This document shows positions 1 through 64,000 of a stretch of 64,000 nt of DNA, piece after piece. The translations under genes and the position numbers were made by a program. Position 1 is the first letter of the stretch, and each line of letters begins with the position of its first letter. This stretch comes from Gossypium raimondii (Eukaryota; Streptophyta; Magnoliopsida; Malvales; Malvaceae): the NCBI RefSeq assembly GCF_025698545.1, contig NC_068575.1:58165980-58229979 (forward strand). Direction: 5' to 3'. The notes beneath the pieces are model-generated. The model had not been told where the DNA came from. It saw only the letters and a list, made by a program, of their open reading frames with translations, and did no database searches.

Positions 1-396
1 ATTATAAAAATAATATAATTAAATCGAATTTTTTTTTTCAAAAAAAAAAATGGTATTCCAATTGGGAAGGGTCGGTTAGTCCGTTGCCGTTGGGGAAGGA
101 AACTGGGAAAGCGCTCAATCCAAAACCGGAATTGAAGGGTTTGAAAGTTGAAACTCTCTTCTCCTTCTTCAACACTCACCACGCTATGCCTGGGATTATT
201 TTTCATTTTTATTAATAAAAAAAATGGTCAAATAAGGTCAAAAAGGAAAATGAATGAAACCAAAATTCGGGAGTGTTGTGTTCAATAACAAATCATTCGT
301 TCTTCCGCTCCAGCCTTACAGTTGAATCAATTACCCCTTTCATTCTCACTATTATTAAAATCCAGTGTCTCCGGTTCTGAGTCCGCTTGCTTTCCA
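1..396. other. Upstream region and 5' leader of the potassium transporter
   Basis: AT-rich sequence with an A-run near 45-50 and CT-rich stretches (about 150-175 and 300-350) typical of a plant 5' leader. No gene of its own was recognised. The 144-residue open frame that begins here lacks an ATG start and crosses the first intron of the transporter, so it is not a separate gene. Confidence 0.5.
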
Positions 397-3300
397 ATGG
401 AACTAGATTCTGCACTCACGACTCCACCTACTCCTCCACGAAATCTTTTTCCGGTTAGCCTTTATTTTTTTTTTTGTCTGATCTGCAATTTTCGTTTTGG
501 ATTCGTAATCTGCTTTTTGTTTCCGGTTCTTTTGTGTATATTACCCCGCCTTGTAATAAATTTGCATCCTGGTTCTACCGTAAAAGAAGCTGATTCGTTC
601 AACAAATCAGTCACACTTTTTTTTCTGCTTTTCCTAACATTTCTTCGGATGATTTTCGCCTTACTTTGCCTTCCATGCCATGCATTTGTTCTTCCAACCA
701 AAAAAAAAAATTCAGTGACAATGCAGAACGATAGCTTGAGATTACGTAAAAGTTAATTATAGTAAAAAGAAAAAATTATATGTGTTATAAATATCTTATT
801 AGAATGCAGAAGCATATTAAAATTATCCGAAAATTATTCATTTATATAAATTGAAATAATTGAACATAAAATGATACAAAATAAGTGTCTACTCTTCACT
901 GAAAAAACAAATCCTAAAGGTCTAATTATGCCTCCAGTCCTTGTCTCTAAGAACTTTTGAAGTTTAGTATCTTTACTTTTAATTTCAGAAATTTAGCCTT
1001 TTATTTGTTTAATTTAAAATTAAAATTCAATTGATAAAACCTTTGTTAAATCTAAATATGTATTATTGATTATATTTTAGTATTTAAACTAAACCTTTCA
1101 ATTTTAAATTACCATATATTCTAATTTAAAGAAAATCCATTAATAGTACAATCAATTGAAATGGAATTACTAAAGTTTTAGCCTGCTATCTCATGGCACC
1201 AGTGTCATCAAATGGCAGCTACAAATTCATACTCCTGAGAACAAGGACAAATCCCGACTACTACCATGATTCCAAATTTACATGCTGATCAGTGCAGCTT
1301 AATCATGTATCTATCTCAATTATTTACGGAACAACTTCTTAAAAACCAATATAAGTGCATAGCATCAATTTGGAGGATGCATATAACTTTGCTGTTAATT
1401 CCAGATAATATTGGAATACTTTCCTCAATCTGTTTTTCTAAAAAAGAATTAGATATACCTTTTCCACTTAATAATTTCTGTATTGACCATGCCTGAGTTT
1501 TATAGAGGTATAGTTTTAGGGATGTTTTGACATTAATCATGGGATGTTTGGCAACTGTAAATTAATTAAGTACCTGTATCGCTTTCGCAGCTTACGTGGG
1601 TCAATCTCTCCGGAAATCTAATATTAGCATATCAGAGCTTGGGGGTGGTGTATGGAGACCTTAGCACTTCACCTCTTTATGTTTACACAAGCACTTTGAT
1701 TGGGAATTTGGAGGATCATCAGAATGAAGAAGCAATATTTGGAGCATGTTCCTTGATTTTTTGGACCCTTACATTGATACCCCTTTGTAAATATGTGTTT
1801 ATCTTGCTAGCTGCTGATGATAATGGTGAAGGTGTGTGGTGAATCATAAAACTTCATAATGTATATTACTCTTTAATAAAATCAAATTATACACACCCTT
1901 TGGCTAACCATTTGCAAGCTGATGTAAGGAATTCTGGTCAGGAGGAACTTTTGCTCTGTACTCGCTGCTCTGTAGGCACGCAAATTTTAGCTTGCTTCCA
2001 AATCAGCAAGCATCTGATGAAGAGCTCTCAGCCTACAGATATGGCCCCTCAACGCATTCCAATGTTTCCTTGTTGAAGCGATTTTTGGAGAAGCAAAAGA
2101 GGCCAAGGACAGGCCTTCTTATTGTGGTACTCTTTGGTGCTTCTATGGTCATTGGTGATGGCGTGCTCACTTCAGCAATAGCAGGTATATATTAATTTGC
2201 ATAGCTTGCTTTGATCTTTCTGGCTGTCGGTTAATTTTCCTTGCTGGAATTTCCCTTGTATTGCATGTGGGAAAATAAGCAAAAATTGTTGGTTCAATCA
2301 TTTGTTCATATGATTGTGAATGAAGGTTGTGAACTTTAGAAGAAATCCCTATGAATAGCTCTGCTGATTGCAGCATGACAAGAAAATCCAAGGTTGTGTT
2401 AATGGATCTCTTTCTCCGTGGCTAAGGGGTTAAATGTTTTCTTTACATTTGCAGTGATGTCATCGTTGCCTGGGCTACAATATTCTGGAAAGAAATTAAC
2501 TAAAGGTAATTCAGCTCTCTAATTTGGTTTTCTTTCAACTTTAGTTTTAAATTGTGGGTTTACAATTAATTCCTTCTTTTTTTTCCGTAGGACTTAATAA
2601 TTATGCTTTCTTTTGATACTAGGCGCACTCCTCTTGCTTGCTTGTGTCATATTGATTAGCCTATTTGCTCTGCAGCATATTGGCACGCACAAGGTAGCTT
2701 TTATGTTTGCTCCGATTGTGATGTTGTGGCTGATATCAATTTTTTGTATTGGCTTGTACAACATAATACATTGGAACCCAAAAGTTGTTTCTGCCATTTA
2801 TCCCTATTATATTATCAAGTTCTTCAGAGAGACTGGTAGAGATGGCTGGATTTCTCTTGGAGGGATCCTTCTATCAATAACCGGTAGGTTAGATCTTGAT
2901 ACCAATTCTTATTTCAATTGACTATGTTAGTTTGTTAATATAATGGTTGCTGGTTTCAATGTTGATCATGAGCACATTTTTTCTCTCGCCAGGTACTGAA
3001 GCTATGTACGCAGACCTTGGTCATTTCACTGCTGTATCTATCAGGGTGAGTGTGTAACTAACTCTTCCTTTTTGTTCATATATTCGTAAGTTGGAAACTT
3101 ATAATATTACTGTCTGTGCAGCTTGCATTTGTATTTGCAATATACCCGTGTTTGGTTGTACAATACATGGGTCAGGCTGCGTTCTTGTCAAGAAACCTCC
3201 ATTCGATTCCTAACAGCTTCTTCGAATCTATTCCCGGTTAGTATGATCTAGGACCAACTGTACACAGCTTCTAAACATTGTTATAAATTTAGGTTTGTGT

Positions 3301-4863
3301 AACTTTTTTCGTTTTTATCTTTGCAGATCCCGTTTTTTGGCCAATCTTTGTAGTCACCACCCTTTCAGCTGTTGTTGGAAGTCAGGCTACTATAACTGCC
3401 ACTTTTTCTGTAATCAAACAATGCCAGGCCCTTGGTTGCTTTCCTCGAGTCAAAATTGTTCACACCTCAAAACATATATATGGCCAGATCTACATCCCTG
3501 AAATAAACTGGATGCTCATGATCCTTACTCTTTCCATCACTATTGGATTTCAAGATACAACTTTAATCGGAAATGCTTATGGTAATATGTGAAGAACAAT
3601 TTTATAGTATTTTTGAGATTTTTTTCAATGATGCTTTGTACTAATTTATTATGGCAACAGAGATAGACTGTGATTATAGTTGTAGATCACATAGTTGAGG
3701 TTCTAGAGATGGTTCCTTACTACTTGCATCTACTCTCCTGTCTTGTCTTTGGTTAGGATGTTTGGTTTTGATTTTCAGGACTTGCAACTGCTACGTTGAT
3801 GTTCATTACAACTTTTCTCGTGGCGCTTGTGATAACCTTTGTTTGGCAGAAAAGCATTTGGATTTCTGGAATGTTCCTTCTGTTCTTCGGGATTATCGAA
3901 GGGGCTTACTTATCAGCAGCACTGATGAAAGTGCCACAAGGAGGATGGGTGCCTCTTGTGCTCTCCTTCATATTTATGATGATTATGTACATTTGGCATT
4001 ATGGGATGTGCTTGAAGTACAACTTTGACATGCACAACAAAGTACCATTGCAATGGTTGCTTGGCTTGGGTCCTAGCCTTGGTATTGTTCGTGTGCCCGG
4101 GATAGGCCTCATATACACAGAATTGGCAACGGGAATCCCTGCAATCTTCTCCCACTTTGTTACGAACCTCCCTGCGTTCCATAAGGTGTTAGTTTTTATT
4201 TGTGTAAAGTCAGTTCCAGTCCCATATGTATCATCAGATGAACGCTTTGTTGTTGGTCGGGTTTGCCCCAGGCCATACCGTATGTATAGGTGTATTGTGA
4301 GGTACGGGTACAAAGATATCCAGCGAGATGATGGGGATTTCGAGAACCAGCTTATACAAAGCCTAGCAGAGTTCATCCATATGGAAGCTGGAGAACCAGA
4401 GTTCTGTACTTCCGAGGGGTCATTCGATGGGAGGATGATGGTTACACGTTCAAGCAGCATCCAATCAGGCTCAACCATAATAGCTACTGAGATAGAGGAT
4501 TGCAGTGAGAGTAGCTCCGTCCAAAGCAGCAAATCCTCGGCCCTACTCAGCTTGCGATCTGTTTACGATGACGAGAATCCACCAGTTAGGAAGCAGCACA
4601 TAAGATTCCATCTGCCAGCAAATCAAATTATGGATAGTGCCATTCGGGAAGAGCTGATGGATTTGATTGTGGCAAAGGAAGCAGGGTTTGCATATATAAT
4701 GGGTCACTCTTATGTAAAGGCCAGGAGAAGCTCATCATGTTTTAAAAAGTTTGTCATTGACGTGGGGTATACGTTTCTCCGAAAGAACTGCAGGGGCCCT
4801 TCCGTAGATCTAAACATTCCTCACATCAATCTCATTGAAGTCGGAATGACATATTATGTGTAG
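397..4863 (+). CDS. KUP/HAK/KT potassium transporter (KUP3/POT4-like)
   Basis: Multi-pass potassium-proton symporter of the KUP/HAK/KT family, expected in the plasma membrane or tonoplast. Nine exons: 397-453, 1591-1831, 1942-2184, 2455-2505, 2623-2883, 2993-3045, 3122-3236, 3327-3581, 3779-4863. They total 2361 nt and give 786 aa, the usual family length. Family signatures seen: [15 protein letters not shown] near the N-terminus, [64 protein letters not shown], and a long cytosolic tail ending IEVGMTYYV. The first exon (19 codons, starting MELDS) is the least certain part, because it precedes a 1.1-kb intron and the N-terminus is poorly conserved; its phase fits. The normally conserved Pro in GDGVLTPA is Ser here. 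Subfamily assignment is from memory of Arabidopsis homologues. Confidence 0.93.
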
Positions 4864-6192
4864 TCATCCAATCAGTTTATCATTCATTTCAGAAGAATCT
4901 GTATGGCTACATGTTGAGCTAGCCTCGTTCCCTTTTGGTAGGAACATCAAGGCACATTGTATTCCCAGGGTTGGGTCGGTCTTTTACATACAGTACTTTC
5001 TTACTCACCCTTTTTTTCCCCTTCATATACATAGCTAAATGACATATTCAGTCATTACTATTATTATTCACCTGATGAGTTAATAACATTTCTTTGAGAT
5101 ACGGAATTTTTAAAGTATTTGACTAGTACTCACCTTTTTTATTTGTTTGCTTGTTTTAATTTTATTTTTATGTTGGCAAAGTGAAGGCAGAGCAGGACAT
5201 GGAAATGAAGGGCTTTGGAAGAAAACTAGTTAGTGATTGTGTGTCTGAGAGGGTTTTTCATCCTCGAAATATACTGCTTTAGACATTGCAGCAAATCACA
5301 TCTTTCATGAGCACACAAGACATATCCAAATAGTTGGAGGGAAGTCTTAAGATAGATGTTTACTCTCCATGATAGTGCAAATCAAAATCCCACACAAAGT
5401 AGATTATTTGTGTTTGTTTTTTGCTTTGTTCTTAGATTAGGCTGAATTGATTCGTATTTCTTGTATATATATTTGACTCTTTGTGAATAATATCACATCT
5501 TCCAGCCAATTCTAGTTTCTTACTCTCTTTTGTTTTAAGACCATGATCGGTAGAACTTCATGGTTCACTTCCCGCTTTCATTAATATTAGACATGTTTAT
5601 TATAGGTTGTGGGATATTTGCTTGCCACCATCTGCACCTAGGCACTCCAGTTTTTTTTAGAAATAACCCCATCATATATGAATTGACCCTTTGTTTAACT
5701 CACATGAGGATGAAGAACAAGGAAAGAAAGCAACAGGCCATTTATAGATTACTTGGGTTCTGCTTAAATGGGATCGGATATCTTTGTTTTGCCTGCAACT
5801 GCAAGTGTTTGATTGTCACCGTTGGGTGTATTTTATATTATGTCCACAAATAAAGAAAGCAGGTAGCGAGCAAAGCCAATGGGAGGGCAAAGCCGAGTGC
5901 CGTTGACTGGTTGGTGCTCGGTGCCATTGCCACTGGAAATGAGCCGTTGACTGGTACTTGGTAGTTGACTGGTAATTTATTATTACAGTATTACAATTTA
6001 CAGTGGCTAGCTATAGAATCAGCTAATTAACTTTTAGCCTGCTACCTAATTTTTGAGAGTCTTATTAAATAAAAGGAGGTTCTGGATTTATTTCTCTTCT
6101 CAAATCTATAACTGAAACACAAACTGTATCTCTCGCTGTAGTGTTTTTTTTGCTCTGGGTGTAGGAAGTGGAACCCCAAAGGAAAGCCAAAC
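4864..6192. other. Spacer: 3' UTR of the transporter and SNARE promoter
   Basis: T-rich sequence following the transporter stop, probably including its 3' UTR, then the upstream region of the SNARE gene. The 97-residue open frame near 5560-5853 has no ATG at its start and no recognisable domain. An AT-rich TTATTAAATAAAAGG stretch near 6062 could serve as a TATA region about 130 nt before the SNARE ATG. Confidence 0.4.
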
Positions 6193-6853
6193 ATGAGCTT
6201 CCAAGACGTTCAAACTGGTGGTGGTGCTCGTTCCTCATCTTCATCATACATGGCGTCCAAGAGCCCCTCACAAGCTGTGGCAGCTGGTATCTTCCAGATC
6301 AACACTGCCGTTGCTGCTTTCCGTCGCCTCGTGGATGCCATCGGCACCGCCAAGGATACTCCCGATCATCGCCTAAAACTGTCTCTTTCTTCTCATCTTT
6401 TCTTATGTCTAAGAGTAATCTATTAAATATGCATCCTTCTCACTGAGTTGCAAATTTCTGATCGATAGGCACAATACCAGGCAAAGGATACTGCAACTAG
6501 TGAAGGAAACTTCCGCTAAGCTCAAGGCTTTGACTGAACCCGATCATGACCCTACTGTCAATGTATCTTTCCTTTCTCTCTAATACCCTTTTTTACATGC
6601 TTAATTCATTTTCAGATTTCAGTTTAATTATCACATAGTGTTGTAATTTTGTAACAAAATTTCATAAAATACCACATCCAGCCAAGTAAAAAGGTAGAAG
6701 ATGCAAAGCTGGCTAGAGATTTTCAGAACACGCTCCAAGAGTTCCAGAAAGTTCAGCAACTGGCCTCTGAACGCGAGTCTACTTACTCTCCTGCACCCCC
6801 TCCACCCTCCTTGCCCGCAACGTATCAGTCTTTCACATTTAACACCATCTATG

Positions 6854-6885
<32 letters not shown>

Positions 6886-8519
6886 TGTATTTGAGGTCTT
6901 TTATAGATTGGATGCTTTCGATGCAGCAGCTCTGGCTCCGATGAGTCGTTGCCTCAAGAGAAACAACGTTTACTTATGGAACAGAGAAGGTGAGTTCAGT
7001 TCATCGTTTCCTTTTCTCCCTCAAACCCTTTTGTCACTTTTCCTTTTTCCTCACCTGTCATGCATAGAACATCAATAGCTTTAAACCCATCCTTGAAATG
7101 ATTGTACTTGATATAACCATTAGTTATATTTTTGGCTCTCTCTTTTCTTAGTGGGACATTGATGTTTCATACAATTTTGCCATGGTTTGTTGTTGTTGTT
7201 GCAAAGGGTTGCAAGAGCCCCTTTTATTTATGATCCATATTCCTCTGAAAATGTGCAGGCAAGAAGTAATTTTGCTGGATAATGAAATTGGCTTCAACGA
7301 AGCTATGATTGATGAAAGAGAACAGGGTATCAGAGAAGTAGAGGAGCAAATAGGACAAGTAAATGAAATATTTAAGGACCTTGCTGTTCTTGCCCACGAG
7401 CAGGGTGTGGTCATTGGTAAGATGCCAAATACCCCCATTGAGATAGACTATTCATTTATGCATCTTGATTTATCATCTGATTGTTTCAACATAACAGATG
7501 ACATTTCATCAAACATAGATGCTTCCTCTGTTTCAACAACCCAGGCTAGAGGTCAACTAGCCAAGGCTTCCAAAAGTGTTAAACCTCGAACCTCATGGGT
7601 AAGCCGTAAACTGTTGATTTCTAGACTTTTATTAGACATGAAATGTTTGATATTTGTAGTTGAAATTTTGGTGAGGAAATGTGATTTGCAAAGATAGTTT
7701 CAACTTTCCGATCCATTCACTGTATGCTTGCTTTGATGATAGAGAAAAAATTGCAAATAAACTTGAGTAACCAGTGTAGATGAAGAAGATAAGATATTAG
7801 GGGTACTGCTGTCGTTGGAAGAGGGTCATGAATTACTTATGTTGAAGACTTGTAATTGCTGCATGTAAGAGTCTGGTTAATGAGGGTAAAAGTAATATGA
7901 AGGCTCTTGTGAATTAGTAGTCAGATTGCATTTTGTCCCTTCTACTAAAAGAATAAACAAATTAGTCACTTTACGTTAGTTCAAAGAGCAAATTGGTCCT
8001 TTTTGTTAAAAATTTCATCCATTTCTACTATTGAAAACTAGTACTTGTACGTTAGTATGATGTACACGTGGCATACAGAAGGACCAATTTGCTCTTTGAT
8101 CCAACGTACAGGGACTAATTTGCCTATTTTTTAGTAAAAGGGGCAAAATACAATCCGACTTTTAGTACAAGGGCCTCCATGGTACTTTTACCAGTTAATG
8201 AGATAGTGCTGGCTAGTTCATAAACTTGCTGCTGTGAACTGCAATAACAGATTAAGTCATAGCTGTAGTCCCATGCACAAGGAGTAGGAATATGAAATGC
8301 TTCTAGATGGAGCTCTCTGAGAAGTAAAAGATGCAGCTTTAAATATGTTTGAAAGATTTATTAGTGCAATATGGTCTGGTGAAACATATTTCCTTAACCT
8401 TTGTACGAATCGAGTATATGTATGTATGACATCTCTTGTTTTTGGGTTGGCAGTGCTGGTGGGTGCTGGTAATTTTAGTGGTGCTACTGGTAATCTTTCT
8501 CCTTATTCTTATCATATAG
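6193..8519 (+). CDS. SYP22: Qa-SNARE syntaxin, SYP22/VAM3-like
   Basis: Tail-anchored Qa-SNARE of the SYP2 group, which drives fusion at the prevacuolar compartment and vacuole. Seven exons: 6193-6380, 6469-6562, 6682-6821, 6927-6989, 7259-7416, 7498-7598, 8454-8519, giving 269 aa. The order is an N-terminal [10 protein letters not shown] start, a Habc helical bundle (about residues 30-130), a Pro-rich linker, then the SNARE motif beginning at [20 protein letters not shown] with the central glutamine in [14 protein letters not shown]. The last exon encodes only the hydrophobic anchor (21 residues starting CWWVLV) and the stop; it is separated by an 855-nt intron holding a MITE. Exon 4 has a tandem NAGNAG acceptor at 6924-6929, so 268- and 269-residue forms are possible. 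The paralogue choice (SYP22 versus SYP21/23) is inference. Confidence 0.93.
6851..6890. repeat. (ATGT)n microsatellite
   Basis: About ten ATGT units lie in intron 3 of the SNARE gene, between the donor at 6822 and the acceptor at 6926. A likely polymorphic marker with no coding effect. Confidence 0.9.
7885..8193. mobile_element. MITE with 9-bp target duplication, in SNARE intron 6
   Basis: Non-autonomous inverted-repeat element of 309 bp. The left arm (about 7885-8010) is a diverged reverse complement of the right arm (about 8070-8193); for example CAAAGAGCAAATTGGTCC in the left arm matches GGACCAATTTGCTCTTTG in the right. It is flanked by perfect copies of GTTAATGAG at 7876-7884 and 8194-8202. 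A 9-bp duplication with long terminal inverted repeats points to the Mutator superfamily. No coding capacity. Confidence 0.85.
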
Positions 8520-8724
8520 ATCCTATGAAATTATTATCACTATAGGGAGTGCAATACAGGGTTTGTATGTCATTATATATATTCCTTTCCGGTTGGTGTG
8601 AAATCCAGGTGCAAGTTTTTTGTTTGGGCGCTTGAGATTATTTAATAATATAAAATGTTTGAGAAATATGGTGAAGAGTATCTTTGGAAGCAGTATTCGA
8701 TATATTTCAATTATCATTGTGATT

Positions 8725-9225
8725 TAGAGGTGTTCATGTGCCGGGCGGACCGGCCCGGCCCGACGGCCCGCCCGAAATATAGGAGGGTTTGGGTAAAAAT
8801 ATAGGCCCGAAATATGGGCTTGGGCAAAAAAACGAGGCCCGATTAAAAAAACGGGCCGGGCCTTGGGCACCACTTTTTTGGCCCGGGCCCGGCCCGGCCC
8901 GGCCCGAATAATAAATATTTTTATTTTTTATTTTTTAACTTTAAAATACTTTTAAAATACTTTTTTTTAATTTTTTTAATTTTAAATTTTTTTAAAATAC
9001 TTTTTTTAATTTTTTTAATTTTAAAATACTTTTAAAATACTTTTTTTAATTTTTATTTTAATTTTTAAAATAAATTTTTGGTATTTATTTTAAAAACGGG
9101 CCGGGCGGGGCGGGGCCCGGGCTTATGAATTTTTTCCCGGGCCGGGCCTGGGTAAAATTCTAGGCCTATATTTCGGGCCGGGCCAAAATTTTTTCTGGGC
9201 CCGGCCCGGCCCATGAACACCTCTA
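8725..9225. mobile_element. GC-rich hAT-type MITE with 8-bp target duplication
   Basis: A 501-bp element starting TAGAGGTGTTCATG and ending with its perfect complement CATGAACACCTCTA. It is flanked by TTGTGATT at 8717-8724 and 9226-9233. An 8-bp duplication with short terminal inverted repeats is the hAT signature. The interior has palindromic GGCCCGG-rich blocks at both ends and an AT-rich core, unlike the surrounding sequence, and no ORF. Confidence 0.88.
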
Positions 9226-9788
9226 TTGTGATTATGTTTGGAATAATTATTTTTAATTATAGTCATTTACAATTATGACGATACTTGTTATTTTAACTTC
9301 GAGGAAAAGAAAAAAGAAAAAACTTCGGGGCGCTTCACAGGTTAATACATTATATTACAAAGGATTAGTTAGTTAATCTTGGATCTTTTGAACATTATTA
9401 AAAATAATGTGATAATTGTGCCTTAAATAATTAAAATGTATTAAGATTATTACCTCTTGATTTTTCATTAAATATTTGACTCGATATCTATTTCAACACT
9501 TTAGTTCTATAAATAAACAAGGGTAAAATTACTTATGAAAGTCCTTTAGATTAAATAGACGATCTATTTAATCATTATACTGAATCAAATAAATTCAGAT
9601 TAAAACAGAATTAAACTTTCTTGTTTTTAAAACTGACAAGAAAATTGTATTTTTTTCATTTGCAAATTAAGTCTAAACAAAATATTTCATTTGCAAAACA
9701 ATAAATGATTTTAACATATAATTGTACAATTTTTTAAATAGTAAATATTAATTAAGTTTGAATTTGACATTATTTGATTTTTTTTAAG

Positions 9789-11117
9789 GATAAATTACAT
9801 CAACAGTCACTTAACTTTTAAAAAACAACAAATTAGTCCAAGTAACCATTTTCCGTTATGTTTGTAACGAAAAGTTGACCTGTCATTTAACTGGCCATGT
9901 TGGCATCCTAGTTGTCCTTTAAATAACCCTAAGAAGAAAAGGAGAAAAAGAAAAAGAAATCCAGCTTGAAATAAACATCCCCGCCTCTCATCTAACTCGA
10001 GTTGCTCCCCCCCTTTGACAGTTAAAGTAGCTCGCTTCAAGAAGTAAGATCATATCATAAGGGAAGGTATGTTACGAGCAGAAGTTCTCTTTCTAGTGGA
10101 AGTAAGAGTAGCAAAGTTGGGACCGCATATAATAGGGAAAAAATGGAGATACCCTAGCTATAGTCATTTTGTTGCTCCAAGGTGGAGCCACTATCCAGTT
10201 CGCTGTTGCTCCTTTAAATCTTTGTGTCTCAGGTGGAGCCACTACCTAGTTGTCCTTGGAATCTTTGAATCTTTACCCCTTTTTTTTGCTTCTCTTCTTC
10301 TCCTCTCTCTTTCTTTTTTTTCTTAACTCTAGTTGTCGCAATTCATAGCTTTTTCTGACCAACCGTCATCACCAAATGGCTCCTCTTTGTTTCTTCTGAA
10401 ATCTCACTTCAAATTTCTCAATAGGCCTTTTTAAATACTGAGATTAAGACCTCAAGGCTTCAATGGATCTTCGGATCACCACCATATTTTGGCCACAACT
10501 TTTCTTCGACCAACCATGCCTCTTGACAGCTTAAATCATCAAACTGGTAGCTCGAGTTCTCCAACCCATAAAACCCGAAATTAGTGTGGGTTTCTTCTCT
10601 TTTGATTCTCTTTCTTTTTTAGTTTTTTTTTATTTCTCTCTTTTGATGCAAGCCAATTGTTCTATTTTTGCCTGTTTGATTTTGGATGCTTGCTATTTGG
10701 TAATTTTGTTTTTGGTTGGGATTTTACATGTCTTGAATGTTTAGGGGTTGGAATTTGGTGGTTATGGCGGTGGTGTCTTGGCAAAAGAATGACCATGAGT
10801 GATGCTGGTATGGTGATTAAATGATAGTGGGCTTGTGAAGGTGACCAACGTCGAGGGTGGTGGTGAGAGAGCCAAGAGGGATGAAGAAAAATGGTGAAAA
10901 AGCCCCCCCCCTTCTCTTTCTATTTTTGCTGTTTAATGGTGGTATATGAGAGGGATGAGTGGAAAATGTCCAATGTGGCAAATTAACTACCACATCACTT
11001 GTCCAGTTAATGGGTGACTGCTTTGTCGCTTTTCGATAATGTTAGTGACCGATTTATTATTTTTTAAAAGTTAAGTGACTGAATTGAAAGTTAAGTAACT
11101 GTATTGTCATTTAGATT
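9789..11117. mobile_element. Foldback-like inverted-repeat element, about 1.3 kb
   Basis: The left arm (about 9789-9900, containing CAGTCACTTAACTTTTAAAAA) recurs as a reverse complement at about 11000-11117 (TTTTTAAAAGTTAAGTGACTG). The interior holds two diverged copies of AGGTGGAGCCACTA (about 10181 and 10231) and no convincing coding region. Ends are approximate, and no clean target duplication was found. Confidence 0.65.
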
Positions 11118-11568
11118 AAAATTGAGCGAATGTTGTAATATTTTTTTAATAATACAAAATTAAATTAATTCACCCTACACAAGTATCGATAAAAGTTAAG
11201 TAAGACAAACAGAAATTCATGAAGGCAACATCCATAAATATAATGCATTCATTCGTCTTCAACCTGTCGTAATGCCCGTGTATTTGCTTTACAACACACA
11301 ATTTCCCGTTGCTTCTAACGCTACTGTCAATGTCAGCCATGGTTGGTGCTACTAGGTTCCATTCAACCCATCGCTGCTGCTGCTTCGATAAATACAATTT
11401 TCAAGAAAAGGAGACCATAAATTCTGTTCTAAAACTGTTCCTAATTGGTAGTGTAATAGAATTATTAGATTAGAAATCAGAAACAATTGGCAAAGAAAAA
11501 AAAATAGTTGCCCAAGTTGGTGGCTGGTGTGATGCGGCCAATACAAATATTAGTCTTTTAAGTCTTAA

Positions 11569-12456
11569 GGGTAAACTACTAAAATAGTCACTTTTGTTTA
11601 TCTCAAGTTACATTTTAATCACTTATATTTAAAATGTTATGTTTTAGTCACTTGCATTAATGTGTTGTAACATTTTAGTCACTAAACCGTTAATTACCGT
11701 TAACGATATAATGGTAAGCTAACGTGACAAGTTAAATTATCATTTTAAACAAAAAATTTAGATTAAATTATATAATTAGTCCCCATGTATCTTCGTTTTA
11801 AGCAATTTAATTTTTTTTTCTTTTATGTTCTTTTAACTTCTTTTTTCTTCTATATTTTCCATGCTCTTCTCTCTTTATTTTTCTCCCTTCTTCATCTCTA
11901 TTTTCTACATAATTAATTCAAAGAAATGAGATTTCAAACATGAGGAATTTGCAATTCATATCAAACAGTCAACTAAAGGTTACTTGTTAATGCGTAGCAT
12001 TTAACCATATGATGGATTTTAAGGGCTTGGTTGCACGAAAATCATATGAGATAGTTATTGAAACCGTCATTGGAATACGTGGAAGGAGAAGGGAACATAA
12101 AAGAAAAAAAAGTTAAAAAAACATAAAAGAGATGGAGAAAGGAAGAAAATAGAGGGAGAAGTAGAAGCGAATGAAAAATAAAGAAAAAAATTAAAAGAAT
12201 ATAAAAGAAAAAAATAAATTACTCAAAATGAAAAAAAAATATGGGGATCAATTGTACAATTTAACCTAAAATTTTTGTTTAAAATGATGATTTAACGTGT
12301 TATGTCAGCTTACGGTTACACCATTAACGATAATTAACGGCTTAGTGACAAATGTTACAACATGATAATATAAGTGACTAAAACGTAACATTTCAAGCAT
12401 AAGTGGCTAAAATGTAACCTGGGATAAACAAAAAAGACTATTTTGGTAGTTTACCC
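11569..12456. mobile_element. Mutator-like foldback element, copy A
   Basis: An 888-bp element beginning GGGTAAACTAC and ending GGTAGTTTACCC, with inverted arms of roughly 190 bp rich in TTTTAGTCACT motifs. The flanks AAGTCTTAA (11560-11568) and TAATCTTAA (12457-12465) match at 7 of 9 positions, consistent with an aged 9-bp duplication. Same family as the element at 39131-39752. It lies about 0.2 kb upstream of the DUF716 gene and could contribute to its promoter. Confidence 0.8.
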
Positions 12457-12673
12457 TAATCTTAATTGAATATATAAAAAATAAAATAAAAAGAAAGTGG
12501 CGAGCGAAGCCCAATAAAAAAATGAAATCCAAATCCAAAAGGAAACTAAACAAAGTTCGGTCAACCAACCTCCGAAAGCGAAAAATCAAATCAGCGACAA
12601 TCCACTGGCACTCCCTCCTCCCCCCGACTGATCGTTGCCGAGGATTGGCTTTAATTGATTTGTTTGTTCATCC

Positions 12674-13579
12674 ATGGCGGGCATAATATACCAGCTAATA
12701 GCCTCCTCCACGCTTCTCTCTCTGGGTCTTTACCATCTCATCTGCACCACCCGTAACTTCCTTAAATCCCCACAATCCTACTCCGCCAAGCCTTTTTACC
12801 CATTCCCTTTCTCCTCCAATCTCCGCCTCAAGCACCTTCCCCTCTACCTTCTCATGCTCTGCCTTTTCATTGCATTTCTCCACCAATCTTTCATCTCCTC
12901 CGACCCCGATCCCCTAGTCAAGGGCCGCACACCCGTCTACCACTTCATCACCCTCAACTCCGCTGCCGTTTTGTTCCTCTTCCTCATCCTTTCCCTTTCT
13001 TTCTTCCTCTCCGAATCCACCTCCCTCCTCCCCCTCCCTCCCGATCTCTTCTTCGCCTTTGCCTCCGCTATCTTCTTCCTCCACTACTCCGTCTCCGACG
13101 GTGCCGCCTCCGTCCAGACCTCTGATCTCCAAGCCAAATGTGATTCTTTGTCCGCCCGTGTTTCCGCTTTGGCTTCCTTGATGTGCCTCATCCTGGCTTG
13201 CCAACCCAAGCTTTTTATAGCTGAGGTCGGTTTGGGGGCGTCTCTTTGCCTCCAGGGGCTGTGGGTGCTGCAGACGGGGCTTTCACTCTACGTTGAAGCC
13301 TTTATACCCGAAGGCTGCCATAAGCTGCTGGACGTTGTGAGCGGTGTGGAGGGATCTACCAAATGCGACCTCGACGAATCCCGGCTCAGGGCTGTGGCCA
13401 TTCTGGATCTGGTGTTCGTGGTTCATGTCATGTTTGTCATCATCTTTGTGATGCTCACTTACGCCGTTGTTGCTAAGAGTGTTGGGGTTAGGAGACCGGG
13501 ATCATACGAGCCCTTGCCTGCCAATGCTTCTGATTCTAACCATATTCAGATGAAGGCTTTGGCTGGCACCCAAGCCTGA
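12674..13579 (+). CDS. DUF716 (TMEM45-type) multi-pass membrane protein
   Basis: Single-exon gene of 301 aa starting MAGIIYQLIASS. It resembles the plant DUF716/TMEM45 family, whose biochemical role is not established. Hydrophobic segments lie at about residues 5-22, 54-73, 92-112, 122-139, 165-180, 188-205 and 240-265, giving roughly seven membrane spans. The C-terminal tail (RRPGSYEPLPAN...) is polar and probably cytosolic. Codons in the 5' half are strikingly C-rich (CTC, TCC, TTC), which creates a long antisense open frame that is a shadow. A plausible CT-rich leader precedes the ATG (12600-12670). Confidence 0.88.
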   Translation: MAGIIYQLIASSTLLSLGLYHLICTTRNFLKSPQSYSAKPFYPFPFSSNLRLKHLPLYLLMLCLFIAFLHQSFISSDPDPLVKGRTPVYHFITLNSAAVLFLFLILSLSFFLSESTSLLPLPPDLFFAFASAIFFLHYSVSDGAASVQTSDLQAKCDSLSARVSALASLMCLILACQPKLFIAEVGLGASLCLQGLWVLQTGLSLYVEAFIPEGCHKLLDVVSGVEGSTKCDLDESRLRAVAILDLVFVVHVMFVIIFVMLTYAVVAKSVGVRRPGSYEPLPANASDSNHIQMKALAGTQA

Positions 13580-13792
13580 TTTTTTTCCCCTTCCTCTGCG
13601 CTCTATCTTTTTGTCCCCCTTTTCTTAATGAACTGTCAGTTTAATTCTTGTTGTTGTGGCATTCATTTTAAGGATTATTAAGTATATCAAAGTTTTTTTG
13701 TTAACTTAATCACACTCTGTAATCTGTGGCTGCTTTCTGTGTATAGAATATCTTTTCAATCTTTATCTACTTTATGAGTTTGCTGGTAGATT

Positions 13793-13819
13793 TATATATA
13801 TATATATATATATATATAT
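13793..13819. repeat. (TA)n microsatellite
   Basis: Uninterrupted TA dinucleotides, about 13 units, some 215 bp after the stop codon of the DUF716 gene and probably within or just past its 3' UTR. Confidence 0.9.
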
Positions 13820-16800
13820 CTGTTGCTGAATTCTGCATTCAGTTGTGGTGGTATGGCAGATAAAGACGACCGGCTTTTCATTACATATTTGGTCATTGGA
13901 CCCAAAATTTTGACTTCACTAGTGTTTATGAGAAAGTTCATTTGATTAGAAAAATCAGTCCAATGTTTGATAGCATGAAGTCTGAAGAATGAAAAAGAAG
14001 CTGCTGAAAGTAGGAAACCTTTCTTTATTTGTGTTACTTGTTGAGATTCCTACAGTATGGTAAAGTTGGATTTTTTTTTTTTTAGGCTGTCTATGTTCCC
14101 ATGTTTTTAGAATCTTTAGCTGAAGTCCGTACAATAATCCCATGTCTTTTAGGCTCATATTTGGTATACCTGTCTGGAAGAGAGCATTTTTTTTTTCAAT
14201 GATTCTCTGCCATATGAAGTTACGGTTCACATACAAGGAGAATATGGCTTCTTTTAAAAATTCAATTGATGTTACTCTCTCTTTAACACCTATACTTGGC
14301 GCAGTTGATTTTGTTTTGACTGGTTTTTATATATAATACCAATCACACTCATCGTTGTTGGTGGATTTAACCATGATTCAGATGTTCGGTTCTGTTAGTT
14401 TATTGTAATGTCTTTGTGAAAAGGGTACATTACCAACCATGCCATTGATCTGTGTAAGCATCAGATGGTAGAATCAAGCTGAAAAATGACTAATACCATG
14501 TCATTATTGTAGACAATATAGAGTATAGACTACCAGACAAGTCTGCATATTACATTTTTGGACCAGATTGTAGCCATGCTTTTATAAATGTGTTGAGTAG
14601 AACTCAGGATGAGTATTGTTTAAATTACCTCCAAGCAAGAAGCATTCATTTTGATAGCTTAGAGACCTTTCCTTAAACTCTCAATTTAGGTTACTTGTCA
14701 TATTGTTGGATGCTGTTTTTCTCTTCTTCACTTCAGTTTCAGCAGCACCTCCAGAAGGGGCTCCTTTCAGAACCTGCCTTTCACCATATTTATTTATTTT
14801 TTCCTCGCCTCATATTGAAGGTAATGCCTTACACCAAAATTTCCTATTTCTTGAACTTATGAGTTATGAATTTTCATACCATTGTATCATTATCTAGATG
14901 GTTTAGCGACTGTGTGGTAGCAAATCTTATATTGTTTGACTGTTGCTCTTGTAAAGATTAATATTGAAATCCATATCTATATCCATCTGTTTCCTTTGCA
15001 TTCGTGGAAAATTAAGCACTGTCTGATAGAAATCCCAGTTACATGTCAAAAACGAAGAAGAGGGTGCCCCCAGGGGTGGGGGGACTAAAAAGAAAAGGAA
15101 AACAAAGGGTCTTAATGATTGATAACCAATTACCAACTGTGGGTGTTTCTTTTATATCATTTCAATTATATTGTTAACCATTAACAGCTAATATGTGGAT
15201 AAAACCGCTTAACACGCCTCTCCTATGTAGTGCAACAAGGGGTGGTCAACCTCATATGGGGTTAGGCAGGGAGAACAAAAACACCTGCGCTAACTATCTC
15301 ACGTAAAACCAATTAGCAATAGGAGACTTAGCTCGAATATAAACCTCTTGAAAGAAATGATGGCTTCTCTTGAACAATCATTTCCACATGTTGATTTTGC
15401 TATTGATCATTGGAATGCATTTCATGTTCTATTATTTGGTGTGAGCCCACTAGCGAATAACCAAGTGTTATCAGTGCTGTTTCCTGAGAACCAATTTGCG
15501 TAATCAATGTAATGGTGTCTGAATTTGGCGACACGATGCTTTCATTTCTAGAATCTTAATCTACTCATAGTATTGTTTTTGCTTTAGGAAACCACGAAGA
15601 AAGGTGGCCAGGGTGAAATTACGATCCGTGTAGTTGAAATTGACTTGGACAGTTAAAGTGCAAACATTATCATAATTGAGGATGTTCAACAACTCAGCCT
15701 TGAACTGTTGTATCAGGTCAAGCACCGTCTGCGTAGTTTAGTTGATTGGTTTCTCAGCTGTAGCAGACAAGTAACAGGACTTAACTGAGCTGTTAAGCCT
15801 TAAAGTTCTAAATGAAGGTCAAGCATGTCAAAAATGTCAGTGTGAAATTAATAAAATTGAAAGCCATGAAGCTTGGTATGGTACGTCGTTGGATATAAAT
15901 ATTTGAAGAAGCAGCTAATGAAAATTTACGGCATATATGCACCCAAGCAAAAAATTACCAGATTGAATATTATTACAGATGGTCAATCCAGCCAAACTTG
16001 GTGTTCTACCTTATTAATTGGACTTTTATATGGACGTTGACGGAATTTAGTATTTATAGATTCTTATCATATATGCTCTTTGTTGATTCAATACTTAGAA
16101 TTATTTATAGTCTCTCTCCAACTCTTAAATAAGAGAATAATATATTTCAGCGCATTCGAACCTATTTTTAATCAATAGGTTAAATTTATTTTTAAACAGA
16201 TTTAACATTTATATTTATTATTATAACATAAGCATCTGCAAAATTCTTTTTTTTTTTCTTTTCTTTCTTCTTGTGTATGATTGTTAACACAACTGTTGGA
16301 ATTGAAAAATGAAACAGTATTAAAATTTTAACTATTTTTTTCGAAGTTTTGTGGTTAAATTAATAGGTTGAAAATCTATAGTCTAAAGAAGAAAATTACA
16401 AGGATTTCTGGAAAAAAGTGTTCTAACAATAATTGTGCTTTTAACCCAATCATAATTTTTACAAGATAAAAGCTAGACTATTATGCACTTGACTTTGACT
16501 TTGGCATTGACATTGATTGCGGCGGCCATAACGGTTGCTTTTCCTTTTGGCTATCGACTTTCACCCAATCAAATTCCTTCTCAATTTCTCCACTTCTTTA
16601 TTTAATCAAATTACTATTTACTAATAAATCATTTTTATTCAAACTACGCGTAACACCAAAAATAATGATCAAATTGTATAGAAGATCCCTGTACAATGTG
16701 TTTTCTTTCGATTTAGTTTCTCTATTACAATTTAATCATTTTAATACTCTATTTTCTGAAATATGTTTTCAGTTTTAGATTTTTTTCCCGTTAATTTCAT

Positions 16801-17340
16801 CAAAACTTTGATGCGTTCGTTTTAAAGATGTAATTTATCATATTCATTAGAGAAAATATTGTACAAACTATGATTCCACGTAAATCGATAAATATTACTA
16901 TACATTTTTCCTTTTTAAATATGCAAAAGAATTTGTCTAATTGTAAAAACAAACAAACAAACTGTACATGTTTAAAGAAAATAAGACACTTCGAATTATT
17001 TGATTGGAATTAATAGAGAAAAGATAGCTTCAAGATTGAAAATATAATTTTCAAAAATAGAAAGATTAAAAATAATCAAATTATAATAAAGGAGAAAATC
17101 TGCAAAACAATGTATAATAAAGGACCTTTTATACAATTTGACCAAAAAAATTACTGCACTTATTCTTGTTTTTCCTTTTGAAGAAAGGTTTAAATCTACA
17201 ACTGGTAGGTACAGTTACCCTTTCATTTTTCTTGTTGGAATGAGTCGCACATAAACATTGACTCGCATGAATTTTCAGACAGAATTTTAAACTCAAATCA
17301 ATTTTTTTTTAACTTCTTTCTTTTCTTTAAAGGGAACAAA
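13820..17340. other. 3.5-kb intergenic region with possible orphan exons
   Basis: Mostly AT-rich with no complete gene recognised. Two exon-like stretches stand out. At 14735-14820, a TTCAG acceptor precedes an open frame ending AAG before GTAATG. At 15588-15654, after TTTAG, an open frame reads ETTKKGGQGEITIRVVEIDL and ends shortly after in a stop. I could not assign either to a family, and they may be remnants or chance. A SINE-like fragment lies at about 16074-16170 on the minus strand. Confidence 0.35.
16074..16170 (-). repeat. SINE-like repeat, 5'-truncated fragment
   Basis: Read on the minus strand, this begins AGGTTCGAATGCGCTGAA, which resembles a tRNA-type B box. It continues with the same tail seen at 54186-54314 and 34807-34967 (TTTAAGAGTTGGAGAG, then ATAATTCTAAG). 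The A-box half is missing. Confidence 0.5.
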
Positions 17341-17828
17341 AAAAAAAAGACGAGTTTGGTTTCTTCGATTGGATCCGCTGCCTCTCAAAAACCATATTGC
17401 AATTGCAAAGTCGAGTTCCCTTTCTCCGTTAGGTAAAGCTTTGTTATTTTCTTCTTTTGGTGTTGCATTTTATCAACAACAAGAAGACCGCCGGCCAGCG
17501 TTGAACCCATCGCCTGTAGATTCAGAAATCAATTGAATTCGATTCGATTAGATCAGATCGGATCTCCCAACACAAGCTTAGACTTGATCCGCTGCTACGT
17601 TTCTCTTTCTCTACGTAGATGCTGGTGTATGATTCTTTTTCCTTCCTTTTTTTTTTTTTTTTTTGTATGACTTGAACGGATAAATATCAGCTATTCTAAT
17701 TGTTATCCTTCTTTGCTATTCCTCCTATGATGCTGCATTTGTTGTCAATTATCTACTCTAGCTCTGCTCAAGTTCTCTACTTGCTGTTGGGTTTTCAGTT
17801 CTGCTTAAGGGGATCGAATTTATAAACT

Positions 17829-20313
17829 ATGGGAGATTGGGTCATTGGAGCATTTATCAACCTCTTTGGCAGTATTGCCATCAACTTTGGGACAAACCTT
17901 CTTAAATTAGGTCATAATGAGGTATGAAGTTTGCTAAATTTTGTTTCTTTTCACCATCCCCAATCAATTACTTTTTAGATATATTTAGCATTCTTGACAT
18001 GTTTGTCAAGTCATAAAATCATCCTTGTACTTTCTACACATGTTCATGTTGCTGCATTAGTTTTCAAAAACAAAAGAAAAAACATACATAAAAACCCATA
18101 TACTCAACTTTGGGTGTTACTAATAGGCTGAGCATTGTCAATGTGTTGTTTTCATATAAGGTTATGTCTGAATTTCATTGATCTTCTGGGTAAGTTGGTT
18201 CTTTGCATCTAATGTAAAAGTCTTTCTGGCTTTTTTCCCCTTAGCATGTGATGGAACATCATCAAATTTGAAAATCGATGTTTTGTTTCTATATCACATT
18301 ATTCAGTAATTTGTTCGTTTCTGGCATAGTGTGGCAGCTTTAATTTTCAATCTTATGACCTTTTTCTTTGTCTCATTGTGTCTACTTAAATTCACAGAGG
18401 GAAAGACATTCCATGATGGATGGTGAAGGAATGGCTGGAAAGGTTCCATTAAAGCCTATCATATACTTCCAAACATGGAGAGTTGGTACTAAATTGAATA
18501 ATTGGGTGTTTATTTATGATTTATGTGGAGTAAGTTAATGTTAAAATGTAATTCTTCATCTGCAGGTATTCTATTTTTCATTATTGGAAATTGTCTAAAC
18601 TTCATTTCCTTTGGTTATGCTGCTCAGGTTAGTACCCCCAGCCTTCTGATCTGAATAGGCTCAATTTTGTCAAAATTACGTATTAATTTTCCTCCTTAAG
18701 GAAGTTCTATGATTAAGAAGCTAAGTTTAATGCTTTTATCTTAAATGTTGTGGGCTTGATGCAAAGTTTTATCCTTGACCCCTTGTTATCGGTAAATAGC
18801 TTTAGGAAGCTGGACCATTGTTACTCCTTTACTTATTATTGTAGATACTTGTTTGTTTGGGATCCTGCTAAACAACATGGTCAGCTGTTTGTGGGTAAAG
18901 GAGGTTTGGGTTTGAAGTTGTTTTTTTTTTTTTTTGGTTATTACCATTGTGCAAGGCTTTGTATTTTAGTAACTCTGCATTTTTTTTTCTCACATTTTCC
19001 TTACTTCTTACTCCTTGGCAGTCACTTCTTGCAGCCTTGGGATCTGTTCAGTTTATATCCAACATTGCATTTGCTTACTTCGTCTTAAACAAAATGGTCA
19101 CTGTAAAGTATGTTTTAGCCTGCAGCAAGAGTTAAATTTTGATAACTAGAAATGTGCCTTACTTTTATTTCATGGAATATTGTGTCTGACTCTATTTCAT
19201 TGTGGTCACTTCCAGGGTACTGGCAGCCACTGCATTTATTGTTCTTGGAAATTTTTTTCTTGTCGCATTCGGCAACCATCAGTCTCCTGGTATCTGATCT
19301 CACTTGATTTTTAGACATGGTTGATTATTAGCTTTCGAGTCCTGGTTGCACCCCTTCCTCCTGACCATCAGCCAGTTGATGAAAAGGGGAAAAGGAAGAC
19401 ATACAACAATACATGGATATAAATGTATTGGGTCTCTCTCTCTCTCTCTATATATATATGTATAATTGAAATTACTTATATATTCATTTATAAACATCGA
19501 GAGAGAGACAGACTTGTCTACATGCAGGCATGGAGGCTTAGCTTTGGTTTCACTGGTTCTAAAAGAAAATGCATGGTCGTTTTCTGTTTCCTTTTCAGTC
19601 TATACACCGGAACAGTTGGCAGAGAAATACAGTAATATAACATTCCTTCTTTACTGTCTGATTTTAATCTTAGTTGTTGCACTACATCACTATATCTACA
19701 GGTGAGATTTGAGAGTCAGCTGTTTTAGTAATGCTAATATTATCCTTCTAAACATTTGTTGAGCCGTTTGACATGCCTTAATATGCAAACTTTCAGGAGA
19801 GGGGAAATTGTCCTTGCTGTTTCTGGACAAGACCTTAGACCATATTGGAACATGCTGCTTCCTTTTTCATATGCTGTAGTTTCAGGAGCTGTAGGATCAT
19901 GCTCAGTGTTATTTGCAAAATCTCTGTAAGTTGGCTGTTTTAGATGTCATTTTTCAATTAAAACTTGCAGTGAGATTAAATCTAATTTTGAATTTCATAT
20001 TATCCAGCTCTAACCTTCTAAGGTTGGCAATGTCCAATGGTTATCAGTTGCACAGCTGGTTCACATACTCCATGATACTTTTATTTCTAAGTACAGCTGG
20101 ATTTTGGGTAAGAATCATGGCAGAATTTGTATTTTATGCTTCTTCTACAAGAGTGATTTTTGGAGACTTATACTGAGCTTTTTTACTGCAGATGGCAAGG
20201 CTAAATGAAGGGTTATCACTCTTTGATGCAATCCTTATTGTTCCCATGTTTCAAATTGCTTGGACCTTCTTCTCCATTTTTACAGGATTTATATATTTCC
20301 AGGAATATCAGGT

Positions 20314-20356
<43 letters not shown>

Positions 20357-21603
20357 GGGTGCACTTAACCCCCCCTCTCTCCCCTAATTTCATATTATGT
20401 CAAGATTCTTAGTTCAAATCACCTCACTCCCTGCCTGCATGATTTAATTTTCACTGCAATATATCTCCAGTGTAGCAACATCATTTGGCTGAACTTAATT
20501 ATTTATTTTTTATTGTAGTTGCTTTTTGCAGCAATTATTTACCGAACAGCCTTATGTAATCTTTGCTTTCAAATAAGTGGTTATCATTCATTAAAAAGAA
20601 CTAAAGTGAAAATTGATGGCTTTTGCCATTTGTCATGTAGGAAGGCTGTAAAGTTAATCATGCAGTTAGTCTGAACAAGCCAGTATTCTTCAATTCTACT
20701 CTAGCCCCTCCCTTCTGGATAATGGAATTAGATGATCTCAAACGGTGTTTTTTGTTTAACGAAACAGGTGTTTGATGCGCTGAGAACAACTATGTTCATA
20801 CTAGGAATGGTGTCTGTGTTCGCAGGCATTTCTTTATTGGCACCTGATGAGCCAAGAGGTACTTACATTGAGGAGTTATGTAACTCTCTGTATAAAACAT
20901 TTTTAAGTTCTGAGCTTATTCTGATTTCCATTTTCTCCCCTTTAGGTGGTGAAGTGAAGGATGGTTCACATCCAACTTCTGTTTTGTCTTCCAGCAATTC
21001 AACTGAAACAGACAGGTAAAAAGCACATTTCTTGGTGTTGTCAATGACTTTGGTCCTTCGTGGATTGTATCAATGAGAGCTGATGAAATTTTGACTCATG
21101 ATTATTTTTTTGTTTATCATCATTGAGGTTATGAGCGTCTAAATGTACTAGCATAATTGTCTATGGTACTTCACCCGCTGTTCTCATGTTTCCTTGTAGG
21201 TTCATCTTCGAATCCGAAGATGCAGAAAATAAAGAGATGAAATCATTTACACAACTAATGGTGGTGAAGCTCACAGACATACTTGCCAAGGCAAAGGTAC
21301 TGCAAATCGGATTTGGAGAATTATGATCTAACAAGATTACTTTAACACTAACTTATTTGATATTGGTAAATCTGTTTGCAGACAACATGTTCGCTATCGC
21401 TAGGTTTTGGAGATGATTCTATCAACGCATCTGCGGTTCTTGTGATGCCTATGATGTCATCAAAGATAACAGGCTTTAGAGGAAGTGGGTTTGATCGGAG
21501 TAGGATATTCTCCTTGAGAAATTCAAGTTGGAGTAGGGTTGCAATGGATGAAGAGAGTGCAAAGATGTTGAATGGAGATGGGGTGCTCCCTCAAAGCCCC
21601 TGA
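17829..21603 (+). CDS. NIPA-type magnesium transporter (NIPA8-like)
   Basis: Polytopic membrane protein of the NIPA family (drug/metabolite transporter fold), predicted to move magnesium across plasma or endosomal membranes. Thirteen exons: 17829-17921, 18398-18485, 18566-18627, 19022-19107, 19216-19289, 19599-19701, 19797-19925, 20008-20107, 20192-20311, 20768-20858, 20946-21015, 21200-21296, 21382-21603. They total 1335 nt and give 444 aa. It starts MGDWVIGAFINLFGS; conserved stretches include INFGTNLLKLGH, NFISFGYAAQSLLAALGSVQ, LNKMVTVKVLAATAF, SGAVGSCSVLFAKS and IVPMFQIAWTFFSIFTG. The last three exons form a polar cytosolic tail. A 5' UTR intron is likely, with a donor after CTCCGTTAG near 17432 and the leader resuming near 17800. 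Resemblance to Arabidopsis NIPA8 is recalled, not computed. Confidence 0.92.
20314..20354. repeat. (CT)n microsatellite in an intron
   Basis: About 20 CT units just after the donor of the ninth NIPA exon (exon end 20311). Its closeness to the splice donor makes it a polymorphism that could affect splicing. Confidence 0.9.
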
Positions 21604-22734
21604 TATAGGGATAGTAAGAAACATTGATTTTGATTCTTTGTTCTTCACAGACTCGATTTTTAGTAACACAAATAGCTTAGGATCGATTCGTTATTGTGCC
21701 GAGTAGCATATTCTTGCTCATAGAAACATTACACCGTCATATGTTTCTACATTGTATAGTCTTGCTTACCTTATTGAAAGGAAATACGAGTATGTAATGT
21801 AAATTAAGAAACAGAAAAACATACTGCTGGACTGGACTATTCTGCCTTTGTTAGTACCACAAATTATTTTTCACATGTCAGATTTTCAGGCCAATCTTTC
21901 TAAATAAAATAAATAAGGTTTTTTTTTGTTCTTGTACTAAATTTTGGAGTTCTATCTTTGTATTTTACTTCCAGATAATTGGATTTTCTTCTTAATATTA
22001 TGTTTTGCTCTAAATTACTAATATCAATTTCGTGGAATTAAGCTATATATAATATAAAACCAATTCTTTGGGGGTTACTAGGAGTAAATAGGGATAATTT
22101 AGGTGTCAAAAGTTAAGGGCAATTTAGATATTTTATAAAAGCTAATTAGTTATTTTAATTTATATTTTAATTATTTGTGCTTTTGATCTCTTTTCAATTT
22201 GTTGGAAGTTGTCTTTGTAGTATTTCTTTGAATTAATTGTATTTTATTTTTAGCAATTTAATTTATTATATGAATTATTATTCCTTTAAATTAATTTTAT
22301 TTTAATATTATTTTATATGTCTCTTATATATTTTTGTTTATATTTGATTTTTCTATATAGTTAAATTTACTATGATACACATTACATTACCAACTCCTTT
22401 TGAGTCTTTGAAATTTTAAGCATTTTGAAAATTTCAAATATTATAATTATTTTTATCTTATAGTTAATTTTTATTTAATTATACTTTAATTGTTTTCTCC
22501 ATCAATTATGTTTTTAATTATATACATATACAAATTTAATAAAATAATTTAATTTTAAATATTAAAATATTAGATTTTTTTTTTTACATAAGATTGTGTT
22601 TTGGGTTTTATTTTAAAAAATTCCGCTTTAACTCCATTGTCCAGTGTCCACTAATAGAAAGTATAAAAAAAACACTAAATTAAAGTTTTTGATTAAATGT
22701 TTAAGTATGGTATAGGTACCAATAAAGTGGAGGC
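21604..22734. other. AT-rich spacer between NIPA and PPR genes
   Basis: Contains the NIPA 3' UTR and then very AT-rich sequence (22100-22620) with long T and A runs. No gene, repeat boundary or RNA was recognised. The PPR promoter must lie in the last few hundred bases. Confidence 0.4.
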
Positions 22735-24822
22735 ATGCGGAGCTGTCGAGCGTTACAAGCGACCGCCGTTGTCAAAAGCAGCCTGCAGTTGAAGCTGAAG
22801 ACATCAACTGAAGACACATGCATCTCCTTGATCAAGCAATGCCACACGCTCAAGTCTCTTAAAGCCCTTCATGCTTCCATTCTCAGATCCCTCCACCTCC
22901 ATCTCCACTCCCTCACCAACCTCATCTCCCATTACGCTTCTCTTGGCTCCATTTCTTACGCCTACACTCTCTTTTCCCACTGCAACTCCTTCTCCAACGA
23001 TGCCTTCCTTTGGAACGTCATGCTGCGTGGCCTCGTCGACAATGCCCACTACCATCGCTCCTTCCTTCTTTATACCCGTATGCCTTATCTGCATATTGCG
23101 CCTGATAACTTCACCTTTCCCTTTCTTCTCAAAGCTTGCGCTTCTCTCCGCATTCTCAATTTGGGTTCTCAGCTTCATGCACATGCCTTCCTATACGGCT
23201 ATTCCTCTCACGTCTTCATTGCTAACTCCCTCATTTCAATGTACGCCAAATGCGGCCTTTTTCCTGTTTCCGAAAGAGTGTTCGATAAAATGCGCCAAAG
23301 AAGTATAGTGTCGTGGAGCGCAATGATTGGAGCGTGCTTGCAGTGCGGTTTTCATGAGCAAGGGTTGTTGCTGTTTACCAGGATGTTGGATCAAGGAATT
23401 AAACCCAACAGGGCTTCTATTTTAAATGCCACGGCCTGCGTTAGGCGTGAGAACGCGGCTCATCAAATGCATAGAGTCATCATGGATAATGTACTTGATA
23501 ATGATCAGTCCGTGCAAAATGCCACCATGCTTATGTTTGCTAGATGCGGAAGAATTGACCTTGCTAGAAGCTTGTTTGATGGGTTCACAAACAAGGATTT
23601 GGTTTGCTGGGCCTCAATGATCGATGCATATGCTCGGGCTGACTTGCCACTTGAAGCTTTGCTCCTCTTTAACCAAATGAGATTACAATGCGTCCTTCCC
23701 GATTCTATTACCCTTCTTGCCGTGATTCAAGCTTGTTCAATACTAGCTTCTTTGCACCTTGCACGAACCCTTCATGCCGTTATTATTCGTTGTTTCCTAG
23801 AGTGTCAATTAGTGTTAGATACTGCTGTCCTTGACCTTTACATGAAATGTGGGAGCTTAACGTATGCTAGAAAAGTTTTCGATAACATGAAAGGAAGGAA
23901 TATCATCTCCTGGAGCACTATGATATCCGGGTATGGTATGCACGGCCATGGTAAAGAAGCACTTCATCTCTTTTATCAAATGAAGGCCTTAATAAAGCCA
24001 GACCATGTCACATTCGTATCAATATTGTCAGCATGTAGTCATGCCGGTTTAATTAATGAAGGATGGAAGTGCTTCGATTCCATGGTAAGAGACTTTGGGG
24101 TAACACCAACATCCGAACATTATGCATGTATGGTTGATCTATTGGGCAGAGCTGGGCAGTTGAACCAGGCCCTGGAGTTCATTGAAAAGATGCCTGTGAG
24201 ACCAGAAGCTGGTGTCTGGGGGGCACTGCTTGGAGCTTGTAGAATTCATTCAAATGTAGAACTGGCAGAAATCGCTGCCAAATCGTTACTCAACTTGGAT
24301 GCCGAAAATCCCGGAAGGTATGTTCTCTTGTCCAACATATATGCATCATTGGGAAAAAGAAGAGAAGCTTATAGGATTAGAATTTTAATGAAAAGCAGAG
24401 GTGTAAAGAAAAAAGTCGGTTGGACTAGTATAGAGATTAAGGGCAAGATGTATACGTTCGTGGCCGGGGATAGAGCAAACCCTGAAATGGATCTAATCTA
24501 TTCAGAGTTGGGTAAACTAATGGAGAGGATTAGACAAGAAGGGTATATACCAGATGTAAGCTTTGTATTGCATGATGTGGAGGGGGAGACAAAGGAGATG
24601 ATGTTGTATGCACACAGTGAGAAGCTGGCCATCGTTTTTGGGCTAATAAAGTTGGGACATGAAAGTTCGATTAGAATAACAAAGAATTTGAGGGTGTGTG
24701 GTGATTGTCATACGGCTACAAAGTTCATTTCCAAGGTTACAGGAAAGGAAATTGTGGTGAGAGATTCCCAGAGGTTCCATCATTTTATGAATGGAACTTG
24801 TTCCTGTGGAGATTATTGGTGA
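22735..24822 (+). CDS. PLS-class pentatricopeptide repeat protein with DYW domain
   Basis: Intronless, 695 aa, as usual for this family. Predicted organellar C-to-U RNA editing factor: the PPR tract reads the RNA and the DYW domain is the cytidine deaminase. The Arg-, Ser- and Leu-rich N-terminus suits a mitochondrial or plastid transit peptide. PPR motifs run from about residue 60 to 510 (for example FTFPFLLKACASL, NSLISMYAKCG, ISWSTMISGYGMHGHGKEAL, VTFVSILSACSHAGLINEG). The E/E+ region follows (GVWGALLGACRIH, PGRYVLLSNIYAS, VGWTSIEIKGKMYTFVAGD). The DYW domain keeps the zinc-binding HSE (AHSEKLAIVFGL), the CGDCH motif, and the terminal CSCGDYW, so it looks catalytically complete. The target site cannot be read from sequence alone. 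Confidence 0.95.
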   Translation: MRSCRALQATAVVKSSLQLKLKTSTEDTCISLIKQCHTLKSLKALHASILRSLHLHLHSLTNLISHYASLGSISYAYTLFSHCNSFSNDAFLWNVMLRGLVDNAHYHRSFLLYTRMPYLHIAPDNFTFPFLLKACASLRILNLGSQLHAHAFLYGYSSHVFIANSLISMYAKCGLFPVSERVFDKMRQRSIVSWSAMIGACLQCGFHEQGLLLFTRMLDQGIKPNRASILNATACVRRENAAHQMHRVIMDNVLDNDQSVQNATMLMFARCGRIDLARSLFDGFTNKDLVCWASMIDAYARADLPLEALLLFNQMRLQCVLPDSITLLAVIQACSILASLHLARTLHAVIIRCFLECQLVLDTAVLDLYMKCGSLTYARKVFDNMKGRNIISWSTMISGYGMHGHGKEALHLFYQMKALIKPDHVTFVSILSACSHAGLINEGWKCFDSMVRDFGVTPTSEHYACMVDLLGRAGQLNQALEFIEKMPVRPEAGVWGALLGACRIHSNVELAEIAAKSLLNLDAENPGRYVLLSNIYASLGKRREAYRIRILMKSRGVKKKVGWTSIEIKGKMYTFVAGDRANPEMDLIYSELGKLMERIRQEGYIPDVSFVLHDVEGETKEMMLYAHSEKLAIVFGLIKLGHESSIRITKNLRVCGDCHTATKFISKVTGKEIVVRDSQRFHHFMNGTCSCGDYW

Positions 24823-25636
24823 TTATGTCTTTGCCGTAGTTATTAGCAATTACTCAAACAAATTTATGTTTTGCCGTCATTTTTTTAAAATTTTCAATTA
24901 TTTAAATTTTTTTTATTTTTAAACAAATTTATTAGATTTAAAACCGAGTTAGAAAAATACATGTCTTTAGAAAATTTGTTATGCGCCCCTGGAAATATTG
25001 AGATAATCCTAAATAAGTTATTAAGATTATTTACTTGATCCATGCTAGGTTCAATATAAATTCAAAGGAAGAAACTTATATGTATGTTTCTTTTGGGTGA
25101 ATTCCACAAAAAGTCCCCAAACTTTAGGCTAAATTCTACATTGCTCAACTGAGTCCCCAACTGCAAAGTTTAGTATTAATGTGGCTTTTCCTTCAACGGA
25201 ACTACTAATGATACATTTATGCGAAATTTATTAATGTGACATTTATGCGAAATTTTGCAAATTGAAGACTTGTTGGTACATTTTGAAGCTTGAAACCTAT
25301 ATAGAATTTGACCTAAAGTTTGTAGACCATTTGTGGAATTAACCCTTAATATATAATTGTTCCGGATTAGTTTAATTTATTTCTGTATATTTTAATTTGA
25401 TCTTAATTAAATAAATTTTCTTTGCGATACAATAAAAAATCAGTTGAACTCTTTGTCCGAATCACTCTAAGGTCGGTTTTCAGTGCCCGACTGGTCGGTT
25501 CAGATTCCAACAACTACATAGTTTTTTTCTTTTCATAGGTCTAAAGCAAGACAGAAAAAAAAAAAAAAAAAAAAAGTCCTGAGTCCGCATCCATAGTCAA
25601 AATACCTTGGATTGGGATTACGACTGAGTAGGAACG
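24823..25636. other. Spacer with an inverted-repeat element
   Basis: Noncoding. It contains the inverted-repeat element at 25095-25345 and a 24-base A-run near 25552-25575, and ends in the leader of the downstream P-loop gene. Confidence 0.5.
25095..25345. mobile_element. Small inverted-repeat element (MITE-like)
   Basis: The left end GGGTGAATTCCACAAA matches the complement of the right end TTTGTGGAATTAACCC, and the similarity extends about 50 bp inward (CAAACTTTAGG against CCTAAAGTTTG). Length 251 bp, no coding content. No clear target duplication was found, so the superfamily is unassigned. Confidence 0.6.
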
Positions 25637-25681
25637 ATGGTGAAACCTTATCTGGGGTTTTCTTTTTTTTATATTGCATAA
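25637..25681 (+). promoter_or_regulatory. Upstream ORF before the P-loop gene
   Basis: A 14-codon open frame (ATG GTG AAA CCT...TAA) ends 57 nt before the main ATG at 25739. If it is within the transcript it could lower translation of the main frame. Whether it is transcribed cannot be judged from sequence. Confidence 0.35.
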
Positions 25682-25738
25682 AATAAAACTAATTTTATCC
25701 CAACTGAAGCATTGGTGGCATTCGCAAGTGTCAACGCA

Positions 25739-26317
25739 ATGGCTAAAGAACTAGGAGAGGAAATAACTAAGAAGCCGTTGATAATAGCAATGAAAGGGCA
25801 TCCCGGCACTGGCAAATCCACTTTAGCCCATGCCTTAGCCTCAGCCCTCAAATTCCCTCTCGTCGACAAAGATGACATCCGCGACTCCACTTTTCCGCTC
25901 CATCAGCAACCACAAGGTTCCCACGCCCTCCTCAACCACCTCTCCTACGAAGCTATCTGGCGAGTCGCCTCAACTCAGCTCCACCTCGGCATCAGCGTCA
26001 TCATCGACTCTCCTCTCTCTCACAGAACCCATCTCGACCGTCTCATCAGCTTAGCGGCGTCGGCCGGAGCCCGCCTCCTGATTGTGGAGTGCCGGCCGTC
26101 GGACGAGGCCAAGTGGAGGGAGAGGCTTGAAGGGAGGGAAAAGAGTTGGCACAAGCCAACCTCTTGGGAGGAGCTTCAGGAGCTGATTAAGGGGTATGGC
26201 GGATGCACGGAGTACGATGTCGGAGATGTGCCCAAGATGGTGGTTGACACGACGGCGCCTAATCTAGGGCTGGAGGAGTTGGTTTCCAGTGTGGTGCGTT
26301 TCATTGCTTCTTCTTGA
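25739..26317 (+). CDS. Small P-loop kinase-like protein
   Basis: Single-exon gene, 192 aa from the ATG at 25739; the open frame extends upstream only through non-ATG codons. Walker A GHPGTGKST is at residues 20-28, in the context PLIIAMKGHPGTGKSTLAHALA. A Walker B-like VIIDSP follows and then an Arg-rich lid (WRERLEGREKSWHK). The layout matches the AAA_33/zeta-type P-loop kinases common in plants, which bind ATP and probably phosphorylate a small molecule; the substrate is unknown. No transit peptide or membrane span is apparent. A GC-rich middle section creates shadow frames on both strands. Confidence 0.85.
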   Translation: MAKELGEEITKKPLIIAMKGHPGTGKSTLAHALASALKFPLVDKDDIRDSTFPLHQQPQGSHALLNHLSYEAIWRVASTQLHLGISVIIDSPLSHRTHLDRLISLAASAGARLLIVECRPSDEAKWRERLEGREKSWHKPTSWEELQELIKGYGGCTEYDVGDVPKMVVDTTAPNLGLEELVSSVVRFIASS

Positions 26318-29300
26318 GGCAGATCAGTTGGATTGTACTGTGGCCGACCCAACCCCGATGTGCTTAAAAACTTAAATACCAATGCTGTTCTCTCAATCAA
26401 CTATAATTTCTTTACTTTATTCATTTAAAATAAAAATTTTATAATTTAAATAGCTATGTGTTGAATTATTTTCTAAATGTTTATAAAACTTTAACACTAT
26501 TTACTATCTTGTCACAAATAATCAAATAATTCAATTCATAATAAAATTACAATCATTTCTAAGCTTAAATCAAGCATATGAAACATTAAAACAATCTGAG
26601 AATAAATCTTAACTAAACTGAAAGTTTTACAAAAACTTAGATGAAAACTGAAAATAAGAATCACACGGCCGTGTGACAAAGCTTAAATGTGAGATCCTAA
26701 AGTATACGGTTTAAATATTATGACACGGTTTAACATATGGGATGAGATATAGAGAAGTGTATTTAATTTGGTGGGTGAGAAAGGGGAAGGAGAAGGAGAC
26801 GATGGTTTGTTAAATAAATAAACAAAAACATTATTTAACTAATAATTTAGAGTTATTTTAGTATAATTTCAATAATGTTTTAGGGGTAATTTTTATAATT
26901 TATATTATTACCTAACTAATTAACTTTAATTTAAAATAATTTAATAAATTTATCTCAAAATTAATATATAATTAAATTAAATATAAATTTAAAATACTTA
27001 GTTTATTTGAAATCAAATAATATATTTTATAAAAGAAATATATATATATATTTAATTTTATAGTATTTCAAAATGTAATTAAATTTTCATTATTTTATAA
27101 AATAAATAATAAGAGTACAATTAACTCTTTTTTTTACTTTAAATTTATCTAATATATAAATTTTGAAAGGTCTATAAAAATTTCTTCAAACTTGAGAAAG
27201 TAAACGATAAAAATAATCGTATTTTATATTAAACATGAAAAATTTAAATTTCTTTTACTCTAAATAATAAATATAAATATATAGTTATAATAACGTGCGT
27301 GATTGTTAATGAAATTTAAATGATGTAAAGTCCATATTCTATGGTCGGAAAAATTGGTGCTACCAAAATCTATTAGAAGGTACGAATAATTTTAGAATGG
27401 TATAATTATTCATTTGATCCTATAACTTTAAAAAAATTATTTTAGTTATTTATTTAATTCGCTTTTTAATTTTTAAAAAATTATCAAATCATCTCAAATA
27501 GATGAAAAAGTTAAATTCTTTTAACATTGTTGATGTAGCATACACATGGATTACCATATAGATGTCATGTTGGCATTTAATTGATTTTTAAATTTTAAAA
27601 ATTTTAAAAATTAAAAATTGTTGTTTTAATTAAAACCATTAAAATTATTGTAAAAAGTATAAGAATATAAAAATTAATATTTTAAAATTTAAAAGAAAAT
27701 AATTAAACACTTGCATGTCATCTAGGAGGCAATCCACGATATCACAAAGTTAACATACATTAACCTTTTCATATAATTTAGAGTAAATTGATAAAAAATT
27801 TAAAAAATTAAATAAAGGACAAAAATAACTTTTTATAAAATTGGAAGACTTTTAGGACTAGTTTGACAATACTTTTGAAAAGTGCTTTTGAAAAATAAAA
27901 TGTTCATTTTAGACATGATATTATAAAATAACAAATATGTATTTAAATAATGTGCAAATTAGTTAATATTATGATATTTTTAGCAAAAATATAAAAATAA
28001 TTTATTATAACTTATTGTTAATATTTTAATATATAATATTAATTTTAAATATTTCTAAGTAGTTAATATTAATTATTTATTAAATTTAATTAAAATATAT
28101 AAACTATATTTAAATATTTAAATATAACAATTAAATATTTGTAATTAGGTATTGACACGATCGTATTTTTTTAAATTATTTTTATTTTTAATTAATGCTT
28201 TTAACACATTTGTATTATTTTATTTTAAAATGTATTTGAATATATAACTCATATTAGATATTAACATAACATAGAAAACATAAACCTAACAAATTAAAAT
28301 AGTAAGGTTAAAAGTAAAATACCAGCCAAAAACACTTTTGGGCTGAAAAAGCTAAAAAATTTTTATTTTTCATCTATGAAAAAGCACTTAAAATAAGTTA
28401 AAAAATTTATACATCGACATCTGTTCTTTATTTCTTTATAAAGAAAACACTTTTAATAAAAAACTCATCTGAAAAGCATTAAAAATACAACCTTAGAATC
28501 CAACCAAATTACGCCATCTAAAACATATGGTATAGATATATCAAAAGGTTGGTGTATCTCTTACCTTTTATATATAAACCAAATAAAATAATGATTTTAG
28601 TGTTGAATTATGGTTAAATTAGTTAAGCTATTTAATAACAATAACTAACCGAATTAATATCACCAAACAATTTAAATGGAATTAAGGCTTAGTTTGGATG
28701 GGCAGTGTGTTTAGCTCCGGTGAGGTTAATTAGTTACTGTAGCGGTGAGATTGGGTACTGTAGCAGTGAGATTAGAAACAGCGGTGAAGTGTGTGTTTGG
28801 ATTCAAACGCAGCTGTAGCGGTGAGGTAAAAATAGAAAATGACTTTCAAGGACATTAGATTAAAAATGATATATATTATAAGTTTTTAAAATTATTTAAC
28901 AATTACAAAATTAATAAATGATTAAAAATTATTACAATTATATTTATTTTTAATGATAAATAATTAAAAATAAATTAAAACTAGAGAAAAATTCAAAAAT
29001 TTATTTTATTTAATATTTCAAAATTAATCATATATTTAATTATAGGAGAAAAACGAATTACATGTAGTCCGGATTACATGTGTTGGTTTTTTTAGCAGAA
29101 AACTAAGGAGAAAAAGAAAAACGAATGCAAAGAAGTTTGAAGAAGAAGAAAACTGAATTTGATTTCCAAAAATCAGATCTTTTTCATTGACTTGAGAAGC
29201 ATTTATGTTACAATAAAATATGGCAGTTAACTAATGTATAACTGCTCCCACAGCCTAGATAGAATTACAAACAAAATGTAGCTGACATACCAGCTATAAC

Positions 29301-29341
29301 ATCAAACATAAATCAACAGCTACTCCTACTAACTTTAAGTA
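26318..29341. other. 3-kb AT-rich intergenic region with degenerate repeats
   Basis: No gene recognised. Composition is extremely AT-rich from 26800 to 28700. At about 27850-28500 there is a degraded sequence with repeated AAAAGTGCTTTTGAAAA-type motifs that look like a decayed MITE. At 28690-28825 there is a partial relative of the Harbinger-type MITE at 29345 (shared GTTTGGATGGGC and CTGTAGCGGTGAG motifs). Confidence 0.45.
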
Positions 29342-29344
29342 TAA

Positions 29345-29494
29345 GGGTGGGTTTGGATGGGAGATTGGGTGCGGTGCAGTGCGTTTAGCTTACTTTTTGT
29401 CTCACGCTACAGTATCGCTACAGTATCTAATCTCACCGCCACCACTGTTTTTACACTAACCACAAGTAAACGCACCGCCCATCCAAACTCACCC
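29345..29494. mobile_element. PIF/Harbinger-type MITE (Tourist-like)
   Basis: A 150-bp element with ends GGGTGGGTTTGGATGG and CCATCCAAACTCACCC, which are inverted repeats. It is flanked by TAA on both sides (29342-29344 and 29495-29497), the 3-bp duplication typical of PIF/Harbinger. It marks or lies close to the low-coordinate edge of the captured-fragment mosaic. Confidence 0.82.
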
Positions 29495-29561
29495 TAAATT
29501 ACATTGCAACTAAATCAAGTTACAAATGAACAAAATAAACAAAATGTCTTTGCTTATCTGT

Positions 29562-29606
29562 TCAACTTGGATCTTTGTCTGCATCTTTGGTTTCTTCTTT
29601 GGTTTC
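29562..29606 (-). pseudogene. Possible terminal-exon fragment of unknown gene
   Basis: On the minus strand, after CAATAG at 29607-29612, a 14-codon frame reads ETKEETKDADKDPS and stops. It looks like a short final exon and lies in the same orientation as the neighbouring captured fragments. The source gene is not recognised, and this could be chance. Confidence 0.25.
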
Positions 29607-29964
29607 CTATTGCATTGCAGGCCAAAGTTCAACAACATCCTATACTTTGCTTACTAACAAAGTAGTGCATATTCCTTTTAGTGCATTAAGGGGAATTATG
29701 ATTATGGTATGTTAGACATCAGAAGAACCTATATATTCTTAAAAAGTAAATATATGAAAAAGCAGAGTGTTGAAATGACTATTCAATGACATTGAAAATA
29801 ATATATGGGTGTCCAAAATTCAGATTCAAAGGCATAAGCAAAGCAAAAAACAAAGACAATGTCACCACAGAAACTGTAAACTAAATGAAATATCGTGCAA
29901 GGCTGATCCAGAGATAAGAAATAAAATCTTTATTTGAAGTTCAAGGTCTTTGAAATGAACATAC

Positions 29965-30073
29965 CCAAGCAAGCAACAAGGTAACTTCCAAAGCAATACA
30001 TTGCAAATGATTCATAGCGATCATGTAGTATCGAACAATCAACACTAACTGATGGATGCACCAATGATACAAA
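29965..30073 (-). pseudogene. Isolated exon of a DUF300/TMEM184 (LAZ1-like) gene
   Basis: A single 109-nt exon, with a TTAACAG acceptor and a GTATG donor intact. It encodes FVSLVHPSVSVDC followed by YESFAMYCFG and SYLVACLG. This is the characteristic stretch of plant DUF300/TMEM184 (organic solute transporter alpha-like) proteins such as LAZ1. No other exon of that gene was found nearby, so it is a captured fragment and not a gene. Family identification is from memory of the conserved block. Confidence 0.8.
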
Positions 30074-30437
30074 CTGTTAAAATAATCCAGGTTAGTAAGA
30101 CTGAAAATAACATATAATTACACGGATGCATGGTGCAAAATTAACATGTTGCATCTTTGTGCCAAAACTATACTCAAAACTTAAATAGTAACCTAAGTTG
30201 AATATAGGTCAATTTTTTTGTAACATAAATATGCTACTGCTGGTTTTTACTAATTCCTAGCACATAAGTTGTTGAACAGCTCAGTTTAACAAGAAGGTTT
30301 AACAGTGTTACTCAATTGGACTAATTTCTTAGTGTTCATAAAATATGATGACCATTCTGACAAATCAGAGGGACTAACTTCTCAGATGCTGTAAAATAAA
30401 GGGATAAATTTCATAATTAGACTTAAAAAAAGCATAC

Positions 30438-31017
30438 TTGAAAGAAGAAATTTCAGCCTGTGAGTTCTCCAATTGCCTCTCCAATTTTAGCTCATTTGAC
30501 CTTAATCGACATGCCTACAGAAAGGATATTAAAAACATTTTAATCTAGCAGAAGACAAAAGTAATTTCACTCCAGTGTCAACAGCTTTATACAGAAATAT
30601 ATTAATGGAATAAAGTAAGAAACTCCAAATGCTAATAATATCATATAAAACAAGCAAATAACAGGATCAAATCAAATATAAAAAAGGACTAGAGAGCCAC
30701 TTAAGTTAAACTGGCACTTAAAAATGTTGCAGCTCTACTTTACATCCAAGAAACACCCTTCACGTGGTATATATTACAACCATGCATATACGAACATGGC
30801 AGCTTACTGATCTTTCAGCATTATTATTAAAAGTGATATATGTTTTGTAATGAATAGAATGAAATTGGAGAAGGAAGAAAATCTTTACCCATTAAAACTT
30901 TGTTACCTTCTCTTCCAAACCAATGACTTCAGAAGCCAATATATTAGCATGTTCATCAGCTGCATTACATTCTAGTCGTGCATTTGCATATTCCATTTTA
31001 AAAAACTCGAGCTCTAC
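30438..31017 (-). pseudogene. Two-exon fragment of a BLISTER-like coiled-coil gene
   Basis: The first exon, 30907-31017, is 111 nt and open, reading KMEYANARLECNAADE then ANILASEVIGLEEK. The second, 30438-30514, is 77 nt, reading RLRSNELKLERQLENSQAEI. Both retain splice sites and join in frame. The pattern matches the SMC-like coiled-coil region of the plant protein BLISTER (BLI), a Polycomb-associated factor. Everything upstream and downstream in that gene is absent, and the fragment sits between pieces of SEC22 and a DUF300 gene. Untranslatable as a normal protein. Confidence 0.75.
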
Positions 31018-31339
31018 CTGCAATACCAAACACCAGGCATAGCAAGAATAAAAAAAAGGGATAGGGGCTGAAATAGAATTTTGTTGACATTTTAAAAAGT
31101 ATTTGTAACAAGCTCCCTAACAATTTGAACATCACTAGACAAAGAACACAAGAGAATAAAATGCAGATCAACATACATACGGCATAGCATTTTAAAATAT
31201 AACATAAAACTGAATTCATCCTGTGCACCATCCTTTGCAACAAAAGAAAACCATTCAAAACAAAGACTTATTGATCAGACTATTGAAGAGTCATAAAAGA
31301 AGTCACAGGAGTCTAACAACAAAAATTCCCACTGCAATG

Positions 31340-33672
31340 ATAAGAACGGTCACACATAGGGTTGTGCATTATTCGGTTAAAACCAAATTTTTTCGGTTAA
31401 CCGACCGATTAACTGAACTCGGTCGGTTAACCAAAAAAATTCAGTCAGGGGTCGGTTAAGTTTTTTTGGTTTGTTCGGTTAACGGTTAAATCGGTTCGAC
31501 ACGGGTCGATTAACCGAAAAATTCGGGTAAACCGAATTTACACCCTAGGCCTACTCCCTCCCAATTTAAACCCAGCCCAATTTAAATCCAACCCAATTTT
31601 CTCTTAGGCTTACCGAATAGGACAGGCCAATTTAAATCTTGCTGCTGTCCATTACCATTTGGTCCATTTCTTAGCAACAGATTTCACAACACCCCTCCAG
31701 CCCTCCTCCCTATATTATTTGTAGATGTCTATTTTTTTTATTACAATATAATTAAATATATTTATTAATTTTATTAAAACTTAAAAAGAAATCCTCAATC
31801 CAAAAAAAAAAATTGATAGTTGCACAATTTTTTTATCATATCCACACTTGTGTTACCCCAATCCACATTAAAAAAATTGTGTTTTTTTCTTTTTACACAT
31901 GGCAATGTTTGATTGTATAGGATAATTTTTTAACAGAAAACATAAATGATGTGATAAAATGTACAAAACAACAGATAGAATCCAAACTCATAAAAAACTT
32001 GTACGGGTGCCAAAGTGATAATATAAACATAGTACAAAAGTCAAAAGAGAAGTCAAAATAAACTTAAATATTTAATGATTCAAATAAGAGTCACATTTAT
32101 TCATATAATTAACTTTTTTATTACACTTATATTATATTTGTGAAACCCTCAACTTACTTGTAAAGTCTAAAAATTTCATTAACAATGTACCAAATAGTTT
32201 CTCTTTTATAATGATTATAGCTAAATTAAAATTTTAAATGAATTTAAAGGAAACTATTTGATTTGATGCACTTGTTAGTGAAATTTTATATTTCTAAAGC
32301 AAGATCAGGTTTTAACAAATGTCTTATATGAGGTATAGTAAAATATTAAAAATATATATTTAAAAGAAAGGCATAATTTTCTTAAGTTACTTGTGGAATA
32401 AAATAAATATATTATCAATGTATCAAATATTAATTTTAAATTTAATTAAAATTATGGATTGAGAGAATTGTAATTCTAATAATTGCATGTGTTCATCTAC
32501 TATCTTATTTAATATAAAAAATAGACATCTACAAATAATATAAAAATAGACATCTATATATTTAATTTTTTACCATATCACTCTTACTTATTTAATTGAT
32601 TCAATGTTTAGACATTTCTTGAAATGCATTAGAGCCTACCCTAGATTCATGAGCTTTCGTGAGTTGAAGGGTATGCTTACTACTATCTTATTCTTGTTAA
32701 TTTATATTCTATTCGTTTGTTTATATTATTTGATTTTTTTAAATGCGTATATTTCTATTATATGCTAAATTTTTCTCATGTTTTTTTAGGTTTAAAGCAA
32801 ATGGAGATATTTTGGAGAGATGAAATGGATATAAATGGAGAATATTAAAACTTGCATGTCAATTATGTGTTAATTCAAGACTTATGTAATGTTTTTAATT
32901 ATGTAGTGATTCAAAGACTTATGCAATATTTTTAATTATGTAGTGATTTAAAGATTTATGTAATGCTTTTAATTATGTAGTGATTTAATTCAGGTAATTC
33001 GGGTAATTTGGGTAATTTTCGGGTAATTCGAGTAATTTTCGGGTAATTCGGGTAATTCAGATAATTCGGGTAATTTTTAACCAAAAATGAACACATATTT
33101 TTCGGTTAATTCAGTTAACCGACTTTATTAACCAAAAAAATTCGGTTCGGTTAATTATTTTAAAAAAAATTCGGTTTGGTTAACGGTTAAAAAATTTGAG
33201 AGGTCGGTTAATTCGGTTTTAACAATTTTGGGTCGGTTAACCGTTCGGGTAACCGACTGAACACCCCTAGTCACACATTGTCAAGTAACAAACACAACCT
33301 TCAATGATATAGCTATAAACTTAGGTCAAGGTAACACCATAATGGTATAATTCAGATGCACCTGCAAATTGAGAAAAACATACAACAGAACTTATTTCTT
33401 TCCCTCAATAGACCATAAAGTATAAACCTATTTCATAATTCAAAAAATATGGCATCCAAAAAATAGACACTAGGACAAGGATACTGGAATACATAAGGAC
33501 CAGTCTCGACAGACATCCTTGAAGCTTCATTATGGCCTTTAGAGAGATTCTTAAACAAAGCCTCAACTTGTTGTTTGTACATTTCGGCATCTGTCAGATC
33601 CCGACCATCATCTAGTCCCTCCGCCAGAGGAAGACCATCAGTAACACAAGCAATCATTGTCAGTTTCACCAT
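31340..33672 (-). pseudogene. 5' fragment of a SEC22 R-SNARE gene, split by a transposon
   Basis: The first coding exon is 33485-33672 and begins MVKLTMIACVTDGLPLAEGL, the longin-domain start of SEC22, the ER-Golgi R-SNARE. The second exon starts at 33312 (YIIEGCVCYLTMCD). It is interrupted at codon Asp by a 1.9-kb element (31357-33269) and resumes at 31356 with three matching codons (RSY), after which similarity to SEC22 stops near 31340. The rest of the longin domain, the SNARE motif and the membrane anchor are missing. A 5' UTR exon with a GTAAG donor lies at 34338 and above, so the fragment may still be transcribed from its original promoter. Confidence 0.85.
31357..33269. mobile_element. 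1.9-kb hAT-like element inserted in the SEC22 exon
   Basis: The element starts TAGGGTTGTGCATTATTCGG and its other end, read in complement, is TAGGGGTGTTCAGTCGGTTA. It is flanked by perfect GTCACACA at 31349-31356 and 33270-33277. An 8-bp duplication with ends of this form indicates hAT. Both subterminal regions carry many copies of TCGGTTAACCG-type motifs, and there are (GGGTAATTC)n-type repeats near 33000-33060. No transposase frame is present. Confidence 0.87.
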
Positions 33673-34337
33673 CTTTACTCCCCTTTTTCTCAGCTTTCAC
33701 AAAATCCCTTCAAACTAATAGAAACGCAAAATTAACACCTTAAGTAAAAACTAACAAGCCAAATTCCATACCATGATATTAAAAAAAGGCATGGCGGATT
33801 TCAATTGACTATAATTCGATAATTTCATTCTCAATCTTAATGGTACAACCACCCACCGCAAAGCTGAAAATAAATAATATTTTCCACTTGAACAATTATC
33901 ATTGCAAACAATTAAAATTATCGAGAAAAAAACATAAATTGATTCCATAATTTTGATTTTCACTAAACCCTCATCATTGGTCAAAAGCAAGATCGACCCA
34001 ACACTTCTTTTTCCAATCGAAAGGTCATTAATGTAATCCAAAGACAACCAATCTAGTCAATGTCATCACGATCTGACAAGGAAATATATATATTTTCAAG
34101 GATTCCAACAAAACCCAGAAATTCAGTAGAAGAAGAAAAAAAATCTCATATAAGAATTTCCACAACGAACGATTTTTTCTTCAAATAATTATATGCATGC
34201 ACATTTAAAAATCGATAAATAAAAGCTATTAGTTTTTAATGGAATACCTAATTAGAGCATGTAGGTCTTCGGATTTCTCCTTGATTTCAAGGATCAGAAA
34301 AAGGAATGAAGAACGGAAGAAGGAGAAGGAGCCTTAC

Positions 34338-34500
34338 CTGGATGAAGGAGGAACCGGAAGAGGTCCTTGACCAAACTGATTTGTAACCCAAGGGGAAGGG
34401 GAAAGGGGAGAAAAAGGGTAACCAAACATCAGAAAAACCTGAAGAATGCAATTGAAGAATATATGGGTAAAAGAGGAAAAGAAAAAGCAACTGAAGTTGC
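34338..34500 (-). promoter_or_regulatory. Probable 5' UTR exon and promoter of the SEC22 fragment
   Basis: On the minus strand, CT-rich leader-like sequence ends with a strong donor (CATCCAG then GTAAGG) at 34338. The next acceptor is expected just upstream of the ATG at 33672. The 5' end of the exon is an estimate. Confidence 0.45.
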
Positions 34501-34806
34501 TAAATTTTTACTGGACCAAAAGGCTCCAGTCTGGAATTAAGCCTCCGGTGAGGTGAAATGCATTTTCAACGTATTAAAGAATACTTTCCAAACAACCTTG
34601 CGTTTGCTAACATTTCAGTTGCAATTTTTTTTAGCCTAAAAAAGCCAACGTACGTATTGGAACCCAGTTGCATCCAAAGGAACCCTAAATAAACATTCAT
34701 GAGTTTGCGTACGGAATCTCAATGGGTTAGCAATTAGCATAACAAACTACCTCAAACTAAATACTTTAATATATTAGATTTTATTTTAACAATTTCATTA
34801 TAATTT

Positions 34807-34967
34807 TTGATCATATTTGCTTTTTTTGATACAATATCTGTAACTACTCATAACCCCTCCCCAACTCATGGAAGAATAATGCGTTTCAGTGCACTCGAAT
34901 CCACGTCTTCCTATATTGACAACAATATTTATGCCAGTCAAACTAAAACTCAATCGACTATATATTA
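34807..34967 (-). repeat. SINE-like tRNA-derived repeat
   Basis: Read on the minus strand it begins GTCGATTGAGTTTTAGTTTG, has a B-box-like GTGGATTCGAGTGC, then GCACTGAAACGCATTATTC and a conserved GGTTATGAGTAGTTACAGAT tail. It shares order and wording with the plus-strand copy at 54186-54314. Confidence 0.55.
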
Positions 34968-35437
34968 GATTATTAAATACTTTTATATACATGTATTATA
35001 TACTAGATTACATAACAAGTAAATAATTTATGAATTTTTTATTATTTTTGATTTTTTTAAAAGTAAATTTATTAATTCATTTAATAAATGGAAGCATACA
35101 ATTCAGAGAAAAAAATAGCAAACACTCATCGCAGATGATAAATGACAAGTTCTCTATCAACATAATAAAGACTTTAGCCTCAGCATTAATAGAACATTAT
35201 GACACATTGACAATTGACTTTGTCATAGCTCAAGCACGACATATCTGAAGTGATTGCAAACACTTAATACAATAAAGAAATTAGCCTCGAATGGTCTAAA
35301 GCGGTGAGCAAAAATCAATAAAAGAATCGAGCATTCACCAAACCAGAGAGGACGACAACAAAATCATCCCTAAAATCATTTGTAAAACTAAGATTAAATG
35401 CATAAGTAAGACTAAAAAACGTGCTACAATAGCAGAC

Positions 35438-35582
35438 AAAAACTTCTAAAACTGAAGACTTATTAAACAATGGAAAAACAAACAAAAAAAATATAAAACC
35501 TAAGACAACACGGTCCAAATTGACACATGTAATAATTTATTATTTTAAAATACTCTCAAACGATAGTTAAATTGGTTTTATG
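35438..35582. repeat. 145-bp dispersed repeat, copy 1
   Basis: Nearly identical to 39824-39969 in the same orientation. Shared runs include AAGACTTATTAAACAATGG and ACTCTCAAACGATAGTTAAA. Similarity stops abruptly at both edges. The two copies bracket the peroxidase pseudogene. Confidence 0.85.
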
Positions 35583-36114
35583 GTTTTTTTACTGTTTTTA
35601 TAATAACTTTTGCTACGATTTTTATTATTATTTTTATTTCCGAAATAAATTCTCTTTTCCTAAACCTACCGTTTTCGTATCTTTATCTGATTTGTAATTA
35701 ATTGAAGTTTGATACGATTTTACTTTAATTATATGCTTCATTTAACACTTAAATAATTAACTCAAATTTTAAATCAATTAATTAGTTGACAAATAAATCT
35801 TTAAAAATCAAAATGAAGATGGCAACACATTACTCCACCTCGGATTAACTTAATATTAAATATTAATTTATTTATCTTTAACTTGACTTTAAAAATCAAA
35901 GATTTACCTTTTGACCCAACTTGATATGCCCATAATTCTTTTATTTTTATTAAAATGGAACAGTAATTTTAATTTATTATTATTTTCAGTGATGCTATTA
36001 ATAGTTTTAGGGTATAATTATGTTAGAGTAAACATTAATATAAATTTTATTATCATATATTTTAAATTATAAGTGTTCATCGATTGAGTTGAGTTGGACC
36101 CAATATTAAAATTC

Positions 36115-36208
36115 GATCTTAGCCCACCCTCCCTTATATATATATTTAAAATATTAAAATTGATCTTAGCCCACCCTCCCTTATATATATATTTAAAATA
36201 TAATACAT
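36115..36208. repeat. Two tandem copies of a 47-bp unit
   Basis: GATCTTAGCCCACCCTCCC starts at 36115 and again at 36162, followed in each case by TTATATATATATTTAAAATA. Virtually identical copies, so a recent duplication. Confidence 0.9.
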
Positions 36209-37611
36209 AAAAATACTAAAATATTAAAATAAATGTTTCTCAACAACTTGAAAAAAATGTATACTTAAATAATACTAAGATAGGTGTAACTTAATAAGTA
36301 AATATCTCTAAAATCAAAATAAAATTTATAATAAAACAAGAGTTATATAATGTTCAAATATTAACAACAAAACAGTAGCATCGTAATAATGAGATAGTAG
36401 CAAAATAATGAGAAAACAATAAAAAATAGCAAAAAAAAAAATTAGACTTTTGCAAATTCTGGTCCGGGTCAAAAAAGCCTTACCCGAGGCCTGACTTGTT
36501 TTTCAAACTGCCTTATTTTCTTGCCCAAACTCATTTTTCAGACATATATTTTTATCAAATCTTTTCACTTTTTAAACAGAGCCTTCAGGCTAGATCCGGT
36601 GACCCAATCCATGAGCAAATCTATTTTAAACTAATATCATAAATAAATGAGTTGTTTGATAATTATCTCAAGGTGGGTTTTTTTTTTTTTTTAAACTTGA
36701 TCTAATCCATCTACTTAAAAAAATTAAGTTTATCTTTACTCGTACTAAAATCCGATTTTTTAAAAAAATCTATTAAATCAAATCGGATCCGAATTCTTTT
36801 GATATACCCAAAATTGAAAATATCAGACATGCTTACGTACAACCAATGATGTTAGGTTTAAGTTTAGTAGGACCGATGATATTGTTCTTAAATGAAATTG
36901 CCATTGGCTTATTTATTCCCAAAAAAATTGCCGAGTCTTGTTAAAAAAATTTCAAGGAGTCAATGCAATTGTTTAATAATGTATATATTTTTAGGTACAG
37001 ATCATTTTTATTAAAATTTAATCAAGAGTTTGTATAATACTTCTTTTTATGACAGCGATGTTTTAAAGTTTCGGGAGAGTTTAGTAAAACTTTTTAAAAT
37101 GTTGAGAGTTTAATGAGAAAATTTTAAATAAAAATTAGGATCTAATTAAATTTTTTTGTAAAATTAATAAGTATTTTTAAAAGTTTTAATTGATTTTTTA
37201 AAAATTTAAAGATATAATGTGAATTTTCAAAATTTTAAAAAGAGTCTAACTAAAATTTTTTAAAAGCTCAAAAAGAGAAATGAAAATTTTTAATAACTTT
37301 AAAAGACTAATTAAAACTTTCTAAAAAGAAAAATCAAATTCTCCTAAGCTACCAGTCTGGCTCTGTTCAGTGACCAAACCAGTAGTTTGCATAGATCTTA
37401 CACTCAGTGATTTGACAACACCTCACTAATTAACCCAAAAGTTATTTTTAGTAAAAGTCAAAAATAAAAAAAATGCTTTTGGGACGCCCCCGAACACCAA
37501 CTGGGAAGTGGGAACAAATAAAGGGACAATAGTTGGCCAAGCACACACAAATGAAATTAACATAACAAACAGGGATACAAACTTTATTCATATAACTATC
37601 ACTTCCTGATT

Positions 37612-38962
<1,351 letters not shown>

Positions 38963-39130
38963 TCAAATAGATGATATTTGGTGACTAACTTCGCTTCAAA
39001 AGCAGGAACCAAATCGTAATTTCTGTTTCACACCCATCTAATTTAGTTTGAAGTCAAAAGTTTAAGTATTTTTAATGCGTAAATTTCTAAAATATGTCTT
39101 TAATTTGCTATAATCCAACTTTAATTATTT

Positions 39131-39752
39131 GGGTAAACTATTAAATTAGTCACTTTTAATTACTTCATATTACATTTTAGTTACTTATGTTTAAAATGTT
39201 ACGTTTTAGTCTTACATTAACGTGTTGTAACATTTTAGTCATTGAGCTGTTAATTGATATTTTTTATATATTTAATGGTGTAACGGTAAACTAATGTGGC
39301 ACGTTAAACCATCATTTCAAACAAAATTTTAGGTTAAATTATACAATTGGTCCCTATATTTTTTCATTTTGAGCAATTTAATTTTTTTTATGTTCTTTTA
39401 ACTTTCCTTTGTTTCTTTTTCTCTATTTTTCCTTCTCTTCTCCCTTTGTTTTCCTCCCTTCTTTATATCTTTTAACATGTTTTTTCTATGTGTTCCACTT
39501 GCCAAAACTAAAGGGGAAGAAGAAAAGAAAAAGAAAAAATTTAAACTATATAATTTAACTTAACAATTTTGTTTGAAATGATGATTTAACGTGCCACGTC
39601 AGCTTACCATTACACCGTTAATGACAATTAACAGCTCAGTGATTAAAATGTTACAACACATTAACATAAGCGACTAAACTGTAACATTTCAAACATAAGT
39701 GATTAAAATGTAATATGAGGTAAACAAAAGTGACTATTTTGATAATTTATCC
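39131..39752. mobile_element. Mutator-like foldback element, copy B
   Basis: A 622-bp element with inverted arms, the same family as 11569-12456 (shared ends GGGTAAACTA, and arms rich in ACGTTTTAGTC and GTTACAACACATTAA). It is flanked by perfect TAATTATTT at 39122-39130 and 39753-39761, a 9-bp target duplication. It lies upstream of the peroxidase pseudogene. No ORF. Confidence 0.88.
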
Positions 39753-39823
39753 TAATTATTTTTATTTGATCTTTCTTATTTAAATATTTAGATAAGACAC
39801 CACCTAAATTGTATTCTTAATAT

Positions 39824-39969
39824 GAAAACTTCTAAAACTTAAGACTTATTAAACAATGGAAAAACAAACAAAAAACATATAAAACCTAAGACAACACGGG
39901 TTTAAATTGACACATGTAATAATTTATTATTCTAAAATACTCTCAAACGATAGTTAAATTGGTTTTATG
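39824..39969. repeat. 145-bp dispersed repeat, copy 2
   Basis: Direct repeat of 35438-35582, differing at only a handful of positions. It begins 72 bp after the end of foldback copy B. Confidence 0.85.
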
Positions 39970-40219
39970 TTTTTCAGTTTAGTTATTTTTACCAAAAAAA
40001 AGTTAACACGAAATCAAAGGTAAATAACTTTTTAACTCTCAACATTAACAGCTTTTTGTCAAATTGGTTTTACTCCTTAGAAGCACACACTTTTTTTTTT
40101 AAGTTTTAAAAATAACTTTTTTCATATTTTAAATAAAACATAAAAATAATTTTAAAAATAAAAAATAAAAACTCTTTAAAATTCAATAAATAAAATTATT
40201 TTAAAAATATAAAAACAAA

Positions 40220-40600
40220 ATTTCATTGTTATCAAAATCGGATTGGTTAGAACGAGAATCAACTGAAGTGTCGATCCGATGAGAGGTAAAAAATCAATTG
40301 ACCCATAAATCAGTATGGATTGATTGAACCAAGCTAAAAATCGAATGAACTTACAGTTGAACAAAATTCAAATTGTTCCGACCAATTGGTTCCTAAAATA
40401 ACAGATCTGACTGGTTCAAAGCAAATAAAATATTAAAAATAAAGACTATAAAAATCAGTTCAACTGATTTTTTTCTCAGTTCAACCAATTTGTACCAGTT
40501 CACGGGTCAATCAATTTTTTTACCTCTCATCAAATCGATATTCCAGCCGGTTCTTGATCCAACTGATCCGGTCCGATTTAGATAACATTGAATATTTTTT
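40220..40600. repeat. Inverted-repeat element, about 380 bp
   Basis: The left arm holds GTTATCAAAATCGGATTGG and CGATCCGATGAGAGGTAAAAAA; the right arm holds their diverged complements TTTTTTACCTCTCATC and GTCCGATTTAGATAAC. Probably a MITE-like or foldback remnant. No coding content; edges approximate. Confidence 0.6.
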
Positions 40601-42269
40601 TTGAATTTTAAAGAGTTTGTTTTTCATGATTTTTTGTTTAAAAAATTATAAATTATTAAACTTTTATGTTTTTAGTTCAAATAAGAGAAGAATTAATTTT
40701 TAATTTTTTCAAAAAACAATTATGTACTTTTAAAAGATAAAGACCAAATTGATAAAAGATTATAAATATTAAGAGCTAAAATAGTTATTTTACATTTGGC
40801 ACTGTTAACTTTAACAGCAAAATTAGATGGAGGGATCAAAATTTTTAAATCAAAAGAAGTACAAGGACTTAATATCTTAAAATTAAAGTATAAGGATTAA
40901 ATTTTGAATTTCAAAAGAGTACAAACAACTTTAACATATTTAAACCTTAATATTTAGAATTTGTTAGAGTCAAAATAGGATTTTCATAAAAAAATTGTAT
41001 TTATTTAATATGATTATATATTTAAAATGTATAAAAATTAATTCTAAATTCATAAATATTGATAGAATTTTCAACTGCGACATTAATTAAACATCTGATA
41101 AATCTCCAACTATTCATTTCCTAGTTTGTTGATATTTACAATTCGAGTTGGGATCCATGAATTTCGCTTTATAAAATGGAATTTATTGATTTTAAAAACG
41201 ACATTAACTTCATTTCTATCTATGAGCAACTTTTTTATATATATATAATTGAGAATAAAGTTTGATCTAAGACATAGAGGATAAAAATATTTTTTTATCA
41301 TTTGACAAAAAATTAAAAATTAATTTAAAATTTCAAAGTATGTGATTAAAATTAATTTAATCACATAAAAGATTACTGAATTTCAATGTTGACATTTATA
41401 AATCTAAAACATTGTCCCATTTTCATGAATAATAATAATAAGTTATAAAATGATCATTGAACTATACAAAAGTTTCATTTAAATTATTATGCTGTTAAAA
41501 TCTTTGGTGTATATAGCCTTATCTGTTCACACCGCATACACTAATTAAAAGCTCTCATTCCCCTTAACTTCTATAGATCAATTTTTTTTTCATGAAATAG
41601 TTTTGAACGTCATGAATTTGCAAACTCAAAATCTAAACAACTTTCTTCTCCGATCTTTGACACCGATAGTCAGGTCAACTTGGACCTTAGGTATGTTCTA
41701 CTCCTTAATGGGTATTTATCTACAATACAAATTGTCAATCCATTGCTTGGAGCTCACTAGCCAGACTTAAAAAAAAGGCTTAACAATTTAATGATTTAAA
41801 TAAAAACTTTTAAGTAGCTCAATAATTTAAATGAAACATTATGAATAGTTCAATACTCATTTTATAATTTTTTAAAATTAAATAATTAAAATATAAATTT
41901 ATTAATAATTTAGTGATCTAAAACGTAATTTACCTTAATAAGACAAACTTACTGTACGATTCTAACAAGGTTTTTAATATATTAGCTAGATATTAATTAT
42001 GTAACAAATCACAAAACCCTATAAACTTAATTTAAATGGAAACTATATAAAAAAAAGTACATTAATCAGAATAGAACGTGGAATAGGTCCGAGACCTTAT
42101 CTCGAAGGAAAATATTCTGGTTCTCTTTGCCCGCACGAAACTATATTCATTGGCTCATTGCCATAAAACGATAAAAACAAATATTCTTATTAATTATTGT
42201 TTTTATAATAAAAATATTTTCCCAAAATTAACATTTAAAAGGAAACCAAAAATTAAGCAGGAATCCAGC

Positions 42270-43632
42270 AGCCTCTATTTCTCACTCTTTGCCCAGAACC
42301 AAATCCCGATTTCTTCCGCAACTTCCGTTGACTTGTTCTCTTTGATTCCGGTACTCCTCTCCCTTCATTTCTTTCTTTCGTTCTTTTTCTTTTCTTTTCT
42401 TGCAGAACCCTTTTGGTTTGCATTGTTACATTGTTGAAAACTTTATGTTTTTTCTTTAAAATTGTTTACGTATTGTTTCTAGTTGTTAATTTGATGATTT
42501 TATTGCTTTCTCTGCATTGATGTTTATGTTGAATACATTTTTTCAATGCCAAAACATTTTAGAATGAGTGAATGAATGAATCGGTTGCCTTAAATAAGTG
42601 GTATTTTATATTTCAGTTTCTTTAATTTTTTTTAAGGAGCTAAAAGGATTGTTTGATGTAGTAGATTGATGAGAAGAAATTAAAAATTCTTTAGTTTTAC
42701 CGATGCTTAGTGAAGTTAATTCTTTTTCATGGCTGTAAAAAGATTAATGCAAAAGCTTGTGTTTTTTGCTCTGTCTTTTTCCTTCTTCTGAATATATATA
42801 ATGTTTAAAACTTGAATGATATTTTGCAGAGAAACACAAAGGAAACTGGGTTTTATTCTAATGCTTCTTTGCCTTAAGATATGCTATTTGTTGGTTAATT
42901 ATCACCTTCTTCATATCAAACCACCAATGGTGTGGATGGCTCGTGCATTCTTTATTGATATGAATGAATCTCATATGTTACTTGTACTTGATGTCTTGGG
43001 GGTATTTAATATGCCCTGGACTTTGAAGTAATTCCTTGTTGCAAATTCTTCTTTTATTCACTCAAGATTGCTTTTACTGCAATGCAGTCTTTAAGTTATT
43101 ACTGTTGCTTGACCGATGACTTTGAGGATATGTCCGTCCTAAGTTAGGTCGAACTGCTAACTCTCTTTTGATTACATGGTGTCTACATTTCTGTACCATG
43201 GCCATCCTCCCCTTGCCCCAATCTCTCCTTTTTTTATTTGATTGATATGAAAAAGAAATAAAAGGAAAAAGAAAACTTAGAAAGTCATTTAAGATAGTAA
43301 TATGTTTCTATGATTGTTTTTCATATATGGCGAGTAGGTTATACTTTTTTTCTTGCTTGGAGGGGAATGCCAATTGTTGCATACTGTATTTGAAATGTCA
43401 AGTGCATTGTTGATCAAATTAAAGCAAATTATAGTCAGATCACAATATATATACACTCACATTTTCTTTTTAAATTTCTTTTGTGATATTCATTTTTTCT
43501 TAAAATTGTAGATCTTATTCATCTTGAAGGAGGAGAAGAATACAGAATTGAACACAACATAACAGAAATTTCATCTTTTTAGAGTGATTGATTGAGGAAT
43601 TTACTTTGATATCAGCTTCTGAAAAGGAAGCT
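42270..43632 (+). promoter_or_regulatory. 5' UTR and leader introns of the TLC-domain gene
   Basis: CT-rich leader-like sequence (about 42270-42350) ends with TTCCG before GTACTCC, a plausible donor. The leader resumes after TTGTAG at about 43511 and runs to the ATG at 43633. Open frames in between are short and lack homology. Exact 5' end unknown. Confidence 0.45.
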
Positions 43633-46600
43633 ATGGAGATAAAATCTTACCAGAATCAGGCTGAGCTGTTGGTGAAGGAATATTTACTAGCAGATTCCGT
43701 CATCCCATATACATCAGTTATTTGTGGCATTTGTGCTTGCAAGATGGTATGTTTCTTAATCAATTTTATGATTCATTATTCAGATTGAAAACAATTCAGT
43801 TGAAGTAGAATGATGAATTGCATCTATATGATTATGAAGCTACACACCGGTGATTCTTTTTCATCGAGCCTTTCTTTCTTTCTAGTTTTTTATTGATATT
43901 TCTCTCATTTCTTCTGTTTACGTCATTCCTTTTTCTCTCTTTTATTACCATTCCCTTTTTCATTTTATCTCCAAAATTTTGGCCATTACCCTTTTCCAGG
44001 TATATGATTTTACACAATTGTTTAGCAATGTTTACTTTAAGAGCTATCCTGGTCTATCAAAACTTCAGCGGACAGAGTGGAGCAACCGGTGACTTATATC
44101 TCTATTTAACTCCAATATGTTCTTGCTATTTACTTTTATTGATACAGAATTAATGTCTAGATGCTTAATGCAGATCCATATCAACCTTTCATGCCATTTT
44201 CATAGCAATTATGTCCCTCTACTTTGTCTTTTGGTCAAATCTCTATTCTGACCATGAATATGCTGGCCCGATTACTTTCCGCAGTTCTGCACTGTCTACC
44301 TTCACGTTGGGGGTGAGGATACCTTCTGCTTTTATTTTGGATGAGAAATCTTGGATTTAGATAACTTTTAATGTTTTATGTTCTTTAATGCTTGGTTTAG
44401 GTATTTGATGATACTAAGAAGTTGATCTGCCTTGCCTTTAGTAACATCCCTTCATGATAATTGGTTTAGTCATACACTTTGATACTTAAATACTAAGAAG
44501 TAGTGTACTATTTAGAAGAAGCAATTAAGTGTTAAGCTTTCTTCATTGAACATTTTAATTTAAAGTCAGTGGAAATATCTCTAATGTGATTTTATTTCAT
44601 TTCAAATTATGTGGGTGGCAGAATAATTGCAAATTGCTGTTGACTTTTATGCTGAGAAATTGGTTCCCATTTACTAAGACATCAACAAAGAGAAATACTA
44701 TATGTTTATCTATGTTATATGCCATGATTATGCCTGCAATATTTCAATTCTTTTGTTTTAATATCATGAAGGCTCTCTGGCATTTTGTTTCCCAGTCCCT
44801 AACAGAATATAAAATATTGTGTTAGCCAAAGTTCTTGTTTATGTAGAAAGCAAGCAATATAATCATGGTGCTAAAATATGCATTGATTTTAACACCATTT
44901 TGCGAATTTTAACATACTTAAACTATATGGTTAAGACCTGCATTTCTCAAACAAGATCAAACTCTGGCATTGGAACTTTATGGTAAGCTGGGTTCATTTC
45001 GGTAGTTATTTGCTAGGCTTGTCTCAATGTATATCAGGTGTGAAGGTTTCTCATCAGAATGAATATCACCATGATGTCTCCGACCCAATCAATGTACAAT
45101 CTCAGTCTGTGTCTCTAATCTTTCACGGTCATGAGGCATGGTGCTCTTCTAACTGAATAAGTAAATCACATCATGGCCATGAGTCTGTGACCTTATACCC
45201 ATTATATTTGTGAAATAATCGATATCTGGTGCAGGGCTAAGTCAATACAGACCTGTCTCACTAGGAGCTTGATCACTGGTTTGTCTAGGATGTGTCTTGA
45301 ACCACCTTGCAGTCAGTATTAAGGAGAAAATACTCCAGGTCGTCATGCTTGGATCATTTCTAGTTGGAACAACCAAATCTGGGGAGCATAGCTACCACAT
45401 TAAGTCTTTGATCCAGTAGTATCTTGATTGTCGTGACTAGTGTAACTAAATCCCAAGAAAACTTAGTCGATAGCTCTTACTCTATTGACATTTGCCAATA
45501 TTTTATGACTTTATGTCATGACTAGGATAACTAAATCCCAAGAAAACTTAGTTGACAGCTCTTACTCTATCCATATATCTATAATAGGATGCAATTTCTA
45601 GAATGTGCTTCTTTTAAGATTTAGTTGAATTAAGCATTTTCTTTGCTTCATTTTGATAAGGCTAAAATATTAAAAAAGTCCTTATAATGTCTCAGATTTC
45701 GCATGTAACCCTCTATAGGATATTGTACTCAACTGAGCCCTTAGCTGAGAAATAAATAAGGATTGGGGCTAATATAAGAAACTTGGGAAAAAATTGGGAT
45801 TTTATAATGTTTAGTATTTACCTTTTTTATATCGCACAGCGATTAACTACAAATGAATGAATAGATAAATTTGCAACATGTCATGAAATTATTTACCAAC
45901 CTCAGACAAATTTACTCAATCTGTCCATCAAGTCAGTTTTTAATGTATCTGGAAGCTAATTGTTGCCTGTTATATGTACAAACGGGAAATATATTTCTGT
46001 AAATTCATCTTGCAGAAACTTTTCATTTTTGGACAGGTATCTCTTGGTTACTTTCTTTCTGACCTTGCAATGATCATTTGGTTTTACCCTTTTCTGGGTG
46101 GAATGGAGTATGTAAGTATTCTGTTGTTTGATTATCATCTTTCCCTACTTTCTCATCTTCATATAGAGGCCTAGTTGGTGAGTGATGGTTGATCTAATCC
46201 TGATGTAAATCAACCTAAAATCTTGTTATTTCAGGTCCTTCACCATCTTCTATCAGTAGCGGGTATAGCAAATCCTATGTTGACAGGGGAGGGTCAGGTT
46301 TACACGTTCATGGTACTCATCTCTGAGAGTACGACCCCTGGGATCAACTTGAGATGGTAAAAACTTTTTCTGTATACTAGTTCATTCCTACCATCGTTTG
46401 TAAAATGCACTAAGGATACCTGGGTTTGTATAGGTATCTTGACACAGCTGGAATGAAGAGATCCAGAGCTTACTTAATTAATGGAGTTGTAATGTTTGTA
46501 GCGTGGCTGGTGAGTACAATCAGTTCAGTTCTTTCAGACGTTCTTCTTTTTCTTTTTCTTTTCCCATCTCTCCTGACTGAGCTTTGGCAGCTTGCTAAAA

Positions 46601-47202
46601 TTGAATTTTGATGTTTATTGATCCAGAGCGAGCTTAATTAATGAACTTTGTTTTTGGCAGGTTGCTAGAATTCTCCTGTTTATGTATCTATTTTACCATA
46701 TCTACTTGCACTATGATCAGGTAAAATTCCTGCAAAACTCTTATCTGGTTTTAGCTATAGGTGTCTATTATTTCCGAGCATCAATTATTTTTCCGAACTT
46801 TTTGAATTCTAACTATTAAACTGCTGACGCATACTATATGTAACTTCAGAACATAGGTCTATTTTGTTATTGCTTAAGTGCTGAGAAAACTTAAGTTCAC
46901 TTCATGACCGATGATAGTAAATCTCGATATAGCACCCTTAGCCATGCTTTGTTCCTTATGCGTTTACATGGATTTGGCATTTAAAAATCAATTTTTTATT
47001 TTTTATTTTATACTGAAAATCGATAAGTTTGGTTATATGTTAACAGCCAACCGCCATTTTCTCCTCAAACCAGGTTAAGCAGGTTAATAGTTTGGGACAG
47101 TTATTAATATCCATTGTGCCTTTAGTCCTATCAGTTATGAACTTAATGTGGTTCGGAAAGATTATCAAGGGACTAATGAAGACATTAGCAAAGAGGCACT
47201 GA
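43633..47202 (+). CDS. TLC-domain membrane protein (TLCD4/TMEM56-like)
   Basis: Member of the TRAM/LAG1/CLN8 (TLC) family of polytopic membrane proteins. Relatives act in lipid handling, but this subgroup has no firm reaction. Eight exons: 43633-43746, 44000-44088, 44174-44312, 46037-46111, 46235-46356, 46434-46509, 46661-46720, 47074-47202, totalling 804 nt and giving 267 aa. It starts MEIKSYQNQAELLVKEYLLA. TLC hallmarks seen: RTEWSNRSISTFHAIF, VSLGYFLSDLAMIIWFYP, GMEYVLHHLLSVAGIA, MVLISESTTPGINLRWYLD and a C-terminal KTLAKRH, a dibasic-type tail suggestive of ER retrieval. Introns carry a two-copy repeat (45434-45571) and a decayed duplication of exon 6/7 sequence (46510-46660). Very similar Arabidopsis proteins exist, by recollection. 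Confidence 0.92.
45434..45571. repeat. Two-copy direct repeat in TLC-gene intron 3
   Basis: About 53 bp, containing AACTAAATCCCAAGAAAACT and AGCTCTTACTCTAT, occurs at 45434-45486 and 45519-45571 with a few mismatches. The period is 85 bp. Confidence 0.85.
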
Positions 47203-49745
47203 AATGTACATCGAAGCAGATACTGGTGAAGTGAGAGTGGGAAAGAGAAACCCTTTCATTTAGGCTCAATGCCCTGTGCATTCCCTGTTTGACTTTGTGA
47301 ATGTTGTAAATGGTGTAAAGAGTATAGGTAAAAACCATAAAACTGTAACGGCTTCTGATTCAATGTAAAAAGGAAAAACCCATCTTGTAGTGCTGAAAAA
47401 TGATTAACAAAATCTGAATAACGATGCATCGATATGAAATCTATTTGGAAATACTAAAGGGCCAGTAATGGAATTTTTTCTTTGGGCACAGTGGATTACA
47501 TTACGCTCATGTGTATGAAGGTGGTTGAATAAATTTTGGTGCTCCATGAGATCATGTCATTGTTTTTCATTGCAATATCCAATCAAAAAGAGACCTTTGT
47601 CTTTGAACTCCCTTACCAAAGCTCCGAAAGGGAGATCCAGATTTGATCCGTAGATTTGCCTATGTGGTAGTATATGGTGTGTTTAGGATAATTGTATTGT
47701 ATCGTAGCAAACGACTCAAAGAATCTTTATATGCATTGCCAAATTCACATACCCCAATAACAAAGCTTCAAGGAAGTCATATCCAGCGATGGAGGGCAAA
47801 TAATGATATAACATGCCATGTGTTACCCGCAAAGGATGTTATCTTTAATCCATCAACATTATCATAATTAGGTCAAGCATCTCATTCTTCTTTCCACTCA
47901 ATTATTGATTCACAAAACATTACATATGATAAATATAATTAGATTGATTATGTATGTAAAAATCACTTAAATAAATTAATATTTTTACACTGTTAGTGGG
48001 CTTTAAACTTCACAAATAGGATTGAATGGCTACAAGTAAATGTAAGATATAGCATAATATTTAAAAATATATATGTATAAAAAAGATAATATTTGATGTA
48101 CTGTCGGTGCATAAACTATATGCACCATCAATGCATCTCCATTCCCACATCATGAATGAGCAAAATATTAAAAATTGAAAGACTTTCTAATAAATGACTA
48201 AAATTTTATTTAAATGTAATTAAAATTAATTATAAATTCTCATCTTCATCCCTTAATAATAATACAAAAGTTTTAACTAAGGGTTTTAAAATGTTGAAAA
48301 AAACCTTATTTCAAATGAAGACAGTTCTTTTCTTGTTCTTTATTACTATTAGCGTGATTCAATTTTATTAGCAAAATAAATTTGAAGGTATGATTTTATT
48401 ACCTTGTTTAAACCTAGTATATATGGTTATGGATTTTGAGAAATTTGTGAATTGTTTTAAAGTTAAAACTCTTTTAATTGGTTGCTTGAACAAGTAATAT
48501 TCTAAAATATAGTGCTAATTATTACTTATTGAAAGTGTTAAATTTGATGGGGCAATAACTTAATTTTTTTAATATTCATATTATTGATGAGTTTCTTTGA
48601 AAAAAGGTCTTCGATAAAAGGAATTGCCCACTATATTAAAATTTCATATAAATTTTAATAATTTTTGAAGATTTTAGTTAATTCTTTACTTCAAATCAAT
48701 TTTCAACTCTAAACTCAAACCTTAATCATATAAATTTCAATTCTAAGAATTAATGAACCCTTTTTATGTTACATAAGGAGGAAGATGAGAAAAGTATAGA
48801 GGAGAGTTATAATTAATTTTAATCATGTTTAAATAAAATTTTAAAACACATTAATGATGTATAAAACACATGTATACATCAAATATTATCCCATAAAAAA
48901 AATAACACTTTTTAAAGTCCAAATATTAATCATTTGAATGTTGTAAATAAATATATAAAGGTAGTTTAGTTTGAAAAAAAACAAAAAAGGAGATAAATAT
49001 TGCAGACAAAATTGAGCGAAAGATTCCCCGAGCTAACTCGTCTTTGGGTCTGTCTATTTGCAGGGAAGTGGGATAAAGTTAATGGTGGAGGCCATGTGTT
49101 TGAATTATGGAAAAATGGTTTTTTGTTAATTGGTTCTCTCATCAAGAGGGCCCTTTGTTTAATACTTTATGTTGAAAGAAAGAAGAAAATGACAAAAGTG
49201 TGGACATCGTAATTATCATTTTGAAACATCAAACACATGTCATCCTGTCAGAAAATAGTTTTTTTAATTAAAGTAGTATTCGACAAACTGTGAAGAATGA
49301 AAAATGCTTTCAACTTTTCTATTCACCCGAAAGGCTTTAACATAATTACATTCAAACCCCGTCCTGCGAAACATAGCACCATGGAGCAAGCGGCCTCAGT
49401 CACCAATCGAACAAGCTGGTGTGGTGAATCACTAGCAGAGGACCAACGTGACAGCGGTGCACAGCAAACTAAGGATCGGGGCTGTCGGAGAGGAGTCGTG
49501 AGGGCCAGGCCCGATGTTGTGAGTGGGAAGGGGGAACCCCAACAAGATGAAATAACGAGAGACAGCATGGTCCAAACTTTATTCGGCCGGAAACAAAGAA
49601 AACAAATAGAAAAGCAAAAAAAGAAAAAGAAAACCGGACGATGACCAGTAGCCACAATGGATCAAAGGATTAAAAGGGAGGGGAAGAGACTCAAGATAAT
49701 AAAAAAGACTGACCAAACTTACTTTCTTTCCTTTTTATATTATTA
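47203..49745. other. Intergenic region
   Basis: TLC-gene 3' UTR followed by AT-rich sequence (47900-49000). From 49330 to 49640 base composition becomes notably GC-richer, with long overlapping open frames on both strands that match nothing I recognise; it may be a fragment of a retroelement. No gene is called. Confidence 0.4.
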
Positions 49746-50147
49746 CTATTTCTGGCAAGTACGATTGAATGTACTGCAATTGTTAGCAACCTTCTTGTCA
49801 CCCATGCACGGACCATATTGTTTACCCGTGCCACAACTTGGAGTTTTTTTAGCGTTGTTAGTGAATGCAGTCTTTGATTTTCCGTTGCTACCGGCGAGCA
49901 CTCGGCGGATGTAGGAATCCGTCAACATCTCCAACTCCATATCGTCACCGATGAAGCTGCTGTAGTCATCATCGTCGAGCCCTGCACTGTCACCGCCACC
50001 GTGGCCACCCCTGAAAGCGGTGTCATTGATCTTCTCCGCTAACACAGCAACTCTGAAATTTTTGGCGTTGAAGATGAGTAATATTGCCATTACAAATAAT
50101 AATGATAGAGAGATTAAACCTCCATCTCTCTTATTAACAACCCTCAT
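49746..50147 (-). CDS. Secreted cysteine-rich peptide precursor
   Basis: Single-exon gene, 133 aa. An N-terminal hydrophobic stretch (residues 11-27, LISLSLLFVMAILLIF) looks like a signal peptide or anchor. An acidic middle (residues 52-75, with DDDD) follows. At 81-84 there is RRVL, which fits the RRxL site cut by site-1 protease in RALF precursors. The C-terminal 30 residues hold four cysteines (105, 114, 124, 131) in the pattern C-x8-C-x9-C-x6-C. Overall it has the build of a processed peptide hormone or apoplastic peptide, but the mature part lacks the YISY/YY motifs of RALF, so I leave the family open. The start at 50147 is the first ATG and precedes the hydrophobic stretch. Confidence 0.75.
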   Translation of the reverse strand: MRVVNKRDGGLISLSLLFVMAILLIFNAKNFRVAVLAEKINDTAFRGGHGGGDSAGLDDDDYSSFIGDDMELEMLTDSYIRRVLAGSNGKSKTAFTNNAKKTPSCGTGKQYGPCMGDKKVANNCSTFNRTCQK

Positions 50148-51067
50148 TTTCTTTCACTTTTTGCTTACAAAGGAAATGAGGTAACTAAACGAAGAAGATT
50201 GGAGTTGTTAGCTAAAAGGGATCACTTAAATGCGAAAAGGAGAGTTGGGGAAGGTAGGAATTTATTTAGTATTCCATCATGTGATCTCAATTGATTTTTA
50301 AAAAATATATATATTATATAATTGGAACAGCACAAAAAATAATTATTTTATAGACTTTTCTTATCTATTATTCATAGTTTTTTTCTAATTATTTAATGAT
50401 ATTTTAGAATTTTTTTCATATTATTGACACATAATTCTAATACTTCTTTTAGCTTGAATTTCGAAACATGAACTCTTAATTTTGAATCATGAACCTCGAA
50501 CCCTAAACTCTAACTTTAAACCTCAAACTCTAAACCTAAATTTGAACTTTGAACCTCAAGTTTGGGGTTCAATATTCAAGATTTGAAGTTCGAAGTTTGT
50601 GATTTAAGGTTTAAAATTTAAAATTCAGTATTTAGGATCCAAAGTTCGAGGTTCAAAGTAAAAAAAAATTACCAAAATTATGTATTCAAACTAATTATAT
50701 CATTAAATCGGGGGTCGGTCGGTTCGGTTAATTTTTTGAAAGTATAAATTAATCAGTAATTTGATTAATTTCTTATATGTTTTATGCTTGTTTTAACCAA
50801 AAATAAAAAAAAAACATATAAATTTCGATTAATTCAGTTAATCAACCGAATTAATCGAAAAAGTTTGGTTCGATTAATTTTTTTAAAAACAATTTCAGTT
50901 TGGTTAATGGTTAAGAGTTTAAAAGAATCAGTTAATTTGGTTAATAGTAATTCGAGTCGGTTAACCGATTAAACACCCCTAATAACTACATAACTTTTCA
51001 CATATTTAAAACATTCTTGAAAGTTTATATTTTTCATTTATGCCCAATAATATTTAAAATAAAAATT
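50148..51067. other. Spacer between the peptide gene and the solo LTR
   Basis: Peptide-gene promoter side, then an odd block (50450-50660) in which AACCTCAAACTCTAAA-like phrases recur and are mirrored by GGTTCAATATTCAAGATTTG-like phrases, forming a low-quality palindrome. Then a truncated copy of the hAT-like family. Confidence 0.45.
50700..50981. mobile_element. Truncated relative of the TAGGGG hAT-like family
   Basis: Shares the GGTTCGGTTAATT subterminal motifs and the end GGTTAACCGATTAAACACCCCTA with the element at 31357-33269. The left end is degraded, and no target duplication could be recognised. Confidence 0.6.
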
Positions 51068-51072
51068 AACAC

Positions 51073-53386
51073 TGTATAAGCCCATTTTTGCCCGGGGCCC
51101 AAATCAAGCCCAAACCCAGTTACAAACCAAATTGAACAGACTAACCTAATTGTTACACCAGCCCAAACAACAACCCAAGCCCAATTAATAACCCTAAGCC
51201 CAAATTAACAGCAGCCCACAACAAACATTCAGCAGAGAAGCAAACCCTAAGGCGCGCCGCACGCCTCTGCCCAATGCCCCGGCGCTGCATGTTCTGCCAG
51301 CCTCCCTCGCGCATGCCACCGCCACCATCATCGCGTCCAATCGCCAACCTCACACATCTGCCGCACGTCACCTCCACGCTTCACTGTCAGCACCTACAAG
51401 AAGACGTCGCACGCAACAACAGAGACAAAAAAAGAAAACAACAAACAAAAACAATCCAAAGCACAAAACGATAAAAGAAGAGAGATTTAGTTTTTTTTAA
51501 ATTAGCTATAAAAGGCCGAATAGGGCGATTGTATTTCTTCTTCTGGCATTTTTTTACAGATTAGAATAAAAAGGAAAACAAAGGTTGCCTTCTGGTTTCT
51601 CTGATTTATTCATTTATTTCTTTTATTTATTTTTTACGAATCAGTTTTTTTCTAAAAAAAAAAAAGAAAAAAACTCTTAATAAGTAAAAAAGGAAGAGGA
51701 ATACTTGGGGTTATCTGTGGAGTCTGTCGCTGGAGCCATTTCGGTTGCCGAAATCGGACTAAAAGGGGGGCATGGGGACCTCTCCTTCCCTCGGTCTTAA
51801 GGCCCAAAAGGCTAAGCCTTCGGGCGTTTGAAAAGTGGGCCAAAGACGCGACCTCCATGTTGCTCCGACCACCGCTTACGGCGGGGTCACGGCGGCGCAA
51901 GCGATGGCCCTATTGGCCGGATTTGAGGGCTGCGTGAGAGAATGTTTGATCTCTCTCTTTTTTAAAAAAAAAATAAGGGTTAAATTGTTTTTTATTTTAT
52001 TTTTTAACATTTATATTGGGAATAAAACGACGTCGTTTTGGGTTTTGGCAACAATGACCAAAACGACTTCATTTCACGTATGACCCGAATACCCGACCCG
52101 TTTAGCAGAGGATCCGCGTGTTTTCAAGGCCAAATGGGCTATTTGCGCTGCGGGTCCCTCCGCTTTGATGCTTGGCTTCAATTCGGTCATTTTGTCCTTT
52201 TTAGAATTTTTAATTTGACCCCATTTCTTTTGTGTTTGTCACAATTTAGTCCTGCGCAAAATGATGCGTATAAGTAATGGGGATATTTCACAGTCAGTCC
52301 CTTATGCCTTAAGCGAGTCTTATTTCAGTCCCCTGGCAACCCTATTTTTATTTATTTACGATTTAAGCCCCAAATTTTGAGGTTCATTTTCAATTCAGTC
52401 CTTAGTCTGTTTAATCTTATTTTTTTTGTTATTTAAAAAATAGTTTTGTCTAATATTTCACTTACTATTTATTTATTTACTTATTTTCAATTATTAATCA
52501 AACTTACATTAGTATTTATTTATTTATTGGCTTGTTCATTTTATTTTGGCCATTATTGTTGCTATTTATTTCATTATTTATTTATTTGCTATTTTTTAAT
52601 ACTTTAAAATTTTAGATTTATTATTATGGTTATTGTTGTTGTTATTATTGTTATTGTAATATTGTCATTGACACCATTATTCTTATTAATGCATGTTAAT
52701 ATTGGGATTTGTTAGCAGCAATGCTACATTTATATTTTATTATGCATATTATTTCATTGATATTTCAAATGTATATTGCAATATTGTTATTAGCCATATA
52801 TGATCTTTTCAAAGTTTTTTAAACGATTTCTTTTATGAACTACGCGCATATTGATAGATATTTCATCGACTTTCACCCATTATTCAAAAAGGAAAAGTCA
52901 TTCGACCAAATAGCCAAATATCCTCTTAAAATTTCAAAGTATGGGTTTTGAAAACCATAAGGTAATCTTGGTTTGAGCGTTTAAAGTATTATATCCTAAC
53001 GTGCTGGATGTGATATTCATTCAGAACAAGAGAATCCTAAATTCCAACTCATGTTATTCGAGTATTTTTTTAAGGATCATATTTTTAAAACTCTTCAAAG
53101 TTTCCAATCTTCGACATTAAGACACTAATTAACCAACTAGGTACCAATTTTGGGCGTTACGAGGGTGCTAATCCTTCCTCGTACGTAACCGACTCCTGAA
53201 CCCGCCTTTCTAAATTTCGTGGACCAAAATCGTTGTTTTAATAAAATTAAATTGTTTATTAAAAACAACCACATTTTGAGATGACTCAATCACACCTCAT
53301 CAAAAAAAGTTTTGTGGCGACTCCCGTGTTCGTTTTCGTTTTCAAAATTAAAGTCGATCCCCGTTTTACAAAAAATGGCTTCGACA
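51073..53386 (+). mobile_element. Solo LTR, 2.3 kb
   Basis: Begins TGTATAAGCCC and ends GGCTTCGACA (5'-TG...CA-3'). It is flanked by perfect AACAC at 51068-51072 and 53387-53391. A TATAAAAG box at 51507-51514 sits inside. There is no gag or pol sequence and no second LTR, so this is what remains after recombination between the two LTRs of a retrotransposon, probably Ty3-type given the length. The orientation is taken from the TATA box. Confidence 0.85.
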
Positions 53387-53391
53387 AACAC

Positions 53392-54610
53392 TAAATAATT
53401 TTCTCATAATACCTTTAATTTGTTTTGAAAATTTTAATTAAACTCACTTAAAATATTTGAAAGTTCTCATTAATCTCAAAAAAAGTTCAAAAATTTAATT
53501 AGACCCTAATTTTTTTTTATAAAAAAATTCTCACCAAACTTCTCAAAATTTTTAAAATTTTCTAGACCCCTCAAAACTTTATCCCATAATTCACCACTGA
53601 GAGTGCCCTTGGTCGGTATTCTTTGGACATCAGTTGATTTATTGATGTATGAATGACGAGTGTTCTGCGCTTGTTAGGAAGAGCCCCTAATGTATGCTTG
53701 CCTATTGGTTGGGCCGATGAGGAATATCTTGAGTGCTAATTTATGAGGATCCTCAACTCACGGATCATAGAAAATATGAACAAAGTGGAATGCAGACCAC
53801 TGAATAGGATCACGAGGTCGTTCAAAAAGTTCTTAGAATAATTTTTTATTTGCAATTTAATATTTTATTTTTATAAATAAAATAAATTTAAAAAGTAAAG
53901 ATCAAGCCGATAATATTGAATTCGATTATTTAGATTTTTCCATATAAAATTGATTAATTCAACTGATATTCATAAATTTATCAATTTATTATATATAAAA
54001 TTCTAGCAGTGGAATTATGAATATACACATTACTAGCAAAAGGTCAGCAATCCAAGACAAAGATGATTCATGCTCATCACCTTACCTTTCCTCTAAAACA
54101 AGCATTAAACACGACAAGTTATTAAATATCATTCTTTTAAATCCTTACCATTTCAAATAATAATAAATAAATAAATTTTCTTTGCCGGTTGAGTCTTAAC
54201 TCGATTGATGTGGGTATTGTTGTTAGTGCAGAAAGACGTAGATTTGAACACACTGAACTCTTATTTAAGAGTTAGAGAGGGATTATGAATAATTACAGAC
54301 ATAATCTTAAAAGGAACAGAGACAAAGGTTGTTCAAAGAAATAAACATTTTTACTTCTGACTAGAATAGTCTAGTAATAAAAATGAAATGATTGCAGTTT
54401 TTTTCCTAATTTATTGAGGATGTATAAAAGGCCTCATGAAACATGCCATAAAGCCAACAACGTACCAAATAAAAAATAACAAATTTATTTTCTTTCAAAA
54501 ATAACAGTTTCCCCTACTTTGTTTATAATCCCATGACATACTGGCAACTAATTTGCAGAAACAATTTCCATTGTTGCATTTGTTTATCAATTTTGAATTT
54601 TTATTTTCAA
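53392..54610. other. Intergenic region before the ABC transporter
   Basis: AT-rich, no gene recognised. Contains the SINE-like copy at 54186-54314. The last 200 bp would hold the ABC transporter promoter and leader. Confidence 0.4.
54186..54314 (+). repeat. SINE-like tRNA-derived repeat
   Basis: GGTTGAGTCTTAACTCGATTG resembles a tRNA A-box region, and 54238-54251 (GTAGATTTGAACAC) resembles a B box. The tail GAGGGATTATGAATAATTAC is shared with two other copies in the window. No target duplication determined. Confidence 0.55.
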
Positions 54611-57600
54611 ATGGGGAAGAAACAGAAGTTGCATTCTCCTCCAGGCAGTGAAAGAGTCCCCCTTTTGTACAAGGAAATTTGTTTGGTTTTGTACCATGTT
54701 TTTCTAGGATTTTATTTTTCAACATTCTGCTTAACTTTGTTCCTTGTTTTTACTACATTTTAAATATATATATGTTTCAATGCATGAGCATATCGTATAC
54801 TAGTTAAAGATTAGAAGGTGATTTTGTATAGTGCTATTCACTTTCGAAACAAAAAATTTCAGATGATAAAAAAACCCAAAATTTTCAGCATCATTGATTC
54901 GATTTCTTTGGAAACCATACGACCAAGAGTACAAACATATAGCTATTCTTAAAACTTCCCCTCAGTTTAATCATGGGATAAATACAGTTCCATTTATGCA
55001 GGCAAATGATAATCAATCATCAAACTGCCCCATATCAAATCCTGAGCAAGACAGTGGTGTTGAGGTGATGGATATTTGTTCCATATTTTTATTTCCCAGT
55101 TGTGAAGCAGACTTTATTTACTTAATCTTTTATGTGGAACATTTTCAGGCAGCCAATGTTGGATTGTCCAAAGTATTTTCACTGGTTAGTCAGGAATATG
55201 GTTTTTCATTAATCTCTTTGCATAGTACCTATTGAGTTGGCTGCAATTTGTAGGCAAAACCAGATGCTGGGAAGCTTATAATCGGCACCAACGCGCTTTT
55301 TATAGCATCTGCATCGGGTTTCTTGATTGTATGTTGTTCCTTTCTTTCCCTATGTTAATGAATTACAAGATGAGAAACTGGATAACAAGTCAGAAGCTCA
55401 TGTAATTATATTGCAGCCTAAATATGGTGGAATGATTATAGACATCGTGTCAAGAGAAATAAAGACCCCACTACAGCAATCACAAGCTTTGGATGCCATC
55501 AAAAACATCGTAACATATATTCTTCTGATAATTGTAATAGGGTAACTTTCCATTTCACATTTTCCTTTTGACACACACTTGTTTGTTGAAATGCTTCACA
55601 AGGCAGTGCTCCTTTCTTGGTCTATGCTAAAGACTGTTCTTTGCGAGTAAAAACCATTCTGGGTTCCTTTCAATAGTAATGATATCTTTAGAAAGATCAG
55701 AGAACTGGTAAGAACCAAATCTGGGTATCTGTCATGCTTCAACATGGGATCCATATTTTACAAGTAAAATTTTTAACTTTTGAGATGGATGTTAAATGCA
55801 TGCTCTACTTCATCAAAATTGCTTTTTTTAAGTGAAGATAAAGAACGGGTTTGGGCTTCAAAAGCCTATTCTATACAAGTTACAGCATTTTATAGAACAG
55901 AACAGTACAATATTAGCCTATGTTACTCGAACTTTAATGCAAGTGTTGGATATGAGTATGAATCCAAAACGAAAATATTTGATCTTTTGAAGGATTTTAT
56001 ATTTAAGGGTCCTTGAAAGATCATATCCCATGCTATATCCAAATGTGTATAGGGAACAAATATAGAAAAACAAAAATTTCAAACAACATGATATAAAATC
56101 TAATTGAAGATTAGTACCAACAGGAGAATACTAATTGATAGCTTAATAGAATGGATTTAGTCTTGACTCTGTAGTAGTTGGTTGAGCCTATATTAGTTGA
56201 TTTTTAACTTGTTAAAATGAATAAATCGACTCTTAAGGTTCTTCTTTTACCCATCCTATTTAGGTCTATATGCAGAGCAGTTCAAGCATGGTTGTTTTCT
56301 TCTACTGGTGAAAGGATTGTAGCTAGGCTAAGGCTTAACTTGTTCACTCACCTTATCCATCAGGTAAGACCTATCTTGTCAGATATATGTAGAGACTTAT
56401 GCTCATACTTGTAAAGGACAAAATGGTGAGGTTTTTTAGTCAAAGCGGATAATTTCTCGCAAGTTGAGGGCCGGTGTCCATGGTCTGCAAGTTATTCGGC
56501 TGTTCTTTCTTAATACCCTTTGCTCAGCACTCAATGTTTCAGCAGTTTTTATCCTTAAATTGTGCAACAGGAAATAGCCTTTTTCGATGTTACTTCAACA
56601 GGCGAACTCCTCAACAGGCTATCTGAGGACACACAGATCATTAAAACTGCAGCAACAACCAATCTTTCAGAGGCACTTCGGAATCTAACAAGTGCCATTA
56701 TCGGCATTGGCTTCATGTTTTCATCATCATGGAAGCTAACATGTATGTTCTCTGGTTTTGCTTGCTTAACAAGTTTTCATTAATGTTGAGAGTTATAGCA
56801 GTCACAATTGCTATTATTTGTGTTCAGTGCTATCCTTGGTGGTAGTTCCAGTTACCGCAGTCGCCATGCGTAGATTCGGACGATATCTCAAACAACTTTC
56901 ACACACAACACAAGCTGCAGCTGCAGTGGCTGCCTCGGTTGCTGAGGTTTGTAAGAACTGTAACGTGCTTCAAAACTGAAAAGCATTGAAAATTCTGTCC
57001 TTCATGACAAACCCCTTGACGTTTAGGAATCTTTTGGAGCTATTCGAACAATTAGGTCTTTTGCTCAAGAAGGCTATGCCGTCTCCAAGTACTCCAAGAA
57101 GGTTGATGAGAGACTGAAGATTGGACTCAAACGAGCTGTGAGTGTCCTTTCTATCTCTCAATCACACACAGATGGCCGGAACACGATATTGCAATTGTTG
57201 TTTTTGTGGTTTATCTCTTTACATCAATGATAGTCAATTTAGTTAGTTGCAATTGTATTCGTTAAATCACGAACGCAGTTTGACTGCAACTTAAATCTCT
57301 GCATAGATGTTTAGCTTGAGTCTTAACTCTTGTTTTCTACAACAGAAAGTAGTTGGTCTGTACTTTGGAGGACAGAACGCTGCATCCAAACTGTCAATTT
57401 TTATAGTGGTGAGCTATGGAGCCTACTTGACAATAACGGGATTCATGACTGCTGGTTCTCTTACATCTTTCATCCTTTATAGTCTCACAGGTACTATACA
57501 AGTTCCAGACAACTCTTATGTTCGATCTGCAACTTTGGTCGGAACATATTAACAGTTATTTGCATGGCATGTTTGTGATAAACAATCTTCTATTTACCTG

Positions 57601-59675
57601 CAGTTGGATACTCAGTGTCCTCATTATCAGGATCATATGTATCTGCCATGAAAGCTGCAGGGTCAAGTAGGAGTGTTTTCCAGCTATTAGATCGTGTCTC
57701 AGGCATGCCAAAATCAGGAGATAAGTGTCCAGTGGGGTTAGTCAAATTACAATTTCATTAAATTTAAATTCCACTAGTTTACACCTATGGCAGGCTGTAA
57801 CACAACATTGTATGAGAAATGCTAAAAAGAGGCTTAAACTTTATTTATGTCACGCAAGTTAACCCAATGGACCATCATGTTAAATAAACATGTTATGCTG
57901 TGAATGGCAGAAATCCAGATGGAGATGTAGAATTGGATGATGTCTGGTTTGCTTATCCTTCTCGGCCAAGTCATATGGTACTTAGGGTAATGGTTTCTCT
58001 GCTACATAAATGAATTTAAAGCATATCATATACCGTTTAACACACGCACAGACACACAAAAAAAGAGTTTAATAGAACATATTCTACTCTAGCAAACTAA
58101 CCCATGTTTTGCCTCAATATTGTGCATTGATTCAATGGTTTTGGATTTTGTTCAGTTAGCTCCTTCCTTTTAAGACCTGAAGAATATCAAAATTAAAACA
58201 AGGGCAAAATCAAAATGTTCTAATAGCAATTTCTGAATCTTTTGTCGGTTTTTTATCAAATAAAAAGAAGTTTAGAAAATAGACTAAGTTTCAAATTATT
58301 TAGTTAATATGGTTTAAATTGATAGGAGAGAGAGAAAGTTTAACTAAGTTTTAATGTGCACCTCACGTGCAAGGTTAGAAGAAAAGTGCTATCCAAAAAC
58401 GGATTAGAGCAATGAATGCATAATCTAATGACTATTCGAGCTAGAAAGATCTGATGTTGTATTGAATTGAAGTACCAATTATCAAGCTTTTAACTGATAA
58501 TAATAGATTTACTATATTTAAGTAACAACAATGCATACATTCACTAGATAATGTAAAATCTGAATGGAACTGCAGGGAATAACTATGAAACTGAAGCCTG
58601 GCTCAAAAGTTGCCCTTGTTGGACCCAGTGGTGGTGGAAAAGTAAATATTGCCATCCCCTTTCCCTTCGTTGACACTTCTTGGACTAACAAATTACTGAA
58701 AGCTGAATCTCCAATCTGTTGCAGACGACAATAGCAAACTTAATCGAAAGGTTTTACGATCCTCTCAAGGGAAAGATTTTGTTAAATGGGGTTTCTTTAC
58801 TGGAAATATCACATCAATATCTTCATAGAAAGGTGGAGTCCTTTTTGCTGATCTTTCTCAATGTTTGTATGCCTTCCATACAAACTCCACTCATTTTCTC
58901 GTGTTTATATTTAAGGTGTTATATTTTCAGACCTTTATTGTTGGTCTTGTTTTACTAAATACAGGTTAGCATAGTTAGCCAGGAACCAGTTCTTTTCAAT
59001 TGTTCCATAGAGGAGAACATTGGGTATGGAGTCAATGGCAAAGTCGGCAAAACTGAGATACAATATGTGGCTGTAAGTTAATGACTATAATCCTTTTTAC
59101 CAATGATAAATGAAACAGTAGTTGATTCATTTTTTTAAAATATCGTGTGCATATAAGATGGGTGCAGAAAATGGCGAATGCCCATGGATTCATTGAAAAA
59201 TTTCCTAAGAAATATGAAACAGTTGTGGGAGAACGGGGTTTGAGGCTGTCAGGAGGTCAAAAACAAAGACTAGCAATTGCAAGATCACTGTTAATGAATC
59301 CCAGTGTATTGCTTTTGGATGAAGCCACAAGTGCTCTTGATGCTGAGAGTGAATACCTAGTTCAGGTAAGACTCTTAGCTGCTTTTCATAAACCTGTCTC
59401 CGGGTTGGGCAGATCGGCTCATTTTCGGCTTGCCTCAGCCTGTAGGCCTGGTTCACTATCAATTTAATTTATGTGATGGTGCTTGATAGGAAGCTATGGA
59501 TTCATTGATGAATGGTAGGACTGTTCTAATCATAGCACATAGGCTGTCAACAGTCAAAAATGCGAACAACGTAGCTGTTATTTGTGATGGTCAGATAGCA
59601 GAGAGTGGCACTCATGAACAGCTTCTCACACAGGATGGTATCTACACAGCACTTGTTATGAGGCAACTACAATGA
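54611..59675 (+). CDS. ABCB27: Half-size ABC transporter, ABCB27/ALS1-like
   Basis: TAP-type half ABC transporter with one transmembrane domain and one ATPase. The Arabidopsis relative ALS1/ABCB27 is a tonoplast protein for aluminium tolerance. Coding exons: about 54611-54670 (start [15 protein letters not shown]), 55002-55064, 55149-55184, 55254-55328, 55417-55541, 56264-56363, 56571-56742, 56828-56946, 57027-57137, 57346-57490, 57604-57736, 57911-57986, 58576-58641, 58725-58832, 58965-59072, 59168-59365, 59490-59675. From exon 2 on the phases add up to 606 aa. ATPase motifs are complete: Walker A GPSGGGKTT (split between exons), Q-loop VSQEPVLF, signature LSGGQKQR, Walker [13 protein letters not shown], and H-loop IAHRLS. 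The exon 1/exon 2 junction is unresolved because no donor gives both the expected frame and the SERVPLL motif. Confidence 0.92.
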
Positions 59676-60144
59676 TCAAACACTAATTAATAATATCTAT
59701 TATCCTAATAACAATACTTTTAATGTGTTTCTATTTCGGATAATCAATCTCGTAATAAATTATCAACCTTTTATTTCAGTAATCCAACAATCTTTAAGCT
59801 CAGACGCATATGTTACATGAGAAATTGGTTCAACAAACAGAAAGAATGGCTGATACTGCTTTATGTGCAACCCTGAAGTGTTAATCTTTCGCTAGCATAA
59901 ATATGAATATCTCATGAAAGGAAAACCAAAAACAAAAAAGGACTGAGGAAAGCGATATCAACATACTCCGTGCTCTGATGCAAAATGTCTAAGCTATCTA
60001 GCAGTCGAGCACTAAAGACCATTTTTACGGTATGTGTATGTGCATCTGCTTGTTCACTCAAATTCGAGAGGATAACTTCCCCATACCTCATCAAATGATG
60101 CCCTAGTGGGGGACTCCAATGAAACATCCGACAATTAGAATCTC
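59676..60144. other. Convergent spacer between ABC transporter and esterase
   Basis: The 3' ends of two convergent genes face each other across 469 bp. No feature beyond presumed 3' UTRs was seen. Confidence 0.5.
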
Positions 60145-63100
60145 TCAAGGTGAAGGGAGTTTCGAGATCTCTACAAATAGTTTGTGCAAGGCTTGAGGCT
60201 TTGAGAAAAATGGTGAGTGGTCAGCACCTTTTAGACGAAATACTTTTTCCGGTGGGCTTGAGTTAATCATGCTCTCTTGAAGCACCACTGGTATGGCATT
60301 ATCTTCAGGAGTTCCTACATAAAAACGCCTCACAGATCCGTATTTCATGTCAGAAAGTGAAAGCTTCTCCAAAACTGGTGCGAAAGGGATCGGCCTCATT
60401 GAAACAGATGCTAATGCAACATCCTGGCCAGCAAAATGTGGAATAAAATCAGCAGTTGTAATTTTGCACATCGACACACATAGAAGATAAATTGAGTTTT
60501 TTGAACAATAGAAAATCAAAAGATTAATTAATCAATCAAAATGATTTAGACAACGAAGTTAGAAGGAGATGACAAACTACTAATTACCTAACGTGTTCAC
60601 ATTGCAATTTAAATATGAAATTTTACAAGCATTCATAAGAGATGTATGTGGTTATGCGGACCATGCACATTGTTGCCTGCCAGTGTGGTAGAATATCTAA
60701 CAAGGATGCTAAATGATCTCGTTATAAGACATATAAGTCGCATTGATTAAGAAAAAGATCATTAATCACTAGTTCAGATGTACCTTGGAAGGACTTTGAT
60801 TGAATAACAAATCCCGCAATAAAGACTTGTCTAAATCAATAGCAGTTGGAGGATGGTCATTTCCATTAGCATACAGAAATATCTGAGCCTGTCGCATTAG
60901 ATCATTAGAACCTGCCTGCAAAAGTTTTAGCACTAGTTACATAAAACCATAAAGTTCAAATGGTTAGATTACTTGTTCATAGAAAGTATTAACAAGCTAC
61001 TTTACTTGGACTCAAGTGTGGTGTCCAACACGAGTATATTCAATTTTTTTAAAGTATTTAATAATGTCCCCATACTCATGTCCAAAGATGCATTTTTCAA
61101 ACAAATTTAATGCCAAATTTTAGATAAAGTAGGGCTCACTATGGTGAAACAAGATGTCAATGGCAAACACTCGAGCAAATCAGTAAGTTCCGGAAGAAGT
61201 TAAACTATAGACACTTCAAACAAACAATTTATAGAAGTGCATTTTTCAAGTCCAGCATAATTAGTATGTATCTGCAGATAAAAATATTCAGAAATTAAAA
61301 TAATGATTCAAGCAATGCAAACCTGTTGGGTGAACATATCAAGAGTACTTTGTCCATTTGTCAACATTGCTGCGGCCACAAAAACAGCCTTTGCAATTTT
61401 AAAAGGAAACAGTTCCATTGCATACGATACACATGCACCACCAAAGTCATGCCCAACCAAGATCACCTGCATAGTTTTAAAAGACTTTGACCAATGAGAC
61501 TCTGTTATCGATCTCTTACTATGTCAAACTTTCCAGTAACAGCGAGAATGAAAAATTGTAAAGAATGTGTAACAAAGCTTGGTTAGCAGAAATATGCAAG
61601 CACCAATACAATGCTTTAGCAACCAATATAAAATAAAATTTAATATACCCCAAAAAGGCTTATAACAGCTATTTTAGGAACTTCCTGGATTTAACGTTTG
61701 GTATTGAGCAGGACAAGTTTGAATTCATTAACAAGCTTGATATTCAATTTGCATAAGAAAAAATTTCTTCTGACCAAGAAGCAAGCTGAAAAAGGAGCAT
61801 AAGCGTGGAAATTAAAACGAGTAAAGAAAGAAATAGAAAAGAACCTTCTCGCCTTCGGGAAGTTTTTCAAGAAAATCAGTTAATGGCTTCACATATTGTG
61901 GGAGACTGGTAATGCCATTTGTGTCGAAAGAATGAATGCCAGAACCCGTTAGATCAACTGCAGTAGCTTTGAAACCACCTTCTTCTAGGAGTGCAATTGT
62001 TTTATACCAACACCAAGCACCAAAGCCTCCCCCATGGACAAGGACAAAATGATTTGTTTCCAAGTTATCAAGCTTTATGCCCTGGCAAACACAAAAAAGA
62101 AAAATGAGAAAGATCATAAGCGACATTTAAAAGGATTAATGTACACTTAACAAGCAAAGTTACTAAAATAAAATTTACAAATTGACTTGAAATGGTGGTA
62201 ACCAAGAACAAACAATGAAACAAAACCTGTAAATATGCGGCCTTCTCGATTATGGCTAGGCCATAAAAATAATTATAATAAAAGAAACAGGTGTTGTGCT
62301 AGACGATAGACTACAGTGCAAAATAACACTACAAAATAGATAAATTTGTCTAGAAATTTTATGAACATAGTTTTATCTTATCCAGCTGAATCAGGGTTAA
62401 TGAAGCTTTCCCTTAAATGAACAGTTCTGGGACAAAGTACTATCATAAGCACACACGTTTTAGCAATTTTACAAACAAGAAAAAAAATAGCTTTTCTTCT
62501 TAGCTCACACTTGCAGCACTAGAAACTGAGTAAAAGAGCATTGATAATAATTGTCACTAAGACTCCATTCTTATCATTTATAGTTAAAAGAAAACAAAAA
62601 ACAAATAAGCATTGTTCATCTAAGTAGACCAGAAACATCCTTGACAAGCAAAAGCATTTATGAGTGCTGAGATAACTCTACATATGCCAAAACGCCTGCA
62701 ACTGGAGCTTATTGCTGCATAGCAGAAAGCCTTTAATGTCCATCACAGTGAGAGACAAAGATGGATCAAAGAATCTCTTAAAAAGACATCTGCAAATTGA
62801 GAATCTGGTGCCAAATACATCCCCTTGCCACCATCAAAATAGGTGGGATTTCCATGGTTTTAACCCACATTTAGAAATTCATACACTTCGTGCACAAAAG
62901 AGCTATCAAGGCTTTAAATTAACAAAGAACCATTGGCAAAGCTCAAAAAAAGAAAAGATCTTTTAAAAATATGCAAGGTTTGACTGAGAAGTCTAATACT
63001 ATAAACTTCCATAACCAAATCAAGTTCTCAAATAGCCAACTCAATTTTCCAGAACTCCAATGACATGAAAACTCCACTTTCATCGAATGCCGATATATTG

Positions 63101-63732
63101 CCAAATTAACAGCCATCCGACTAAAAATAAAAAATAATTTAAATACCATAAGTAACCAATAAAAAAATTTGATCATAATTCCATCGTACTTCCCATAATT
63201 TGAAGTTATAAAATTATAAAAAATAATTAAATAACCCATAATAAAAATAGAAAATTAAAACCCAATACCCCGCAATAATTAACCCCCACAACCCCCCCCC
63301 CCAAAAAAAAACTTTTACCCAATAAATTACCTGAAAAATACCAAAAACCATAATTAAAGAACAAAAAATAACACAAACCTGATTAACAAGCTGATGAGGT
63401 TGCAAAAGCGGGTCAGTAAGGGACCTCGCTCTGGAACTGGAGCTCCGAGGCAACTGACCAGCTTTCTTAGACCCGGAAGAAGAATTCGGGTACCTCAACG
63501 AAGCCGACCTGTCAAACGGCAATGAAGCTCCCCCGTTTTGCTGTTGATGTTGCCTGAACAAGATCGCAGCTGCTAAAGCCTGCTCTTGAAGCAGAGAATC
63601 ATCAAGCTTGTCTTTCCTCGACGATCGGACCCTAGCCCACCGGTTGCTGGAATTGGGTCCTTTTTGCTGGTTCTGCAACCTTTTCGTGACCGGTCGTTTC
63701 GTTACTGTTTTACGAGCAAAGCAGTTTCCCAT
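60145..63732 (-). CDS. MES11-type methylesterase-family alpha/beta hydrolase
   Basis: Alpha/beta hydrolase of the plant methylesterase (MES) family, in the MES11-15 branch that carries a long N-terminal extension. Five exons: 63379-63732, 61845-62081, 61323-61466, 60784-60915, 60145-60423, giving 381 aa. The N-terminus, MGNCFARKTVTKR, has Gly2 and Cys4 (a possible N-myristoylation and palmitoylation site) and is then Arg/Ser-rich, ending PLLQPHQLVNQ. The hydrolase part starts at NHFVLVHGGGFGAWCWYK (oxyanion region). The nucleophile elbow reads VGHDFGG with Asp instead of Ser. The acid residue is in VGTPEDNAIP and the histidine in GADHSPFFSKPQ. Related esterases act on methyl esters of hormones; with Asp at the nucleophile position that activity is uncertain here. 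A TATATATAA element lies about 60 nt upstream of the ATG. Confidence 0.92.
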
Positions 63733-64000
63733 TTTCTCGACTGCATGAAAGGTAAAGAACTAGAAAAAGGCAGAGAGAGAGAGAAACTTTATATATAAGT
63801 TTGTATCTATGCATTTGTATACGTATAAATATACAGTTTTATCTACGTAGAAGGAGCGGCGTTGGTGGCTGACGGCTGTTGGGTGGTGCGAGTTGGAGAG
63901 TCAATGAATTTTTTTTGACTTTTGTGCTTTTTCCAAATGCTAGCCCTAAATTATTTACTTTGTACTAAATTGCCTAACTTTACATTTTACTTGCATAAAT
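63733..64000 (-). promoter_or_regulatory. Leader and promoter of the MES11-type gene
   Basis: Read on the minus strand, a TATA-like TTATATATAAAG lies at about 63787-63798, followed by a GA/CT-rich leader (about 63765-63786). Window ends here. Confidence 0.5.

Follow-up and report, generated by a model that had tools for sequence, protein, structure and literature searches.

Gene fragments of SEC22, BLISTER and DUF300 in Gossypium raimondii are the cargo of one transposon with PIF/Harbinger-type ends

A mosaic of gene fragments in a 64,000-nt stretch of Gossypium raimondii DNA (the window) is the cargo of a single transposon, which spans positions 28686-34685 and is thus larger than the interval 29345..34500 first marked. 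The DUF300, BLISTER and SEC22 fragments share one orientation and keep their introns. Including later nested insertions the carrier is 6000 bp long, and without them about 3.93 kb (Table 1). We consider it very probable that this is a Pack-TYPE element of the PIF/Harbinger (Tourist-like) kind, which would have acquired its cargo stepwise through gap repair, with exchange between copies afterwards.

Table 1. Features of the carrier element and its cargo, in window coordinates
Feature	Positions	Strand	Remarks
Whole carrier, non-autonomous, PIF/Harbinger-type	28686..34685	-	Strand is that of the captured genes; ends common to L009, L010, L011
Left terminal inverted repeat, GGCTTAGTTTGGATGG	28686..28701	+	TAA directly before
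Left end and body of element	28686..29689 (inner border approximate)	.	Holds 29562-29606
Nested MITE, 150-bp	29345..29494	.	Terminal repeat related to the carrier's; TAA duplication
DUF300 (Solute_trans_a / Ost-alpha, LAZ1-like) fragment	29690..30218 (borders approximate)	-	Exon 30073-29965
BLISTER fragment with introns	30223..31275 (borders approximate)	-	Exons 31017-30907 and 30514-30438
Spacer of older element body, about 65 bp	31276..31338	.	In BLISTER-less L026 and SEC22-less L012, L013
SEC22 fragment: upstream DNA, exon 1, intron 1, part of exon 2	31339..34295 (borders approximate)	-	Interrupted by hAT element
Nested hAT-type element, non-autonomous	31357..33269	.	Inside SEC22 exon 2
Right end of element with 5' splice donor at 34337	34296..34685	-	Common to SEC22-less L012, L013, L015, L026, L027
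Right terminal inverted repeat, inward reading, GGGTTCCTTTGGATGC	34670..34685	-	TAA directly after

The true ends of the element came to light only through its other copies. The left and right terminal inverted repeats are short, agree at 12 of 16 bases and are bordered by a TAA/TAA duplication. A paired-end scan also matches these ends to the MITE's. We took the outermost pair as the limits of the element because three further copies (L009, L010 and L011) have precisely the two outer ends. Before any filter on duplications was applied, matching 3-bp duplications were found in all seven copies whose two ends were both read. When 26 sequences were scanned, with output restricted to pairs with equal duplications, the result was 12 elements (the window's included) with paired ends and identical 3-bp duplications, namely TAA in six, TTA in four, and TTG and TGA in one each, so that ten are TAA/TTA and two are neither. 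A 3-bp target duplication with a preference for TWA is a hallmark of PIF/Harbinger (Tourist-like) transposons, which also have short terminal inverted repeats and either encode a DDE transposase and a Myb-like protein or are mobilized by a relative that does. The mostly TWA-type duplications and short terminal inverted repeats seen here probably place the element with this superfamily, as far as a putative transposase can be judged from element ends; the imperfect agreement of the repeats and the two deviating duplications speak against it. Between 26318 and 37611 there is no uninterrupted frame of at least 120 aa, a search that an intron-split transposase gene would escape, and Rfam returned no match at the gathering threshold in the 64,000-nt window. 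Because its transposon ends enclose DNA of host genes whose donors lie elsewhere in the genome, and no uninterrupted transposase frame, the element belongs to the already known Pack-TYPE class, with an unusually full record of capture.

These ends bear directly on the carrier proposed in the first-pass annotation, which had named a Helitron or a Pack-MULE. Helitrons typically keep introns and hold pieces of several donors in one orientation, as this mosaic does; they begin with TC, end in a hairpin plus CTRR, and have neither terminal inverted repeats nor target duplications. Capture by a Helitron is contradicted by the terminal inverted repeats and 3-bp duplications found here, and end scans returned no convincing CTRR-plus-hairpin near the mosaic, only AT-rich, hAT-internal or weak candidates, so we give this origin next to no credence. 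Multi-gene chimeras with introns kept are likewise carried by Pack-MULEs, and the mosaic is such a chimera. However, Mutator elements have long terminal inverted repeats and duplications of about 9 bp, against the short repeats and 3-bp duplications observed, and a blind terminal-repeat search with 8-10-bp duplications gave AT-rich noise only, making a Pack-MULE exceedingly improbable.

The identity of the fragments is supported by both domain and donor matches. The DUF300 exon scores 27.5 bits against PF03619 (cut-off 24.9). SEC22 exon 1 (33672-33485, minus strand) matches SEC22b chains in the PDB with an E of 2.7e-6 and is 97% identical to the cotton SEC22 P0023, while the partial exon 2 starts at 33312, is broken by an insertion and continues to about 31339 on the minus strand. 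All eight intron borders read in the captured fragments have canonical GT or AG, and the leader donor (34337) is also GT. A SEC22 gene at C10:5.19 Mb, which holds every P0023 exon, matches the corresponding fragment with introns at 96%, and a BLISTER gene at C3:3.42 Mb, with more exons on either side, does so at 95%. Chance resemblance is excluded by these matches of genes elsewhere to fragments and introns alike. The donor of the DUF300 piece is uncertain because the nearest DUF300 gene, at C12:5.353 Mb, matches with introns at only 80%. The earlier reading of at least three unrelated genes captured as DNA in one orientation, with introns and splice sites kept, is thus borne out by the retained introns, the donors elsewhere, the other copies and the defined ends; the SEC22 and BLISTER donor genes exist in the genome, as do other copies, of which three are full. 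The window copy may give rise to a chimeric transcript; in it, a splice from SEC22 exon 1 into the BLISTER exon meets a stop at once.

The same mosaic is found end to end at L009, L010 and L011, on C3 and C11, and the internal junctions of the window copy recur in L010 and L011, the copies compared. Short frames and stop codons in the mosaic might have indicated a degraded real gene region, or the assembly might have joined unrelated contigs, which was a condition named earlier as refuting capture. The recurrence at three other loci excludes such a join, and other cotton assemblies have SEC22-BLISTER fusions among their annotated genes (P0010, P0018, P0022, P0032), leaving either explanation with a negligible chance. 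Annotated fused gene models from such copies include P0008, a record from G. raimondii that bears the label isoform X1.

Other relatives carry DUF300 alone, DUF300 with BLISTER, DUF300 with BLISTER and DUF7803, or DUF300 with a carboxypeptidase. In L026, DUF300 is present and BLISTER and SEC22 are absent. L012 and L013 have DUF300 and BLISTER, and in the place of SEC22 an 812-bp body common to L026. When one strand of the other replaced segments was scanned with Pfam, DUF7803 (L015:5517-6583) and a serine carboxypeptidase were recognized; on that strand a 1.8-kb segment of L019 (4994-6824) gave a single row below its cut-off, and no rows were returned for three others, namely the 812-bp body in L012, the left-hand segment of L015 and the 1.5-kb one of L027. 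The left BLISTER junction is not common to L027. All five recognized host fragments (DUF300, BLISTER, SEC22, DUF7803 and carboxypeptidase) are oriented like the leader in the right end. Since relatives exist with fewer or other gene pieces, capture was probably serial, with SEC22 acquired late. The same comparison reassigns two exons. The exon at 34338-34500, previously taken for the SEC22 leader, lies in the right end of the element and occurs in copies lacking SEC22, and the supposed terminal exon at 29562-29606 lies in the left body, one stretch of which (E679-850) appears in 11 of 41 match rows that lack the DUF300 part.

In the mechanism we favor, a transposase supplied in trans would move the element between its terminal inverted repeats, leaving 3-bp duplications of the TAA/TTA type. 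Cargo would have been gained in the order DUF300, BLISTER, SEC22, with ectopic gene DNA taking over part of the element interior at each step, most likely during wrong-template repair of a break or excision gap. The enlarged element would then transpose onward, and its copies would exchange segments afterwards.

Whether gene acquisition by terminal-inverted-repeat transposons proceeds by fusion of neighbors or by gap repair and template switching is debated (PMC8903248, PMC8277862). In the former model (Gisby and Catoni 2022), which PMC8903248 describes for the Pack-PIF elements of maize and rice, two neighboring insertions fuse and mobilize the DNA between them; internal deletions would then have followed. 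In its favor, the copy L026 has a DUF300 gene about 11 kb away on C12, and the part of the SEC22 gene that was captured has a related 150-bp MITE at a distance of about 3.2 kb. However, BLISTER and SEC22 lie inside the element, and both of their flanks are body sequence also found in L012 and L026. No terminal-repeat remnants occur at the borders of captured DNA in six copies, where the best internal matches have 4 mismatches; the one nearest a junction is donor sequence, about 23 bp into the BLISTER part. The 9.9-kb BLISTER donor stretch contains no further match to the element. Microhomology at the capture junctions is just a few bases. Such internal replacements with little microhomology are more in keeping with template switching or the repair of gaps from ectopic DNA, and we regard neighbor fusion as unlikely.

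Phylogenetic trees and distances suggest that the copies also exchanged segments. The BLISTER tree unites the five DUF7803-type carriers with support of 0.990. The SEC22 carriers other than L010, three of four, also group together there (0.963). The tree of the DUF300 segment is poorly resolved and does not unite the SEC22 carriers (low support); it groups L026 with the DUF300 plus carboxypeptidase copies, apart from the BLISTER carriers, with local support of 0.959, and a second DUF300 tree, which left out the carboxypeptidase copies, is uninformative on this grouping. Among the four full copies, mean differences per site are 0.043 in the left end, 0.043 in DUF300 plus tail, 0.050 in BLISTER, 0.026 in SEC22 and 0.069 in the right end, while Kimura distances to the donors are 0.023-0.034 for SEC22 and 0.036-0.059 for BLISTER. 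The unequal distances argue against a single SEC22-bearing ancestor without exchange and suggest that copies exchanged segments or evolved at unequal rates, either of which weakens dating. Using the low SEC22 distances as a clock is unsafe, since distances differ between segments.

Two further transposons, the MITE and a hAT-type element, entered the carrier later. The latter is flanked by the 8-bp duplication GTCACACA (31349-31356 and 33270-33277) and its ends, TAGGGTTG and TAGGGGTG, are identical at 11 of the outer 20 bases; the duplication and these short terminal inverted repeats identify it as hAT. It is not present in the full copies L009, L010 and L011.

How does this element compare with known systems? 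Pack-PIF of maize and rice (PMC8903248) is likewise non-autonomous, multicopy and furnished with terminal inverted repeats and host gene DNA. Unlike Pack-PIF, which is described as arising by fusion of neighboring insertions, the cotton element took up BLISTER and SEC22 as internal replacements and chains three gene fragments in the window copy, with at least five across the family; the text of that paper does not mention Gossypium. Pack-TIRs of animals (PMC8277862) similarly show gap filling or template switching within the element, with short microhomology (median 2 bp), and some are multicopy. Their gaps have a median of 4.6% of element size, whereas the SEC22 step in cotton replaced an interior of about 812 bp, and the word 'harbinger' was not found in that text. 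Maize Helitrons are also reported to gain gene pieces stepwise (PMC3288121). Helitrons are a different class of transposon without terminal inverted repeats or duplications. In the literature searched, which left most subscription journals outside its coverage, we found no description of this cotton family.

A more tentative idea, which we put forward as possible but doubtful, is that the family is a natural exon-shuffling cassette. The right end would give an upstream exon and splice donor, and the left body would contribute an acceptor, a short final exon and a stop. The exons between them would keep being exchanged through recurrent errors of gap repair, with host genes and sister elements as the templates. 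Related copies that hold fewer pieces, or different ones, make much of the capture history legible, and because copies from before and after capture, donors and junctions all lie within one genome, each capture step is testable. The element also explains small annotated cotton 'genes' as fused pieces of SEC22, BLISTER and DUF300.

The window is C11:58165980-58229979 of a 750.8-Mb assembly. A search of this assembly with window 29345-34500 as query returned 56 rows from the best 40 of 4802 candidates, so the copy counts given here are lower bounds; 20 places among the matches listed were taken with flanks for comparison. Genome-wide searches for other copies and donors, which the first-pass annotation had called for, yielded both: copies at L009 (C3), L010 (C11) and L011 (C11), and donor genes on C10 and C3. 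The alignments of these three copies, to one another and to the element in the window, run over the full length and stop at the same two points. The element ends found there are GGCTTAGTTTGGATGG and, in inverted orientation, GGGTTCCTTTGGATGC; duplications of 3 bp adjoin them. Matching duplications were seen in all seven copies read at both ends, with no filter applied; 7 further left ends and 1 further right end were read without a partner. A motif scan of 26 sequences, its output limited to pairs with equal duplications more than 300 bp apart, gave paired ends and equal duplications for 12 elements. In L016 the pair found is that of a smaller element nearby, and in the remaining 13 sequences there was no such pair.

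Coordinates of the carrier, its captured parts and nearby features (E, element coordinates counted from L009:2752)
Feature	Position	Remarks
Carrier element	window 28686-34685	holds two later insertions
Nested MITE	window 29345-29494	150 bp
Nested hAT-type element, non-autonomous	window 31357-33269	inside SEC22 exon 2; 8-bp duplication GTCACACA on both sides
DUF300 part	about E867-1393	
BLISTER part	E1400-2459	
SEC22 part	E2523-3561	
3-bp duplications		window TAA, L009 TTG, L010 TAA, L011 TGA, L013 TAA, L019 TAA, L024 TTA
Flanking PPR gene	window 22735-24822	98% over 86% of length to a cluster represented by G. mustelinum A11 gene 0707
150-bp direct repeat	window 35439-35587 and 39825-39974	95% identical, ~4.4 kb apart

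The stretch from window 26318 to 37611 has no uninterrupted frame as long as 120 aa, and the window copy thus shows no transposase gene. Part of the hAT-type element (33075-33243) matches window 50791-50967 at 76%.

Three genes are represented on the minus strand of the window: SEC22 by exon 1 and part of exon 2, BLISTER by two exons and DUF300 by a single exon. The initial reading, that pieces of these three genes lie on one strand, was borne out by frame, profile and protein matches on the minus strand, and the splice sites it described as kept are canonical at all eight intron borders read in the captured fragments, as is the leader donor. BLISTER was named from protein cluster P0011 and from the gene at L020 (C3), which has BLISTER-type frames both upstream and downstream; these frames, read singly rather than as a gene assembled whole, we take to be BLISTER exons from their motif. 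In P0001, a G. raimondii gene model compared with window 29562-29606, 63 BLISTER residues are identical to the window. Its last exon was looked for in the window and not found, and P0001 may represent another copy or another assembly.

The SEC22 gene at L029 (C10), with matches to all 205 residues of the cotton SEC22 P0023, is 96% identical to the captured part. That part begins ~630 bp before the start codon and ends about midway through exon 2. Identity to the paralogue on C5 is 70%. A 150-bp MITE (L029:8102-8251) with TAA ends and the same type of terminal repeat as the element lies ~3.2 kb away from the part of the C10 gene that was captured. The captured BLISTER part is 95% identical to the L020 gene and 72-73% to other loci. 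The nearest DUF300 gene, L038 (C12), which by frame reading has DUF300 exons on both sides, matches at only 80%, introns included, so that either the DUF300 capture is old or its donor has been lost. This gene (C12:5353461) and the element copy L026 (C12:5364606-5366433) are ~11 kb apart.

Other copies hold different combinations of fragments. L026 has DUF300 and lacks BLISTER and SEC22, and rows of the genome search show this pattern at at least two more places (C12:47.82 Mb and C1:44.75 Mb). L012 and L013 have DUF300 and BLISTER, with an 812-bp body between E2521 and E3553 that is ~94% identical to that of L026; it is therefore this body that SEC22 replaced. L014, L015 and L017 instead have a 1.05-kb segment, 95-96% alike among the three, which in L015 codes for part of a DUF7803 protein (Pfam, E 3.1e-25); these breakpoints recur in L016 and L018, the Pfam match being that of L015. 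In L019, L022 and L023 a 1.8-kb segment (94-96% alike) replaces parts of BLISTER and SEC22, and Pfam on one strand of L019:4994-6824 gave a single row, below its cut-off. L034-L037 share the DUF300 part (89-91%) and, among themselves, an additional stretch, which in L036 codes for part of a serine carboxypeptidase (Pfam, E 5e-7). L025, L027 and L028 are without DUF300. The SEC22, BLISTER, DUF300 and carboxypeptidase fragments have one common orientation, as does the DUF7803 fragment on the one strand that Pfam covered.

L026 and the carboxypeptidase copies point to DUF300 as an earlier capture than BLISTER. Among the four full copies (the window, L009, L010 and L011), distances to the donor are 0.023-0.034 for SEC22 and 0.036-0.059 for BLISTER, and the lower values fit a later addition of SEC22. 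The left BLISTER junction is the same in 10 copies (L010-L015, L019, L022-L024) and differs in L027, and the right one is the same in L010-L013, L024 and L027. For SEC22, the left junction is the same in L010 and L011, and the right in L010, L011, L019 and L023, with L022 matching from E3561 only, a short comparison. The same junctions in most carriers checked speak for a single capture of BLISTER and a single capture of SEC22.

How were the fragments acquired? For published Pack-PIF cases, fusion of neighbouring insertions has been offered as an explanation (PMC8903248), and for animal Pack-TIRs, gap filling with a median microhomology of 2 bp (PMC8277862). Here, a few bases at most are common to both sides of the breakpoints, and inside six copies no terminal-repeat-like match was better than 4 mismatches. 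Together with the replaced interior, this favours repair from an ectopic template: a break or excision gap in the element would have been filled from elsewhere, excision as its source being an assumption. L024 and L027 have a longer BLISTER stretch. In both, a repeat of E2259-2459 (200 bp) comes between it and the common right junction, as though synthesis had begun a second time on one template; this is possibly a trace of repeated template invasion.

The BLISTER tree unites the five copies that have DUF7803-type breakpoints (support 0.990) and, in a second clade, three of the four SEC22 carriers (0.963); the fourth, L010, is placed elsewhere. Mean differences per site among the four full copies are 0.026 in SEC22, 0.043 in the left end, 0.043 in DUF300 plus tail, 0.050 in BLISTER and 0.069 in the right end. 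Such segment-dependent distances are not what simple descent from a single ancestor with SEC22 would produce; segments may have been exchanged between copies, most clearly in L010, or rates may have been unequal. In L010:2790-6710, the BLISTER part groups with L024, away from the other SEC22 carriers, and the SEC22 part is near L009 (0.013); this is possibly a recombinant copy.

Cotton gene models P0002, P0006, P0007, P0010, P0018, P0022 and P0032 unite mosaic pieces, and in P0008 a BLISTER exon is fused to another segment of a related element. In the window copy, splicing SEC22 exon 1 to the BLISTER exon in silico gives an immediate stop and SEC22 exon 2 is broken by the hAT-type element, which on sequence grounds makes a working protein unlikely. 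The mosaic belongs to a real multicopy family of gene-capturing transposons, whose donor genes and intermediate states have survived. While this kind of element is already known, the completeness of its capture record is unusual.
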